From the NCBI RefSeq assembly GCF_003855155.1, contig NZ_CP034073.1, forward strand, positions 4,898,001 to 4,962,000: 64,000 bases of DNA. The letters run 5' to 3'. The notes beneath the pieces are model-generated. The model saw nothing but the letters and a program-made list of their open reading frames with translations, did no database searches and had not been told where the DNA came from. Shown in pieces: positions 1-64,000 of this stretch; the first letter of the stretch is position 1, and every line of letters starts with the position of its first letter. Position numbers and translations under genes: made by a program. This DNA comes from Shewanella psychromarinicola. Its GTDB lineage: Bacteria > Pseudomonadota > Gammaproteobacteria > Enterobacterales > Shewanellaceae.

Positions 1-687
1 ATCCTGATCATAAAAAGCAATCGGCTGCTTTAATGCTTTGGCTTTCTTCAGGGCTAAATCTAAGCGGCGAAGCATCAAACTCGCATCCGCATGATGTTCA
101 CTTAATGACAACACCCCTAATTGCATTTTGATACTGATGGGCTGCTGTTCAATTTCAAATGGTCTTTGTAAGTCATTTTTTATGGTGAGCAACTGCTCGA
201 TAGTCAAGGGTTGGTGATAAAACAACAGAAACTCATTACCGTTCATCCGCGCAATAAACTGTGCTTTGCAATTAAGGCTATCGATCCGCTTTGCAAATGC
301 TTTAAGCAGTTTGTCACCAAATAAAAAACCAAATAAATCATTCACAAAACGAAATTGGTGAATATCCACCAGCACCAGCATGCCTTCTGAAATCGGCATT
401 CTAGCCAGCATTTTTCGTTTAAAACCGACACGATTGGCTAATCCGGTTAACTTATCCCGTTCGGTAATAAACAGGCTTGATTGATGTAAATCATGAAGAA
501 CGTTAATGAGCGGTTTTAACGATTTAGAAGAAGAGTCTATATTAAATGAATCTTGGTTAAGCAACCTGAGTTCAAGCGAGTGAGTTAATCGCTGAATAAA
601 TCGATGTTGGCGCCAATAAATAAATGCAACAATGCACAGCATAACTGCAATAATAAATAACATTGTTATCAGTAAATAATTCATCAT
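1..687 (-). CDS. Degenerate GGDEF-domain membrane protein, C-terminus cut by window edge
   Basis: An open frame of 229 codons starts with two ATG codons (685-687 and 682-684) and runs off the window at position 1 without a stop. Residues 3 to about 25 form a hydrophobic N-terminal anchor (NYLLITMLFIIAVMLCIVAF). A GGDEF-like domain follows, recognisable by ERDKLTGLANR and by DIHQFRFVNDLFGF. The signature loop reads RMNGNEF instead of R-x-GGDEF, so the glycine-glycine-aspartate positions that bind GTP and metal are altered. By family knowledge such proteins are usually catalytically inactive and act as sensors or scaffolds in cyclic-di-GMP signalling; inactivity here is inferred. Any domain beyond residue 229 is outside the window. 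It is divergent in function from, but on the same strand as, the HDOD gene upstream. Confidence 0.8.
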   Translation of the reverse strand, partial: MMNYLLITMLFIIAVMLCIVAFIYWRQHRFIQRLTHSLELRLLNQDSFNIDSSSKSLKPLINVLHDLHQSSLFITERDKLTGLANRVGFKRKMLARMPISEGMLVLVDIHQFRFVNDLFGFLFGDKLLKAFAKRIDSLNCKAQFIARMNGNEFLLFYHQPLTIEQLLTIKNDLQRPFEIEQQPISIKMQLGVLSLSEHHADASLMLRRLDLALKKAKALKQPIAFYDQD

Positions 688-801
688 GTTACAGTTTCAG
701 TCTTGTGGTTTTTAGACATTAAACAGCATTGTATTTGGATAGTGTTCATTCTGGTATTGGCTCAAAGAGTAATATCCATAAAAAATATCCATTAATAATG
801 G

Positions 802-1644
802 CTATTCGTAGCTTTGCTTAATTGAATGATACATCTCAATAAATTCATCACTGGCTAGATCTTCTGGTGTCACAGGTAACCCGCGCTCGGCAAACACCCC
901 TAACCTTCCCTCTAAGTCTTCACCGGCACGAAGTTCACCCGTGTAGAATGCTGCGGATCGAATAAAATCAAGGTAAGTGACCGTGTTAGGCAGGTAGTGA
1001 AGATCAGACCAACGTTCAACCACTTCCATTACCTCTGGGGCAAAGTCCCATGTTTTTAATACAGCACGGCCAATCGGCCCCTGCATTTTACGCACTAAAC
1101 TGCGTAAATCGTCAATTCGACTAAACAGTTCAGGTTGAGCTTCTGCTTCGGTTAATACCGGTAATGCACCAATATTATGCACTAAGCCCGCAAGGGTTAA
1201 CGTATCACGATTTAATTTTTTAGTGGGATGACGCTTATTATACATTTCGAGCATGGCACAGGATGAAGCGGTGACCTCAATCGAGGTTTTCCATACTTCA
1301 TCCATGACTTCCCACACCATTTCGTTAGTGGAGATAAATAACTGCTCCATGGCAACAGAAGTGGTAATAGATTTTATTTGCACTAAGCCAATACGGCTAA
1401 CCGCAGCATTGATACTTTCCGCTTTGTTACCCCGTGAATACAAGGCACTGTTAGCCACTTTAATAATTCGAGCTGAGATAGCGGCATCTTGACCAATAAT
1501 ATCTGCGACTTGTTTAAGACTTGAATCTTGACGAGACACGACTTCTTGAACGCGCATGGCCACTTCTGGCAATGTCGGTAGCACTAAAGCATCATCTTTA
1601 AGCTTCTTTAATAGTCCAACCAAGAGTTGATGTTCCGTCGACAT
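802..1644 (-). CDS. HDOD domain protein
   Basis: This 280-residue soluble protein carries an HDOD domain over roughly residues 20-215, with the typical LPTLPEVAMRVQEVV start and the helix-rich DAAISARIIKVANSALYSR segment. HDOD is an HD-like fold that lacks the full metal-binding His-Asp set. Members occur in signalling proteins of proteobacteria, often near GGDEF/EAL genes, and act as regulators rather than proven hydrolases. The neighbour at 1-687 on the same strand is a GGDEF-like protein, which fits a link to cyclic-di-GMP signalling, but no substrate or partner can be read from the sequence. The ATG is preceded by a GGAGACTC-type ribosome binding site. Confidence 0.88.
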   Translation of the reverse strand: MSTEHQLLVGLLKKLKDDALVLPTLPEVAMRVQEVVSRQDSSLKQVADIIGQDAAISARIIKVANSALYSRGNKAESINAAVSRIGLVQIKSITTSVAMEQLFISTNEMVWEVMDEVWKTSIEVTASSCAMLEMYNKRHPTKKLNRDTLTLAGLVHNIGALPVLTEAEAQPELFSRIDDLRSLVRKMQGPIGRAVLKTWDFAPEVMEVVERWSDLHYLPNTVTYLDFIRSAAFYTGELRAGEDLEGRLGVFAERGLPVTPEDLASDEFIEMYHSIKQSYE

Positions 1645-1896
1645 GGAGTCTCCATAAATATATAGTCAATAATGTTGTGATTATATACCCAAACCGATAA
1701 CGTTTGCGATTACTCAACAAGCTAGAACTTAATTAATTGTCCACTGTTGTGCCAATTAATCGCTTAAATATTGCCTTTGTCATACTAAAAAGACAACCGA
1801 CATCACAAATACCAAGGCTATATTTGTCCGCGCTAATATCCTTAAGTAAGCTTCCGACCTTGAGTTATGCAATATCCCATTAGGTCGAGAAAAACC

Positions 1897-3261
1897 ATGT
1901 TTAAACCTGAATTATTATCTCCCGCTGGTACGCTTAAAAATATGCGTTACGCCTTTGCTTATGGTGCCGATGCCGTTTACGCAGGTCAACCTCGTTATAG
2001 CTTACGAGTCAGAAATAATGATTTCAAAATGGAAACGCTCGCCACCGGTATAGAAGAGGCTCATGCCCTTGGCAAAAAATTGTATGTTGTGAGTAATATT
2101 GCACCTCACAATGCCAAGCTAAAAACCTATATTAAAGACATGCAACCTGTCATTGCGATGAAGCCTGACGCCGTTATTATGTCAGACCCAGGGCTCATCA
2201 TGATGGTCCGCGAGGCCTTTCCTGAGCAAGTGATTCACTTATCGGTTCAAGCTAACGCGATTAACTGGGCGTCAGTTAAATTCTGGCAACAGCAAGGCAT
2301 TAAACGGGTAATTTTGTCTCGTGAATTGTCACTGGATGAAATTGAAGAAATTCGTCAACGTTGTCCCGATATTGAATTAGAAGTATTTGTTCACGGTGCA
2401 CTTTGCATGGCGTATTCTGGCCGTTGTTTACTCTCTGGTTACATGAATAAACGCGACCCAAACCAAGGAACCTGTACTAATTCCTGTCGATGGAAATACG
2501 ATGTGCACCAAGCACAGCAAACTGAGACCGGTGATATCATCCCTGTCGCCCCCACGGTACAGTTTGAATCGCCAACATTAGGTTCTGGCCAACCCAGTAG
2601 CGACATTGTCCTATTGCAAGAAGCCGGTCGACCTGGCGAGTATATGCCAGCGTTTGAAGATGAGCATGGCACCTACATCATGAACTCAAAAGATTTACGC
2701 GCTATTCAACATGTGGATCGCTTAACCCGAATGGGCGTGGATTCATTAAAAATTGAAGGCCGTACCAAATCTTTTTACTATGTCGCGCGCACGGCGCAAT
2801 TATACCGCCAAGCCATTGAAGATGCGGCTGCTGGCAAAGATTTTGATCGAACCTTGATGAGCAACCTTGAAGGCTTAGCGCATCGCGGTTATACCGAAGG
2901 ATTTTTACGTCGCCATGTCCATGACGAATATCAAAATTACCAATATGGTCACTCTGTCAGTGATAGCCAGCAATTTGTCGGTGAGTTTACCGGGCAACGA
3001 AATGCTCAAGGATTAGCTGAAATTGACGTTAAAAATAAATTTTCCGTCGGTGACAGTGTTGAAGTAATGACAACCGAAGGTAATTTTGTTATCACTATTG
3101 AATCGTTACTTAATCGCAAAGGCGAGTCAATCGATTCCGCGTTAGGCTCGGGGCACTTCGTGTTTCTAGCGCTGCCAGTGGATATTAATGTAAACAAAGC
3201 GATGTTAATGCGTAACCTACCTGAAGGGTTAGATACGCGAAACCCTCATCAACCCGGTTAA
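1897..3261 (+). CDS. trhP: tRNA 5-hydroxyuridine synthase TrhP (U32 family)
   Basis: A U32-family protein of 454 residues, formerly called YegQ. It starts FKPELLSPAGTLKNMRYAFAYGADAVY, the classic U32 N-terminus. TrhP hydroxylates U34 of certain tRNAs to ho5U in a prephenate-dependent pathway (established for E. coli). The cluster of cysteines in GALCMAYSGRC and GTCTNSC (about residues 169-205) fits an iron-sulfur cluster, as in related U32 enzymes. A longer frame with an ATG at 1867 exists, but homologues begin at MFKPELLSP, so 1897 is chosen. The ferredoxin gene yfhL begins 12 bases after the stop, which suggests co-transcription and possibly electron supply (inference). Confidence 0.92.
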   Translation: MFKPELLSPAGTLKNMRYAFAYGADAVYAGQPRYSLRVRNNDFKMETLATGIEEAHALGKKLYVVSNIAPHNAKLKTYIKDMQPVIAMKPDAVIMSDPGLIMMVREAFPEQVIHLSVQANAINWASVKFWQQQGIKRVILSRELSLDEIEEIRQRCPDIELEVFVHGALCMAYSGRCLLSGYMNKRDPNQGTCTNSCRWKYDVHQAQQTETGDIIPVAPTVQFESPTLGSGQPSSDIVLLQEAGRPGEYMPAFEDEHGTYIMNSKDLRAIQHVDRLTRMGVDSLKIEGRTKSFYYVARTAQLYRQAIEDAAAGKDFDRTLMSNLEGLAHRGYTEGFLRRHVHDEYQNYQYGHSVSDSQQFVGEFTGQRNAQGLAEIDVKNKFSVGDSVEVMTTEGNFVITIESLLNRKGESIDSALGSGHFVFLALPVDINVNKAMLMRNLPEGLDTRNPHQPG

Positions 3262-3531
<270 letters not shown>

Positions 3532-3737
3532 CACCGGCAAGGACTATGTTGAACCTATGCCACCGACAGTCATTACCTTTAACGAAACGACTGTACATTC
3601 AACAATAGAGAGCGCTGCGCCATAAATAAAGACCTCTCTAACAGATAATGACCAATGCTATTGGATGATCTAGGCAACCCATGTCAAAGATTAGGAAACG
3701 AGATGAGGACATTAACCGTCAAGCAGACAACGCGGGC

Positions 3738-4310
3738 GACAAAACGTTAACCGCACCTTTTCTTAACACCTCCATATTAATAATGGCTTATCCACGATGG
3801 CGACATCAATAATGGCGACAGAGGGTTTTATTCGCCAATCGGAGTTAACGACAAAACGTTAACCGCACGATTTCTTAATACCTCCGTATTAATTATGGCT
3901 TATCAGCAATGGCGACAGAGGGTTTTATTCGCCAATCTAAGCTGACGACAAAACGTTAATCGTACCCTTTCTTAACACCTCCGTATTAATGATGGCTTAT
4001 CAGCAATAGTGGCAGAGGGTTTTATTCGCCAACCTCAGCTGACGACAAAACGTTAACCGCACCCTTTCTTAACACCTCCGTATTAATTATGGCTTATCAG
4101 CAATAGTGGCAGAGGGTTTTATTAGTCAACCTCAGCTGACGACAAAACGTTAACCGCACCCTTTCTTAACACCTCCGTATTAATTATGGCTTATCAGCAA
4201 TAGTGGCAGAGGGTTTTATTAGTCAACCTCAGCTGACGACAAAACGTTAACCGCACCCTTTCTTAACACCTCCGTATTAATTATGGCTTATCAGCGATGG
4301 CGACCTTGAG
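3738..4310. repeat. Tandem repeat array, 97-bp unit, about 5.7 copies
   Basis: Units start at 3738, 3850, 3947, 4044, 4141 and 4238, each opening with GACAAAACGTTAACCGCAC. Four central units are exactly 97 bp, the first is 112 bp because of an extra ATCAATAATGGCGAC-like segment, and the last is cut off near 4310. The units at 4044 and 4141 are nearly identical, while outer ones are more diverged. No spacer-like variable segment is present, so it is not a CRISPR array, and no continuous reading frame crosses the units. It lies directly downstream of yfhL at the left border of the accessory island. Function unknown. Confidence 0.9.
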
Positions 4311-4592
4311 TATGCATTGACAGATTATCGCGCCGAGAGGATATTTCTGGGAATAGTGGCGCTTGGATGTATGCCTTTGAGGCAACAAAAAATCGACGTT
4401 CGCCAGATTGTCAAAGCCCTTGGCACCACCAACATAATCCCAATACATTGGATGACTTTGCCATTGACCTCACTGATGCGATCGATGAGCTTGGCCTTAG
4501 TTAAGCTTGAAAGTCTATGGCCTTCTTACTTCACCGATTCAGCGACAACCAGGGGCTTTCAATCGAACTTATCACCCGCTCAGACAACATAA
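4311..4592 (+). pseudogene. Possible decayed gene fragment, unrecognised
   Basis: Directly after the 97-bp array two overlapping frames look protein-like, but neither is a good gene. One frame starts only with a TTG at 4317 and runs 91 codons. In another frame a peptide containing NSGAWMYAFEATKNRR and later DDFAIDLTDAIDELGLS reads up to a TAA near 4501, with no good start. The change from one plausible frame to the other around 4335-4340 suggests a frameshifted remnant. I do not recognise the family. Low confidence; it may also be non-coding. Confidence 0.22.
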
Positions 4593-4792
4593 TCTGCCTT
4601 CAAACGACGGTGATTAGTTATTCGATAATGTATGTAAACCCTTAAATAGTTATACGGAAAACTATCAAATATGGTAGTTCAGGTAAATATGCTAGTTAGG
4701 TATTTGGTAGTTTAGCAGTTGATATTATTCAAGCATATAAAAATAGCATTTAATATCAATGAATTAGTTTAGTTTCGGTCCGATATTCATTC

Positions 4793-4808
4793 TGGCATAC
4801 TCGTTGCA
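4793..4808 (+). promoter_or_regulatory. Candidate sigma-54 (-24/-12) promoter of IBP1
   Basis: The sequence TGGCAT-ACTCG-TTGCA matches the sigma-54 consensus TGGCAC-N5-TTGCW, with the invariant GG and GC ten bases apart. It ends 84 bases before the IBP1 start codon, giving a predicted transcript start near 4819. A sigma-54 activator gene is present at 9411-11000. A comparable element precedes IBP2 at 14355. Confidence 0.72.
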
Positions 4809-4823
4809 AATACCTCAATAGAA

Positions 4824-4864
4824 CGGACAACCAGTCCGAAAGTAGTAACAATCTTGTTACTACT
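4824..4864 (+). promoter_or_regulatory. Two hairpins in the predicted IBP1 5' leader
   Basis: A short stem CGGAC/GTCCG (4824-4828 with 4834-4838) is followed by a perfect 11-bp inverted repeat, AGTAGTAACAA/TTGTTACTACT, with a 2-base gap (4841-4864). Both lie between the predicted transcript start and the ribosome binding site of IBP1. They could be an operator or an mRNA structure; the sequence alone does not decide. Confidence 0.5.
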
Positions 4865-4892
4865 TAATTTAACATTCCTTATAAGGGAAATA

Positions 4893-5636
4893 ATGATGAT
4901 CATGCTTAAAAAAAATTTGAACAAATTACTGTTGCCATTAGTTATTGGTGGTTTATTTGCTGGAAATGCAATGGCTGCTGGCCCAACTGCAGTTAATCTT
5001 AAAAGCGCAGGTTCATTCACTATTTTGAGTCAAACAGGTATTACTGATGTTTATCGTTCTGCCATTGTTGGTGATGTCGGCACTAGCCCTATCACAGGTG
5101 CGGCGCTACTACTTAACTGTAATGAAGTGACCGGCGCTATTTACACGGTTGACACTGCGGGCCCAGCTCCTTGCGCGATAAATTCAGCAAGCTACCTAGA
5201 ATTGGCTGTGGGTGACATGGGATTTGCCTATGATGACGCCGCAGGACGTGTTTCAGTGGATTTCAATGAACTTGGTGCCGGCGAAATCGGCGGCCTAACT
5301 ATGGTTCCTGGTCTTTACAAATGGTCTTCAGACCTTAATATCAGTAAAGATGTCACCCTTTCTGGCGGCCCAAATGATGTCTGGATTATGCAGGTGGCAG
5401 GTAATCTTAATCAGGCTAATGCAATGAACGTGACATTAGCGGGTGGCGCACTAGCCAAAAACATTTTCTGGCAGGTCGCAGGCTCGGTAACGCTAGGAAC
5501 GAACTCACATTTTGAAGGTATCGTGCTGAGTAAAACGATGATTGCCGTAAATACCGGCACCTCTATCAACGGTCGATTATTAGCTCAAACGGCAGTGACT
5601 TTACAACAAAATGCCATTACTCAGCCTGCTGAATAA
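4893..5636 (+). CDS. IBP1: secreted DUF3494 ice-binding protein
   Basis: This 247-residue protein has a Sec signal peptide ending near NAMA/AG (LLLPLVIGGLFAGNAMA) and one DUF3494 domain covering the rest. Family marks include GSFTILSQTGITDV, GDVGTSPITG, LVPGLYKW-type (MVPGLYKWSSDLNI), NDVWIMQVAG, AKNIFWQVAGSVTLG and the ending INGRLLAQTAVTLQQNAIT. The fold is a beta-solenoid that adsorbs to ice and inhibits ice growth or recrystallisation. Of three adjacent ATGs (4893, 4896, 4902), 4893 is chosen because AAGGGA lies a few bases upstream. It has a sigma-54-type promoter at 4793 and an intrinsic terminator at 5693, so it is probably monocistronic. There is no anchor, so it should be released or periplasmic. 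Confidence 0.93.
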   Translation: MMIMLKKNLNKLLLPLVIGGLFAGNAMAAGPTAVNLKSAGSFTILSQTGITDVYRSAIVGDVGTSPITGAALLLNCNEVTGAIYTVDTAGPAPCAINSASYLELAVGDMGFAYDDAAGRVSVDFNELGAGEIGGLTMVPGLYKWSSDLNISKDVTLSGGPNDVWIMQVAGNLNQANAMNVTLAGGALAKNIFWQVAGSVTLGTNSHFEGIVLSKTMIAVNTGTSINGRLLAQTAVTLQQNAITQPAE

Positions 5637-5692
5637 GTAGCAAGTAAGAGGGGGGAGATGTTAGGTAAATATTTTCCCCTACTAGTCAATTT

Positions 5693-5732
5693 AACAGGAT
5701 TACAAGCTCAGCTCTGTAATCCTGTTTTTTTG
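5693..5732 (+). terminator. Intrinsic terminator after IBP1
   Basis: An 11-bp perfect stem, AACAGGATTAC/GTAATCCTGTT (5693-5703 with 5716-5726), is followed by a T-rich run. It ends the IBP1 transcript. Confidence 0.9.
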
Positions 5733-6231
5733 GTTTATTCCATTGGTTTTTATAACTTTTATAATTATTTTGAAGCAAAAAAATGGTGGTATTTTTATTT
5801 GGTAGGTTACACGTTAAATACGCTAACGCTAAAGGCTTTCCCTGACCAGTCGGTGATGTATAAACATTAAAATATAACAGAAGGTAAGATGAATAATAAA
5901 TTATTTTTTTGAATTAAAAGTATTTTAGCAAAATCATTCACAATGATTTTTTTAGGCTTAACTGTGGCTATTATGTTTTCATTAATGACGACCATTTTCA
6001 AAGGTATTTCAAATGGAACTGACATCATGCAGATTTTTTTGAGTAGCATCAATACTGGGATCATCGCGCTTGCAGTATTTGAGTTGGCTTTGGTGATAAA
6101 TAAAGAGTATTCAGGCCATGAGGAAAGTGAGAGTGATGCTGTTGCCATCTTAAGGAGAACGATCCCTAGATTTATCGGAACGGTTTGTATTGCGCTATCG
6201 CTTGAGGGATTAATTATGGTGATTAAGTATA

Positions 6232-7332
6232 TACCCGTGATCATTGAAAATGCTTGATTTTGTCCCAAATGGGATCATCATAGCCCCATGAAACAAATTA
6301 CACTCTCGCCAGAACAAAAAGTAGCATTGGAAACTCGACATAAAAGCTCGAGTGATAGGCGTGAGTGTGATCGCATTAAAGCCATTTTACTACGCGATGA
6401 AAATTGGCCAACGCCAATGATTGCCCAAGCGTTACGTATTCACGAAACGACCGTAGTTCGATACATTGATGCCTATGCTCACGACCAAAAACTCACGTGT
6501 AATAGTGGCGGCTCCTTAAGTTATCTGAGTCAAGAGCAAACTGAACTATTGATTGCACACCTGTGTGAGGTGACCTACTTGCATAGCCATCAAATAGTCG
6601 CTTATATCTCAGAACAATTTCAGATTAAGTACACAGTGTCAGGCCTCAATAAATGGCTGCATAAACATCAGTTCAGCTATAAAAACCCTAAAGGGGTTCC
6701 TCACAAATTTGATGAAGACAAACAAACGGCTTTCATTGAATATTATGAGCAACTAAAATCCTCGTTAACCCCTGATGAACCGTTATTATTTATGGATGCG
6801 GTTCATCCGACCCAAGCCACAAAAATCACCGCTGGCTGGATAAAAAAAGGCGTTGATAAACCGATAGAAACGACGGGAAGCCGAACCCGTATTAACGTGG
6901 TTGGTGCAATCCGACTTGGTCACTTAACAGAAGCGGTCATTGAGCAATATAGCAAAACGGTTAACGGTGCATCCATCATCGATTTTTTAAACCAAATTAG
7001 AGCGCGTTACTCAACAAGTGGTGTTATCCATTTGGTGCTTGATGGCGCTGGATACCATCGAAATGCCTTAGTGGTTAAAGAGGCTAAAAATCTGAATATA
7101 ACATTGCATTACCTGCCGCCTTATAGTCCAAATTTAAACCCAATAGAACGATTGTGGAAGGTGATGAATAAACATGCGAGGAATGGGCAATACTTCGCAA
7201 CGACAAAAGAATTCCGACGAAAAATCACTGACTTTTTTAGCATCACCCTCCCCGATATTGCCGATACACTCGGTGATACAATTAATGATAACTTTCAGAA
7301 ATTAAAAACTGCAGTTTGAATTCACTTGAGTA
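6232..7332 (+). mobile_element. IS630-family insertion sequence, 1101 bp
   Basis: The element is bounded by imperfect inverted repeats, TACCCGTGATCATTGAAAAT on the left and TACTCAAGTGAATTCAAACT (reverse complement) on the right. It is flanked by the TA target duplication expected for the family (6230-6231 and 7333-7334). It carries a single full-length transposase. Removing it restores the reading frame of the host gene, which supports these exact ends. Confidence 0.87.
6288..7319 (+). CDS. IS630-family transposase
   Basis: A 343-residue DDE transposase. An N-terminal helix-turn-helix region (about residues 30-75, AQALRIHETTVVRYI) precedes the catalytic domain. The catalytic triad is visible as LFMDAVHPT, LVLDGAGYHRN and NPIERLWKVMNK, the usual D-D-E arrangement of IS630/Tc1 enzymes that insert at TA. 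The length is normal and no frameshift is seen, so the element may still be active. It ends 13 bases before the right end of the IS. Confidence 0.95.
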   Translation: MKQITLSPEQKVALETRHKSSSDRRECDRIKAILLRDENWPTPMIAQALRIHETTVVRYIDAYAHDQKLTCNSGGSLSYLSQEQTELLIAHLCEVTYLHSHQIVAYISEQFQIKYTVSGLNKWLHKHQFSYKNPKGVPHKFDEDKQTAFIEYYEQLKSSLTPDEPLLFMDAVHPTQATKITAGWIKKGVDKPIETTGSRTRINVVGAIRLGHLTEAVIEQYSKTVNGASIIDFLNQIRARYSTSGVIHLVLDGAGYHRNALVVKEAKNLNITLHYLPPYSPNLNPIERLWKVMNKHARNGQYFATTKEFRRKITDFFSITLPDIADTLGDTINDNFQKLKTAV

Positions 7333-7571
7333 TAGTCAACTCGATCTCGCCGGTAATTTATATTATCCAGTCGCCATTATTTGCAGTACTGCATTACTTT
7401 TGATTGCCTTAGCTATTTTTCTGCACTTTACAAAAAACACCCAAACATCGGCTGATTAACCCCGAGTCGTAATATTGTTTTTACAGACTGTTTATTCATT
7501 ATTCAGTGAGAGTAAAGTCTTCAGCAATATCAACAGCGCTCAGTTTTATTGTCATCTTGAATAATGTTAGC

Positions 7572-8552
7572 TTAATTGACTGAGCAACTCGCGTTATCAG
7601 GCATTTTTTCTATGTCTTTTTGGCTGCTGCGAATATTGCTATCTTCGGGTTGAAGTCTACGCGCTTTTTCAATCATTTCCATCGCACGCGGTTTGCAACC
7701 AGACAAAGACAAACTATAGGCGAAGTTATTTAAATAGGCGGCCTGTTGCTCAGCCTGTTGATCAATATAAGTCAATCCCTGTTGATACCAAAAAGCGGCC
7801 TGGGCGTTATCAATGGCTAAATAATAATTGCCGAGTAAAAAGTAACTTAGCCAGTAGTCAGGCCATTGTCTGGTGGCATTTTCAAGGGCACTGATCCCTT
7901 GAGTACTTTTACCACTACTGAGCAGATCCTGAGCGGCGCTGGCATAAATGAAAGGATCAAAATGTAAACTGGTTTTATCCGCTGGCACGGCAGCCAACAA
8001 CCAATACTGACCACGCAGCCAGGTTCGTTCAAATACCTTCAGTTCGGCAATACGATTTTTATTGGTGCCTGAATGCAACCGCACATACTGCTTATCCAAG
8101 TCATAACCTGTCACCACTGCGTAATGCCACATTGGATACCATGAGGTCGATACATTTTGTAAAATAATGACCGGAATATTTTCACTCACCAAAGACAGTA
8201 GCTGGGTCAGATTGCCTGATTCTGCATAGGCCAGCAGCCCCTGTTGACGTGCAGCTGCAACCATTTCAATTTGTAAACTGCCTTGCAACTCTGGAATAAA
8301 CAGTGCCGGCGCTATTTGTTGCGGCGTTTTGATTACCCCATAAAAATTGAATACTTCCGCGAGCGTGGTGGGGCCACAGAAATAATCCTCTTGAGGGTAA
8401 AAAGGCACCCCAGTAATTTGATGTTTATGCGCAATAGCGGGCGGGTTGGCTAGCAATATGGCGGTCTGGGGTGGTATCGACAGACAGCCGCTGAGAAATA
8501 AACAAAAGCCAGTAATACACATGGCTTTTGTGAACATGCTGATGGCATTCAT
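7572..8552 (-). CDS. PA2778-family C39-like cysteine peptidase lipoprotein
   Basis: A 326-residue protein with a lipoprotein signal (CLFLSGC, lipidated Cys near residue 23). A C39-type papain-like domain follows, with catalytic Cys in DYFCGPTTLAEVF and His in MWHYAVVTGYD. TPR-like helices occupy about residues 215-310 (LLGNYYLAIDNAQAAFWYQQGL, YSLSLSGCKPRAMEMIEKA). The family is known as PA2778 and typically stands next to a PA2779 gene, as here, 15 bases downstream of it. Its substrate is not known. It may process or bind the partner in the envelope (inference). It should be co-transcribed with the gene at 8568. Confidence 0.88.
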   Translation of the reverse strand: MNAISMFTKAMCITGFCLFLSGCLSIPPQTAILLANPPAIAHKHQITGVPFYPQEDYFCGPTTLAEVFNFYGVIKTPQQIAPALFIPELQGSLQIEMVAAARQQGLLAYAESGNLTQLLSLVSENIPVIILQNVSTSWYPMWHYAVVTGYDLDKQYVRLHSGTNKNRIAELKVFERTWLRGQYWLLAAVPADKTSLHFDPFIYASAAQDLLSSGKSTQGISALENATRQWPDYWLSYFLLGNYYLAIDNAQAAFWYQQGLTYIDQQAEQQAAYLNNFAYSLSLSGCKPRAMEMIEKARRLQPEDSNIRSSQKDIEKMPDNASCSVN

Positions 8553-8567
8553 GCTTGAAAATACGAT

Positions 8568-8945
8568 TTAATTTATCGGCCGAATAAAGGAAAATACATC
8601 GGTAACACCCACCAAATCGAGCACCACCAACACAACTAATACTGTGACGACAACCCCTACTACGCCAGCAGCTGCAGGCATATCATTCATCTGGGTATTT
8701 AATTGATTTATTTCCTGATCGGTCATACTGGCAATGCGCATCTCTGCATCCTCGAGACTGACCCCAAGTGCCACCAGTTTGTCTTGAACCTCAGCGCTGT
8801 TGAACATTTCGAGAACTTGCTGTTTATTATATATATTTTGCTGTTGGACGATAACCTGCTCGGAGGAAACTATGCCGGCGTAGGCACCCGAAATACAAGT
8901 CAAATAAGTTAACATAACTGCGGCGACTGCGAGAACTTTTTTCAT
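8568..8945 (-). CDS. PA2779-family small envelope protein
   Basis: A 125-residue protein with a signal peptide (MKKVLAVAAVMLTYLTCISGAYA). Its middle is a soluble helical segment (QQQNIYNKQQVLEMFNSAEV, LVALGVSLEDAEMRIASM), and a very hydrophobic helix lies near the end (AAAGVVGVVVTVLVVLVVLDLVG). This is the PA2779 pattern, always paired with the PA2778 peptidase that follows here on the same strand. Function is unknown. The pair sits just downstream, in the same direction, of the two-component system at 9411-13996, separated by a repeat-containing gap. Confidence 0.85.
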   Translation of the reverse strand: MKKVLAVAAVMLTYLTCISGAYAGIVSSEQVIVQQQNIYNKQQVLEMFNSAEVQDKLVALGVSLEDAEMRIASMTDQEINQLNTQMNDMPAAAGVVGVVVTVLVVLVVLDLVGVTDVFSFIRPIN

Positions 8946-9114
8946 TGGATTTCCTTTGGTTTAGCGAATGTAAATTTCTCATAGAGAGTAGAGTTAATTT
9001 TGAGCAATAACAAGCTATATCGGGATGATACCCGCTAGACAAGAAAGGTAAATAGTTGTTGCTTATTTGGGGACTGATTTGTGAATTGATTTGGGAACTG
9101 CGGCGACTCACATT

Positions 9115-9275
9115 ACCAGTCCTAGATGCTAGGACGCTGCGCGGCGAGATCCTATAACATCTTAGCAGCGAAGCGACACTAGTAGGACGCCGCCCGTCCC
9201 AGCAGCGAGGCAACACTAGAACCTAGCAGACCAAAGGTCGCATTAGCAGCCGTAGTCGTCCTATTCCTAGAACCT
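9115..9275. repeat. CTAG-rich dispersed repeat, copy 1
   Basis: This gap between the PA2779 gene and the response regulator contains many CTAG tetranucleotides. It shares segments with 22252-22497, including GCTGCGCGGC, ATCTTAGCAGCGAAG and CTATTCCTAGA in the same order. No coding frame is convincing. The rest of 8946-9410 shows nothing further beyond a small CGGG/CCCG inverted repeat near 9021. Confidence 0.75.
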
Positions 9276-9410
9276 TGAACGCTGTCACTTCTTGACATGA
9301 TCAATAGTGCATTCCGAGGTTATTTGGGTATATTAAGCCACAATATCGCGCTTAAAAATCTAACATGTTTGCCCCTATTTTGCTTATTAATGTTAGTGCC
9401 GCAGTTAATG

Positions 9411-11000
9411 TTAATGGCGCACTATGCCATATTTGCGCATTCGGGCACGCAGGGTGCTGGGGTTGAGTCCGAGGATCACTGCCGCACCTTGCTGGCCTTC
9501 AATGCGCCAATTGGTCTGCTGCAACACGTTAATAATATGCTCATGCTCCAACTCAACCAGCGTTTTAACCGAAGGTTCCTCCCTAGGTACTCGTCTGTTA
9601 ACGCCATCGAAGCGATCGTTGCTAGACACTCGTTTGTCAAAGCTATCAAAGCGATCTAAGATCTGCAGTGATGTTCCTGCGCTGAGGATCACAGCTCGTT
9701 CAATGGCACTTTCCAGCTCTCGTACATTGCCGGGCCAGTGATGCTGCTGCAGGGTGTTCTGCGCCGCGTTGCTGACGATATTAATCTGCTTGCCGATTTT
9801 CTTATTAAATTTAGCCACAAAATGGTTGACCAGCAACGGAATATCTTCCTTACGTTGCCTTAGTGGCGGCAAGGTGATCGGGAATACGTTCAGCCGATAA
9901 TAGAGATCTTCACGGAACTTACCATTACGCACTTCATCAATCAGATTGCGATTGGTGGCGGCGATAATGCGCACGTCGACCTTAATTGTGTGAGGACTCC
10001 CCAGGCGTTCAAATTCGCCATCCTGAATCACTCGGAGCAGTTTGGCCTGCATCTCGAGTGGCATTTCGCCAATCTCATCAAGAAACAGAGTGCCGCCATC
10101 GGCCAGCTCAAAACGACCTATCTGTTTGCTATCGGAACCGGTGAAAGCGCCCCGCTCCCGGCCAAACAGCTCGCTCTCGATCAGCGTTGCTGGCAGGGTA
10201 GTACAGTCTACCGTGATCAACGGACTTTTTTTGCGTGCGTTGCGGCTGTGGATAGCGCGGGCGACTAAGCCTTTACCTGTGCCGGTCTCACCAAGCAACA
10301 GTACGGTCGCATTCATAGGCGCAACTTGCTCAACTTGATGAAACACCTGCGAGAGCAGTTGGCTGTTACCGATAATTTCGTCGAAATTAAACTGCCGCGC
10401 CACTTCTTGCTGCAGATAAACGTTCTCTGCCTGAAGTTTGTCCTTCAACTGTTTAATTTCTGTATACGTTCCTTGCAGTGACGCTTCGGCCTTTTTACGT
10501 TCCTCTATTTCCTCGGTGCATTGCAGATTAATGCGGAGCAGCTCTGCCGTACGTTTTTGCACTGTATCTTCCAGTGTGTCGTTACTGCTCTCCAGTTGCT
10601 TATAAAGCAAGCGCACTTCCAGCATGTTATGGATGCGCGTTTTGACTTCGACCAGATCAAAAGGTTTACTGATAAAATCCTTGGCACCAGATTGTAGTGC
10701 TTGCAGTTTATGGCCTGGTTGGGCGGTGAGAACGAGCACAGGTAAATAGTCGGCCGGATCGTCAGCCTTAAGCGCTGCCATCACCTCAAATCCATCCATC
10801 CTCGGCATCTGCAGATCAAGCAGAACAAGATCATAATGGTTTTCAGCATTTAGGTCACAAACAGCTTGAGGATCCATGGTTGTCGTCACCCTTGTATAGC
10901 CGCTTTCAAGCAGTAATTGCTCGAGCAGAGTCACATTAGGCTCTTGATCATCGACAATCAGAATCTTGGCATTGAGAATGTCCGTTGCAGTGATCGTCAT
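9411..11000 (-). CDS. Sigma-54-dependent response regulator (REC-AAA+-Fis)
   Basis: A 529-residue NtrC-type activator. An N-terminal receiver domain (residues 10-130) carries the DD pair in ILIVDDQE and phospho-acceptor Asp62 in LVLLDLQMPRMDG. A coiled coil (about 135-205) leads to the AAA+ domain with Walker A GETGTGKG, the sigma-54-contacting loop GAFTGSDSKQ, Walker B GTLFLDEIGEM and R-finger region RIIAATNRNL. A Fis-type HTH ends the protein (GAAVILGLNPSTLRARMRKYG). Its start overlaps the kinase stop by one base, so the two are co-translated. It is the only sigma-54 activator in the window and lies between two ice-binding genes with sigma-54-type promoters, so it is the obvious candidate regulator (inference). 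Confidence 0.95.
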   Translation of the reverse strand: MTITATDILNAKILIVDDQEPNVTLLEQLLLESGYTRVTTTMDPQAVCDLNAENHYDLVLLDLQMPRMDGFEVMAALKADDPADYLPVLVLTAQPGHKLQALQSGAKDFISKPFDLVEVKTRIHNMLEVRLLYKQLESSNDTLEDTVQKRTAELLRINLQCTEEIEERKKAEASLQGTYTEIKQLKDKLQAENVYLQQEVARQFNFDEIIGNSQLLSQVFHQVEQVAPMNATVLLLGETGTGKGLVARAIHSRNARKKSPLITVDCTTLPATLIESELFGRERGAFTGSDSKQIGRFELADGGTLFLDEIGEMPLEMQAKLLRVIQDGEFERLGSPHTIKVDVRIIAATNRNLIDEVRNGKFREDLYYRLNVFPITLPPLRQRKEDIPLLVNHFVAKFNKKIGKQINIVSNAAQNTLQQHHWPGNVRELESAIERAVILSAGTSLQILDRFDSFDKRVSSNDRFDGVNRRVPREEPSVKTLVELEHEHIINVLQQTNWRIEGQQGAAVILGLNPSTLRARMRKYGIVRH

Positions 11001-13996
11001 CAGGTCACCTCATTATTGGGGATATCTGCTGACTGATTGGTATATTCAAGCGCGATGTCTAATGTCTTCAAAAATTCATTAATCCGCAGCGGTTTAGTCA
11101 AATAACGAAAGAAGCCGGCGTCCAGACCTTTCTCAATATCGCGAGGAATGGCATTCGCACTCAGTGCCATCACCGGGATAGCGGCTGTGGTCGGATCTTC
11201 CCTGAGAATATGCAATGCGGTCAAGCCGCTGATCCCCGGCAGGTTGATGTCCATCAAGATCACATCCGGCTGATAGGTATGCGCCATCTCGATACCGCTG
11301 ACGGCGTCCGTAGCACTGAGAAAACGCAGATTGGGTCGACGGGCAATGATATCCTCAATGAGCATCAAGTTAGCAGGATTATCCTCAACATAGAGCAAGC
11401 TTTTCAACCGTTCAGGGTCCTCACATTGAAGTGGTAGCAAGGGCATTGATGTCGTCGCATCAAGGTTAGATAAGGAGTCGACGGTACGCTTCAGTTCAAA
11501 CCAGAACACGCTGCCAACGCCGACATGGCTTTGTACACCGATAATGCCGTCCATCGATTCGACCAAACGTTTACTGACCACCAGCCCGATCCCGGTTCCT
11601 TCTTGATTATTGGCTTCTTGCCCCAGACGGTTAAACGGTTGGAAAAGTTGCCCAAGTTGCTCCTCTGACAATCCTTCACCTGTATCGCGGACACTGATCC
11701 GGATCATATCTTCCGTGCTTTGGCTGCTTTCTAATATCACGCTGCCACCCTCACGATTGTATTTAATCGCATTGGAAAGCAGATTAAGAATCACCTGCTT
11801 TAGCCTGGTCCGATCGACGTTGACAAAGTTTATCGAGTCCGAACGGTTAAAGATCATCTTGATACCATAGGTTTTCGCTTGCGGCTCGCTCATCAAGATG
11901 CATTCCTGCATCACTTCGTCCAGCGAAATCGTTTCGATTGACATGGGCAGCTTGCCAGATTCAATCAACGCCAGATCGAGGACTTCATTGATTAACTCCA
12001 ACAAATACCACCCCGCCTTGAGGATCTGAGCAATGCTTTTTTGCTGCGTATGCTGCGGGGGTGGCGTGCTCGACTCTAGTAGTTGAGCAAAACCGAGGAT
12101 CGCGCCAAGTGGCGTACGCAGTTCATGGCTCATACTAGACAAAAAATCGGATTTGGCGAGGTTGGCTTTCTCTGCTGCCATAGTGGCACTTTCCAACTCA
12201 ACATTTTTGTCCTGTAATTTTTGATCCAAACGATTGCGCTCAGTCACATCGCGGGCACCGTAAAACACTCCCTGCAGATTATTGTCCCGGTCATAAAAAG
12301 TGGTCGCGTTAATGGAGACTACCGTCTCCTGGCCGTTTTGGGCGCGCGCGGTGAGCTCAAGGTCGGTGACCTTCTTTTCACATAGCACCTTTGTTATTCC
12401 AGCCACGGCAAGCTCCGGATTGGTAAAGTAGTCTTTAAATGGCGTACCGAGCATTTCATCACGGCTGCAGTCCGTGAGCAGCTCCATCTCCTTGTTAACA
12501 TCGGTAATAATACCGGACGGATCGGTAGTCGTCAGTGCATCAATGTTGGATTCAATCAGGTTACGGGTATAAAAATGTTGGTCTTGCAGACGCTGACTGA
12601 GGTCTTTTTGCTCTTGCTCGATGCGTTTACGCGCGGTGTTGTCGGTGCCGATCAGTAGATAACCTATGATAGCGTCTTGCTCATCCCGGAGCGCGGTTAC
12701 CGACACGACCGCCGGAAAGCGGCTACCATCCTTGCGGATGTAGGTCAGCTCGTAGATATCCTCAATGCCGCGCCGGGCTTTGAACACCAAAGCATCGAAC
12801 CCGGGCGTGATCGCAGTGTCAAGTTCAAGACTCAGTACTTTGGCGCGTTCGATAACTTCTTGTGGATCGGAAATGTCGGCGGGGGTGATCTTGTTCATCA
12901 CCTCATCTGCTGTGTAGCCCAGCATACGCTCGGCGCCCACATTGAAAATCTGGATCACGCCGAGTGCATCGGTGGCAATACTGGAAAAGTTGGCACTATT
13001 GAAAATGGCATTCTGCAATGCGCCCGCTTTGATAATTTCCTCTTCCGCTGCCTTGCCGACACTGTTATCGGTGCCGATCAACAGATAACCTATGATGCTC
13101 TCCTCGTCGTCGCGTAGTGCTGTGACCGACACTACCGCCGGAAAGCGGCTACCATCCTTACGGATGTAGGTTAATTCATAGATATCTTCAATCCCGCGTG
13201 TCGCCTTAAATACTAGCGCATCGAAGCCGGGGGTGATCGGGGTGTCAAGTTCAAGACTGAGTACTTTAGCGCGCTCAATAACCTCCAGGGGATCGGAAAT
13301 GTCGGCTGGGGTGATCTTGTTCATCACCTCTTCCGCTGTGTAACCCAGCATACGCTCGGCGCCCACGTTAAATATCTGGATAACGCCTTCCGCATCCGTG
13401 GCAATACTGGAAAAGTTGGCACTGTTGAAAATGGCACTCTGCAGTTCGCCCGCTTTGAGCAGCGCTTCTTCTGCCTGTTTGCCAACACTATTATCGGTGC
13501 CGATCAACAGATAACCGATGATCGCCTCCTGCTCGTCGCGCAGTGCCGTGACCGATACCACGGCAGGAAGGCGGTTGCCATCCTTACGGATGTAAGTCAA
13601 TTCGTAGATATCTTCAATCCCGCGTGTCGCCTTGAATACCAGCGCATCGAAGCCAGGCTCTATCAAGGTGCCAAGTTCATCTGAGAGCGCCTCGGCACGC
13701 GCAATCACTTCCTGGGGATCGGAAATATCGGCAGGCGTGATCTTGTCCACCACATCATCGGCCAAGTAACCCAGCATCCGTTCGGCGCCGACGTTGAAAA
13801 TCTGGATGACGCCTTTAGCATCGGTAGCAATGCAGGAGAAATTAGCGCTATTGAAAATAGCCCGCTGCAGCGCCCCGGCATTGAGCAGTGCTTCTTCAGC
13901 CTGCCTGTGCTCGGTGATCTCTTCAATTGCCGCGTTAAACCGCTCTGCATCAGACTTGGCTAAGCTTGACGGAATTATTTTATTGTTACTTTTCAT
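11000..13996 (-). CDS. Soluble multi-PAS hybrid histidine kinase
   Basis: A 998-residue kinase without membrane segments. Three nearly identical 142-residue PAS/PAC units start at residues 40, 182 and 324 (each with IFNSANFS, GAERMLGY and DIYELTYIRKDG). A different fourth PAS lies at about 470-595. The HisKA domain has phospho-His near residue 625 (SMSHELRTPLG). The HATPase domain follows (NLLSNAIKYNREGG, DTGEGLS, GTGIGLVV). A C-terminal receiver has acceptor Asp near 916 (VILMDINLPG). PAS units suggest sensing of a cytoplasmic ligand, redox state or oxygen; no cofactor residue can be assigned. It is the first gene of a two-gene operon with the response regulator. GC content appears higher than in neighbours, suggesting acquisition (impression, not computed). 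Confidence 0.94.
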   Translation of the reverse strand: MKSNNKIIPSSLAKSDAERFNAAIEEITEHRQAEEALLNAGALQRAIFNSANFSCIATDAKGVIQIFNVGAERMLGYLADDVVDKITPADISDPQEVIARAEALSDELGTLIEPGFDALVFKATRGIEDIYELTYIRKDGNRLPAVVSVTALRDEQEAIIGYLLIGTDNSVGKQAEEALLKAGELQSAIFNSANFSSIATDAEGVIQIFNVGAERMLGYTAEEVMNKITPADISDPLEVIERAKVLSLELDTPITPGFDALVFKATRGIEDIYELTYIRKDGSRFPAVVSVTALRDDEESIIGYLLIGTDNSVGKAAEEEIIKAGALQNAIFNSANFSSIATDALGVIQIFNVGAERMLGYTADEVMNKITPADISDPQEVIERAKVLSLELDTAITPGFDALVFKARRGIEDIYELTYIRKDGSRFPAVVSVTALRDEQDAIIGYLLIGTDNTARKRIEQEQKDLSQRLQDQHFYTRNLIESNIDALTTTDPSGIITDVNKEMELLTDCSRDEMLGTPFKDYFTNPELAVAGITKVLCEKKVTDLELTARAQNGQETVVSINATTFYDRDNNLQGVFYGARDVTERNRLDQKLQDKNVELESATMAAEKANLAKSDFLSSMSHELRTPLGAILGFAQLLESSTPPPQHTQQKSIAQILKAGWYLLELINEVLDLALIESGKLPMSIETISLDEVMQECILMSEPQAKTYGIKMIFNRSDSINFVNVDRTRLKQVILNLLSNAIKYNREGGSVILESSQSTEDMIRISVRDTGEGLSEEQLGQLFQPFNRLGQEANNQEGTGIGLVVSKRLVESMDGIIGVQSHVGVGSVFWFELKRTVDSLSNLDATTSMPLLPLQCEDPERLKSLLYVEDNPANLMLIEDIIARRPNLRFLSATDAVSGIEMAHTYQPDVILMDINLPGISGLTALHILREDPTTAAIPVMALSANAIPRDIEKGLDAGFFRYLTKPLRINEFLKTLDIALEYTNQSADIPNNEVT

Positions 13997-14354
13997 GACG
14001 AATCTCTATCACTATCCGTTGATCCTGGCCGAAACGACCTATCTGGCTTCACACAGGCAAAACAGATATGCGGGAGGAAACAAAGGAAGCAATTTCAATG
14101 CGGCCTTTGAGGCCTTTTAGGTATTTTTTCAGTGGCGTAAATATAACATTTTATGACGTAAAACGCTTAAATTTATTCTTCTGGAAAACCGTACTATTTA
14201 CTGTTTTTACAACACAAACCCCTCCATATATTACGGTTCTGTCATATGCTGAGGCCTAGAGTATTCCTGCCTCGTCGGTGTAATTAATGAATATATAGTA
14301 TTAAACAATTGTTACTAAACAATTATTTAATTATATTTGACAACTTTAACTTAT
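13997..14354. other. Intergenic region between kinase and IBP2
   Basis: This is the divergent region between the kinase (leftward) and IBP2 (rightward). It holds a small GGCCT/AGGCC hairpin with four Ts near 14102-14118 and an AT-rich stretch with AACAATTGTTACTA at 14304-14317. That motif resembles AACAATCTTGTTACTA in the IBP1 leader (4847-4862) and could be a shared regulator site. No gene is seen. Confidence 0.4.
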
Positions 14355-14370
14355 TGGCATGACTGTTGCT
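14355..14370 (+). promoter_or_regulatory. Candidate sigma-54 (-24/-12) promoter of IBP2
   Basis: TGGCAT-GACTG-TTGCT matches the sigma-54 consensus with correct GG-to-GC spacing of ten bases. It lies about 190 bases upstream of the IBP2 start codon, giving a predicted start near 14382 and a long leader. It is the same type of element as at 4793. Confidence 0.7.
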
Positions 14371-14561
14371 TTAACTATATTAACGTTACCACTATCTCTC
14401 CCGGAAAATAGGTCTAGTTTTTTCAGTAAACAGATAAGATCACACAACAGAGAATCTAACTTGATTATCAGTCATTGTCGCCATCAACAATAAGCAGGAA
14501 GAAGACGGAAAAGTAAAGGGAATGTAAACGTAATTTCACAGAATTTCTAAGGAATAATGGT

Positions 14562-17232
14562 ATGAATATATTTAACAAAAAGGCATCGCTTCTATTTACG
14601 ATGCTGCTGGGAGTTTTCCTCTTAGCGGGTTGTAATAACGACGATAATAACAACACTAATAACGATAATGGGGCCGTACTATCATCCATAGCAATTACCC
14701 CTGCCAACTCAAGCTTGCCCGCCGGCTTGAAGCAACAGTTTACTGCTATAGGCACCTATTCGGACGGCACCTCGTCTGATATCTCCAGCTCGGCAACCTG
14801 GTCATCTGATGACTCGGCTATTGCCACAATCAATGGCAGCGGTCTCGCCACAGGGGTTATCCCAGGTTCAGCTGCGATTACAGCATCTATAAGCTCATCA
14901 GATGTGCAATCGGCAACAACCACGCTAACCGTCACCGATGCAATGCTCAATTATCTATCTGGCCATCACACCAGCTAATCCGAGCATTGCCAATGGCTTG
15001 ACCAAACAGTTCATGGTTACTGGTACTTATTCGAACGGCACGTCGCCAGATGTCACCGCATCAGTCACTTGGTCATCGGCCAATACGCAAGTTGCCACAG
15101 TGAATGAGAGTGGCCTTGCCAGCGGCGTTGCCATAGGCTCTGCGCTTATTACCGCTTCTTTAGGCTCTGAGGAAACAACGACTGAGCTCACCATCACAGA
15201 TACTATTTTAAGCTCAATAGCGTTAACGCCCATTGACCCAAGCATTACCAAAGGCTTGACCCAGCAGTTGACCGCGACCGCGACTTATTCAGACGGTATC
15301 TCAGTTGACATTACGGCGTCAGCCACTTGGTTATCTGCAGAGACCGACGTTGCGACAGTAAATGATAGTGGTCTGGCGAGTGCCCTTGCCACGGGTACCT
15401 CAGTTGTTACCGCAACTTTTGGTGCTAAATCAGCGACTTCAACGTTAACTGTTACGGATGCGGTGTTGAATTCAATTGCGCTAACACCTGTTGACCCCAG
15501 CATTGCCAATGGCTTGACCGAGCAGTTTACTGCTACCGGTACGTATTCCGATGGTACATCTGTTGATATCACCACCTCAGTGACTTGGTCATCGGCTGAT
15601 ACCAGTGTTGCGACAGTGGTCTCTAGTGGTATTGCAAGAGGTATTGCCACTGGGTCGTCGGTTATTACCGCAACCTCAGGCGCGATATCAGCCACTTCAG
15701 TGTTAACGGTTACGGATGCGACGTTATCTTCAATTACGGTAACGCCAGGCAATCCAAGTATTCCCAAAGACCAAACGCAACAATTAAAAGCTACAGGGGT
15801 TTTCTCAGACGGAACATCGACTGACATCACGGCCTCAGCTGAGTGGTCTTCTGCAAATACCAGTGTTGCTACAGTAAACACTAATGGTCTTGCAAGTGGC
15901 GTGGCCTCTGGTACGTCAGATATTACCGCAACATCAGGTGCTACATCAGGTAGTACAACATTAACTGTCACTAATGCCATATTGAGTTCATTAGTTGTTT
16001 CGCCAGCTACTCCGAGCGTTATCAAGGGTATGAGCAAGCAGTTTGCTGCCACCGGCACTTATTCAGACGACTCTGTTCATGATGTATCGACAAAGGTGAT
16101 CTGGTCATCAACAGATCTCTTAGTAGCAACGATAGATACTAACGGTCTTGCCACTGGTATTGATGCAGGTTCGTCGCTTATTACGGCAACCTTAGACACG
16201 ATATCCGATGATAGCAACTTGACTGTCATAAATGCGACGCTGGATTCAATTACAGTAACGCCGAGTGATCCGATAATTTCTAACGGTAATACGAAACAGT
16301 TCACTGCTACAGGAACTTATTCTGACACTAGCGAAATTAATATCACCTCATCAGTTACTTGGTCATCTGCCGATACACAGGTAGCCACTATGAATGCCAA
16401 CGGTAAGTCAAACAGCGGTCTCGCTAGCGGCGTTGATGTCGGTACATCCGTCATTATTGCAACACTAGACGGCAAATCAGCGGAAACAAACCTGACGGTC
16501 GAAGAAGCGATACTCAATAACCCGCTAGCACCAGAATTGGGTGAAGTGGCGCGTTTTGCCATCCTTGCCTCACAGGCCATTACGACCACGAGTGGTTCTG
16601 CCATTGTCGGTGGTGACTTGGCGATTCTTGACCAAGCACGCTCTTATTATGCAGGCTTTACCCCTGGAGTGAAGGCAGGCGAACTTGATGAACTGACCAA
16701 TGGCTTATCTTATGCGGGCGACGACAGCACACCCCCTTATGTGATCCCTGTGCCTTATGCCTCAATGGTTGCATTTATCAATCAGTCGAGAACTGATTTA
16801 GGTATTGCCTATAGCTTTCTCGCGAAAGATCCTAATCCAAACGCTGCTACTCAGGTGCTTCCGATTGAATTGGGTAATCTGACCATGACTCGTGGTGTCT
16901 ATAAAACGGCATCTAACGTCACTATTCAGACCGGTACTCTTACGCTTGATGCTCAAGGAGAGCCTGATTCTGTGTTCATCTTTACCATAGGCGGTGATCT
17001 ATCTACTGGTGCTCCAGGTGGCGACATTGTCCTTAGCAATGGCGCACAGGCAAAGAACGTCTATTGGAGAACCGCAGGAAAAACCGTTATCGGCACTGGC
17101 ACCAGCTTCGCTGGAAATGTCTTCGCTTGGTCAAAAGTGAATGTGCTTACCGATGCTATCGTCACAGGTCGACTAATGGCGGTTACGGAAGAGGTTACTT
17201 TGGAATCCAATGATATAACCAAAAAACCTTAG
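14562..17232 (+). pseudogene. IBP2: BIG_2-repeat ice-binding lipoprotein, frameshifted
   Basis: The N-terminus has a lipoprotein signal ([10 protein letters not shown], Asn at +2, so outer-membrane sorting is expected). Seven BIG_2 immunoglobulin-like repeats of about 84 residues follow, each with an ITPxNPS-like start, an [16 protein letters not shown] core and a WSSADTxVATV strand. A C-terminal DUF3494 ice-binding domain begins near RFAILASQAITTTSG and ends GRLMAVTEEVTLESNDIT. A frameshift lies between repeats one and two. The frame from 14562 stops at 14978, and the rest is open from about 14938 to 17232. The cause is visible as a duplicated TATC at 14952-14959; losing one TATC would restore a single frame of about 889 residues. 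The architecture equals the BIg-DUF3494 ice adhesin described in Shewanella frigidimarina. It could be a true mutation, a switchable repeat or a sequencing error. Confidence 0.88.
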
Positions 17233-17239
17233 TTTGACG

Positions 17240-17297
17240 GTCGACTGACACGAGTCGACTTAACAAAAGACCGAGGAGACAGATAGCTTGTCTCCTC
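17240..17297 (+). terminator. Two hairpins downstream of IBP2, no T-run
   Basis: GTCGACT/AGTCGAC (17240-17246 with 17253-17259) and a 9-bp GAGGAGACA/TGTCTCCTC stem (17273-17281 with 17289-17297) follow the IBP2 stop. Neither has a U-tract, so full intrinsic termination is doubtful. They may protect the 3' end or partly separate IBP2 from IBP3. Confidence 0.4.
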
Positions 17298-17506
17298 AAG
17301 GATCCCTAAGCGGTGCTGATATAAGCGCAAAACATTGCGATTTTTAAGCACCGTTACCGATAAACCATTTACCTATCAATGAATGCCTTTTGGCATAACC
17401 GACCATTCACAGCAGCAAAGAAAATCTATTTATCGGCTCTATTCCCGATGAAGGACGTAAGCATTCTTGGTGTTGCGAGGTTAAATTTTTTTAAAGGATA
17501 CAAAAT

Positions 17507-18976
17507 ATGCACACAAGCAAAAAACATTTTACTCAGCCGATGTGGGCTAGCGCCGCAGTGCTGCTTACCTTAGTCGCGGGTTGTAGTGACGATAACAACG
17601 ATCCAGCTATTGTGTCCGTCATTGCGCCAGAAGTTGTGCCGACTATTAATATCAGCAATCCAAGTGATCTTGCGGCTAATGTGGCGATCAACCAACAGGT
17701 CACAGTAACTTTCAATGAAGCCATGGATGGGCAAACGATTAATGATGCCAGCTTTATTGTAAAAGATGCCAGCGAAACCGTCGTGGTAGGAGCCGTCTCT
17801 TATAATGAAACGAGTCATACCGCTGTGTTTACCCCAAACAGTGATTTTACGTATAACACTCAGTACCAAGTATCAATCACAACGGATGTAAAAAATGCTA
17901 AAGGCGTCGCGCTGACCAGTGGCTTTAGCTGGTCATTTACCACCTCTGCGTTGCATGATGTTATTGCACCACAGATAGTATCAAACGACCCGGTTGATCT
18001 AGCCAAGAATTTTGCTTTGAATAGAAATGTGACCGCTGATTTTAGTGAGGCGCTTGATCCTAATACGGTAAACGGATCCAGCTTTACCTTAAGTGATGGT
18101 ACAAATCTTGTCGCGGGTGTGATTAGTTTTCAAGGCACCAAGGCAAGCTTCAATCCAGATGATAATTTAGCGGCCAATACGCTCTATACCGCGACCCTGA
18201 CTACTGCTATCGCCGATTTGGCGATCCCAGCTAATCTATTAGCGACGAAGTTCAGCTGGAGTTTTACCACTAGTGCTGCCGCGGCTCTTGGGCCAAAACC
18301 GGTTAACTTAAGCACTGCTGGGGATTTTGCCATTTTGACTAAATCTGGTATTACCAATGTTCCAGCTTCCGCTATAACAGGCGACATAGGTGCAAGCCCT
18401 ATCACGTCGGCTGCGATGGACAATGTAACGTGTTCTGAAATCAACGGTACTATTTATGGCTCAGACGTCGGATACACAGGTAGTGGTGTAGTTAACTGCT
18501 TTAAAGGCGCAGCACCTGATAATACTCTGGTTGCCCAAGCCGTGCTTGATATGGGCACAGCCTATAACGATGCTGCTGGCAGAACGTTACCCGACTATAC
18601 TGAACTCGGTGCCGGTAATATTAGTGGCATGACGTTAGAGCCAGGTCTATATAAGTGGAGTTCAGGTGTGTTGATCACTACCAATGTGACCCTTTCAGGC
18701 AGTGCCAATGACGTGTGGATTTTTCAGATAGCAGGTGACCTTACTCAAGAGGGTGCCAGTCGTATTACTTTAGAAGGCGGCGCTCAGGCAAAAAATATCT
18801 TCTGGCAAGTGGCCGGAAGTGCCGGTGTGGCACTTGATACAACGGTGCATTTTGAGGGTGTGGTTTTGGCTGAAAAAGGCATAAGCTTAAATACGGACGC
18901 GACGGTTAACGGCAGATTGATGACCCAAACGGCCGTCACCTTAGATCATAATATCGTGGTCGAGCCCGCTGAGTAA
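17507..18976 (+). CDS. IBP3: Ig-like/DUF3494 ice-binding lipoprotein
   Basis: A 489-residue lipoprotein (LLTLVAGC, Ser at +2, predicted outer-membrane anchoring). Two Big_5/SbsA-type Ig-like domains lie at about residues 43-148 and 152-255, with motifs NPSDLAANVAINQQVTVTFN, NDPVDLAKNFALNRNVTA and the repeated FSWSFTTSA. The DUF3494 domain (about 263-489) shares with IBP1 ILTKSGITNV, ITGDIGASPIT, LEPGLYKWSS, NDVWIFQIAGDL, AKNIFWQVAGS and GRLMTQTAVTLDHN. The ribosome binding site AAAGGA precedes the ATG. It stands 274 bases after IBP2 with no sigma-54 element of its own visible, so read-through from IBP2 is possible. The terminator at 19099 ends it. Confidence 0.93.
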   Translation: MHTSKKHFTQPMWASAAVLLTLVAGCSDDNNDPAIVSVIAPEVVPTINISNPSDLAANVAINQQVTVTFNEAMDGQTINDASFIVKDASETVVVGAVSYNETSHTAVFTPNSDFTYNTQYQVSITTDVKNAKGVALTSGFSWSFTTSALHDVIAPQIVSNDPVDLAKNFALNRNVTADFSEALDPNTVNGSSFTLSDGTNLVAGVISFQGTKASFNPDDNLAANTLYTATLTTAIADLAIPANLLATKFSWSFTTSAAAALGPKPVNLSTAGDFAILTKSGITNVPASAITGDIGASPITSAAMDNVTCSEINGTIYGSDVGYTGSGVVNCFKGAAPDNTLVAQAVLDMGTAYNDAAGRTLPDYTELGAGNISGMTLEPGLYKWSSGVLITTNVTLSGSANDVWIFQIAGDLTQEGASRITLEGGAQAKNIFWQVAGSAGVALDTTVHFEGVVLAEKGISLNTDATVNGRLMTQTAVTLDHNIVVEPAE

Positions 18977-19098
18977 ATCTGTTACTAGCGATGACTAGCA
19001 CTAATATTCTAGCAATAATATTCTAGCAATAAAGAGTCTAGCACTAGTCTAGCACTGGCAATATGTCACCATCCTTTGACGCTTTGCGTCAGAAAATC

Positions 19099-19132
19099 AA
19101 TATCCGCTAAACTCAGTTTAGCGGATATTTTT
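19099..19132 (+). terminator. Intrinsic terminator after IBP3
   Basis: A 13-bp perfect stem, AATATCCGCTAAA/TTTAGCGGATATT (19099-19111 with 19117-19129), is followed by Ts. Upstream, 18986-19050 is CTAGCA-rich, resembling the CTAG-rich repeats elsewhere in the window. Confidence 0.9.
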
Positions 19133-19497
19133 ATGGTATTAATAGCGACGATAGCGACATTCATTGTGATGCAAAACCCGAATGCCCTAAAAGGTTATCA
19201 CCATAGGTGAAGCTGTTATGAACACCCCACCGACGTCGCTTAGTGTCGGTCAATGGGTTTTCGGCGATGGTGATAAAACCGACACTGAATGCATAAGACT
19301 CTGAATGCGTAGAACATTGGGTCCATGCAGCACTGGAGGCGAGGATCACTTCGACAAGCCGACTTGCGGATCGGTTTGTGCCATTGATGGTATAAATTCA
19401 GACCCACAGCAGAGTCACAAAACCCATGGCTAAATCAATTCGCCATGCTTACGGACAAGTTGTCATGTCAACATTGAGCATCTGACACCGGCAAAAA
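19133..19497 (+). pseudogene. Decayed second copy of yfhL
   Basis: The sequence tracks yfhL from its ATG to just past its stop. Shared blocks in order include TTTTTATGG at the start, a 15-base identity ACCCGAATGCCCTAA (19176-19190 versus 3321-3335), a 14-base identity CGACAAGCCGACTT (19352-19365 versus 3408-3421), ATCGGTTTGT, GAGTCACAA and ACACCGGCAA after the stop. Between the two long blocks it carries about 89 extra bases and several stop codons, so no ferredoxin can be made. With the intact yfhL at 3274 it forms direct repeats around the accessory island. Confidence 0.85.
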
Positions 19498-19520
19498 CGG
19501 CGCTAAATGCGCCGTTTTTT
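19494..19520. terminator. Bidirectional terminator between yfhL remnant and ubiT
   Basis: The stem AAAACGGCGC/GCGCCGTTTT (19494-19503 with 19509-19518) has As before and Ts after, so it can end transcripts from either side, including leftward ubiT. Confidence 0.87.
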
Positions 19521-19540
19521 TATATTAAACAACAAGGCAA

Positions 19541-20050
19541 TCACTCATTAGCTGTTAATATTTGCAGCATTTTTGCAAATTTTTCAATGCCAATTTGCGC
19601 TGGTTTAGGTAAGTTCTCTAATTCAATAGACAGCAACATATTTTTGACTTCTAACCCTAATTCAGTATCCCCTTCAATGCGTAATTTACGCTGGAAAAAG
19701 AGTGTGTCTGGATCTTCTTTACCTGCCGCAACCAAAACTAACTCAGGCACATTGGCACTGAATGTCACATCGGGCTGGGTAAAAGATCGCACCTGTAATT
19801 GTGTGTCCATACTCACCTCAAAACGTAAACCAATATCGTCGACACAAATACCAACCCACTTTTGCTGTAGAAAATGGAGTTCATCTGACATCAATTGTTC
19901 AGCTAACACTAAATTCAGTAGTTTATTGATGACGATTATTTTTAACTTTTCCGGCATCACGTTCAATGAACGACGGCTAACTTGAGGCGCAAAATGTAAC
20001 AACTGTTGCGATAAGTGTTGCGATAATTGTTGTGTAAACGCTTGAGCCAT
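19541..20050 (-). CDS. ubiT: UbiT, SCP2-domain lipid carrier for anaerobic ubiquinone synthesis
   Basis: A 169-residue protein with an SCP2 sterol-carrier-like domain over most of its length (VGICVDDIGLRFEVSMD, FSANVPELVLVAAGKEDPDTLFFQRKLRIEGDTELG). UbiT (formerly YhbT) is the lipid-binding partner of UbiU and UbiV in oxygen-independent ubiquinone synthesis, as shown in E. coli. It is divergent from ubiUV with a 140-bp shared upstream region, the usual arrangement. It likely binds polyprenyl intermediates and acts as the anaerobic counterpart of UbiJ. I looked for an FNR box in the shared region and found no convincing one. Confidence 0.9.
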   Translation of the reverse strand: MAQAFTQQLSQHLSQQLLHFAPQVSRRSLNVMPEKLKIIVINKLLNLVLAEQLMSDELHFLQQKWVGICVDDIGLRFEVSMDTQLQVRSFTQPDVTFSANVPELVLVAAGKEDPDTLFFQRKLRIEGDTELGLEVKNMLLSIELENLPKPAQIGIEKFAKMLQILTANE

Positions 20051-20190
20051 CGAGAGTACCTACTTGGAAATAGAACGAGTAATAGAGTCAGTTTACTGGT
20101 AATTGATCTAACGAAACCTGTTTTAAATCAAATCATGTTAACTCAATCACATTTACACTCCTCTTCTTAAAAAAAAATGAGCACACCAAA

Positions 20191-21192
20191 ATGGAACTCT
20201 TATGCCCCGCAGGTAATTTAGCGTCACTGAAAGCCGCGTTCAATGCCGGCGCTGATGCGGTTTACCTCGGACTTAAAGATGACACCAATGCGCGTTCGTT
20301 TGCAGGCTTAAACTTTTCGGCCTCACAGCTAACGCAAGCCACCCAATTGGCCCATCGCCAAGGCCGAAAAGTCTTTTTAACTCTAAACACCTTTCCTAAA
20401 CCCGGTGAAGAACATCGTTGGTATCAAGCCGTCGATTTAGCGGCACAGTTAAACATGGATGCACTCATAGTAGCGGATCTATCATTGCTCGATTATGCCC
20501 ACCAGCACTACCCGCACCTTCCCTTGCATTTATCAGTACAGGCCAGTGCCACAAACCTAGGTGCATTGTCATTCTATCAACAGGCTTTTAATATTGAGCG
20601 TGCAGTGTTGCCGCGAGTGCTGTCAATGAAACAAGTTCGAGATTTAGCCAAAGTGAGCCCGGTTGAACTTGAAGTCTTTGCTTTTGGGAGTTTATGCATC
20701 ATGGCTGAAGGACGCTGTCATTTATCATCTTATGTCACAGGCCAATCACCTAATACAGGCGGCTCATGTTCCCCTGCTAACCATGTGCGCTGGCAAGATG
20801 CTGGCAGCGACAAGCTGACTCGGCTCAATGATGTGTTAATCGATAAAGCCGATGCGAGCCAACAACTAGGTTATCCCGTGGTCTGTAAAGGCCGTTATGT
20901 TGCCGAATACGATCATGATGCAAAATATTTACTGGAATCACCTACCAGTTTAAACACCTTAAGCTTATTACCTGAACTTGCCCGTGCGGGGATCAAATCA
21001 CTCAAAATTGAAGGTCGTCAGCGCAGCCCTGCTTATGTTAGCCAAGTCACTCACGTTTGGCGCAGTGCTATCGACGCTTATTTGGCCAGTCCCGAGTCTT
21101 TTTGCGAACAACCGCAATGGTCACAAGCGTTAGCAAAAGTATCTGAAGGTCAAATTACTACATTGGGCGCTTATGAGCGTCAATGGCAATAA
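20191..21192 (+). CDS. ubiU: UbiU, U32-family hydroxylase subunit
   Basis: A 333-residue U32-family protein starting MELLCPAGNLASLKAAFNAG. Together with UbiV it performs the O2-independent hydroxylations of ubiquinone synthesis, using prephenate as oxygen donor in the known pathway. Four cysteines fit the 4Fe-4S site: two in SLCIMAEGRC, one in GGSC and one in VVCKGRY. It ends 9 bases before ubiV on the same strand, so the two are one operon. Length and start agree with E. coli YhbU. It is a paralogue of trhP in this window. Confidence 0.93.
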   Translation: MELLCPAGNLASLKAAFNAGADAVYLGLKDDTNARSFAGLNFSASQLTQATQLAHRQGRKVFLTLNTFPKPGEEHRWYQAVDLAAQLNMDALIVADLSLLDYAHQHYPHLPLHLSVQASATNLGALSFYQQAFNIERAVLPRVLSMKQVRDLAKVSPVELEVFAFGSLCIMAEGRCHLSSYVTGQSPNTGGSCSPANHVRWQDAGSDKLTRLNDVLIDKADASQQLGYPVVCKGRYVAEYDHDAKYLLESPTSLNTLSLLPELARAGIKSLKIEGRQRSPAYVSQVTHVWRSAIDAYLASPESFCEQPQWSQALAKVSEGQITTLGAYERQWQ

Positions 21193-21201
21193 GGTTGCAC
21201 A

Positions 21202-22119
21202 ATGAAAATATCACTTGCTCCAATTAGTTACTGCTGGTCAAAAACTGACGTTGAACATTTCTATGATCAAGTCGCGTTAAGTAATATTGATACCGTTTAT
21301 TTGGGTGAAACCGTGTGCAGTCGCCGTCGTGAACTGAAGTTTAACGACTATCTTAACCTTGCCAATATGCTTAAATCTCATGGTAAGCATGTGGTGCTAT
21401 CGACCATGGCACTAATAGAAGCACAATCTGAACTCAATGAGCTAAAACGGGCGATTGAGAATGGTGATTTCAGTATTGAAGCCAATGATATGGCTGCGGT
21501 GCATTATGCGCACCAAGCCAAAGTTCCCTTTGTGTGCGGACCAACAATTAATAATTACAATCGAACCAGTCTTGATTTATTGCATCAAAAAGGGATGTTC
21601 CGTTTTGTGATGCCTTGCGAACTATCACAACAATGGTTAAGTTCAGTTATTAATCAAGGCAATAAACCTAAGTTTGAAATTGAAGTGCTCGGCCACGGGT
21701 ATTTACCATTAGCTCATTCTGCGCGTTGCTTTACCGCCAAACATTACCAACTTCCTAAAGACAAATGCCAAACAATTTGCCAACGACACAGCAAAGGTTT
21801 ACTGGCTCAAACCCAGGAGTCGCAACCTTTATTACGCTTGAACGGTATTCAAACGCAGTCAGCGGCACAGGTGAATCTGATTAAGCAAATCCCACAGATG
21901 GTGGATATGGGCATTGATTATTGGCGGATATCGCCCAATAAATTAACCGATATTGCCATGGGTTCAGATCTTGCCCATGCATTAGAGCATGCAAAAAACA
22001 ACTCACTGAATATTGAAACCCTGATCAAAAAACAGTTAAATGATCAAAACCATGCATCGATTATCAATCATCATTGTAATGGTTATTGGTTAGGATTACC
22101 CGGCATGGACTGTGCCTAA
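21202..22119 (+). CDS. ubiV: UbiV, U32-family hydroxylase subunit
   Basis: A 305-residue U32-family protein, second gene of the ubiUV operon. Cysteines in GETVCSRRR (near residue 38), SARCFTAK and DKCQTIC (near 180-197) match the four cluster ligands of E. coli UbiV. UbiU and UbiV form a heterodimer needed for anaerobic ubiquinone. The start MKISLAPISYCWSK agrees with homologues. No terminator is visible right after the stop; the next 500 bases hold the second CTAG-rich repeat. Confidence 0.93.
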   Translation: MKISLAPISYCWSKTDVEHFYDQVALSNIDTVYLGETVCSRRRELKFNDYLNLANMLKSHGKHVVLSTMALIEAQSELNELKRAIENGDFSIEANDMAAVHYAHQAKVPFVCGPTINNYNRTSLDLLHQKGMFRFVMPCELSQQWLSSVINQGNKPKFEIEVLGHGYLPLAHSARCFTAKHYQLPKDKCQTICQRHSKGLLAQTQESQPLLRLNGIQTQSAAQVNLIKQIPQMVDMGIDYWRISPNKLTDIAMGSDLAHALEHAKNNSLNIETLIKKQLNDQNHASIINHHCNGYWLGLPGMDCA

Positions 22120-22251
22120 AATCCCAAAAACCTTCCGAATGGGTCCTGAATATACCCAAGTCACTTCAACATGCTCGTTTCAAAGATCCCTTAGGATAAC
22201 TGAAAAAGGCAGTGATTGAATATAAGAGATCGTCGCTTCGCGACTGATTGG

Positions 22252-22497
22252 TTCTAGGAACTCGCCAGCTCGCCAGAGGGCGGTGCTTCGATCCTTCTAG
22301 GTCCTAGGTCGCTGCGCGGCTAGATGCTATAAAATCTTAGCAGCGAAGTGTTCGCTTGTTATCGTTTCCTAGCAGGACGAAGTCCGCCCTAGAACCTAGA
22401 ACCTAGAACCTAGAACCTAGAAGCGAAGTGTCCTCGAGTCCTAGCAGCCGCAGGCACTCTATTCCTAGACCCTAAGGACGCAGTCCGTCCTAGCTAT
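22252..22497. repeat. CTAG-rich dispersed repeat, copy 2, with 7-bp tandem
   Basis: This copy shares with 9115-9275 the ordered segments GCTGCGCGGC, ATCTTAGCAGCGAAG, CCTAGCAG and CTATTCCTAGA. It also has five tandem CCTAGAA heptamers at 22388-22422. CTAG is usually rare in gammaproteobacterial DNA, so the density is striking. No protein or RNA gene is recognised. The flanking stretches 22120-22251 and 22498-22727 hold nothing I can name. Confidence 0.8.
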
Positions 22498-22739
22498 TAT
22501 GGCTTAAAGAATGTGATCAAAATTAGCGGGAATATCCGTGCTCATTAATGGCGCTAAAACAATGGATATCAACATAAAGCCTAAGATAAAACACCTTAGC
22601 AACAAATATCCAATCTAATGATTAGATTAGGGTTTTATTATATACCCTGACCTTTCCCCTAAGTAAATATCTACTCACATTTAACTAATATCTATTCGAC
22701 TCAGTATTCGTTTTACATACAGCAGATAAGGGGGTAACC

Positions 22740-22835
22740 TTGCCTACCCAAAAAACACAACTGAATGGACATTCAATTTCTGTCCATGATAAAACGTTGG
22801 GTAGCACAGCTGGCCAACTTAAAGCACATAAGTAA
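22740..22835 (+). CDS. Possible 31-residue leader peptide upstream of the YjiH gene
   Basis: A TTG start with a strong AAGGGGG ribosome binding site five bases upstream opens a 31-codon frame (begins MPTQKTQLNGHS) that ends 12 bases before the GTG start of the next gene. The composition is soluble and unremarkable and the family is unknown. It could be a translated leader or a chance frame. Confidence 0.35.
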   Translation: MPTQKTQLNGHSISVHDKTLGSTAGQLKAHK

Positions 22836-22847
22836 GGTGTATTTAAC

Positions 22848-24200
22848 GTGACACAAAAAAAACATAGCATTAAAACAATTCTCACCTTTATTATTCCGTC
22901 ACTGATTGGCTTACTACTGTTTATGACGCCTATCAATATTGAAGGTTCGATTACCATTCCAATTGCCATTATCTCAAAAGCATTGCAAAGCCAAATGGGC
23001 AGCTCGATCCAGCTTATTGTTACCTGCATCGTTGTATTAATGGCATTAGCCTCGTTGCTCACTCAGCTCATTAATCCTAAATTCGTGCGTAAAAGCACTT
23101 TTTTACGCACCTTGCTGAAAGTGAATTTATTTTGGTTAGCCATACGAATATTAGGCGCAATCTTTATCGTGATGGTTTATTTGCAAGTGGGACCCGACGC
23201 CATTATTTCATCGGCAACCGGTGGCTTAGTACTGAATGATTTAGTGCCTGTACTGTTTTCAGTATTCATTTTTGCTGGCATGTTATTACCACTATTACTC
23301 AATTTTGGTTTATTGGAATTTTTTGGCACTTTATTAACTAAAGTGATGCGTCCCATATTCAATTTACCCGGACGCAGTGCCATTGACTGTATGGCCTCTT
23401 GGCTAGGTGACGGCAGTGTGGGTATTTTAATGACCACCAAACAATACGAAACTCGTTTTTATACCGCCCGCGAAGCGGCTGTTATTGGCACAACCTTCTC
23501 TGCGGTGTCGATTACCTTTAGCCTAGTGGTCATATCACAAGTCAAACTTGAACACCTTTTTGTCCCGTTTTATCTCACTGTGTGTTTAGCCGGTTTTGTT
23601 GCCGCAATCATAGTACCTAAATTACCTCCGCTATCATGGAAAAAAGATAATTACATCGATGATACCCCTCGCCATGAAGATGACGAAACCATCCCAGCCA
23701 GTCATGGGGTATTTTCGTGGGGATTTGAACAAGCAATGCAACGCGCCTCTAAGGCCGGTGGGATAAAGCATGTCCTAACTGAAGGGGTTAAAAACGTTGT
23801 TGATATGATATTTGGGGTGATCCCTGTTGTTATGGGGATTGGTACCGTCGCATTGGTGTTAGCTGAACATACCCCTCTTTTTAACTACTTAGGGATGCCA
23901 TTTATTCCACTATTAGAGCTGCTGCAAATCCCTGAAGCCACCGCAGCGTCGAAAACGATTGTGGTGGGATTTGCCGATATGTTTATTCCCTCCATTTTAG
24001 CCAGCTCTATTGAGTCAGACTTAACCCGTTTTGTTATTGCCGCATTATCGGTCACTCAGCTTATTTATATGAGCGAGGTAGGTGCTCTTTTGATTGGTAG
24101 TAAAATCCCAGTTAACTTTTTTGAGCTATTCGTTATCTTTATTTTAAGAACCTTAGTGACGCTTCCTATAATTGCATTAATGGGCCATTTACTGGTGTAG
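22848..24200 (+). CDS. YjiH-family membrane protein (nucleoside-recognition/Gate domain)
   Basis: A 450-residue integral membrane protein of the YjiH family with about ten hydrophobic segments. It has the Gate-domain pattern around LPGRSAIDCMASWLGDGSVGILMTT and later GFADMFIPSILASS. A soluble loop (about residues 265-295, KDNYIDDTPRHEDDETIP) divides the two halves. The transported substrate is unknown; the domain also occurs in spore-maturation and nucleoside-recognition proteins. The start is a GTG with TAAGGTG eight bases upstream. It ends at the terminator at 24231. Confidence 0.88.
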   Translation: MTQKKHSIKTILTFIIPSLIGLLLFMTPINIEGSITIPIAIISKALQSQMGSSIQLIVTCIVVLMALASLLTQLINPKFVRKSTFLRTLLKVNLFWLAIRILGAIFIVMVYLQVGPDAIISSATGGLVLNDLVPVLFSVFIFAGMLLPLLLNFGLLEFFGTLLTKVMRPIFNLPGRSAIDCMASWLGDGSVGILMTTKQYETRFYTAREAAVIGTTFSAVSITFSLVVISQVKLEHLFVPFYLTVCLAGFVAAIIVPKLPPLSWKKDNYIDDTPRHEDDETIPASHGVFSWGFEQAMQRASKAGGIKHVLTEGVKNVVDMIFGVIPVVMGIGTVALVLAEHTPLFNYLGMPFIPLLELLQIPEATAASKTIVVGFADMFIPSILASSIESDLTRFVIAALSVTQLIYMSEVGALLIGSKIPVNFFELFVIFILRTLVTLPIIALMGHLLV

Positions 24201-24230
24201 TTGAAGCAAGAGAACTTAATAACTCAATAT

Positions 24231-24260
24231 AAAAAAGGAGCACAACGTGCTCCTTTTTTT
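24231..24260 (+). terminator. Intrinsic terminator after the YjiH gene
   Basis: The stem GGAGCA/TGCTCC is bracketed by A6 and T7 runs (24231-24260). Confidence 0.92.
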
Positions 24261-24358
24261 ATGCTAAATATTCTCTGCGTAATCAACAAAAATCAAGTAT
24301 GCTTGAAAGATAAACATTGACTCAGTGTCATAGCGGTACTGATAAATAAGGGTAAACC

Positions 24359-24724
24359 ATGGACAACAGGCGTAAATTTTCTCGTATATTATTTGATGCC
24401 AGTGCTTATATCGCACAAACAGAACAAACTTGGCGAACTAAGATTTTAGATTTAAGTCTCAATGGCGCATTAGTTGAGCTACCGCTAGGATATACCGGTC
24501 AACTCAATAGCATCTTAACTCTCGAGTTTATGTTACCTGATTCTGATATCGAACTAAAAATGCAAGCCGCCATTGTGCATAAAACACCTGAGCACCTTGG
24601 CTTAAAATGTACTCATATCGATGTTGAAAGTATTACTCACCTTCGCCGAATTATTGAACTGAATATGGGTGATGCAGAATTATTAAATCGTGAAATTACG
24701 TCTTTAATCACTCCTGTACCTTAA
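24359..24724 (+). CDS. Single-domain PilZ protein
   Basis: A 121-residue PilZ protein. The cyclic-di-GMP-binding signature is complete: RRKFSR (RxxxR) at residues 4-9 and DLSLNGALV (D/NxSxxG) near residue 33. The rest is the PilZ beta-barrel (LTLEFMLPDSDIELKMQAAIVHK). It is expected to be a soluble cyclic-di-GMP receptor acting on an unknown partner. A second PilZ protein lies at 26693, with radA between them on the other strand. Confidence 0.92.
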   Translation: MDNRRKFSRILFDASAYIAQTEQTWRTKILDLSLNGALVELPLGYTGQLNSILTLEFMLPDSDIELKMQAAIVHKTPEHLGLKCTHIDVESITHLRRIIELNMGDAELLNREITSLITPVP

Positions 24725-24818
24725 AAATCGACCGATAATTATTGTCAGTAAATATGCCAAAAGGGTAAGTCAATGACCTACCCTGTTAATCGCAAGTTCC
24801 AGCGCTATCAATCGAGGG

Positions 24819-26198
24819 TTATTTAATTAGTTCAAGTAACTCATGGATAGTTTTAACGGGGATAATTTTTGCGCCAAGCCCTTCCATGGTTTTATGATAA
24901 TTACGAAATGGAATAAAAATTTCCGTAAACCCATGCTGCGCAGCTTCCTTTACCCTCGGCACACCACTATCAATTGGGCGCACATCGCCGTTCAAGCTCA
25001 ACTCCCCCATGATGCAAGTCGTTCTAGGCACCACAAAGTCATTTAAACTGCTCAATAATGCGGTTACAAGCGCTAAGTCGATACAGGTTTCTGACTCATC
25101 AATTTTCAAACCGCCCACTATATTAAAAAACGTATCATGGAATATCTTAGTTTTAGTATGTTTACGTAAAATACCAGTTAACATCTTAATTCGATTCATG
25201 TTTAATCCAACACACACGCGTTGTGGGAACTCTGATTCAGTTTCCGTGGTTAAACATTGTATTTCTAACAGTAAGTTACGGTTACCTTTACGTATACAAG
25301 TAATAGTCGAACCCGGTGAGTCAGTGGTCGAGCCTGATAGAAATATTTCGCTTGGGTTATCAACGCTGAGCATACCGCGCTCACTCATGCGGAATATACC
25401 CACGGTATCAACATCGCCAAAACGGTTTTTATTGGCGCGCAAAGTCCGAATTTGACCGTCATTGGTATCAATATGTAACAATGCATCCACGATATGCACT
25501 AAGGTTTGCGGGCCGGCAATTTCGTTATTTTTATTCACATGAGCAATAATAAACATGGTGACATTATTTTTTTTACAATATTGGGTAAAGGCCTGTGCCG
25601 CTGTTTTAACTTGTGAGGGTGACCCTGGGCTACCATTTGCCGCATCGGTAACCACAGCTTGAATAGAATCAATCACGGCAAACTTAATTTGCTTAGCGTC
25701 TAGCTCCTCAATAATGGCTTCTACGCTGGTTTCAGACAGCAGATACAAGTTATCTTCGTTGTAATTAAGCTTTAAACGATTAACCCGGTTTTTAAACTGA
25801 GATAATGACTCTTCAGCCGTACAGTACAATGAAGCCATTGATTGCGACATTCGCGCGACCAAATCAGATAACAGGGTTGTTTTACCCGCACCAGGATCAC
25901 CTGAAATAATATTCACCGACCCTGTTGTTAAGCCACCGCTTAATACTCGGTCCAACTCCCCTATCTGAGTCAGTCTTTTTTCGGCGTCCTCTGACTCAAC
26001 TTCACTGAGTTTTTTCGAGCCGCCGCCGACTCCACCCGCATACCCGAGTACCGATGACCGTGACGTTGAACTCTTTGATGCTGATAATTTCATTTCGACC
26101 AAAGAATTCCACGCACCACAACGACACTGCCCCTGCCAACGCGGATAATCTTGGCCACAATCGTCACAAACAAATGTCATTTTTGGAGCTTTAGCCAT
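24819..26198 (-). CDS. radA: DNA repair protein RadA
   Basis: A 459-residue RadA (Sms). The N-terminal zinc finger reads FVCDDCGQDYPRWQGQCRC, followed by the RecA-like ATPase with Walker A GDPGAGKTT and Walker B-like IKFAVIDSIQAV. The RadA-specific KNRFG motif is present, then a Lon-protease-like C-terminal domain (SETCIDLALVTALLSS, MGELSLNGDVRPI). It processes branched recombination intermediates and helps RecA strand exchange. The frame is open to 26222, but family members begin MAKAPK, which has GGGA seven bases upstream, so 26198 is chosen. All key motifs are intact. Confidence 0.97.
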   Translation of the reverse strand: MAKAPKMTFVCDDCGQDYPRWQGQCRCGAWNSLVEMKLSASKSSTSRSSVLGYAGGVGGGSKKLSEVESEDAEKRLTQIGELDRVLSGGLTTGSVNIISGDPGAGKTTLLSDLVARMSQSMASLYCTAEESLSQFKNRVNRLKLNYNEDNLYLLSETSVEAIIEELDAKQIKFAVIDSIQAVVTDAANGSPGSPSQVKTAAQAFTQYCKKNNVTMFIIAHVNKNNEIAGPQTLVHIVDALLHIDTNDGQIRTLRANKNRFGDVDTVGIFRMSERGMLSVDNPSEIFLSGSTTDSPGSTITCIRKGNRNLLLEIQCLTTETESEFPQRVCVGLNMNRIKMLTGILRKHTKTKIFHDTFFNIVGGLKIDESETCIDLALVTALLSSLNDFVVPRTTCIMGELSLNGDVRPIDSGVPRVKEAAQHGFTEIFIPFRNYHKTMEGLGAKIIPVKTIHELLELIK

Positions 26199-26692
26199 GT
26201 TAATTCCCATGTTGTAAATCAATTAAATACATTCGATTCAACTTATTCAGTCCCAGCCCTAATAAATAATCGCTATTAAGACACTATTTTTACTGCTTAT
26301 ACTTATCATCAACAACAAGGAAAAATGGCTGCTTAAACAACTCATACCTATAACAACTATAACAACTATAACAAGCAGATTTAGCCAGAGCGTTGCCAAC
26401 GGTTACAATCTTGTCCACACACGATATAAATAAGCCATAAGTGAGTAGCAAGTTGCACTTGTTATTAGTTACTTGTTACTTGTTACTTGAACCCAGCGTG
26501 ACTAAGCGTTAGATCAATGCCGCGTTATCATTAATACACTAGGTTAATCTTAATGGCGGATCAATTACCCACAATATCATTTCAGCATACTTCTCGAACA
26601 TCACTGAAATATATATTACTATAAAGATCAGCAATTTCTTGCCGATAAAGATATCAGCCAGACTCACCATAAGCATTTGAAACGACATAATA
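26199..26692. other. Intergenic region between radA and the large PilZ gene
   Basis: This divergent region shows two short tandem repeats: three TATAACAAC-type units at 26349-26375 and three TTACTTG units at 26469-26489. Nothing else is recognised; promoters for both neighbours should be here but no element is clear. Confidence 0.5.
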
Positions 26693-29077
26693 ATGAGTTT
26701 AGACAATCACAGTGCATTAATTGAACAACTCAAACCACTGTTCATGGAACCTGATTTTCAGGACGTGTTCGAACAGTTAACTTTTGACGAATCTAATTCA
26801 ACCCGTTTTCTTTTGAAAATGGAGTTAAACCGTATCTCATCTTTATGCACCCGAATTATTGATTTGCGTCATAAAACGGAACTGCCCTGTGAAGAAGTCA
26901 TCGTCGCCAATCAAAAGCACTTTCTAGACGCACCCGCTAAAGAAGCCTTGTTACAAGCACTGCCGTTATACCGTAACAAATATACCCTAGGGGTATATGA
27001 GCACGTTATACAAACCCATAAATCACGGCGCATTAAGCTAAGAGAAAATGGCCCAGTCGAGATTGTTAACCAAGAAAATCCATTTCTTGTACCTGGAGTC
27101 GTACTCGGCAGCTACTTTAATCGCTGCGAAGAACGCATGAATTATAGCATTCGGATTATGGTTTCTCAGCAAGGAATAACTGAAGTTAATGGCGTTACCC
27201 TTGATTTATCCGTCGGCGGTGCCCGCATTAAGTTGCCATTAAAACATCACTTAGACCAAGACAAGCCATTACGGGTAAAGCTACTAGAACTCGGTGATGA
27301 ATTTTACCTAGAAGATTTACAGCAAGGCGTTGATTATCAAATAGTCGATATTCAAAATAAAGATGATAGTGCTATCTTTAGACTGAAAAGACTTGGCGGC
27401 GCAGAGGCATTAGATAACGTGCTATCCAAGCTTATCCGCAGCTATAAATTTCGTTATAAAGTGGATGTCAACGACGTCATTGTAACGGCGACAGGATTGG
27501 GTTATGAACGTCACTACTTACCGCTATTAACGCATTTACCGCTGTTTGTTTCTATTATTAACGGCAAGCCAGAGATAACCCACCAATTGCTGGGTAGAGG
27601 TAACCAACCGATCCAACATTATTTTCAAGATGAAAATAAAATCAGTCAGTTGCCTAGTTTAATTAATAGCAAGCGCTTAAGCCAACTAATCAAATACCCA
27701 AGCAATAGCGATTATTGCTACCTCTTCAGTTTTACCCATAAGACTAACGGTAAATTATACTTTTATTCTGCTAACTTAGCAGAGCTTAAAGCGACCAAAA
27801 ATACCCATTTATTTCTAGGCTTTGCCTCAGCAAAAGCCAGTTGGCGAGTGTTTAAAATTATCACCCAGCCGATTGATCACAGTAAAAACTACAAAACATC
27901 GACCTTACCGGGTGATGATGCACGCTATGCTGCCCTAACAGAGCAACAATTATCTCAATTTAGCCATACTTTACAATTAATTGATTTAACTAATAAAGAT
28001 GCTCGTAAAGACTATCAATCTTGGTCTGTTCAATCCGATGTTAATGGCTTAAAGATTTTTGCTCAAGCTAAAGTTAACCAAAACAGTATCAAAAAAGTAT
28101 CCATGCCATTTAGTGAACGGCGCCATGAGGCTCGATTCGTGTTTAAAACCTTAGTGACGATCGAACAAGGTGGTAAACAGGTTACAGGCATCTCTCATGA
28201 TATTTCGAGCAGAGGTTTACAACTGACTTTAGAACAATCAACTAACTTTACTGAACCTGGTGCCGTGTCATTGTCATTTCCACGTCTTCAAGCCGCAGCT
28301 GGCAAGGCCAATTTAACCCATTTACCTTATCAATTAATTCGTAGCAGGATGAATGGATTGACCTTGCATTTAAGTGCCACCATTGGTCATTCACCGCACG
28401 AAGGCGTCGAGTTTTTAAATAAACTCATTGCCCACAATAAACAAAAACTCGAACAATTATCAGATAATGAAGGTCAACAAAAAGAATTGGCCGATGGCAT
28501 GAAAAACCTTGTTATGCGTCAGTTACCTGGGGTGCCTTACTTTATCGAAAAAACAGTAAAAGCCGCAAAAATGGCTTATATCGGTATCGGCACGACAACC
28601 GACGAAATCAGCCATCTATTTGCCCAAGACAGTGACAAAGTGCTGCAGTACAATTTACTGCCACTATTGGACAACAATGTATTAAAACAACAGATTATAG
28701 ATCCTCTCAAATTGATGAAACCGAATCACGAAATGGGCTTTTTTGAGGTGTTTATGCAACTCACTCGCCATCCTAGAGGTGCAGTGCAGATCCAATGTAA
28801 GCTCAAATCTGAACTGGGTAACAACGCGCAACAGATTCAATTTATTACCCAGAGTAAAAAAGTCGGTCACTTTATGGCATTAAGAGTGTATGTAGGAGCA
28901 ACAGACAAGCCCGATATGAGCTATATTAGACGCGAGCTAGAATATATCCACATTCATGCTCACCACCGAGCAAAGCAGTTGGAAGAACAATTGTGGAAAG
29001 TTATCGGTTCAGGTGAATTATTGGATATTACCACTGAAGTTGAAATCCGTTTCCCAAGTGTAATGGCGCTTGTTTAA
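26693..29077 (+). CDS. Large protein with two PilZ domains
   Basis: A 794-residue soluble protein. One PilZ-like domain lies at about residues 147-240 (RMNYSIRI... TLDLSVGGARIKL) and a better-conserved one at about 470-580, with RRHEAR as the RxxxR motif and HDISSRGLQ as the D/NxSxxG motif. The long remaining parts are unassigned. It probably binds cyclic-di-GMP through the second domain and perhaps the first. The target is unknown; related proteins are linked to surface behaviour. Two PilZ genes flanking radA, with GGDEF/EAL genes elsewhere in the window, show an active cyclic-di-GMP network. Confidence 0.87.
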   Translation: MSLDNHSALIEQLKPLFMEPDFQDVFEQLTFDESNSTRFLLKMELNRISSLCTRIIDLRHKTELPCEEVIVANQKHFLDAPAKEALLQALPLYRNKYTLGVYEHVIQTHKSRRIKLRENGPVEIVNQENPFLVPGVVLGSYFNRCEERMNYSIRIMVSQQGITEVNGVTLDLSVGGARIKLPLKHHLDQDKPLRVKLLELGDEFYLEDLQQGVDYQIVDIQNKDDSAIFRLKRLGGAEALDNVLSKLIRSYKFRYKVDVNDVIVTATGLGYERHYLPLLTHLPLFVSIINGKPEITHQLLGRGNQPIQHYFQDENKISQLPSLINSKRLSQLIKYPSNSDYCYLFSFTHKTNGKLYFYSANLAELKATKNTHLFLGFASAKASWRVFKIITQPIDHSKNYKTSTLPGDDARYAALTEQQLSQFSHTLQLIDLTNKDARKDYQSWSVQSDVNGLKIFAQAKVNQNSIKKVSMPFSERRHEARFVFKTLVTIEQGGKQVTGISHDISSRGLQLTLEQSTNFTEPGAVSLSFPRLQAAAGKANLTHLPYQLIRSRMNGLTLHLSATIGHSPHEGVEFLNKLIAHNKQKLEQLSDNEGQQKELADGMKNLVMRQLPGVPYFIEKTVKAAKMAYIGIGTTTDEISHLFAQDSDKVLQYNLLPLLDNNVLKQQIIDPLKLMKPNHEMGFFEVFMQLTRHPRGAVQIQCKLKSELGNNAQQIQFITQSKKVGHFMALRVYVGATDKPDMSYIRRELEYIHIHAHHRAKQLEEQLWKVIGSGELLDITTEVEIRFPSVMALV

Positions 29078-29113
29078 CCAATCTTTAACTCACTTCAACT
29101 CGGCTTAAGAGCT

Positions 29114-29264
29114 GGGATAAATAAACCAAAATCAGAGTATTTGACCTATTTAATATCGAACTTGAGATTTGTTTTGCTAACAAGGCGCATCGAGCGAGCC
29201 TATTGCAAGTCAATACAACGCAGTGAGCGGGACAAAGGATTGTTTGATAACCGTTTATTATCCC
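29114..29264. repeat. MITE-like repeat, copy A (151 bp)
   Basis: Terminal inverted repeats GGGATAAATAAACC (left) and GGGATAATAAACGG (reverse complement of right) enclose a non-coding core with TTTAATATCGAACTTG, AGCCTATTGCAAGTCAAT and TTTGATAACC. Copies B (49112) and C (59379) share this structure. Confidence 0.75.
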
Positions 29265-29277
29265 GAACTAAGGTTAA

Positions 29278-30192
29278 CTAACCTGACAATGATAAATACC
29301 ATTGTTTAATTTGTACAAAGTGATCTTGCTCGGCTTGTCGATCAGTCAACATCCCCGCATGATCATAGTCCAATAAATTGCCCTTTTCTTTGGCGAGCAA
29401 AGTGTACTTAACCTGGCTAAAACCGCATTCATCTATCATATCGCGCACATCGGATGGATTGCCTAAAACATGATCGTTTTTACCAGCGATAAACCATGCT
29501 GGCGGCCACACTGCTTTTGCTGCCGCTTGGGCATAATGAAAATTATCGTCATGATCAATCCAATCACCCCTGACCCAATCAATGGTTTGTAATAATGATG
29601 CACTGCTCTCATTATCCATGCCGACGCGAAATCGACTGGCGTCAAAATAGCCTTGCCTGGCAATGCAAAATGGCGCAAACCGATTCCAGAAAAAATCGAC
29701 CATCAACCATTTTTTAAGTGATCTCACCTTGATAGTACGTTTACAACCAAAGGTGAGTAACGAGGCAACGCTTGACTGTAAATGAGTATACCGAGCCAAG
29801 CTGCTCGCCATTAATACCCCGCCCCATGAATGGGCACACCAATGCACTTTATTAACTAAAGGATGACGCTGTAAAATAAACTGTTGCACCAATGGCAATT
29901 GTTCACGGATCACTTCACCTTGACCCAACGTAAAGTCGCGATGAATTTTAGGCTCACTTAACCCTCGCCCCGCGGTATCCATCACATAAATATCAAAGCC
30001 AGCTTTAGCTAAAAAACAGCCTAAACCACGGCCTGAGTCACTATAAAACACCCGTCCATTAGACATAGCACCATGCAGCATCAAAATAGGCACCCCAAGA
30101 GCCGTTGGCGTAGTATGACGAATGTGTCGCAGATGCAATTGGCCATTACGGTAAGGGATAAACAGTGAGTCTTGTTGGATATCTGTTGTCAA
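29278..30192 (-). CDS. Alpha/beta hydrolase
   Basis: A 304-residue alpha/beta-hydrolase. The oxyanion-region HGAMSNG is at about residues 40-46, the nucleophile elbow AHSWGG (GxSxG variant with Ser near residue 123) is in the middle, a PAWFIAGKNDHVLG acid region is present, and the catalytic His is in DYDHAGMLT near residue 280. No signal peptide is seen. The substrate cannot be predicted; it is probably a cytoplasmic esterase or lipase. It stands alone between a MITE-like repeat and the serB-derived array. Confidence 0.85.
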   Translation of the reverse strand: MTTDIQQDSLFIPYRNGQLHLRHIRHTTPTALGVPILMLHGAMSNGRVFYSDSGRGLGCFLAKAGFDIYVMDTAGRGLSEPKIHRDFTLGQGEVIREQLPLVQQFILQRHPLVNKVHWCAHSWGGVLMASSLARYTHLQSSVASLLTFGCKRTIKVRSLKKWLMVDFFWNRFAPFCIARQGYFDASRFRVGMDNESSASLLQTIDWVRGDWIDHDDNFHYAQAAAKAVWPPAWFIAGKNDHVLGNPSDVRDMIDECGFSQVKYTLLAKEKGNLLDYDHAGMLTDRQAEQDHFVQIKQWYLSLSG

Positions 30193-30324
30193 AATAGGCA
30201 GTTATGTTAGTAATAATGAATCTCAAACTAACACTACTGCCGTGAAACACAACTAGAATAGAGTCTTCATTCTAGTGGTAACCTTAATGCTTATCCTGAG
30301 CTAAGATGATGTAATACCATTTAT

Positions 30325-31200
30325 CAGTATGTACACTGCACCAACGACCTACCCGCTACGCCTGTAACAAAAACACTAACGCGCGTAAATCAACATGGTG
30401 TCTTGTATTAGCACATCTGCAGCGGCAATTAATGTAGGCTTGCCATTCATCAGAATGTACACTGCGCCAACGACCTACCCGCTACGCCTGTAATAAAAAC
30501 ACTAACGCGCGTAAATCAACATGGTGTCTTGTATTAGCACATCTGCAGCGGCAATTAATGTAGGCTTGCCATTCATCAGTATGTACACTGCGCCAACGAC
30601 CTCCGTGCTACGCCTGTAATAAAAACACTAACGCAAGTAAATCAACAGCTTGCCTTATATTAGCACATCTGCAGCGGCAATTAATGTAGGCGAGCCATTC
30701 ATCAGAATGTACACTGCGCCAACGACCTACCCGCTATGCCTGTAATAAAAACACTAACACGCGTAAATCAACATGGTGTCTTGTATTAGCACATCTGCAG
30801 CGGCAATTAATGTAGGCTTGGCATTCATCAGAATGTACACTGCGCCAACGACCTACCCGCTACGCCTGCAATAAAAACACTAACGCGCGTAAATCAACAT
30901 GGTGTCTTGTATTAGCACATCTGCAGCGGCAATTAATGTAGGCTTGGCATTCATCAGAATGTACACTGCGCCAACTGCCTACCCGCTACGCCTGTAATAA
31001 AAACACTAACGCGCGTAAATCAACATGGTGTCTTGTATTAGCACATCTGCAGCGGCAATTAATGTAGGCTTGCCATTCATCAGAATGTACACTGCGCCAA
31101 CGACCTACCCGCTACGCCTGTAATAAAAACACTAACGCGCGTAAATCAACATGGTGTATTGACACATCTGCAGCGGCAATTAATGTAGGCTTGCCATGAA
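30325..31200. repeat. Seven-unit tandem array of the serB 3' end (126-bp unit)
   Basis: Units start at 30325, 30451, 30577, 30703, 30829, 30955 and 31081. Six are exactly 126 bp, and the seventh (about 121 bp) is the real 3' end of serB. Each unit contains, on the minus strand, sequence for GKPTLIAAADV, a short stretch, then the equivalents of VDLRALVFLLQA and the stop. In the six extra units a five-base difference breaks the frame after AADV, so they are non-coding copies. Conservation between units is high. Confidence 0.92.
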
Positions 31201-32098
31201 ATGCCACACCTAAATCGGCAGCTTGGATCATCGCAATGTCATTGGCACCATCACCAATCGCCACTCGTTGCCCTGATGCAATGGCCCATTGTTCGGCGCA
31301 CTGACTAACCACTTTCGCCTTAAATTGAGCATCAACAACTTGACCAGTCACTTCGCCACTGAGCTTGCCATCCACAATAACCAGTTCGTTGGCAAACGCG
31401 GCATCCAGACCCAGTAATGTTTTTAAATAGCTCACAAAGGGTGTAAAACCACCGGATGCGACCACCAATTTCCATTGATGCGATTTTAGCTCGGCTAACA
31501 TGGCTTCAAGACCGGGCATTAACGGTAACGTATCGCACAGTTCTTGAATAATGGCAGCATCGGCACCAGCAAGCTTACTGACCCGTAGCCTTAAAGACTG
31601 CTCAAAATCTAACTCACCACGCATTGCGCTTGCCGTGACTGCGGCAACGCCTTCACCAACACCAGCCATGGCAGCGAGTTCGTCAATACATTCAATGTCA
31701 ATGGCAGTAGAGTCCATATCCATCACTAACAAACCCGGTTGATTTAGGCGTGCTAAAGGTTGTTGAATAAGTACAATTTCAGCGGCTATATTCTGTGGAA
31801 ATGATGCAATCCATTTATCATTTACTGTTTGAGTCGACAGTTCAAAACCTAATAAATCATTCTGCCTGACTAGCTTTGCGATATGAGCATCGGATGAAAT
31901 TAACGATAACCAAGATTCAATCTCAGTTGAGCATTCAACACTAAAAATAATCCGACAACGATACGGAAAATAAGATTGTAAGCTCAGTAAATAATCAGAT
32001 TCTTGATAACGATATAATACACGTCCTAGATGTTGATATTTATCACAAGTATCTGAAAATAAAAAATTTAGTAAGACATTGTCACGTTGTTCCAGCAT
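31112..32098 (-). CDS. serB: Phosphoserine phosphatase SerB
   Basis: A 328-residue HAD-family enzyme performing the last step of serine synthesis (phosphoserine to serine). Catalytic motifs are intact: VMDMDSTAID (nucleophile and acid Asp), VVASGGFTPF (motif II Ser), and IGDGANDIAMI with the downstream GVAFHGKP. The N-terminal 110 residues form the less conserved regulatory part. The ATG at 32098 is preferred to an adjacent TTG at 32101. It is divergent from smp, as in E. coli. The last about 40 codons lie within unit seven of the 126-bp array, so the array arose from this gene's 3' end. Confidence 0.96.
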   Translation of the reverse strand: MLEQRDNVLLNFLFSDTCDKYQHLGRVLYRYQESDYLLSLQSYFPYRCRIIFSVECSTEIESWLSLISSDAHIAKLVRQNDLLGFELSTQTVNDKWIASFPQNIAAEIVLIQQPLARLNQPGLLVMDMDSTAIDIECIDELAAMAGVGEGVAAVTASAMRGELDFEQSLRLRVSKLAGADAAIIQELCDTLPLMPGLEAMLAELKSHQWKLVVASGGFTPFVSYLKTLLGLDAAFANELVIVDGKLSGEVTGQVVDAQFKAKVVSQCAEQWAIASGQRVAIGDGANDIAMIQAADLGVAFHGKPTLIAAADVSIHHVDLRALVFLLQA

Positions 32099-32260
32099 CA
32101 ATATGGCCTCTTAGTATGTTACGACTATCTACTGACAAATTTTTCGATTAATATAGCTTTTTGATGATTCTGTGTAATGGGACCGGCACTTAATGGCTGC
32201 TCGACAAAAAACAGCCTCAAGACAGCTTCCAATTAAATAGAAAAAACACTAAGGATTAAA

Positions 32261-32935
32261 GTGATTTTTGTTAAAGGTCTTAAGAAAAGACAAAAATTCA
32301 GCAGGATTGTGCAAATCATAGTGGCAATAGCGCTGATCTTCGGTCTGATGTACTTGTGGCAATCGAGTTTACGTAATGGTCAAAAATTACTAAATTCACA
32401 AACAAAAGTGATGGCAAGATTGTTAGCACAGCAAGCCGCTAATGGTGCCGCTCCGGCGATGTTTCTGCAAAATGATGAACAGCTGCAATGGTTAGCATCA
32501 GCACTGGCTGCAGATCCCAAAGTGATGTCGGTCAATATCTATAATTCGCAAGGTGTCAGGTTAGCCTTTGCCCAAAGCGTATCTTATGAAAGCTTAGAAG
32601 CGGACTCAGAGGCGTTAAAAGGCTTATTAAAGCCGTATCCTCCTTTAATTGAAAACGTCATTCAAGATGATAACAATTTAGGCTATGTCGAAGTGCGTTT
32701 AAATCTGGATATCTTTTTTGACGAAATTAAAATCTTGCATGAACAGAATATGGAATTACAGCAAATGATGTTGATCGTAGCGGGCTTCATTGGCTTATTA
32801 CTTTCACGGGCTTTATCATTTAAACGAGCAGATTTTGATCGCCGAAGGACTCGGGTCAAATTACATAAAAAAACCAAAAAAATATCGTTGACTCCCCAGC
32901 CGACTTCCGAAGCCGATACCGATAAAAGCCAGTAA
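32261..32935 (+). CDS. smp: AhpA/Smp-family membrane protein
   Basis: A 224-residue protein of the Smp/YtjB family (also AhpA). One hydrophobic helix lies near residues 18-36 (IVQIIVAIALIFGLMYLW) and another at about 168-185 (MMLIVAGFIGLLLSRAL), with a periplasmic domain between them and a basic cytoplasmic tail. Function is poorly defined; the family is a membrane partner gene next to serB in many gammaproteobacteria. The start is a GTG with AAGGA upstream. It is divergent from serB. Confidence 0.87.
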   Translation: MIFVKGLKKRQKFSRIVQIIVAIALIFGLMYLWQSSLRNGQKLLNSQTKVMARLLAQQAANGAAPAMFLQNDEQLQWLASALAADPKVMSVNIYNSQGVRLAFAQSVSYESLEADSEALKGLLKPYPPLIENVIQDDNNLGYVEVRLNLDIFFDEIKILHEQNMELQQMMLIVAGFIGLLLSRALSFKRADFDRRRTRVKLHKKTKKISLTPQPTSEADTDKSQ

Positions 32936-32947
32936 TCTAAAAAAACA

Positions 32948-32977
32948 AAAATGGGCACTAATCAGTGCCCATTTTAT
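32948..32977. terminator. Terminator between smp and deoD
   Basis: The stem ATGGGCAC/GTGCCCAT (32951-32958 with 32965-32972) is flanked by As and Ts, and serves the convergent smp and deo transcripts. Confidence 0.88.
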
Positions 32978-33006
32978 TATGTACAGTAAAAAATGTACAG
33001 TAAAGA

Positions 33007-33717
33007 TTAGAACGTTAACGCTGCATCTAACGTCATAATAATCATGTCGCTGAATGTTGTTTGACGCTCATCAGATGTGGTTTTCTCACCAGTACGGATA
33101 TGGTCTGATACTGTCGCAACACATAAGGCTTTAGCGCCTAACTCATGTGCAACACCATATAAACCAGCGGCTTCCATTTCGACGCCTAAAATGCCCATTT
33201 TCTCCATAACATCAAACATTTGTGGATCTGGAGTGTAGAATAAATCAGCTGAAAATACATTACCAACACGGACTTTAGTGCCATGTGCTTTAGCAGAGTC
33301 AACCACTGCACTTAATAAACTGTAATCAGCAATTGCGGCAAAGTCATTATCTTTAAAGCGTAAACGGTTCACTCTAGAATCAGTACAAGCACCCATACCA
33401 ATAATCACGTCGCGTACTTTTACGTCAGTGCTAATCGCACCACAAGTACCAACACGGATTAGGTTCTTAACACCGTAGTCTTTGATTAACTCGTGTGCAT
33501 AGATAGAGCAAGATGGAATGCCCATACCTGACCCCATAACAGAAATACGTTTACCTTTATAAGTACCGGTAAAACCTAGCATGTTACGAACGTCAGTGAC
33601 TTGTTCAACATTTTCTAAAAATGTTTCAGCTATATATTTCGCACGAAGTGGATCGCCAGGAAATAAAACTGTCTCAGCAAATGCGCCTTCTACTGCATTA
33701 ATGTGTGGTGTAGCCAT
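33007..33717 (-). CDS. deoD: Purine nucleoside phosphorylase DeoD
   Basis: A 236-residue hexameric-type purine nucleoside phosphorylase. It has [32 protein letters not shown] and the base-binding end [13 protein letters not shown] and SDHIRTGE. It cleaves purine (deoxy)ribonucleosides with phosphate to base and sugar-1-phosphate. It is the last gene of the leftward deo operon, 103 bases after deoB. Length and start are those of the E. coli enzyme. Confidence 0.97.
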
Positions 33718-33820
33718 TTGTATAACCCCTATATTTATATATTATTTAGTATTGCTTAATTATGTTTACAGTTTAGCAAAACCATTGAACTTTAAATAGA
33801 ACCGTCGTTTGCAATTATGG

Positions 33821-35038
33821 CTAATTAATAAAAGATTCACCATAATCCATTGGTTCTAGTTCAAAATAACTCGCAATAGACTGACCAATATCAGCAAAAG
33901 ACTGACGACGCCCCAATGAACCCGCAGGTAAACCTGCACCATAGGCTAATACAGGAACACGCTCACGAGTGTGTTCAGTGCCAACCCAAGTAGGATCGCA
34001 GCCGTGATCAGCAGTGAAAACCACTAAATCGTCAGGTTGCAAAATCGCTAACAGTTCGGGTAAACGCGAATCAAAATACTCAAGTGCTTTAGCATAACCA
34101 GCGGTATCACGGCGGTGGCCATAATGAGAGTCAAAATCAACAAAATTAGTAAATACTATGGTGTTATCACCAGCACGGTTAATTTGCGTTAATGTTTGAT
34201 CAAATAACTCTTCAAGCCCGGTGGCTTTAAACTGCTGAGTAATACCACTGTGAGCATATATATCAGAAATCTTACCGATACTCACCACGTCACCGCCAGC
34301 GTCTTTAAGCTTATCTAATACGGTTGGCGCAGGGGGCAATACGGCATAATCATGACGGTTACCAGTACGCACAAAATCAGCATCGCCAGTTCCGACAAAC
34401 GGACGTGCAATCACACGGCCAATGTTATAAGGCTCTAACTCTTCACGGGCGATTTTGCACAAGTTGTATAAGTTTTCTAAACCAAAGCTTTCTTCATGAC
34501 AAGCGATTTGGAAAACAGAGTCTGCAGAAGTATAGAAAATAGGCTTGCCTGTTTTCATGTGTTCTTCGCCTAACTCTTCTAGAATTTTAGTACCCGATGC
34601 ATGACTGTTGCCTAGAAAATCTTCTAAACCAGCACGCTCAAGAATTTTATCGGTTAACTCTTTTGGGAATGAGTTGGTCAAATCACTAAAATAGCCCCAT
34701 TCATAAAGAACAGGAACACCGGCCATTTCCCAGTGCCCACTTGGGGTATCTTTACCTGAACTTAATTCGTCTGCATGGCCATAAGCACCAATAATCTCGA
34801 CATTATCATCAAATCCTGCAGCAAACTGACCCGTGCTTTCAAAACCAGCATGACCTAAGCCTAAGCGAGCAAGATTAGGCAACTTCAATGGCCCTTGACG
34901 GCCGATATCGGCTCGGCCTTCTGCACAAGCTTGAGCGATGTGACCAAAAGTATCTGAGCCAACATCACCAAACTTATCGGCATCAGTAGCAGCTCCTACT
35001 CCAAAAGAGTCGAGCATTAAGATAAAAGTACGTTTCAT
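33821..35038 (-). CDS. deoB: Phosphopentomutase DeoB
   Basis: A 405-residue metalloenzyme of the alkaline-phosphatase superfamily converting (deoxy)ribose-1-phosphate to the 5-phosphate. Metal ligands are visible in [22 protein letters not shown] (active Thr), [15 protein letters not shown] and [11 protein letters not shown]. It lies 12 bases after deoA on the same strand, in one operon. The product feeds DeoC. The gene is intact and of normal length. Confidence 0.97.
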
Positions 35039-35050
35039 TATGTCTTTCCT

Positions 35051-36382
35051 TTATAAATCTGAAGCGCGAATATAACGATATATTTCAGGCGTCTTCTCAG
35101 GCGCGCTATCGCCAATAATAACCGCTTGCTGAATAGCCGCGGCAGCTTCTGCAAACGCATCTTCAGATTGAGCATGGATCATCGCTAACGGGATATCTTT
35201 GTTAACTGCCTGACCGAGTGCGCATACTTGAGTTAATCCAACACTATAATCCAGTGTATCTCCTGGTTTACGACGTCCGCCACCTAAGGTCACAACCGCT
35301 AAACCAAGTTCTCGTGTATCCATTTTGTAAGCAAAGCCAGATGTATTGGCGTATACAGGGCGAATAATCTTCGCGTGAGGTAAATACTTATCGTATGACT
35401 CAACAAAATCTGTTGGGCCACCTAAACCCGCCACCATTTTAGCAAATGCCTCTGCCGCTTTGCCATTATCTAATACAGTATTAAGTTTATTACGTGCTTC
35501 TGCTTCGTTGTGTGCAATACCACCCAAAACAAGCATTTCTGCACATAAACCCATAGTGACCGCATATAAACGAGGGTTACGATATTGACCTGTTAAAAAG
35601 TTAATCGCCTCACGCACTTCAACCGCATTACCTGCGCAAGAAGCCAATACCTGATTCATGTCGGTCAGCAATGCAGTTGTTTTTGTGCCAGCACCATTAG
35701 CTACCGCAGTAATACTACGAGCTAATTCTTCAGATGCCTCGTAGGTTGGCATAAATGCGCCACTGCCTACTTTGACATCCATTGCTAGCGCATCTAAACC
35801 TGCGGCTAATTTTTTAGATAAAATTGAGGCGGTGATAAGTGAAATAGATTCAACCGTTGCGGTATTATCGCGGATTGAATAAAAACGTTTATCGGCAGGA
35901 ACAAGATCGCCCGTTTGGCCAATAATGGCCACACCAGCATCTTTTACCACTTTGCGGAATAATTCACTTGACGGTTCAGTTTGATAGCCTGGAATAGCAT
36001 CAAATTTATCTAGCGTACCGCCAGTATGACCTAGGCCACGCCCCGAAATCATCGGCACATAACCACCACAAGCTGCAGCCATAGGACCAAGCATTAGGCT
36101 TATGACATCGCCTACACCACCGGTACTATGTTTATCGATAATAGGGCCATCAAGGCCGAGTGAATCCCAATTTAATACGGCTCCGGAATCTCGCATTGCT
36201 ATCGTTAATGCAATACGTTCGTCCATATTCATATCTTTGAAGTACACCGCCATGCCGAACGCAGCAATTTGGCCTTCAGAAACCGTGTTATGGGTGATGC
36301 CATCAACAAAAAATTGAATTTCTGCAGTACTTAGTGCATCGCCGTTACGTTTTTTACGGATAATCTCTTGAGCAAGAAACAT
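35051..36382 (-). CDS. deoA: Thymidine phosphorylase DeoA
   Basis: A 443-residue pyrimidine nucleoside phosphorylase cleaving thymidine and deoxyuridine with phosphate. The family signature [15 protein letters not shown] lies near residue 80, and [20 protein letters not shown] follows. It is third from last in the order deoC-deoA-deoB-deoD. The gap to deoC is 126 bases, larger than the other gaps in the operon but with no terminator visible. Confidence 0.97.
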
Positions 36383-36508
36383 ATTGAGTCCCTATTAGGC
36401 AATCCAACACCTTTAGGATCGCCATTAATATCTGGAATGTCATCAATTGATGACGCTTTGCATAACGATAATTCATCATCCAAAGTGGCTATTAGCGCAT
36501 TGTACGAA

Positions 36509-37282
36509 TTAGTAGCCTGAAGTAGGCGTAGGCGCTTCAGTCAATTCGAGCGTATGCAACAAGCTATTTAATAAGCTAGATGCACCAAAACGGAATGTCT
36601 GCGGACTGACCCAATCTGCACCTAAAATACGCTCAGCTAAGGCTAAAAACTCTGCCGTTTTCGCTGCATCTCGCACGCCGCCAGCAGGCTTAAAACCAAC
36701 CTGACGGTTTTTCTCGCTGATGACGGTTAACATAATTTCAGCAGCTTCAAGCGTGGCATTAACCGCAACTTTCCCCGTCGAAGTTTTGATGAAATCAGCA
36801 CCTGCATCAATCGCTAATTCAGAGGCTTTACGGATAAGTGCGGGATCTTTTAACTCACCAGATTCGATAATAACTTTCAACAAGACATCATCACCACACT
36901 CTTCTTTACACGCTTTAACCAGTTCAAAGCCAACCGTCTCATTGCCTGCCATTAAAGCACGGTATGGGAACACGACATCAACTTCATCAGCGCCATAGGC
37001 AATGGCAGCGCGAGTTTCTAATACCGCTATAGCGATATCATCATTACCGTGTGGGAAGTTGGTCACTGTAGCAATCTTAATGTCTTCACAATCAAGTTCA
37101 TTAAGTGTTTTACGTGCAATAGGAATAAAGCGAGGATAAATACAAATCGCCGCAGTATTGCCGGCTGGAGACTTGGCTTTGTGGCATAAATCGATCACTT
37201 TTTGATCGGTATCATCGTCATTTAACGTGGTTAAGTCCATTAATGAAATACCGCGTGACGCCGCTTTTTTTAAATCAGTCAT
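36509..37282 (-). CDS. deoC: Deoxyribose-phosphate aldolase DeoC
   Basis: A 257-residue class I aldolase splitting deoxyribose-5-phosphate into acetaldehyde and glyceraldehyde-3-phosphate. The Schiff-base lysine region is [14 protein letters not shown], with a second conserved lysine in [12 protein letters not shown]. It is the first gene of the deoCABD operon. An adjacent tsx-type channel and nupC point to a nucleoside scavenging locus. Regulation by CytR/CRP or DeoR is plausible, but I see no clear operator. Confidence 0.97.
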
Positions 37283-37618
37283 AATTGCTCTCCGAAACGA
37301 AAAATCAAAGTCGATAATTTTTTTTCAGGCAACACTATGTAGCTGGCATATTATTATAATTATGGCCGGGCCTTCAGTATTGCCAGTAAATCTAGGTGAT
37401 ATTTACTAACCTAAGTATTCAATCTGATAACGAGTACCACGACTTGAATCCTTGAAGACCGGAAAAGGTAAAACAAAGATATTTGTTTCAACTATTCCGC
37501 GAAAAATCCTTTTTAGCGCGTAAAAATAAGACCTTGTAGAGTACAAACCTTTATATAAAAACACTATTATTGGACAATGATTTTAAATGAAAGTTCGATA
37601 TCCTTGTTTCGGTAAAAT
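37283..37618. other. Intergenic region upstream of deoC
   Basis: This is AT-rich and holds the deoC promoter region. A weak hairpin with A5/T5 arms lies near 37497-37520. No regulator site could be identified with confidence. Confidence 0.4.
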
Positions 37619-37643
37619 ATGGAGCCGCTAAACGCGGCTCCAT
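37619..37643 (-). terminator. Terminator after the tsx-type gene
   Basis: The stem ATGGAGCCGC/GCGGCTCCAT (37619-37628 with 37634-37643) is followed on the minus strand by ATTTTA. Confidence 0.78.
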
Positions 37644-37662
37644 TAAATTATATCTTAAACAA

Positions 37663-38544
37663 CTAGATTTTGTAAGTTGCGGTAAGGAAATGAGTCCAAC
37701 CAGTAGTATCTAAACCACCAAAGAATTCATTCTTAAACGCGTTATCATTTAAGCCATATGCATGGTAGAAGTACTTACCACCATAACCTAGAGCAAAACG
37801 GTCTGTGTGATAATAAAGACCGAAGAATGCAGCGCCACCGTGTTCAGTGTTATTAAAGTCACCATCGGAATTTGTACCAGAATATTCTTCATCCATATCG
37901 AATTGGTAATCGACATAGCCTTGGAAAGATAAGAAGCTCTTATCTTCAAAGAAAACAAATGGCTTGAACCAGTTAGCCGAGAATTGGTAACCATTCCAGT
38001 CTTTACGGTTAATGTCATAAGCACCATAAAGGTTCATGCCAGTTTTACCTAACCATGGAACCATTACATCCGCACCAACACCCCAGAAAGACATGTTAAC
38101 ATCGCCTTCACCATTGCCTCCGGTATTGATAGCGCCACCACCCCAGTTAAATAGAGTAGAGAAATAAACTTCTTGAACTGGGCCTAAAGATAAATCAGTA
38201 CCCGTAATGGCATCAATAGAAAAACGAGGAGCGAACTTCATGAACATTTTGCTCTCGCCGTCAGCTTTATCGCCTGAATCACTGTTGCCTAAGTTGAACA
38301 CATCAACATAACCATAGAGGTCAACAAAGCCAGAACGACCGCCAAACTCCATTTCTAAATAGTTATGAGTAGCTTCATCTTCGTTTGCAATTGGATGCTC
38401 ATCTATTGCATACATAATGTTAAACTGCATCCAATTATAATCGTTTGCATGAATGTCGCCAGTTTGTTCGGCAGCAGAAACAGTAAATGCAGAACCTGCT
38501 AGTGCAACTGTACTTGCTAATACTAAAGTATTTAATTTTTTCAT
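37663..38544 (-). CDS. Tsx-type nucleoside-specific outer-membrane channel
   Basis: A 293-residue outer-membrane beta-barrel of the Tsx/OmpK family. It has a signal peptide (LVLASTVALAGSAFTVSA/AE) and the family start NDYNWMQFNIMYA. Alternating aromatic strands and a C-terminal barrel strand ending in THFLTATYKI close it. It should admit nucleosides across the outer membrane. Several ATGs lie together; the MKKLN start at 38544 gives a GGGG at proper spacing. It stands between deoC and nupC, giving uptake (Tsx, NupC) and breakdown (Deo) in one locus. Confidence 0.9.
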   Translation of the reverse strand: MKKLNTLVLASTVALAGSAFTVSAAEQTGDIHANDYNWMQFNIMYAIDEHPIANEDEATHNYLEMEFGGRSGFVDLYGYVDVFNLGNSDSGDKADGESKMFMKFAPRFSIDAITGTDLSLGPVQEVYFSTLFNWGGGAINTGGNGEGDVNMSFWGVGADVMVPWLGKTGMNLYGAYDINRKDWNGYQFSANWFKPFVFFEDKSFLSFQGYVDYQFDMDEEYSGTNSDGDFNNTEHGGAAFFGLYYHTDRFALGYGGKYFYHAYGLNDNAFKNEFFGGLDTTGWTHFLTATYKI

Positions 38545-38835
38545 CATCAACCCCATGTATATTATTTAACTATCTTCTTAGATAGCACTTCTTTTTAGTC
38601 ATTCGTATCTTACCGTTACTGATATTAATCTCAATATTTAATCGATAAAAAAACGAATACAAAATTCTATTTTGTGAACAATGTCGCGACTTTTTGTCTA
38701 CGAATTGTTAACGCTTTGACATTTTAATTTTGACTAGAGGTTTTAATGTATCCTCTTTTACAATCACTAAAACGGCATAACTTCGTATTGGGAAACGGTG
38801 GATTAACACAAAAATCAATAACAACATTGTTACAC

Positions 38836-38877
38836 ACTGGGTCTTTAGTCTTTATGAATCTAAAGACCCAGTTTTTT
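38836..38877 (+). terminator. Plus-strand intrinsic terminator with no plus-strand gene upstream
   Basis: A perfect 13-bp stem ACTGGGTCTTTAG/CTAAAGACCCAGT (38836-38848 with 38860-38872) is followed by T6. A GGGGG-ATA-CCCCC hairpin follows at 38878-38890. The T-run serves plus-strand transcripts, yet the genes on both sides are minus strand. On the minus strand the same stem has no T-run, though it may still stabilise the nupC 3' end. The rest of 38545-38835 has no gene. Confidence 0.75.
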
Positions 38878-38902
38878 GGGGGATACCCCCCTGGACTGGT
38901 TC

Positions 38903-40213
38903 TTAGATAGCTAAGAATAGACCGGCTATTGTCGCGCTCATTAAGTTGGCAAGCGATGCGGCTATAACAGCACGAACACCAAGCTTAGCAAGGTCATGAC
39001 GACGGCTTGGAGCCATAGCGCCTAGGCCACCGAGTAGAATTGCGATTGAAGACAAGTTAGCAAAACCACATAATGCGAATGAGATGATAGCTTGAGTTCT
39101 AGCAGTCATCGCAGCTTGTGTTCCTTCCACGCATAGTGGTAAGCCTTTAGCGACTTCACTAGCAACACTGGTACACGCTATAGCGGCATCATTAAGGTAA
39201 GGAGCAAAGTTTAGGTAAGCGACGAATTCGTTAACAATGATCTTCTGACCAATGAACGAGCCAGCAACCATTGCTTCATTCCAAGGCACACCGATAAGGA
39301 ATGCTAAAGGCATGAACAAGTAACCTAAGATAAGCTCTAGAGTAAGGTTCTCAAAACCAACGAGTCCGCCAAGGCCGCCTAACATGCCGTTAAGCATGGC
39401 GATAAGACCAACGAAAGCAAGCAGCATTGCACCAACGTTAAGTGCTAAATGCATACCAGAAGCAGCACCAGCAGCCGCAGCGTCAATGACGTTAGCAGGC
39501 TTATCAGTGTCTTCAGGCAGATCGCCCATTTCGTTTTTAGTTTCTTCAGTCTCTGGGTGAATAAGCTTAGCCATTAATAGGCCACCTGGAGCTGCCATGA
39601 AAGAAGCCGCAACCAAGTACTCAATTTTAACGCCCATACCAGCATAACCAGCAAGTACTGCACCAGCGATTGATGCTAAACCACCCACCATGATGGCGAA
39701 TAGCTCAGAGTTTGTCATAGTCGCAATGAAAGGACGAACAACAAGCGGCGCTTCAGTTTGACCAACGAAGATGTTTGCAGTAGCAGCCATAGATTCTGTA
39801 CGGCTTGTACCTAGAGCCTTCTGAAGACCACCACCGATGAACTTAATAACCAACTGCATAATGCCAAGGTAATAAAGTACAGCAATCAAAGAAGAGAAGA
39901 AGATAATGACGGGTAGTACGCGAATAGCGAAGACGAAGCCAACACCATTTGAGAACATTGCGTCAGTACCTAGACCACCAAATAGGAAGTCGATACCAGC
40001 TTGAGAGTAACCAATAACATTGGCAACACCCATTGATACACCGCCAAGCACTTCTTGCCCAACGGGTACATACAATACGAAACCACCGAAAGCGGCCTGA
40101 ATTGCTAGTGCACCCAAAACGGTACGTTTGTTAATTGCTTTTTTATTATTTGATAGTGCGAAACCTATCAATAGTAAGGTGACCACCCCTACTAAACTCA
40201 TTACTATATCCAT
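38903..40213 (-). CDS. nupC: NupC-type concentrative nucleoside transporter
   Basis: A 436-residue CNT-family inner-membrane transporter. It has the usual series of helices, the pore-loop segment [12 protein letters not shown] and the later [22 protein letters not shown] signature. It imports nucleosides with a cation. A GTTAACA/TGTTAAC inverted repeat lies just upstream at 40230-40257. Whether the coupling ion is proton or sodium cannot be read directly; marine relatives often use sodium. Confidence 0.95.
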
Positions 40214-40229
40214 TAATCATCACCCTTTT

Positions 40230-40257
40230 GTTAACAGTTTTTTTGAATGTTGTTAAC
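40230..40257. promoter_or_regulatory. Inverted repeat upstream of nupC
   Basis: GTTAACA (40230-40236) and TGTTAAC (40251-40257) are 21 bases apart from start to start, two helical turns, 17 bases upstream of the nupC start. Position and symmetry fit an operator, but no known regulator is matched. Confidence 0.3.
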
Positions 40258-40390
40258 TCACCTAATTTCCGCTGATGATTATAACTGAGCGTGAAACGAA
40301 AAGCGTCGTTTTGATCAAGTTTTTAAAGTTTAATTTCAAACCCTTACAACATTAAAAAATATTTAACTTAAGGTGTTCATTAAAAAATAA

Positions 40391-41176
40391 CTAAAGGTCA
40401 AATAGTTGCAAAGCATTTTGATTCAATTGTTCTAATATACAGACAGTCGACTTTTCCTTTAAAAATGCGATCTCGGACACAACACGAAGAAGAGTGAGTG
40501 GGGTGTTACGCGATTGTGGATGATCAAATGGAGCCATGCTTGGCGAATCCGTTTCCAATAAAAAGTGTTCTAACGGTAAATTGACCACGGTTTCACGGAG
40601 CTTTTTTGCACTGGGGTTGAGAATTAACCCACCAACACCTAATTTAAACCCGAGCGAAATATAACGTTTGGCCATGTCACTGTTACCATAAAACCCATGC
40701 ACAACTCCGCCTCGTGTTAGCTTAAAATGTGCCAACATTGTCAGTAATTCTTGATGAGCTTTAACGGCATGTAAAATGACAGGTAATTGATAAGTTTGAG
40801 CAAGTGCTAACTGTTTCTCAAGTAACAACAATTGTTTATCAGACCAATGATGTAATTTATCGAGACCACACTCCCCAACAGCCACCAAACGCTTATTTTT
40901 ACTATGTTGTTGTAACATTGCATCCAGCTTAATAATGGCCGCATCAATGCTCTCAGGCACGTACCAAGGGTGAATGCCAAGCGAAAAAAAACAATCAAAT
41001 TGTTGCGCTATTTGGATTTGCTTTTGCCATTGGTCAACCGACACACCCGGTAAAATTACCGACGTAATACCGCTACGATGCATAGCCTCAAACAGCTGTT
41101 CTCTATCACCATCGAACGCTGACATATCAAGATGAGCATGAGTATCAATCATAAGGTCACTGTTTTTCATTGGCAC
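40391..41176 (-). CDS. TatD-family metal-dependent hydrolase (YjjV-like)
   Basis: A 261-residue TatD-family protein, an amidohydrolase-fold metal nuclease. Metal ligands are visible in IDTHAHLD, GECGLDKLH, VILHAVKAH, HGFYGN and LLETDSPSM. In E. coli the relative YjjV lies near deoC, as here. The start is uncertain: a GTG at 41176 with AGG upstream overlaps the end of the small gene at 41157 by 20 bases, while the ATG at 41152 would give a start just before IDTHAHLD and no overlap. All catalytic positions are present. Confidence 0.9.
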   Translation of the reverse strand: MPMKNSDLMIDTHAHLDMSAFDGDREQLFEAMHRSGITSVILPGVSVDQWQKQIQIAQQFDCFFSLGIHPWYVPESIDAAIIKLDAMLQQHSKNKRLVAVGECGLDKLHHWSDKQLLLLEKQLALAQTYQLPVILHAVKAHQELLTMLAHFKLTRGGVVHGFYGNSDMAKRYISLGFKLGVGGLILNPSAKKLRETVVNLPLEHFLLETDSPSMAPFDHPQSRNTPLTLLRVVSEIAFLKEKSTVCILEQLNQNALQLFDL

Positions 41177-41345
41177 GATAAACCTGGTGCACTGTGGGTT
41201 CAGTTTTTGGTCTATCCATTTCAGGTTCGCTCAACCTTGGTACACAACTACGTTTATTTTCTAGGGTTAATCCCATGTCATCACACCATAAAATGTATTT
41301 TTGCCAAGGTTTGACAATAAATAGCTTAATAATAGCGTTAACCAT
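41157..41345 (-). CDS. Small conserved-looking protein overlapping the TatD gene
   Basis: A 62-residue soluble protein starting MVNAIIKLFIVKPWQKYILWCDDMGL and continuing ENKRSCVPRLSEPE. The ATG has a strong GAGGGA ribosome binding site. The pattern of aromatic residues, a WCDDMGLTLENKRSCVPR-type core and its position directly before a TatD gene resemble the DUF5363 small proteins of Vibrio and Shewanella (from memory, moderate confidence). Its stop lies inside or just before the TatD start, so translation is likely coupled. Function unknown. Confidence 0.7.
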   Translation of the reverse strand: MVNAIIKLFIVKPWQKYILWCDDMGLTLENKRSCVPRLSEPEMDRPKTEPTVHQVYRANEKQ

Positions 41346-41371
41346 CCTAATTCCCTCATAAAAACAATAAT

Positions 41372-41398
41372 AAAAAAGGCGGCAAAGCCACCTTTTTT
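41372..41398 (-). terminator. Terminator after prfC
   Basis: The stem GGCGGC/GCCACC, with one G-U pair, is bracketed by A6 and T6 (41372-41398). Confidence 0.8.
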
Positions 41399-41426
41399 AA
41401 CATCTCTGCAAAAACCATGTTAACAA

Positions 41427-43007
41427 TTAGTGTTCACGCGTCTTAGTGAACTCAATGTCAGGATAGCGTTCCATGGATAAGTTTAGATTCACCATTGTTG
41501 GCGCAATATAGGTCAAGTTATTTCCGCCATCGAGGGCTAAATACTGACTACATTTACGCTGAAACTCTTCTAATTTACGCTCGTCTTTGCAATACACCCA
41601 ACGAGCCGTACTGACACTGATACCTTCGTAAATAGCTTCAACGTTATATTCACTTTTTAAGCGTCCAACAACCACTTCAAACTGAAGTACACCAACCGCT
41701 CCCACAATGAGATCGTTAGAGTCAATGGGTCTAAAGACCTGTACAGCACCTTCTTCAGATAACTGAACTAATCCTTTAAGCAGTTGTTTCTGTTTTAAAG
41801 GATCTTTTAATCGAATACGACGGAACATTTCAGGGGCAAAGTTAGGCACACCAGTAAAACGTAATTTTTCGCCTTGGGTAAAGGTATCACCAATTCGCAT
41901 CGTGCCATGATTATGTAGTCCAATAATGTCACCAGGATAAGCAGCTTCAGCACGACTACGATCCCCAGCCATAAAGGTCAACGCATCACTGACATTGACA
42001 TCTTTACCAATGCGAACATGGTGCATTTTCATACCTTGCTCATACCGACCCGAGCAAACACGCATAAAAGCAACACGATCTCGGTGTTTTGGATCCATAT
42101 TGGCTTGAATTTTGAAGATAAAACCAGAGAATTTTTCTTCATCAGGAGTGACATTGCGGACATCACTTTCACGAGGAAGCGGCTTGGGGGCCCATTCAAC
42201 CATACCGTCCAGAATATGATCTACACCGAAGTTACCTAAGGCGGTACCAAAATACACTGGCGTAAGCTCGCCTTTTAGAAAGGCCTCTTGATTGAACTCA
42301 TGTGAAGCACCCGCAACCAGTTCCATTTCTTCACGGATTTCAGCAGCATAAGAGCCAAGCACTTTGTCTAGTTCAGGATTGTGTAATCCTTTGATAATAC
42401 GCTCTTCTTGAATAGTGTGACCCATACCACTCTGGTATAAAATGATTTCATCACGCAAAATATGGTAGACGCCTTTAAACTCTTTACCAGAGCCAATAGG
42501 CCAAGTGATAGGTGCGCAAGCTATCTTTAAAATAGCTTCGACTTCATCCATTAATTCAATGGGCTCACGAATATCACGGTCACATTTATTCATGAATGTC
42601 ACAATCGGCGTATCACGTAAACGCGTCACATCCATTAATTTAATAGTACGATCTTCGACACCTTTAGCGGAATCAATCACCATTAAACAAGAATCGACCG
42701 CCGTTAGGGTACGATAAGTGTCTTCAGAAAAATCTTCGTGACCAGGTGTATCAAGTAAGTTGATGAGTGCGCCACCGTAAGGAAACTGCATAACAGAGGT
42801 GGTAATGGAAATACCACGATCTTTTTCCATTTCCATCCAATCAGATTTAGCATGTTGACCAGACTTTTTGCCTTTTACCGTTCCGGCCTTTTGTAAGGCG
42901 TTTCCGAATAAAAGTACTTTTTCGGTGATGGTGGTTTTACCCGCATCGGGGTGCGAAATGATGGCGAAAGTACGACGCTTGTCGACCTCAACGTTATTGC
43001 CTGACAT
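41427..43007 (-). CDS. prfC: Peptide chain release factor 3
   Basis: A 526-residue translational GTPase that removes RF1 and RF2 from the ribosome after termination. G-domain motifs are complete: SHPDAGKTT (G1), [10 protein letters not shown] region (G2), DTPGHEDFS (G3), NKCDRD (G4) and the RF3-specific C-terminal domains. Length and start agree with E. coli. It stands 76 bases after nlpI on the same strand. Confidence 0.97.
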
Positions 43008-43083
43008 GTTAACCTTGCACTAGCCGCTAAAAATGGGGCAAATTATACCGCCTATCGGCAGAATTGGCTAGGCAAAGTGTTTT

Positions 43084-43995
43084 TTAGCTTTTCAATGGTA
43101 CTTGGGTAGACTGTTGGATCATATTTTTCATTTTAGCTAATTCAATTCTCGCATAACGATGCTCAACAAAATCATAAATATTAGTCGCTAACGTTAAACG
43201 ATAAAAATTAGCAGCTTGCTGATATTGGCCATTTGCAGCAGCATGTTTAGCTAAGTAGAAATAAGCTTCACATAAGCGTTCAGCATATTCTTTTGGTTGA
43301 GACAAGCCCACTTTTGCAGCAGAAAATACTTGTTCTTGGTTGACGTTACCTATGTAAAAATCAACCAATATACTAGACCAATCTTCATCATTTAACTGTT
43401 CACGTTGTTGCGCCAAATTCACTAAAGCGGCATTTTTATCAACCGCAGCAGTCATCAAATAGAGCCAAAGAACCCGGTAACCATCACTAGGGTCTCGCTC
43501 ATAAAATACTTTCATGTCGTCTACCGCTAATTCGTAGCGCTCGCCATAATATAATGCGATACCGCGATTTAAAAAGGCGTAATCATAATTAGGTGACAGT
43601 TCTAATACACCATCAAAGGCTTCATAAGCACTATCGAACTCACCTTCTTGAGTGTAGTAAATGCCCAGAAAGTTATAGGCATCAGCTAAATCGGGTTGTA
43701 ATTTTAGTGCCTGATGAAAATCAATTCTACCCAGTAAGCGTAATCCGACACTGTCATAAATGACGCCACGATCGTAATGAAAACGTGCGCGTTGCTCGTC
43801 AGTTAACTCCATAGTAGCCAAAATTTCATTTAGCTTTGCCAGCGTCACTTCCAACTTATAGTCTGGCATGACAGGAGCGATAATCATCTGTCCTGCAATA
43901 TTATCATTTGAACCTAACGTTGCAGTACACCCTGACAACAACATGCTTGCACCCACAACAACGGCAACGATTGTGGTGCGTAGTTTACATTCCAT
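43084..43995 (-). CDS. nlpI: Lipoprotein NlpI
   Basis: A 303-residue outer-membrane lipoprotein (SMLLSGC). TPR repeats cover most of the chain (ARFHYDRGVIYDSVGLRLLG, ADAYNFLGIYYTQEGEFDSAYEAFD, DYAFLNRGIALYYGERYELAVDD). NlpI is an adaptor for peptidoglycan endopeptidases and the Prc protease. It stands directly downstream of pnp on the same strand, the conserved enterobacterial order, separated by a terminator at 44089. Confidence 0.95.
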   Translation of the reverse strand: MECKLRTTIVAVVVGASMLLSGCTATLGSNDNIAGQMIIAPVMPDYKLEVTLAKLNEILATMELTDEQRARFHYDRGVIYDSVGLRLLGRIDFHQALKLQPDLADAYNFLGIYYTQEGEFDSAYEAFDGVLELSPNYDYAFLNRGIALYYGERYELAVDDMKVFYERDPSDGYRVLWLYLMTAAVDKNAALVNLAQQREQLNDEDWSSILVDFYIGNVNQEQVFSAAKVGLSQPKEYAERLCEAYFYLAKHAAANGQYQQAANFYRLTLATNIYDFVEHRYARIELAKMKNMIQQSTQVPLKS

Positions 43996-44088
43996 CCGCT
44001 TTACCTTATCAGGTTCTATTAATATTCAACATCATAGCAATCTGGCAATCTAAGAGCCATCCACATTACAGATTATTTTTCAGCACAT

Positions 44089-44119
44089 AAAAAAAGGAGA
44101 TCAAATGATCTCCTTTTTT
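44089..44119 (-). terminator. Terminator after pnp
   Basis: The stem AAGGAGAT/ATCTCCTT is flanked by A and T runs (44089-44119). Confidence 0.92.
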
Positions 44120-44141
44120 GTGGTTAAACCGTTAAATTAGA

Positions 44142-46247
44142 TTACTCAGCAGTTTCTTTCGCTTGAGCTTCTTTAATTGACAGTCTGACACGACCTTGAC
44201 GATCCACTTCCATTACTTTTACAGCAACTTCTTGGTTCATTTCTAAATGATCAGATACATTTGCGACGCGCTCATCACTGATTTGAGAGATGTGTACTAA
44301 ACCATCTTTACCTGGAAGAATGTTTACAAATGCACCGAAATCAACAATACGGATTACTTTACCGTTGTAGATGCGACCCACTTCAACTTCAGCAGTGATT
44401 TCTTCGATACGACGGATAGCTTCTTTCGTTGCTTCGCCATTCGATGATGCTATTTTCACAGTACCATTGTCATCAAGCTCAATCGTAGTACCCGTTTCTT
44501 CGGTTAGCGCACGAATTACCGCGCCGCCTTTACCAATTACATCACGGATCTTCTCTGGGTTGATCTTGATAGTGGTGATACGAGGAGCATGGGCAGAGAT
44601 ATCATCACGAGGAGAACCAATGGCTTGGTCCATCACGTTTAGGATATGAACGCGTGCGCCATAAGCCTGTTGTAGTGCGATATCCATGATTTCTTTGGTG
44701 ATACCTTCGATTTTGATATCCATCTGCAATGCAGTGATACCATCACGAGTACCGGCTACTTTAAAGTCCATGTCACCTAAGTGATCTTCATCACCTAAGA
44801 TGTCAGAAAGTACAACGAAATCGTCGCCTTCTTTAACGAGACCCATTGCAATACCAGCAACAGAACTTTTGATTGGTACACCCGCATCCATTAATGCTAA
44901 TGAAGTACCACATACTGAAGCCATTGAGCTTGAACCGTTAGATTCAGTGATTTCAGATACAACACGAATGCTGTATGGGAATTCTTCAGCAGAAGGCATC
45001 ACTGCATTCATACCACGCCATGCTAACTTACCATGACCAATTTCACGACGCTTAGGTGAACCAACCATACCGGTTTCACCAACACAATACGGAGGGAAGT
45101 TATAATGAAGCATAAAGCGATTAGTACGTTCGCCCATGATGCTATCAATCTTCTGAGCATCACGTTCAGTACCCAAAGTACAAGTGACTAGTGCTTGTGT
45201 TTCACCACGAGTAAACAATGAGCTACCGTGAGTACGTGGAAGTACACCCGCTAACACACTTAATGCGCGGATCATGTCTGGTTCGCGACCATCGATACGT
45301 GGCTTACCACTAATAATACGTCCGCGGACCACACTTTTCTCTAAGCTACCAAGTAGGGTGTCGACTTCACGACAATCTACCTCTGGATTCTCTGCAACTA
45401 ACGCCGCTTTCGCAGCCGCTTTAACAATACCGACTTGTATATAACGGTCTTGCTTGACTTCAATTTGGTAAGCGTCTGTCATGCCAGCTTCTGCAAGCTC
45501 TTTGATTTTAGCGACTAAATCTTGATCTTGAACGGGTGCAGTCCAATCCCATGTTGGCTTACCCGCTTCAGCTTTGAATTCGCTGATAGCATCAACAACA
45601 ACTTGCTGTTGATCATGACCGTAAGTTACCGCACCTAGCATGATTTCTTCTGCAAGCGCTTTTGCTTCAGATTCAACCATAAGTACCGCGGCTTTAGTAC
45701 CGGAAACCACTAAGTTAAGCGAGCTTGTTGCAAGCAGATCAACCGATGGGTTAAGTACATATTCGCCGTCGACATAACCAACACGCGCAGCACCTATTGG
45801 GCCACTGAAAGGAATACCAGAAATAGCTAACGCGGCTGAGGTACCAATCATCGAAATAATATCTGGCTCGATTTGTGGATCAACCGATACCACAGTAATG
45901 ATAACTTGAACTTCGTTTTTAAAACCGTTAGGAAATAAAGGACGAATAGGACGGTCAATGAGACGTGCAATCAGAGTTTCATCTTCTGAAGGACGACCTT
46001 CACGCTTAAAGAAACCGCCAGGAATTTTACCTGCAGCATAGGTTTTTTCTTGATAGTTAACCGTTAGCGGGAAAAAGCTACGGCTTAAGTCCGCAATTTT
46101 TTTACCAACGACAGTAACTAATACTGTGGTATCGCCCATGCTTGCTAAAACTGCAGCATCTGCTTGACGTGCCATAACACCTGTTTCTAAGGTGACGGTA
46201 TGTTGACCATACTCAAAACTCTTTACAATTGGATTCACGTGACCCAT
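44142..46247 (-). CDS. pnp: Polyribonucleotide nucleotidyltransferase
   Basis: A 701-residue PNPase: two RNase PH-like domains, then KH ([15 protein letters not shown]) and S1 ([33 protein letters not shown]) RNA-binding domains. It degrades RNA 3' to 5' with phosphate and is part of the degradosome and the cold response in enterobacteria. In E. coli it forms an operon with rpsO. Here 3.4 kb with an opposite-strand GGDEF-EAL gene lies between them, so pnp must have its own promoter in 46248-46636. Confidence 0.98.
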
Positions 46248-46636
46248 TCCTTAATTTAATGACCTTTAATTACGCGCACAAGTATACTTCAATTAGGTTG
46301 AATAGTTAAATAGACGCGAGTTACAGAACGTAAAAATCGTTAAAATAATCATTTTCCTACGTGAGATCATTGAATTAAAAAATGATTTAGATGCTATAAA
46401 GCTAAGATTATCTCTACTAAGTGGCCTGATGTTCGATATTTGGTTGGATTATTGATGACAAGACAGATGAATTTGACTAAAGTCTTAGTTGATAATGTTA
46501 ATTTTTGTATGGGGTTAAGCTATTCATTAGCCACGATGCGATTGATTTTTTATTGAATATAAATCTTTTTTGATTTTAGCATTTTGAGCTACAAAATTAA
46601 TTTAGAAATAGTCACTTATATGACATGGAATAATAT
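46248..46636. other. Divergent region between pnp and the GGDEF-EAL gene
   Basis: It must hold promoters for both divergent genes. I see only AT-rich sequence and no repeat, RNA or recognised operator. Confidence 0.4.
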
Positions 46637-48673
46637 ATGACGGCCCGTTTTAAGTCTCTTACATGGAAACAAACTAATTTAGTGGTTTTTACTGCTTTGT
46701 TTTTTGCAATTGCCATCTTTATTGTCGAAATTGCATTAGTTGTCATTACGACGAAACAACAACTTACTGCTGAACAACAAGAACTGCTCAATTCTGTCGA
46801 ACAAATTACCACCAATTCGGTATGGTCTTTAGATGATAAACTTGCCAGCCAAACACTTGAAGGCATTATCAAAGTAGATAATGTTGGTTCTGCGGTGATT
46901 GAACTTGATGATGGGTCATTATTTGTGTCGGAGGCAAATCAATACGCTGCGTTCCCAAATAGCTACATTTCGTTAAGTAATCGTCTATTTGGTGATCTAA
47001 AAGAGATCTCCCGTCCGCTATATCGACCATTCTATTTTGAAGACAATAAACAACAGCAGCTGATTGGCACGCTGACAATTTTTTACGACACACAAAAACT
47101 CACCGCTAAACTATTTAATCAGTTACAACTAGGGTTAATTGCAACTTTGGCTCGCGCATTATTGCTCACACTGGTATTAACCGTGGTGTTTCATCGTTTT
47201 CTCACTCAACCCATCGCTCGCATTAGTGAAGCCATCGATAAAATTGATCCTGACTATCCCGATGAAAACTTATTGCCCATGTCAAAAGCCCATAAAGATG
47301 ATGAATTAGGGCTAGTGACCAGTAAATTTAATCAAATTTTATTACAGTTCAGCCAAACTCAGAATAAGCTGCGCAAAATGGCTACGCGAGATCCACTCAC
47401 AGGGTTACCAAACCGGACATTATTATTAGAAACATTGAATGTCACCATTCAGCGTTCACGCGTTCATAAACGCAATTTTGCGTTACTCTTTATTGACTTA
47501 GATCGATTTAAAAATGTAAATGATTCATTAGGCCATGCAATCGGTGATCAATTCCTCGCCCGTATTGCACGTATTCTAGAAAGAGTGGTTGGTGATAGAG
47601 GCAGCGTGGCTCGTTTAGGCGGTGATGAATTTGTGATTTTAGCAGATGAAATCCAAACCCCTTCACAAGCAGCTGATTTTGTTGATAAGTTACTTATTCA
47701 ATTAAATACTCCAATTCAACTTAATGAACATGCAATTCATCCAGCGGCTTCTATCGGCATATCGATATATCCTGAAGATGGTACCACTGCAGAGGATTTA
47801 ATTCGTCATGCCGATATAGCAATGTACAGCGCTAAAGCGGCTGGATCGAATCAGTGGTCCTTCTTTAAGCAACAAATGACCGATCGCGCTGCGGTGAGAT
47901 TGCGCACAGAAGCGTCGTTACACGATGCATTAAAAAACAACGAATTCTTATTGTATTTTCAGCCTAAATTTGATCTAAAAACCAATAAAGTAGTGGGATG
48001 TGAAGCCCTTATTCGCTGGCAAAAAGACGGTCGTTTAATCAGCCCGATGTCGTTTATCCCTGTTGCGGAAGAAACCGGTATTATCATCCCTATCGGACGA
48101 TGGGTCATAGAGCAAAGCTGTAAAGTCATTAGAGATTGGCAACGTAAATTCAATTATGAAATCCCCATTGCAGTGAATGTGGCATCACAACAATTTGCAG
48201 ATGCTAGTTTAGTGCCTGATATTAAGCAATTGGCAATACGTTATCAAATACGTCCAGAATTGCTTGAAATAGAAATTACAGAAACGTCACTCATGAATGA
48301 TGTTGAGCAAGCTATTACCAAGTTAGCACAGCTGAAATCAGCTGGCTTTGGCATTGCGGTCGATGACTTTGGTACCGGATATTCTTCATTGTCATATTTG
48401 CGCCACTTACCGATTACCACAATGAAAATTGATCGTGCATTTGTGAGTGATCTTCCACAAGATAGCGCAATTGCGTCGACTATTTTAATGCTTGGCCGTC
48501 AACTTGATTTGACCATTGTTGCTGAAGGTATTGAAAATATCCAACAACTTGAATGGCTCAAAGACAATCAATGTGAAATTGGCCAAGGTTTTTACTTCAG
48601 CCAGCCGCTGCCATTAGCTGAGTTTGAAGAAAAATATATTGCCTGCAATACCGCAAAAATATTGCATGTTTAA
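46637..48673 (+). CDS. Membrane GGDEF-EAL protein
   Basis: A 678-residue inner-membrane signalling protein. Helices lie at about residues 12-36 and 171-193 around a periplasmic sensor domain. A HAMP-like linker follows (HRFLTQPIARISEAIDKI). The GGDEF domain is canonical (ATRDPLTGLPNRTLL, LGGDEFVIL). The EAL domain has ECEALIRW-type CEALIRW, EITETSLM, VDDFGTGYSSLSYL and KIDRAFV, so both synthesis and breakdown of cyclic-di-GMP are possible on motif grounds. No terminator is obvious after the stop. Its position between rpsO and pnp on the opposite strand is notable. Confidence 0.94.
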   Translation: MTARFKSLTWKQTNLVVFTALFFAIAIFIVEIALVVITTKQQLTAEQQELLNSVEQITTNSVWSLDDKLASQTLEGIIKVDNVGSAVIELDDGSLFVSEANQYAAFPNSYISLSNRLFGDLKEISRPLYRPFYFEDNKQQQLIGTLTIFYDTQKLTAKLFNQLQLGLIATLARALLLTLVLTVVFHRFLTQPIARISEAIDKIDPDYPDENLLPMSKAHKDDELGLVTSKFNQILLQFSQTQNKLRKMATRDPLTGLPNRTLLLETLNVTIQRSRVHKRNFALLFIDLDRFKNVNDSLGHAIGDQFLARIARILERVVGDRGSVARLGGDEFVILADEIQTPSQAADFVDKLLIQLNTPIQLNEHAIHPAASIGISIYPEDGTTAEDLIRHADIAMYSAKAAGSNQWSFFKQQMTDRAAVRLRTEASLHDALKNNEFLLYFQPKFDLKTNKVVGCEALIRWQKDGRLISPMSFIPVAEETGIIIPIGRWVIEQSCKVIRDWQRKFNYEIPIAVNVASQQFADASLVPDIKQLAIRYQIRPELLEIEITETSLMNDVEQAITKLAQLKSAGFGIAVDDFGTGYSSLSYLRHLPITTMKIDRAFVSDLPQDSAIASTILMLGRQLDLTIVAEGIENIQQLEWLKDNQCEIGQGFYFSQPLPLAEFEEKYIACNTAKILHV

Positions 48674-49111
48674 ACGCAATTTATCAGCCACAGTAATCTG
48701 ATGTAATCACTGTTAATTGTCACGATACAGTTAACAGTGATTGGCCTTAAGACAGCTTCGAGATTGACCTCAATTTAAATCACTGCAGTTACACTGAATA
48801 CGTCCCAACTATAGCTATTTTCATATCCATACTCTACAAACTCATTTTTGTATTTGCTCTCTCATCAGCTTGGGCAAGCTGTTTTTATATAATTATATTG
48901 TAATAAAACATCGAGATTAACAGCCGTTGCGATTAGGGTAACCTAGTCTGGAGGATCACCACGACACTAATAAGATAAGTATTTGAAGGCAAAATGTGAG
49001 TCACTATACACTGGCCTAATATCCATTAATGTCATTTATTATTGATAATAGCTTAACTTACCTCCAACTTAGGTTAATCAATTTAGGTTAATCACAGAGT
49101 TATTAGCGGGA
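48674..49111. other. Intergenic region after the GGDEF-EAL gene
   Basis: No gene is seen. A short doublet of TTAGGTTAATCA lies near 49070-49095 just before MITE-like copy B. The stretch 49297-49596 beyond that copy is also without a recognisable gene. Confidence 0.4.
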
Positions 49112-49296
49112 GGGATAAATAAATGTGTTACATAGGTTAAAGTCTGAATATTTCACCTGTCTCATATCAAACTGGTCATTTGTGTTGCGAACAAAGCGAC
49201 TTCACGTGGTAATAGCTGGGTTAATCGCGGGTCTATTGCCATTCAATGTAACCTATATAGCGGCACAAAGCACAGTTTGGTTACCTTTTATTATCC
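49112..49296. repeat. MITE-like repeat, copy B (185 bp)
   Basis: The left end GGGATAAATAAATG and the right end (reverse complement AGGATAATAAAAGG) match copies A and C. The core shares TCATATCAAACT, TCTATTGCCATTCAATG and GGTTACC. It is more diverged and longer than the others. Confidence 0.65.
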
Positions 49297-49596
49297 TGTT
49301 CTAGAGGTTAACGTACAGTGCCTGACACTTTGCAATCTAATACAAGGCAGCATTAAACCGAGTCAATACCCTGTAAAATCGGGTTCTACGCTGGTAATGC
49401 TTTACGAAATACATCTATAGGAAACAACCACAATTTGTACATCCAAACCTTAGTGATTACTGAGCAAGTGTTGGGCCCTATCTATGGGAACTGTATTAAT
49501 ACAGATTAGAAAAACCAAAGTATCGATGAGTGCAAAAACGACTGAAAAATGATTATTAGAGGGGTTTAACAAAGCGATAAGCTTTTTTTAACTAAT

Positions 49597-49624
49597 AAAA
49601 AAGGAGGCCAAAGCCTCCTTTTTT
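49597..49624 (-). terminator. Terminator after rpsO
   Basis: The stem GGAGGC/GCCTCC is flanked by A6 and T6 (49597-49624). Confidence 0.92.
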
Positions 49625-49663
49625 ACGGTTTAATCTACTTACAAACGTAAACAGGACATCGAA

Positions 49664-49933
49664 TTAACGACGTAAACCTAACTTCTTGATCATAGCAGTG
49701 TAACGAGCTACGTCAGTACGCTTTAAGTAAGCAGAAAGCTTACGGCGTGCATTAACCATGCGTAATAAACCACGACGAGAGTGGTGATCATGGATGTGCT
49801 CTTTAAAGTGACCTTGAAGGTGGTTAATTTGAGCAGTTAACAAAGCTACTTGAACTTCAGTTGAACCTGAATCGTTTTCGCCGCGACCAAAATCAGCTAA
49901 AATTTTTGCTTTTGCTTCAGCACTTAGTGACAT
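49664..49933 (-). CDS. rpsO: Ribosomal protein S15
   Basis: An 89-residue small-subunit protein binding 16S rRNA. It starts [17 protein letters not shown], and contains [20 protein letters not shown] and the end [12 protein letters not shown]. The frame extends four codons upstream, but MSLS has GGAGATACAC before it and gives the standard length. It follows truB in the conserved order. A strong terminator follows it, so it is not co-transcribed with pnp here. Confidence 0.98.
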
Positions 49934-50074
49934 GTGTATCTCCAAAAAAAGTAAATGTATCTCTAGCCGATCACTAACTCAGCCAGAGCGAGCGCAGTAT
50001 TTTAACCAGATTGATGGTTAACCGCAATATAAATTCAATTATTTATTTGTAAAGCAGACTTTAAAGCCAACTGA

Positions 50075-51028
50075 CTACTCTGTTGGATCATTGTCGTGTA
50101 TCACAATCAAGCGTTTTGGTGCTAATAAACCATCATCATTCATGGTACCAATACCAACAAACCGACGTTCATCGCCAATAGTGATACGAACCAATTCATT
50201 AGGTTTAAGACCCGCAGCTTGAATCGCTTGTCCTTGCATAACGTAATACAGCATCGCTTGTGGCAAATTAATTTCAGCGAAATTAGCCACTGCGGTATCC
50301 ATTGGCAGTAATAACGGATCCATCAAGGTCTTAGGCGCTACATCTTGCCTATGAGCTTGCTCAAGTAACGCTTCTAATTGTGCTAAGGTAACCATTTTTT
50401 CATACGGGTATTCGGCAACTTGAGTACGACGCAACATAATAACATGTGCTCCACATCCAAGCATTTCACCTAGATCATCAATAATGGTCCGTATGTAAGT
50501 CCCTTTAGAACAATGAATATCTAGCGTTAATTCATCACTTTCAAGCTTAATAAAGTTTAACTCAAATACGGTGATAGGCCGCGACTCACGTGGGATTTCA
50601 ATTCCCTCACGGGCATATTTATACAAAGGTTGACCTTGGTATTTTAATGCCGAATACATTGACGGTATTTGTTGAGTCGTTCCTCGGAAAAACGCAAGCT
50701 TCTCATCAAGTAATTCTTGGGTAATGTTAATAGGGCGCGTTTGTACGACTTCCCCATCTGAGTCACTAGTATCAGTACGTTCACCCAATTTAGCCGTCAC
50801 GAGATAGCGTTTATCCGCTTCTAATAAATGCTGAGAGAACTTCGTCGCTTCTCCAAGACAAATAGGCAACATACCCGTTGCTAACGGGTCTAAAGCACCT
50901 GTATGACCCGCTTTATTGGCATTAAAAAGACGCTTAACTCTTTGCAGGGCAAAGTTAGAACTCATGCCAGTATCTTTATCGAGTAATACGATTCCGTCGA
51001 TGAAGCGACCTTTAGGGCGACGAGCCAT
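50075..51028 (-). CDS. truB: tRNA pseudouridine-55 synthase
   Basis: A 317-residue enzyme making pseudouridine 55 in tRNA. The catalytic Asp is in [14 protein letters not shown], and the family motifs [13 protein letters not shown] and [18 protein letters not shown] are present, followed by a PUA-like C-terminus. Its ATG overlaps the rbfA stop by one base (TAATG), so the two are translationally coupled. Normal length. Confidence 0.97.
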
Positions 51029-51573
51029 TAATCTTGCTCCTTGTCACCGTCAACAGACTCGCTGTTCTCAGAGGCTTCTGGAGTAGACTGTTGCTGCGTT
51101 TCACCGTCAACCGACTCGCTGCTATCGTAGGCTTCTGGAATAGAATGTTGCTGCGTGTCACCGTCAACAGACTCGCTGCCATCGTAGGCTTCTGGAGTAG
51201 ACTGTTGCTGCTTGGCTTTATCTTTGTTGATCACTTGCGTCACTAGGTTAGACATACGCATGCCTTCAACCAGTGAGCTATCATAGATAAAACGTAATTC
51301 AGGCATGACGCGTAATTTCATGCGCCCAGCAACTAAAGTACGGACATAAGGTGCAGCAGCAGTAAGTGCATCAATTTTTTGTTGGACAAGTTCAGTATCT
51401 TCTTCATAGAAGGTCACAAACACTTTTGCATAACTCAAATCACGAGAGACGTCGACGTCGTTTACTGTGACAAAACCAATGCGAGGATCTTTCATATCGC
51501 GTTGCAACACCATTGCAAGTTCTTGCTGGAGTTGTTGTGCAATACGGCGTGTACGACTAAATTCTTTTGCCAT
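51028..51573 (-). CDS. rbfA: Ribosome-binding factor A with repeated acidic tail
   Basis: RbfA matures the 30S subunit and matters for growth in the cold in E. coli. Residues 1-120 are the KH-like RbfA core ([57 protein letters not shown]). After it comes a tail of three 19-residue repeats of the form [19 protein letters not shown], rich in Gln, Ser, Glu and Asp, ending DKEQD. E. coli RbfA has about 133 residues; this one has 181, mostly because of the tail. MAKEF is chosen as start over an upstream frame extension. Confidence 0.95.
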
Positions 51574-51604
51574 GATGATATGCCATATCGTTAGGTCTAC
51601 AATC

Positions 51605-51630
51605 AAAAAGGGCGGCTAAAGCCGCCCTTC
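51605..51630 (-). terminator. Intrinsic terminator between infB and rbfA
   Basis: On the minus strand the stem GGGCGGC/GCCGCCC with loop TTTA is followed by TTTTT. It lies inside an otherwise continuous operon and should partly stop transcription before rbfA. Confidence 0.8.
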
Positions 51631-51639
51631 CATTGGTTC

Positions 51640-54285
51640 TTATAAGGTGCGAGCAATTTCGACTGTTTCAAAAACTTCAATTTGATCGCCCACTCGGACG
51701 TCGTTGTAGTTCTTGACACCGATACCACATTCCATGCCATTACGGACGTCTGGAGTATCGTCTTTAAAGCGGCGTAATGATTCAAGTTCACCTTCGAAGA
51801 TAACCACGTTTTCACGTAATACACGAATTGGTGCGCTACGTTTAACGATACCTTCAGTAACCATACAACCAGCGATAGCGCCAATTTTAGGAGACTTAAA
51901 GACTTCACGAACTTGAGCAAGGCCGATAATTTCTTGTCTGAACTCAGGTATTAACATACCTGTCATTGCAGCTCGAACTTCATCAATTAAGTTGTAGATG
52001 ATGCTGTAATAACGTAAATCAACACTTTCTGATTCAATGGTCTTACGAGCCTGTGCATCTGCACGTACGTTGAAACCAACAAGAATCGCATTTGAAGCGG
52101 CTGCTAATGTTGCGTCGGTTTCAGTTAATGCACCGACACCTCGAGCAATAATGTTCACTTTAACTTCATCAGTAGACAGTTTAGCTAAAGATTCACAAAT
52201 AGCTTCAAGAGAACCTTGAACATCCGCTTTAAGTACGATATTCAGTTCTTGTACTTCGCCTTCTTCCATGTTGGCAAACATGTTTTCTAGCTTAGACTTC
52301 TGCTGACGCGCTAACTTAATGTCACGGAATTTACCTTGACGATACAACGAAACTTCGCGAGCTTTACGTTCATCACGTACTACTGTCGCTTCATCACCCG
52401 CTGACGGCACACCAGAAAGACCTAAGATCTCTACTGGAATAGAGGGACCCGCTTCAGTGATAGCATGACCGTTTTCGTCTTTCATCGCACGGATTTTACC
52501 GTACTCTAAACCACATAAAACGATATCACCTTGGCGCAACGTACCTTCTTGAACCAAGATAGTGGCTACTGGGCCACGACCTTTATCAAGTTGCGATTCG
52601 ATAACCACACCCGCCGCCATTCCATCACGGACCGATTTAAGTTCTAATACTTCAGATTGAAGTAAAATACCTTCTAACAATTCGTCAACGCCCATACCAG
52701 TTTTAGCTGATACATGAACGAACATGTTATCTCCGCCCCAATCGTCTGACATGATGCCATGTTGAGACAATTCACTCTTAACACGATCAGGATCAGCATC
52801 TGGCTTATCCATTTTGTTAACAGCAACGATTAACGGTACATTACCCGCTTTAGCATGTTGAATCGCTTCAATCGTTTGTGGCATTACGCCATCATCGGCA
52901 GCAACAACCAAAATAACAATATCGGTCGCCTTAGCACCACGAGCACGCATTGACGTAAACGCCGCGTGACCAGGAGTATCAAGGAAGGTGATCATGCCGT
53001 TTTCAGTTTCAACGTGGTATGCACCAATATGCTGGGTAATACCACCGGCTTCGCCAGCCGCCACTTTCGCACGACGGATATAATCCAGTAACGACGTTTT
53101 ACCGTGGTCAACGTGACCCATGATAGTAACAACTGGCGCACGTGATTCTAGCTGGATATTGTCATCGCGATCTTGCATAACTTGATGTTCAAGTTCATTT
53201 TCACGAATAAGAACCACTTTATGACCTAATTCTTCTGCAATCATTTGGGCAGTTTCTTGGTCAAGTACTTGGTTAATCGTTACCATTGTACCCATTTTCA
53301 TCATTTGCTTGATGATCACTGTGGCTTTAATTGCCATTAAGTGAGCTAATTCGGATACGGTTACGGTTTCACCAATACGCACGTCACGACTTACAGCTGC
53401 AGCGGGTTTATTAAAACCGTGTGCCATAGATTCTGGTGCAGTACTGCGATTACGCATGTGTTTTTCGCGTCCGCCACGCGCATCTTTTCCGCCACGTTTT
53501 TTATTGGCGCTTTTATTGCGAGCACGACGACCACGTTTTTCATCATCAGCATCTGAACTGTCTTCTGCTGCACGAGCAACTTGAGATGTTGTGATGTGAT
53601 GATCACCGTTCTTTTCAGCATCTAAACGTTGACGTTCTTCTTCAGCCCAACGCTTTGAATTTACTTCAGCAAGTTGACGTGCTGTTTCAGCAGCTTTCGC
53701 GGCTTCATCTTTTTGCTTTTGAGTAAGCACAGCGTCTTGAGTCGCTTTTAAACGATCCGCTTCAACTTTTGCTGCTGCAGTTTCTGGGTCAGCAACTTTA
53801 GTTACTTTAGGTTCAGATTTTACTTTTTCTGATTTCAATTTGGCTTCTGCTTCCGCTTTTTTCTTCGCTTCTGCATTAGCTTTCGCTTCTGCCGCTACTT
53901 TTGCTTCAGCTTCGGCTTTTGCTTGGGCTTCAGCTTCTGCTTTGGCTTTTGCTTGAGCTTCTAATTCAGCTTGTTTTGCTAATTCTGCATCTTCACGTTT
54001 AACAAAAGTACGTTTCTTGCGCACTTCTACTTTCACGTCTTTTGACTGACCGCCAGTGCTTGCAACACTTAAGGTAGACAATGTTTTACGCTGCAATGTC
54101 ATTTTAGTCGGAACTGAATCTGCACCATGCTGTTTTTTTAGATAATCAAGAAGCTTCTGCTTCTCGTTTTCTGAAACAGTATCGAGTTGTTTTTTACTTA
54201 TACCAGCTTGTGAGAATTGCTCGATTAATCGATCGACCGATTTTCCCACTTCCACTGCTAATTTTTCTACGCTTGTATCTGCCAT
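51640..54285 (-). CDS. infB: Translation initiation factor IF-2
   Basis: An 881-residue initiation GTPase. The N-terminal IF2_N domain ([20 protein letters not shown]) is followed by a long Lys/Ala/Glu-rich linker (about residues 95-230). The G domain has [31 protein letters not shown] and [11 protein letters not shown], and the C-terminal tRNA-fMet-binding domains follow. The ATG at 54285 is preferred to a TTG one codon before it. It lies 25 bases after nusA in one operon. Confidence 0.98.
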
Positions 54286-54310
54286 CAATTAAATCCCCCT
54301 GTTGATCGAC

Positions 54311-55810
54311 TTATGCTTCTTCGCCAAACCAACAGATATTGCGGGCAGCCATGATGAGCTCACCTGCTTTTTCTTCTGTTAATTCTTCAATATCAATTAA
54401 ATCGTCAATACCTTGCTCGGCCAAGTTTTCTAAAGTCACTACACCTTTGCTCGCAAGAACGTAAGCTAAATGTCTTTCTAATCCTTCCAATGCTAGTAAG
54501 TCATCACTTGGCTCTGCACCATCTAACGCTTCTTCAGACGCTAATGCTCTTGTCGAGATTGCCGCCTTTGCACGTTCACGTAATGCTTCAACGATTCCTT
54601 CGTCGAAACCTTCTATTGCTAATAGTTCAGATTCTGGAACATAAGCAACTTCTTCTAACGAAGTGAATCCCTCATCAGCCAAAACGGCTGCAAAATCTTT
54701 ATCTACATCCAGATAATCCACAAACAAGTCAATCACTTTCGCACTTTCGGCTTGGTGTTTTTTGTTCAGGTCTTCAACGGTCATTACGTTTAGTTCCCAA
54801 CCAGTAAGTTGAGTCGCTAAACGTACGTTTTGACCATTACGGCCAATAGCCTGTGCCAAACTGTCAGCTTCTACAGCGATATCCATCGAATGGTTATCTT
54901 CATCCACAATGATAGATGCTACATCAGCTGGCGCCATGGCATTGATCACATATTGTGCCGGATTATCATCCCACATCACAATATCCACTCGCTCGCCGCC
55001 TAATTCGTTTGATACGGCTTGCACACGTGCACCACGCATACCAACACAAGCACCTATAGGGTCAATGCGACGGTCATTTGATTTAACCGCGATTTTAGCA
55101 CGAGCACCTGGATCACGAGCAGCACCCATGACTTCGATCAACTCGTCATAAATCTCTGGCACTTCAACCCGAAATAGCTCAATTAACATTTCAGGCTTAC
55201 TGCGAGTTAAAAACAACTGCGCGCCACGAGCCTCTGGACGTACTGAGTACAATAATGCACGTACACGGTCACCAGGACGGAAAGATTCACGGCTGATTAA
55301 ATCTTCTTTAAATAACACACCATCGGCATTGTTACCTAAATCGACAACCACACTTTCTCGTGTACTTTTCTTCACCACGCCGGTAACAATTTCACCTTCA
55401 CGCTCAATAAATTGTTCAACAATTTGTGCACGTTCAGCTTCACGTACTTTTTGCACGATAACTTGTTTAGCGGTTTGAGTGGCGATGCGGTCAAATGCAA
55501 CTGAGTCAATTTGATCTTCGATAAACTCACCCACTTGAATCTCTGGTTCTTCATAACGAGCGGCTTCAAACGTAATTTCGCTGTATGGATTTTCCAGAAC
55601 TTGACCTTGATCATCAACAACCAACCAACGACGGAAGGTGTCGTAATGGCCTGTTTTACGATCAATGGCTACACGAACTTCAATATCGCCTTCGTATTTT
55701 TTCTTTGTTGCGGTAGCCAGTGCAATTTCTAGCGCTTCGAAAATTTTCTCGCGCGGAAGGCCTTTCTCATTGGAAACCGCTTCTGCGACTAGCAGGATCT
55801 CTTTATTCAT
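54311..55810 (-). CDS. nusA: Transcription termination/antitermination factor NusA
   Basis: A 499-residue NusA. It has the N-terminal RNA-polymerase-binding domain ([21 protein letters not shown]), S1 ([21 protein letters not shown]), two KH domains ([32 protein letters not shown]) and two C-terminal acidic repeats typical of the long form. It acts in pausing, termination and antitermination. It is 31 bases after rimP in the same operon. Confidence 0.98.
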
Positions 55811-55841
55811 TTGGTCTTGCCTCGTTCTTCACCTGAAACTA

Positions 55842-56297
55842 TCAAAACTTAGCGATAATGCTGCCTTTACGGATATTATCCAAAGCAACAATCAAGTCTT
55901 TACCATCAACGGTGATGGTGAGCATTTGCCCATCAACGCTATTGATGACGCCTTTTAAATTACGACTACCGGCAACAGGCATAGTCAATTGTACTTTTGC
56001 ATCTTCACCTACATAGGCCACATATTGCTCAGCGGTAAATAAGGGTCTATCTACGCCAGGTGAAGAGACTTCTAATGTATATTCTGTAGAAATAGGGTCT
56101 TCAACATCCATAACTGCGCTAACTTGACGACTGGCTTCTGCACAATCTTCAATATTGATGCCATTCTCGTGCTCAATAAAAACACGTAATATTGAATGAC
56201 GACCAGCTTGAATATACTCAATGCCCCATAGTTTAAAGCCTAACGCTTCAACAGGTACTGTTAACATTTCAACTAGCTTGGATTCTATTGTTGCCAA
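55842..56297 (-). CDS. rimP: Ribosome maturation factor RimP, TTG start
   Basis: A 151-residue 30S-maturation protein (formerly YhbC). It has [45 protein letters not shown] and [14 protein letters not shown]. The frame is open 29 codons further up, but homologues begin at the TTG reading L/M-ATIESKL, with GGGGG eight bases before it, so 56297 is chosen. Two terminator-like hairpins precede it, after the tRNA genes. It is the first protein gene of the rimP-nusA-infB operon. Confidence 0.93.
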
Positions 56298-56308
56298 AAA
56301 TGACCCCC

Positions 56309-56345
56309 AAAAAAACAGAAAAAGGGCTAGTAGCCCCCATTGCAA
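56309..56345 (-). terminator. Terminator-like hairpin just before rimP
   Basis: On the minus strand GGGCTA-CT-AGCCC is followed by TTTTTCTGTTTTTTT. It lies between the tRNAs and the rimP start codon, within the rimP leader, and may attenuate. Confidence 0.65.
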
Positions 56346-56384
56346 TCCGTATAAAACACGGACATTTAAAAGTCTATATAACAA

Positions 56385-56410
56385 AAAACCCCGTAATCAC
56401 GAGGTCATTT
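56385..56410 (-). terminator. Terminator after initiator tRNA
   Basis: On the minus strand CCTCGT-GATT-ACGGGG (one G-U pair) is followed by TTTTTT, about 60 bases after the tRNA 3' end. Confidence 0.65.
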
Positions 56411-56467
56411 TATTATAAAACCTGTAAATTGTAATTTATCTTCTCTAGAAGTTAAATCACAAGGAGC

Positions 56468-56543
<76 letters not shown>

Positions 56544-56624
56544 TCAACTCATGCAAGTATATTGATTTACTCTATATCTTGCAATAACTAATCAAACGCT
56601 ATCCATGATTTGTTAGTTTAAATT

Positions 56625-56711
56625 TGGTGCCGAGAGCGGGACTTGAACCCGCACGTCCGTTAAGACACAGCCACCTCAAGGCTGCGCGTCTACCAATTCC
56701 ACCACCTCGGC
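56625..56711 (-). tRNA. leuU: tRNA-Leu (GAG)
   Basis: An 87-base class II tRNA with a long variable arm and encoded CCA. The anticodon loop CCTTGAGGT gives GAG, and the acceptor stem is GCCGAGG. It lies between secG and the initiator tRNA, as leuU does in E. coli. Confidence 0.96.
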
Positions 56712-56724
56712 GACACCTGGTATA

Positions 56725-57060
56725 CTAGTCAGGAATTTTCGTTTCTGACTGTTCGGTTTGCACAGGCGCATCATCAATGATTTGCTCTGCTGCTGGACCT
56801 AAATCTTGCCACTGATCATTTTCTTGAGTGTGATTAGCACTTAAATTACCAATCACTAAACTCAATGCAAAGAAACCAATGGCTAATACTGCAGTACTGC
56901 GGGTCAGGAAGTTACCTGAGCCACTTGAGCCAAATAATGTGCCTGAAGCACCGGCTCCGAAAGATGCACCCATATCGGCACCCTTTCCTTGTTGGATTAA
57001 AATTAAGCCGATAAGACCTAACGCTACCACCAAGTATACAACTATAAGAACTTCGTACAT
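56725..57060 (-). CDS. secG: Protein translocase subunit SecG
   Basis: A 111-residue inner-membrane protein of the SecYEG channel. Two helices lie at about residues 2-20 and 53-72, with the conserved loop LIQQGKGADMGASFGAGASGT between them. A hydrophilic tail of about 35 residues follows. It begins 4 bases after tpiA and precedes tRNA-Leu, the conserved order. Confidence 0.96.
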   Translation of the reverse strand: MYEVLIVVYLVVALGLIGLILIQQGKGADMGASFGAGASGTLFGSSGSGNFLTRSTAVLAIGFFALSLVIGNLSANHTQENDQWQDLGPAAEQIIDDAPVQTEQSETKIPD

Positions 57061-57064
57061 ATAA

Positions 57065-57847
57065 TTATGCGCTCATCGCTATGGTACATAAACTTAAAAA
57101 CTCACTTGAGTTCAAACTTGCACCGCCAATCAGACCACCATCAACATCAGGCTGGGCAAATATATCTGCCGCATTGCTTGGGGTGACACTACCACCGTAA
57201 AGAATCCTGATATTCTCTCCTATAAAAGGAGACACTTCAGAGAGGCGACTGCGAATAAACGCATGTACTTCTTGTGCCTGCTCTGGTGTAGCGCTCTTAC
57301 CTGTCCCTACTGCCCATAAAGGTTCGTAGGCGATAATTGCGTTATCAAAAGCCATGGTACCGTTTTTTTCAATTACTATATCAAGCTCTTCGGCAATCAC
57401 CTCAAAGGTACGTCTTGCTTCACGAGCCGGTCCTGATTCACCTACACATAAAATCGGTGTCAGACCATTTTTTTGTGCTGCGGCAAATTTCTCTGCCACT
57501 ATATTACTCGTCTCTCCGTACATACGGCGACGTTCGGAATGGCCGATAATGACATATCGACATCCAGAATCTTTTAGCATCTGCCCGGATATTTCGCCGG
57601 TGTAAGCACCAAAATCATGATGACTAAGATTTTGTGCGCCCATTCTAACAAGCGCTCCGTCTAAGGTTTGCTTATTGGCTTCAAGCAGCTGCCGAACACT
57701 TTCAAGATAAATTGAAGGCGGGCATAAAACCACTTCAGCTGAATCATTTTGGAGCTTGGTAGCAAACTTCTTAAATAGCTCTTGGGCCAAGGCCGAATTA
57801 CCATTCATTTTCCAGTTACCAGCGACCATAGGACGTCTGAGTGCCAT
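57065..57847 (-). CDS. tpiA: Triosephosphate isomerase
   Basis: A 260-residue glycolytic enzyme interconverting DHAP and glyceraldehyde-3-phosphate. Active-site residues are visible: GNWKMNG (Lys), IGHSERR (His), AYEPLWAVGTGK (Glu plus loop 6) and YGGSV. It lies between glmM and secG, a position not found in E. coli but common in Shewanella and other marine gammaproteobacteria (from memory). Confidence 0.98.
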   Translation of the reverse strand: MALRRPMVAGNWKMNGNSALAQELFKKFATKLQNDSAEVVLCPPSIYLESVRQLLEANKQTLDGALVRMGAQNLSHHDFGAYTGEISGQMLKDSGCRYVIIGHSERRRMYGETSNIVAEKFAAAQKNGLTPILCVGESGPAREARRTFEVIAEELDIVIEKNGTMAFDNAIIAYEPLWAVGTGKSATPEQAQEVHAFIRSRLSEVSPFIGENIRILYGGSVTPSNAADIFAQPDVDGGLIGGASLNSSEFLSLCTIAMSA

Positions 57848-57985
57848 TCACTGTCTCCTCTGAAAGCGGCGTGAATAATAGCGAACCACTTATCAAGTTA
57901 CAAGAGCTAAAAGGGGAATATTTCACATAAGCTGTCGAAGCGGCTACTTTTTGAGCGAGCAACAACAAATTGAATATTCAAATAA

Positions 57986-59323
57986 TTAACATGCTGCCTT
58001 TACCGCGTCAGCAATACGGTTTGCATGTGCAAGCACTTGCGGATGGTCATCCCCCTCAACCATAACCCTGATTAACGGTTCTGTTCCCGACTTTCGCAAT
58101 AATACTCGCCCACGAATACCTAATTGTTGCTCAACATCAGCTTGCGCTGATCTCACAGCATCAGTATCCAGCGGGTTTGAGTTTCCTTCAAAACGGACAT
58201 TTACCAATACCTGCGGCAACATCTTTATTGATTCAGTCAATTGTTCAAGTGATGCTTTTTGACGTCGCATTGCAGCTAACACTAGAATACCTGCAACAAT
58301 GCCATCACCGGTGGTGCCATGATCGAGATTAAGAATATGGCCAGAGTTTTCACCTCCGATACGCCACTGTTTCTCTTTGAGTATTTCCATGACATAGCGG
58401 TCACCGACCTTTGAGCGAACAAAAGGAATATCAAGCGCTTGTAATGCTAAATCTAACCCTAGGTTAGACATTAACGTGCCCACTACACCGCCTTTTAAAA
58501 TACCACGTTTTTGAGCATCTACCGCTAAAATATATAAGATTTGATCACCATCAATCACGTCACCGCGGCTATTTACCATCATAATGCGATCGCCATCACC
58601 ATCTAATGCGATACCTAAATCCGCTTTTTCGGCTAATACCGTTTCACAAATTTTAGCCATAGAGGTTGCGCCGACTTTGTCATTGATGTTTATGCCGTTT
58701 GGCTTATCGCCAATAGTAATCACATCAGCACCCAATTCACGAAATACATTAGGAGCTATGTGGTAGGTTGCACCATGTGCACAATCAACAACAATTTTCA
58801 AACCTTCAAGTGTTTGATCCGCTGGAAAATTCCCTTTGCAATATTCAATATAACGCCCTGCAGCATCTTCAACTCTTCGAGCCTTGCCTAATAAATGAGA
58901 TTCAACACACACTAACGGCTTTTCAAGTTCAGCCTCTATTTCTAGCTCAATGGCATCATCTAGTTTACTGCCATTGTTTGAGAAAAACTTGATACCGTTA
59001 TCATAATATGGATTATGTGACGCACTGATCACCACGCCAGCTTCCGCGCGAAATGTGCGAGTTAAATAAGCAACCGCGGGGGTAGGCATTGGACCAAGTA
59101 ACAAAACGTTGAGTCCCGCAGCTGACAATCCAGCCTCTAAAGCCGATTCAAACAAGTAGCCGGAAATGCGGGTGTCTTTACCAATAATCACTTTTTGGGT
59201 GCCATTGCGAGACAATACCCGCCCTGCAGCCCAACCGAGCTTCAATGCCAGCTCAGGGGTCATTTTACCCGCCCCTACTCTGCCGCGAATACCATCGGTT
59301 CCAAAAAACTTTCTTTGCTTCAC
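57986..59323 (-). CDS. glmM: Phosphoglucosamine mutase
   Basis: A 445-residue enzyme converting glucosamine-6-phosphate to the 1-phosphate for peptidoglycan and LPS synthesis. The active-site serine loop [16 protein letters not shown], the metal loop DGDGDR and the sugar loop GGENSGH are intact. It follows folP in the conserved order, separated by 249 bases holding MITE-like copy C. Confidence 0.98.
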
Positions 59324-59378
59324 AGGTCCCCACTTAAGTGATTTGACTCTACTTAACCTTATCTCACGTTAAGAGATA

Positions 59379-59534
59379 GGGTAAGTAAGTTTCAATAAGA
59401 CTATTCACCAATTTAATATCAAACTTGCCATTTTTTGCTCACAAGACACATTGACTTGCAATAGCTAGCCTATTGCCAGTCAATGCAACACAGATAGCAG
59501 AACAAACAGCGGTTTGATAACCATTGATTATCCC
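59379..59534. repeat. MITE-like repeat, copy C (156 bp)
   Basis: The ends GGGTAAGTAAGTTT and (reverse complement) GGGATAATCAATGG match copies A and B. The core shares TTTAATATCAAACTTG, AGCCTATTGCCAGTCAATGCAA and TTTGATAACC. It sits between folP and glmM. Confidence 0.75.
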
Positions 59535-59572
59535 ATTCTGTGGTTACTTATAACGTTATCATGCCGATGTCG

Positions 59573-60406
59573 CTATATATTGGCCATTGTTTCTGACATC
59601 ACCTTAAGTACATCGGCAGTTTCTGGAACATCATGGACTCGTATAATATGCGCACCTTGTTGAGCAGCAATTAATGCCCCAGCAAGACTACCAGCAAGGC
59701 GTTGATCGATATCGCGCGCTAACAGGTCACCAATCATGCTTTTTCGCGACAGACCAACCAATAAAGGTAAGTGAAACTCATGTAATCTTGGTAATGTCGC
59801 TAATAGGCGGTAATTATGCGCTAAAGTTTTGCCAAAGCCAAAACCTGGATCGAGAATTAAGCGTTCTCGCTCAATTCCGGCGGCTTCGCAGTAAGCAATA
59901 CGCAATTCGAAAAAAGCAACCACCTCATCAATCACATCCTGATACTCAGGTTCATCTTGCATGGTTTGCGGCTCGCCTTGCATGTGCATCAAGCAAATAG
60001 GCACATCTAACGTAGCGGCCATGGCTAATGCACCAGGCATTTGTAATGCGCGCACATCATTGATCATATTGGCACCGGCATCCACAGCCTGCTCCATCAC
60101 TTCAGGTTTGCTAGTATCGATTGAAATCCATACATTGTGTGTTTTAGCCGTGTATTCGATGATAGGAATAACACGAGCGATCTCTTGCTCAAGAGTGACT
60201 TCAGCAGCACCAGGTCGAGTTGACTCTCCACCCACGTCAATAATTAATGCACCTTGTTCCACCATATCGTCGACATGGCGACAGGCTTGTTCAAATCCGA
60301 TATATTCGCCGCCATCAGAAAAAGAATCAGGGGTCACGTTTACAATGCCCATCACTACAGGTGCTGATAAGTCGAGGGTTTTATTGGCATGAGTTAATTG
60401 AAACAC
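59573..60406 (-). CDS. folP: Dihydropteroate synthase
   Basis: A 277-residue folate-pathway enzyme joining p-aminobenzoate to hydroxymethyl-dihydropterin diphosphate; the target of sulfonamides. Motifs GIVNVTPDSFSDGG, IDVGGESTRPGA, LDPGFGFGKT and VGLSRKSMIG are intact. It lies after ftsH with a terminator between them. Confidence 0.97.
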   Translation of the reverse strand: MFQLTHANKTLDLSAPVVMGIVNVTPDSFSDGGEYIGFEQACRHVDDMVEQGALIIDVGGESTRPGAAEVTLEQEIARVIPIIEYTAKTHNVWISIDTSKPEVMEQAVDAGANMINDVRALQMPGALAMAATLDVPICLMHMQGEPQTMQDEPEYQDVIDEVVAFFELRIAYCEAAGIERERLILDPGFGFGKTLAHNYRLLATLPRLHEFHLPLLVGLSRKSMIGDLLARDIDQRLAGSLAGALIAAQQGAHIIRVHDVPETADVLKVMSETMANI

Positions 60407-60433
60407 AGGTATTGTCCTACATAAGGTTAAAAA

Positions 60434-60461
60434 AAAGAAAACCCCTTGCGGGGTTTTCTTT
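60434..60461 (-). terminator. Terminator between ftsH and folP
   Basis: The stem AAAACCCC/GGGGTTTT with loop TTGC is flanked by As and Ts (60434-60461). Confidence 0.9.
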
Positions 60462-60475
60462 ATTCACTAAATTAT

Positions 60476-62437
60476 TTATTTAGCTGGTGATTCATCCGTT
60501 TCACTCGTGTCGGTTTTAGCGTCACTAGTATCGGCTTTAACCTCATCGACAGGTGTTTCAACTTCAGATTTAGGCGTGCTATTGCCATTATCTTTATCGT
60601 CAGATGATTCATCTTTTTGCCATTCAGCAGGCATACGCACTTCACGTCGCTTCATCAAATCATCAATTTGCAACGAATCAATCGTTTCATATTTCATCAG
60701 CGCATCTTTCATCGCATGTAAAATATCCAAATTGTCGTTTAGTAACGTTTGTGCCCGTTGATAGTTTTTATCAATAAACACTTTAGTTTCTGAATCAATT
60801 AGTGTCGCAGTCTCACCCGACATAGCCTTAGATTTACCCATACTGCGGCCTAAGAAAACTTCGTTTTCTTCTTCTGCATAGAGTAAAGGACCCAGTTTAT
60901 CGGAGAAGCCCCATTGGGTAACCATGTTACGGGCAATCGACGTCGCGTATTTGATATCTTGCGACGCTCCAGTAGACACTTTTTCAGTGCCGTAAATAAT
61001 CTCTTCAGCTAAACGTCCACCATAGGCAACTGAAATCTGTGATTCAAGTTTGCGACGGCTTTGGCTCACAGCATCGGCTTCCGGTAGGAAGAAAGTTACC
61101 CCTAATGCACGTCCACGCGGAATAATAGTCACTTTATGCACAGGATCATGCTCTGGTACTAAGCAGCCTACAATCGCATGTCCAGCTTCATGATAAGCAG
61201 TCATCTCTTTGTCCGCTTCAGACATCACCATAGAACGGCGCTCAGCACCCATCATGATTTTATCTTTAGCACGCTCGAACTCTTCCATACCAACAACACG
61301 ACGATTACCACGAGCAGCAAACAACGCAGCTTCGTTAACAAGGTTGGCTAAGTCTGCACCAGAGAATCCTGGCGTACCACGAGCAATAACACTTGCTTTA
61401 ACATCGTCTGACAAAGGCACTTTACGCATATGCACTTTAAGGATTTGTTCACGACCACGCACATCAGGCAAGCCGACAACCACTTGACGGTCAAATCGAC
61501 CTGGGCGAAGCAATGCAGCATCAAGAACATCAGGGCGGTTAGTTGCCGCGATAACGATAACACCTTCATTACCTTCGAAACCATCCATCTCAACCAGCAG
61601 TTGGTTTAACGTCTGCTCACGCTCATCGTGACCACCACCAACACCAGCACCACGTTGGCGACCTACAGCATCGATTTCATCGATAAAAATGATACAAGGC
61701 GAAGATTTTTTAGCTTGTTCGAACATGTCACGCACACGGGATGCGCCAACACCAACAAACATTTCCACAAAATCAGAACCTGATATGGTAAAGAATGGCA
61801 CCTTAGATTCACCGGCAATCGCCTTAGCTAGCAAGGTTTTACCCGTACCTGGTTGCCCTACCATCAACACGCCAGTAGGAATCCGACCGCCTAGCTTTTG
61901 GAACTTGGTTGGGTCACGTAAATAATCAACCAGTTCTTTTACTTCTTCTTTTGCTTCATCACAGCCAGCAACATCAGCAAAGGTGGTTTTAATTTGGTCT
62001 TCGCTCATCAGTTTGGCTTTACTTTTGCCAAACGACATTGCGCCTTTTCCACCACCGCCTTGCATTTGACGCATGAAGAATATCCAAACCCCAATCAACA
62101 GTAACATCGGGAACCATGAAATAAAGATTTGGGTTAAAAAACCTGACTCTTCAGCCTCTTGGCCTTTCATGGTGATACCTTTGCGATCAAGATCATTAAT
62201 TAAATCTTGGTCAACAATAGGCATAATAGTGGTGAACTTTTCGCCGGTACGTTTAGTCCCTTCAATTGTTCGTTGGTCGCTTTTTATTTCGACCGTGTTA
62301 ATTTGACCATTTCGAACATTGTCCAAAAAGGCGGAATAATCCATCTTCTGCGTATTCGAAGAAGAGGGGGAATAACCCTGAAACACTGACATCAGTACAA
62401 CAGCGATGACAACCCAGAGAATTAAATTTTTTGCCAT
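60476..62437 (-). CDS. ftsH: ATP-dependent zinc metalloprotease FtsH
   Basis: A 653-residue membrane AAA+ protease. Two helices lie at about residues 4-22 and 100-118. The AAA+ domain has [22 protein letters not shown] and the SRH region [20 protein letters not shown]. The zinc site is HEAGH. The tail is acidic and Ser/Thr/Asp-rich. It degrades membrane and regulatory proteins such as LpxC. MAKNL is chosen as the start as in E. coli, three codons into the frame. It is 55 bases after rlmE. Confidence 0.98.
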
Positions 62438-62491
62438 GTCACTCAATTTACTAGACCTCTTAACAGTCCTGCGATTATTAACGTTAGACTA

Positions 62492-63121
62492 CTACAACTT
62501 GTAACCAGTCGCCACTAAGTAGACTTCTCGAGAGCGTGCTCTAGAGGAGTCTGGTTTACGGGTTTTTACTACTTTGAATGCCTGTTTAACTGTTTTTATG
62601 TAGTCGTCAAAGCCCTCCCCCTGAAAGACTTTAACAGCAAAACAGCCGTTGGGCGTCAACACTTGATGACACATATCTAACGCTAATTCAACTAAATACA
62701 TACCTTTAGGTTGATCAACAGCATCCGAACCACTCATGTTCGGGGCCATATCTGATAGTACCACATCCACTTTATCTTGACCTACACGCTCAAGCAATGC
62801 TTCGAGTACTTTGTTTTCTCTAAAATCACCTTGAAGGAAATCAACACCAACAATCGGATCCATTGGTAAAATATCACAAGCAATGACTTTACCTTTGTCG
62901 CCAGCAAGTTTAACGGCCACTTGCGACCAGCCACCCGGTGCTGCACCTAAATCAACAACTGTCATCCCCTGTTTTATCAAGTGATCTTTTTGTTGGATCT
63001 CTTCTAACTTAAATGCTGCTCGTGAACGTAAACCGCGTTTCTGGGCTAATTTCACATAGTGATCATCAAAGTGTTCTTGCATCCAGCGACTTGAGCTCGC
63101 CGTACGTTTTTTTGTTGTCAT
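62492..63121 (-). CDS. rlmE: 23S rRNA 2'-O-methyltransferase RlmE
   Basis: A 209-residue SAM-dependent enzyme (RrmJ/FtsJ) methylating U2552 of 23S rRNA. The catalytic K-D-K-E set is expected in [29 protein letters not shown] and SREVYLV. The SAM loop is [15 protein letters not shown]. It is upstream of ftsH on the same strand and divergent from yhbY, the conserved order. Confidence 0.97.
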
Positions 63122-63211
63122 TAAAATTCCGCAACGATTCAGAGTTACATAAGGTGTATATAAGGGTAGAATACCCGTTTTTCAACAGTAACTCAGCAAA
63201 AGTTGGTACAA

Positions 63212-63511
63212 ATGAACTTAACAACCAAACAAAAACAGCATTTAAAAGGTCTGGCGCACAGTTTAAAACCAGTGGTGCTGCTTGGTGGCAATGGACTAAC
63301 TGAAGGTGTTCTGGCTGAAATTGATAGCGCGCTTACACATCATGAATTGATTAAAGTAAAAGTAGCCTCTGCCGACAGAGAGCTCAAAAATGCCATCGTT
63401 GACGCCATTGTACGTGAAACCCAGTCTGCGAAAGTGCAACTTATCGGTCATGTCTTAGTCATTTTCCGTCAGTCTGCCGAAATGAAGATTGCTTTGCCTA
63501 AAGCCAAATAA
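63212..63511 (+). CDS. yhbY: YhbY-family RNA-binding protein
   Basis: A 99-residue CRM-domain protein (MNLTTKQKQHLKGLAHSL, VVLLGGNGLTEGVLAEID, HELIKVKV). YhbY associates with pre-50S ribosomes. The frame extends to a TTG at 63203, but MNLTTKQ is the family start. It is divergent from rlmE and ends at the terminator at 63527. Confidence 0.95.
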   Translation: MNLTTKQKQHLKGLAHSLKPVVLLGGNGLTEGVLAEIDSALTHHELIKVKVASADRELKNAIVDAIVRETQSAKVQLIGHVLVIFRQSAEMKIALPKAK

Positions 63512-63526
63512 TCTCGCATTCTTTTA

Positions 63527-63556
63527 TAAAAAGCCGCTGAATTCAGCGGCTTTTTT
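63527..63556 (+). terminator. Terminator after yhbY
   Basis: The stem AAGCCGCTGAA/TTCAGCGGCTT is followed by TTTTTT. Confidence 0.93.
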
Positions 63557-63605
63557 ATTAGAGATGAATTATCATTAATCAAGGATGGTTGGGTAAAGGA
63601 ACGAC

Positions 63606-64000
63606 TTAATAATGTTGTGCCTTTAATCCTAAAAATTCAGGCAAGGTAGCATCAATTGAAAAAAATGACCAAGTACCTGTAACGATCCCAATAAATAATG
63701 CGATTAAATTCCCTCCAATAGTGCTCCACCCATTATCCGTAATCCATAATCCATAATCAATAATGCGTATACAGTTTATAATGTAGTCTCTGATGTCACC
63801 ATTGAGCTCAAAAAAGTCGACTTAATAGCGCCATTATTAATGTCCGGCACATCCCACAAAGGCTTTGTAATAAGTTGTTTACCCATCTTATTTTCGATAA
63901 TAGAGTCATTAAACGAGTAAGCTAAAATAGCCGCCAGTACGGTTAAATTTGATTCCATTTGGCTTACCGCAAAAAACCAACACAAACACCACATCATATA
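63606..64000 (-). pseudogene. Probable frameshifted membrane protein fragment at window edge
   Basis: Two minus-strand frames appear to belong together. The one nearer the edge (63776 to the window end, with LTVLAAILAYSFNDSII and LWDVPDINNGAIK) stops at 63776. A second frame, open from about 63821 to a stop at 63606, reads VDFFELNGDIRDYI, then NLIALFIGIVTGTWSFF and the end FLGLKAQHY. It lacks a good start. A frameshift near 63800-63825 would join them. The family is not recognised, and the 5' part is beyond the window. Confidence 0.4.

Follow-up and report, generated by a model that had tools for sequence, protein, structure and literature searches.

The PrsK/PrsR system of PEP-CTERM/EpsH (exosortase) clusters is the nearest described precedent for the locus analysed here; in the part of its description drawn on (Haft 2006, PMC1569441), it is a two-component system with an NtrC-type activator, -24/-12 promoters accompanied by an upstream activator motif, and exported surface proteins as targets, all of which recur here. 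PrsK is transmembrane and PrsR a TIGR02915 member in that account, whereas the present kinase is a soluble multi-PAS protein, the regulator scores far below the TIGR02915 cut-off, the targets end without PEP-CTERM tails as judged by eye, and no exosortase locus came to light. The original prediction had supposed that sigma-54 control of DUF3494 proteins was undescribed, and none was found in the literature searched, with the caveat of a link through PEP-CTERM: the relevant part of PMC1569441 reports sigma-54 control of PEP-CTERM proteins, and that of PMC7783341 reports that some DUF3494 proteins bear PEP-CTERM tails. The ice adhesin SfIBP_1 of Shewanella frigidimarina (Vance 2018, via PMC9957290 and PMC6419212) is of the same kind as the second ice-binding protein encoded here (IBP2), with Ig-like stalks alike, but the portions of PMC9957290 and PMC6419212 consulted do not mention control of its transcription, and the IBP2 gene here is frameshifted.

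The regulator encoded here shares its AAA+ domain, GAFTG loop and Fis-type HTH with NtrC, AtoC, FhlA and NifA, but for none of the 25 NCBIfam models among the matches listed does it reach the cut-off, and its receiver and linker are closest to a non-sigma-54 receiver family. At DUF3494 loci with a Crp/Fnr-type regulator (G024, L090, L236, L116 and L124), a homologous kinase (49% in G024) and a receiver protein adjoin the DUF3494 genes; in contrast to the present locus, that receiver protein is without an AAA+ domain and a -24/-12 element of comparable quality is absent (best scores 6.1 in G024 and 13.7 in L116). The features of the window, by which we mean the whole 64-kb stretch of DNA that was analysed, are as follows.

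4665 to 4689, + strand: candidate IBP1 enhancer box, 127 bp before the sigma-54 17-mer; scores 12.9 (rank 3 of 127,952) with a matrix from Geobacteraceae relatives
4793 to 4808, + strand: IBP1 -24/-12 element TGGCAT-N5-TTGCA; exact match, aligned and kept in Psychromonas antarctica, score 17.0
4893 to 5636, + strand: IBP1, signal peptide and DUF3494 (PF11999, 210 bits)
9411 to 11000, - strand: response regulator and sigma-54 activator, with receiver, coiled linker, AAA+ domain with GAFTGS, and Fis-type HTH (domain and motif search)
11000 to 13996, - strand: soluble hybrid histidine kinase with four PAS domains, HisKA, HATPase and receiver (domain search, hydropathy)
14221 to 14254, + strand: candidate IBP2 enhancer, an imperfect dyad with outer arms CCTC / GAGG and core 14224-14248; conserved, and the top placement (27.1) of a matrix built without it
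14354 to 14370, + strand: -24/-12 element of IBP2 (probably also of IBP3), TTGGCATGACTGTTGCT; exact match, in an aligned column common to G031, G105 and Psychromonas, score 18.9
14562 to 14978, + strand: 5' part of IBP2, lipoprotein signal and first Big_2, in a frame different from the rest
14938 to 17232, + strand: 3' part of IBP2, Big_2 repeats and DUF3494, the domain closest to PDB 6bg8
17507 to 18976, + strand: IBP3, lipoprotein signal, two Big_5 and DUF3494 (domain search)

Three genes match DUF3494 (Ice_binding, PF11999) at 188 to 220 bits against a cut-off of 28.7, and their products are putative ice binders by similarity to proteins solved as ice-binding. The structure 6bg8 is one that we take to be SfIBP_1; in G031, a genome of the same genus, 229 of 232 domain residues are identical to this S. 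frigidimarina ice adhesin domain, and the gene lies within the same kinase-activator locus. The IBP1 start at 4893 is our choice, the ORF list giving 4854. The IBP2 gene is split across two frames here, as against a single intact ORF in G031, G105 and Psychromonas; neither this frameshift nor the third DUF3494 gene (17507-18976) had figured in the original prediction. IBP3 has no sigma-54 element of its own (best upstream score 7.5), and the gap between IBP2 and IBP3 holds no strong rightward terminator, just a 5-pair stem at 17326-17339; transcription of IBP3 probably starts at the IBP2 promoter, on a transcript common to both genes.

The regulator has the composition of an NtrC-type enhancer-binding response regulator, with Response_reg, Sigma54_activat, AAA lid and Fis-type HTH domains and with GAFTG, Walker A, Walker B and arginine-finger-region motifs. 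The full GAFTG-type AAA+ domain attributed to it beforehand is intact, the loop reading GAFTGS with serine as its sixth residue where the canonical form is GAFTGA. The kinase, likewise expected to be a multi-PAS hybrid coupled to the regulator, has four PAS domains, and its stop overlaps the regulator start by one base (TGATG). No transmembrane stretch was found in it (highest 19-residue hydropathy 1.42), and a cytoplasmic signal fits such a soluble kinase.

Both predicted -24/-12 elements, TGGCAT-N5-TTGCA at 4793 and TGGCAT-N5-TTGCT at 14355, were recovered at those positions on the sense strand upstream of DUF3494 ice-binding genes, each with the GG at -24, the GC at -12 and the fixed spacing of a sigma-54-dependent promoter, and TGGCAY-N5-TTGCW has no other exact match on either strand of the 64-kb window. 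The looser one-mismatch pattern is uninformative because its count of 7 in the window equals the shuffle level (mean 7.36). The genome as a whole has one rpoN gene and 38 copies of the 15-base core TGGCAY-N5-TTGC, compared with 16 for the reversed pattern; among the 36 cores whose surroundings were inspected, 12 lie outside long ORFs, and some of these 12 are followed by genes that we recognised by eye as presumably flgB, flgF and fliE, which are sigma-54 targets. Scoring of the 36 genomic sites with a matrix that we made ourselves from the sigma-54 consensus, a check proposed at the outset, gave the IBP2 site 18.9, joint top with three others, and the IBP1 site a high 17.0. The IBP2 element occupies an identical aligned position in four genomes and the IBP1 element in two, the element of G031 being imperfect (13.8).

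Each of the two -24/-12 sites is preceded, at a distance of about 126 bp, by a conserved box that is a candidate enhancer. The IBP2 box is conserved in the four genomes and in two promoters of Geobacteraceae relatives, and a box is found at -123 to -130 in all six gammaproteobacterial promoters. An upstream enhancer for the cognate activator is indicated by conservation and by reciprocal matrices, weakly for IBP1 when the matrix is built from IBP2 only (5.3 on the + strand; 8.8 on the other strand, three bases on). The IBP1 box is equalled in 8 of 1000 shuffles over a narrow search window and in 79 of 1000 over a wide one with position free, and its score of 9.6 in the IBP2-promoter matrix scoring lies below the cut-off of 12 of the DUF3494 ORF test described below. 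Of the 36 sigma-54 cores checked in the genome, just the two IBP sites have a box scoring at least 4, a weak level, so that the regulon here looks narrowed to IBP genes; genome-wide, the enhancer-plus-promoter pattern matches three further places besides the IBP sites.

Full-length orthologues of the regulator were found in four gammaproteobacterial genomes (3 of 129 genomes of the genus, and Psychromonas antarctica), and in each of them DUF3494 genes lie no more than about 4-9 kb away. The reciprocal test sample comprised 20 loci, from relatives of a Geobacteraceae genome, at which an orthologue of the activator is encoded, and 33 control loci. A matrix from the four IBP2 promoters found a box at -135 to -115 for 30 of the 35 sigma-54 sites scoring at least 15 at the 20 loci, compared with 47 of 4000 random positions at those loci and 0 of 12 such sigma-54 sites at the 33 control loci. 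Conversely, a matrix from the 35 promoters of Geobacteraceae relatives put its best match between -123 and -130 in 6 of 6 gammaproteobacterial promoters, and in the window it ranked the boxes 1 and 3 of 127,952 placements, rank 2 being the first box on the opposite strand. The enhancer-promoter pair precedes 10 of 12 DUF3494 ORFs at the activator loci of Geobacteraceae relatives (two miss the strict pair test and one pass is marginal) versus 0 of 37 at loci without the regulator; random windows of activator loci contain it in 35 of 1200 cases. Two DUF3494-like genes, at L239 and L242, near a LuxO-like sigma-54 activator, were first read as regulon cases; because their surroundings are polysaccharide clusters and the activator there is from a different family, they are regarded as a separate parallel. 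They were counted inside the control set, and the enhancer is absent from them.

Taken together, these sequence comparisons make it very probable that the locus is a self-contained sigma-54 switch, running from kinase to regulator to enhancers to the promoters of IBP1 and of IBP2 and (probably) IBP3. The earlier proposal that the IBP genes form a sigma-54 regulon of the adjacent kinase-regulator pair thereby gains support from element conservation, the constant-spacing enhancer and the reciprocal prediction of boxes. Judging from the gene overlap and the domains, the soluble multi-PAS hybrid kinase would phosphorylate the response regulator, which, given the co-conservation of enhancer, spacing and regulator, would bind the dyad enhancer about 126 bp upstream of the -24/-12 element. 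Its AAA+ domain would open promoters held by RNA polymerase with RpoN, a step established for this activator family; IBP1 would be driven by one promoter, IBP2 and probably IBP3 by the other. The DUF3494 proteins so made would be secreted or held by a lipoprotein anchor, with Ig-like stalks carrying the long ones, and therefore the switch would set the timing of ice-binding surface protein production.

That the -24/-12 matches are chance or decayed sequences, with the IBP genes read from sigma-70 promoters, is very unlikely: the chance-level count of one-mismatch matches in the window would suit this explanation, as would the sigma-70-like pair overlapping the IBP2 element (its -24 hexamer doubles as such a site at 10/12, in a scan whose total is not above shuffles), but neither the one-column conservation in four genomes nor a fixed-spacing enhancer with reciprocal prediction would be expected from it. 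Less credible still is the idea that a PEP-CTERM/exosortase-type PrsK/PrsR system lies beside DUF3494 genes by coincidence; PrsR too, in the part of PMC1569441 concerned, is a sigma-54 response regulator with surface-protein targets and a two-part motif, whereas the present regulator reaches 332.4 bits against the curated TIGR02915 cut-off of 502.6, no PrsK model appears among the best 25 of 141 matches of the kinase, which has no membrane stretch, and the three DUF3494 proteins show no PEP-CTERM tail by eye. We also consider it improbable, if less so, that the regulon comprises IBP2-IBP3 only and that IBP1 is under another activator or being lost. In favour of this, none of the six boxes is weaker than that of IBP1, and no IBP1 was found at the loci of G031 and G105; against it, Psychromonas IBP1 has both elements, with a strong box (18.5; 0 of 1000 shuffles as good), and the IBP1 box of the window ranks third by the independent matrix.

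A closer contender, to which we give slightly under an even chance, is that the switch is real and not about ice: the kinase would read a general envelope, osmotic or surface-growth state, DUF3494 proteins would be one adhesin class in the regulon, and ice binding would be one use of them in cold seas. Regulator orthologues of sediment bacteria (Geobacteraceae relatives) also face genes for BON, STAS and PRC-barrel proteins, as well as an unnamed but conserved gene adjoining the regulator, and DUF3494 genes belong to the regulon in bacteria that are not known as ice dwellers. Surveys, in the part of PMC3162934 considered, tie sigma-54 to the cell exterior. On the other side stand the restriction of the enhancer to two IBP promoters among the 36 cores checked in this genome, and the S. 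frigidimarina ice-binding domain as the closest solved relative of IBP2. As a general description of what the regulator does, the ice-binding role originally proposed is too narrow: given the BON, STAS and PRC-barrel genes opposite the activator in sediment bacteria, its function need not be specific to ice.

The sigma-54 switch most likely reached the cold marine gammaproteobacteria horizontally, the regulator copy being acquired with an IBP2-type target gene; the direction of transfer we infer from distribution alone, as the regulator tree is compatible with gammaproteobacterial copies either inside or beside those of Geobacteraceae relatives and its bootstrap is not settled. A fuller version, evenly poised in our judgement between right and wrong, is that kinase, activator, enhancer-bearing promoter and a surface-protein gene travelled together as a mobile cassette from the Geobacteraceae side to cold-sea gammaproteobacteria, where its regulon shrank to ice-binding adhesins; elsewhere the sensor family would be wired to ice-binding genes through a Crp/Fnr-type regulator, so that it would be the sensor input, not the output, that stays with DUF3494 genes.

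The timing of DUF3494 expression in bacteria is not worked out in the literature searched; the locus supplies a named kinase, an activator, two base-exact predicted promoters and a candidate enhancer, and so makes the question testable by ordinary genetics. Wherever a genome encodes the activator, the enhancer-promoter pair offers a means of listing the members of the regulon. Beyond one cold-living marine bacterium, the candidate switch also precedes DUF3494 genes in distant sediment bacteria, which hints at a broader regulon of surface proteins with DUF3494 proteins among its members and bears on their role outside ice. If the mobile cassette and conserved sensor are as proposed, DUF3494 surface proteins of several phyla would share one sensory cue as their trigger.

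A whole-genome search of the complete 5.13 Mb genome returned three DUF3494 genes, every one of them inside the window and arranged around a regulatory gene pair as listed here.

Features of the ice-binding locus (window coordinates)
4793..4808, sigma-54 -24/-12 element of IBP1
4893..5636 (+), IBP1, short secreted protein
6288-7319, DDE_3 transposase gene separating IBP1 from the activator
7572-8945 (-), C39-peptidase-like and DUF6627 genes, downstream of the activator on the same strand
9411..11000 (-), sigma-54 activator
11000..13996 (-), soluble hybrid kinase with four PAS domains; with the activator it lies between IBP1 and IBP2 on the opposite strand to the IBPs, the two genes having one base in common (TGATG)
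14354..14370, sigma-54 -24/-12 element of IBP2
14562..17232 (+), IBP2, lipoprotein signal, Big_2 repeats and DUF3494 domain, in two frames
17507-18976 (+), IBP3, lipoprotein signal, two Big_5 domains and DUF3494

In G031, another genome of the genus, 229 of 232 residues of the IBP2 domain match those of PDB chain 6bg8, the S. frigidimarina ice-binding domain. IBP2 is a single ORF in three relatives, and its frameshift near 14940 in the window is either a genuine mutation or an error in the sequence. No IBP1 was found at the loci of G031 and G105, a further genome of the genus; the arrangement of the C39-peptidase-like and DUF6627 genes recurs in G105, and no sigma-54 element scoring at least 14 faces them. 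The kinase orthologues differ widely in length (998, 869, 732 and 1027 residues in the window, L034, L035 and L082, respectively), and in the alignment these differences fall in the repeated PAS part, as if PAS copies had been gained and lost.

A sequence check found both -24/-12 elements exactly where the original prediction had placed them. Across the genome, the 15-base sigma-54 core occurs 38 times versus 16 occurrences of the reversed pattern, with 12 of the 36 cores with readable surroundings falling outside long ORFs; the IBP2 element shares the top score among the 36 sites scored. Alignment of the IBP2 promoters of four genomes, including Psychromonas antarctica from another family, revealed the element in an identical place in each and divergent flanks; Psychromonas keeps the IBP1 element too. 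The IBP3 genes have no element of their own (best upstream scores 5.2 to 11.0), as expected for genes inside an operon. The IBP1 leader RNA contains an 11-pair hairpin (4840-4865) that Psychromonas keeps with G-U pairs (z -4.92 and -2.26), and downstream of it a small hairpin covers the probable ribosome-binding site; these could provide a second, RNA-level control.

The activator was detected in 3 of 129 genus genomes (E <= 1e-120) and DUF3494 in 5 of 129, one match being weak; the two adjoin in all three carriers. Among 394 genomes searched at the order level, 20 matched the activator at E <= 1e-100; besides two known carriers, the sole full-length orthologue was that of Psychromonas, the other 17 aligning only from about residue 156 onward. 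With Psychromonas added to the three genus carriers, DUF3494 adjoins this regulator in four of the four gammaproteobacterial carriers found. The converse fails: in G024, two DUF3494 genes are accompanied by a kinase of 49% identity, a receiver protein that lacks the AAA+ domain and a Crp/Fnr-type regulator, and the locus contains no sigma-54 element.

The four-genome alignment also exposed a second conserved block, a candidate enhancer box, about 126 bp upstream of the element. A matrix built from the four IBP2 boxes found its best match at -123 in the Psychromonas IBP1 promoter, at -124 in a BON-gene promoter of L088, a Geobacteraceae metagenome genome in which this activator is also present, and, for the window IBP1 promoter, at -124 on the opposite strand. 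Equally good shuffles numbered 0, 1 and 8 per 1000, respectively, within -135 to -115, and 0, 11 and 79 per 1000 with position free, which makes the window IBP1 box the weak case. Between enhancer and -24 element, a TGTTA-N-T-N-A block followed by TA (about 14309-14330) recurs in six of six aligned IBP2-type promoters (window, G031, G105, Psychromonas and two from Geobacteraceae relatives) and would fit either binding of a DNA-bending protein or a second activator site; the promoters of both groups are alignable from the enhancer through this block to the -12 element. The enhancer-plus-promoter pattern matches three more places in the genome (G000:C1:231371, 379765 and 4683453), possibly chance or extra regulon members.

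An independent test was available in the relatives of L088, 74 of 196 of which match the activator at E <= 1e-130. At 20 of the best-matching loci, where the activator is 73-77% identical over almost its full length, the IBP2-only matrix placed a box at -135 to -115 for 30 of 35 sigma-54 sites scoring at least 15 and 34 of 42 scoring at least 14, against 47 of 4000 random positions. At 33 control loci picked for DUF3494 genes and lacking this activator, the counts were 0 of 12 and 0 of 20 (random positions, 59 of 6600). Reciprocally, a matrix from 35 promoters of the Geobacteraceae relatives, L088 included, gave its best placement at -123 to -130 in six of six gammaproteobacterial promoters; among 127,952 placements in the 64 kb window, 14224 ranked first, the same box read on the other strand second, and 4665 third. 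The HTH end of the activator is almost identical in the two groups.

A profile search identified 12 DUF3494 ORFs at the 20 relative loci, 10 of them preceded by element and box (loose element cut-off, strict box cut-off; one pass marginal), as compared with 0 of 37 control ORFs, a set that includes two short antisense frames, and 35 of 1200 random windows at the same relative loci. The two failing ORFs have strong or fair elements and no box in range, one having a box at -113 by a seven-box matrix; a thirteenth gene, missed by the profile and confirmed by Pfam, carries both. Window IBP1 falls below the strict box cut-off. BON, STAS and PRC-barrel genes also face element and box at these loci. 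The strongest enhancers belong to a conserved gene adjoining the activator (L271:5665-6249 and equivalents), which has no Pfam match at E 0.001.

Other regulators also accompany DUF3494 genes. At nine loci, a sample biased because three were fetched through the receiver, they have close by a particular Crp/Fnr-type regulator, matching the G024 copy at E < 1e-45; related kinase and receiver are also present at five (L036, L090, L236, L116, L124), and the rest of the module is missing at L224, L086, L229 and L231. This regulator was absent from 313 kb of Geobacteraceae-relative loci and from the window together with 30 loci of the same genome. Two distant DUF3494-like genes in polysaccharide clusters (L239:7420-10532, L242:1335-10899) have a LuxO-like sigma-54 activator nearby and -24/-12-like elements scoring 15.3 and 13.8, and may be a separate, independent connection between DUF3494 and sigma-54.

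Searches of the open-access literature found no report joining an ice-binding protein with sigma-54, none on DUF3494 with Geobacter, and only eukaryotic work on DUF3494 regulation or promoters. One study describes an antifreeze-like gene higher at 10 C (PMC8092127), and an Arctic genome survey of DUF3494 neighbours describes LytTR-kind response regulators nearby and suggests co-regulation of the clustered genes (PMC9957290); the terms ice-binding, DUF3494, BON and CsbD do not occur in the main text of a study of the RpoN regulon of Geobacter (PMC2725144).

The elements, their spacing, their co-conservation and the intact domains are most simply accounted for by a two-component sigma-54 switch that would have the ice-binding genes as its targets here. 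On receiving a signal, the kinase would phosphorylate the activator, which would bind DNA and set the predicted transcript structure. The simplest account also has the switch acquired from, or common to, the Geobacteraceae side; the direction of transfer is one that we infer, and the regulator tree does not settle it. The observation behind the original prediction was right, and its interpretation as an ice-binding sigma-54 regulon appears, from sequence, essentially right. Such a regulon would be of a known kind, the sigma-54 two-component regulon, with an unusual output and a candidate enhancer that is now visible.
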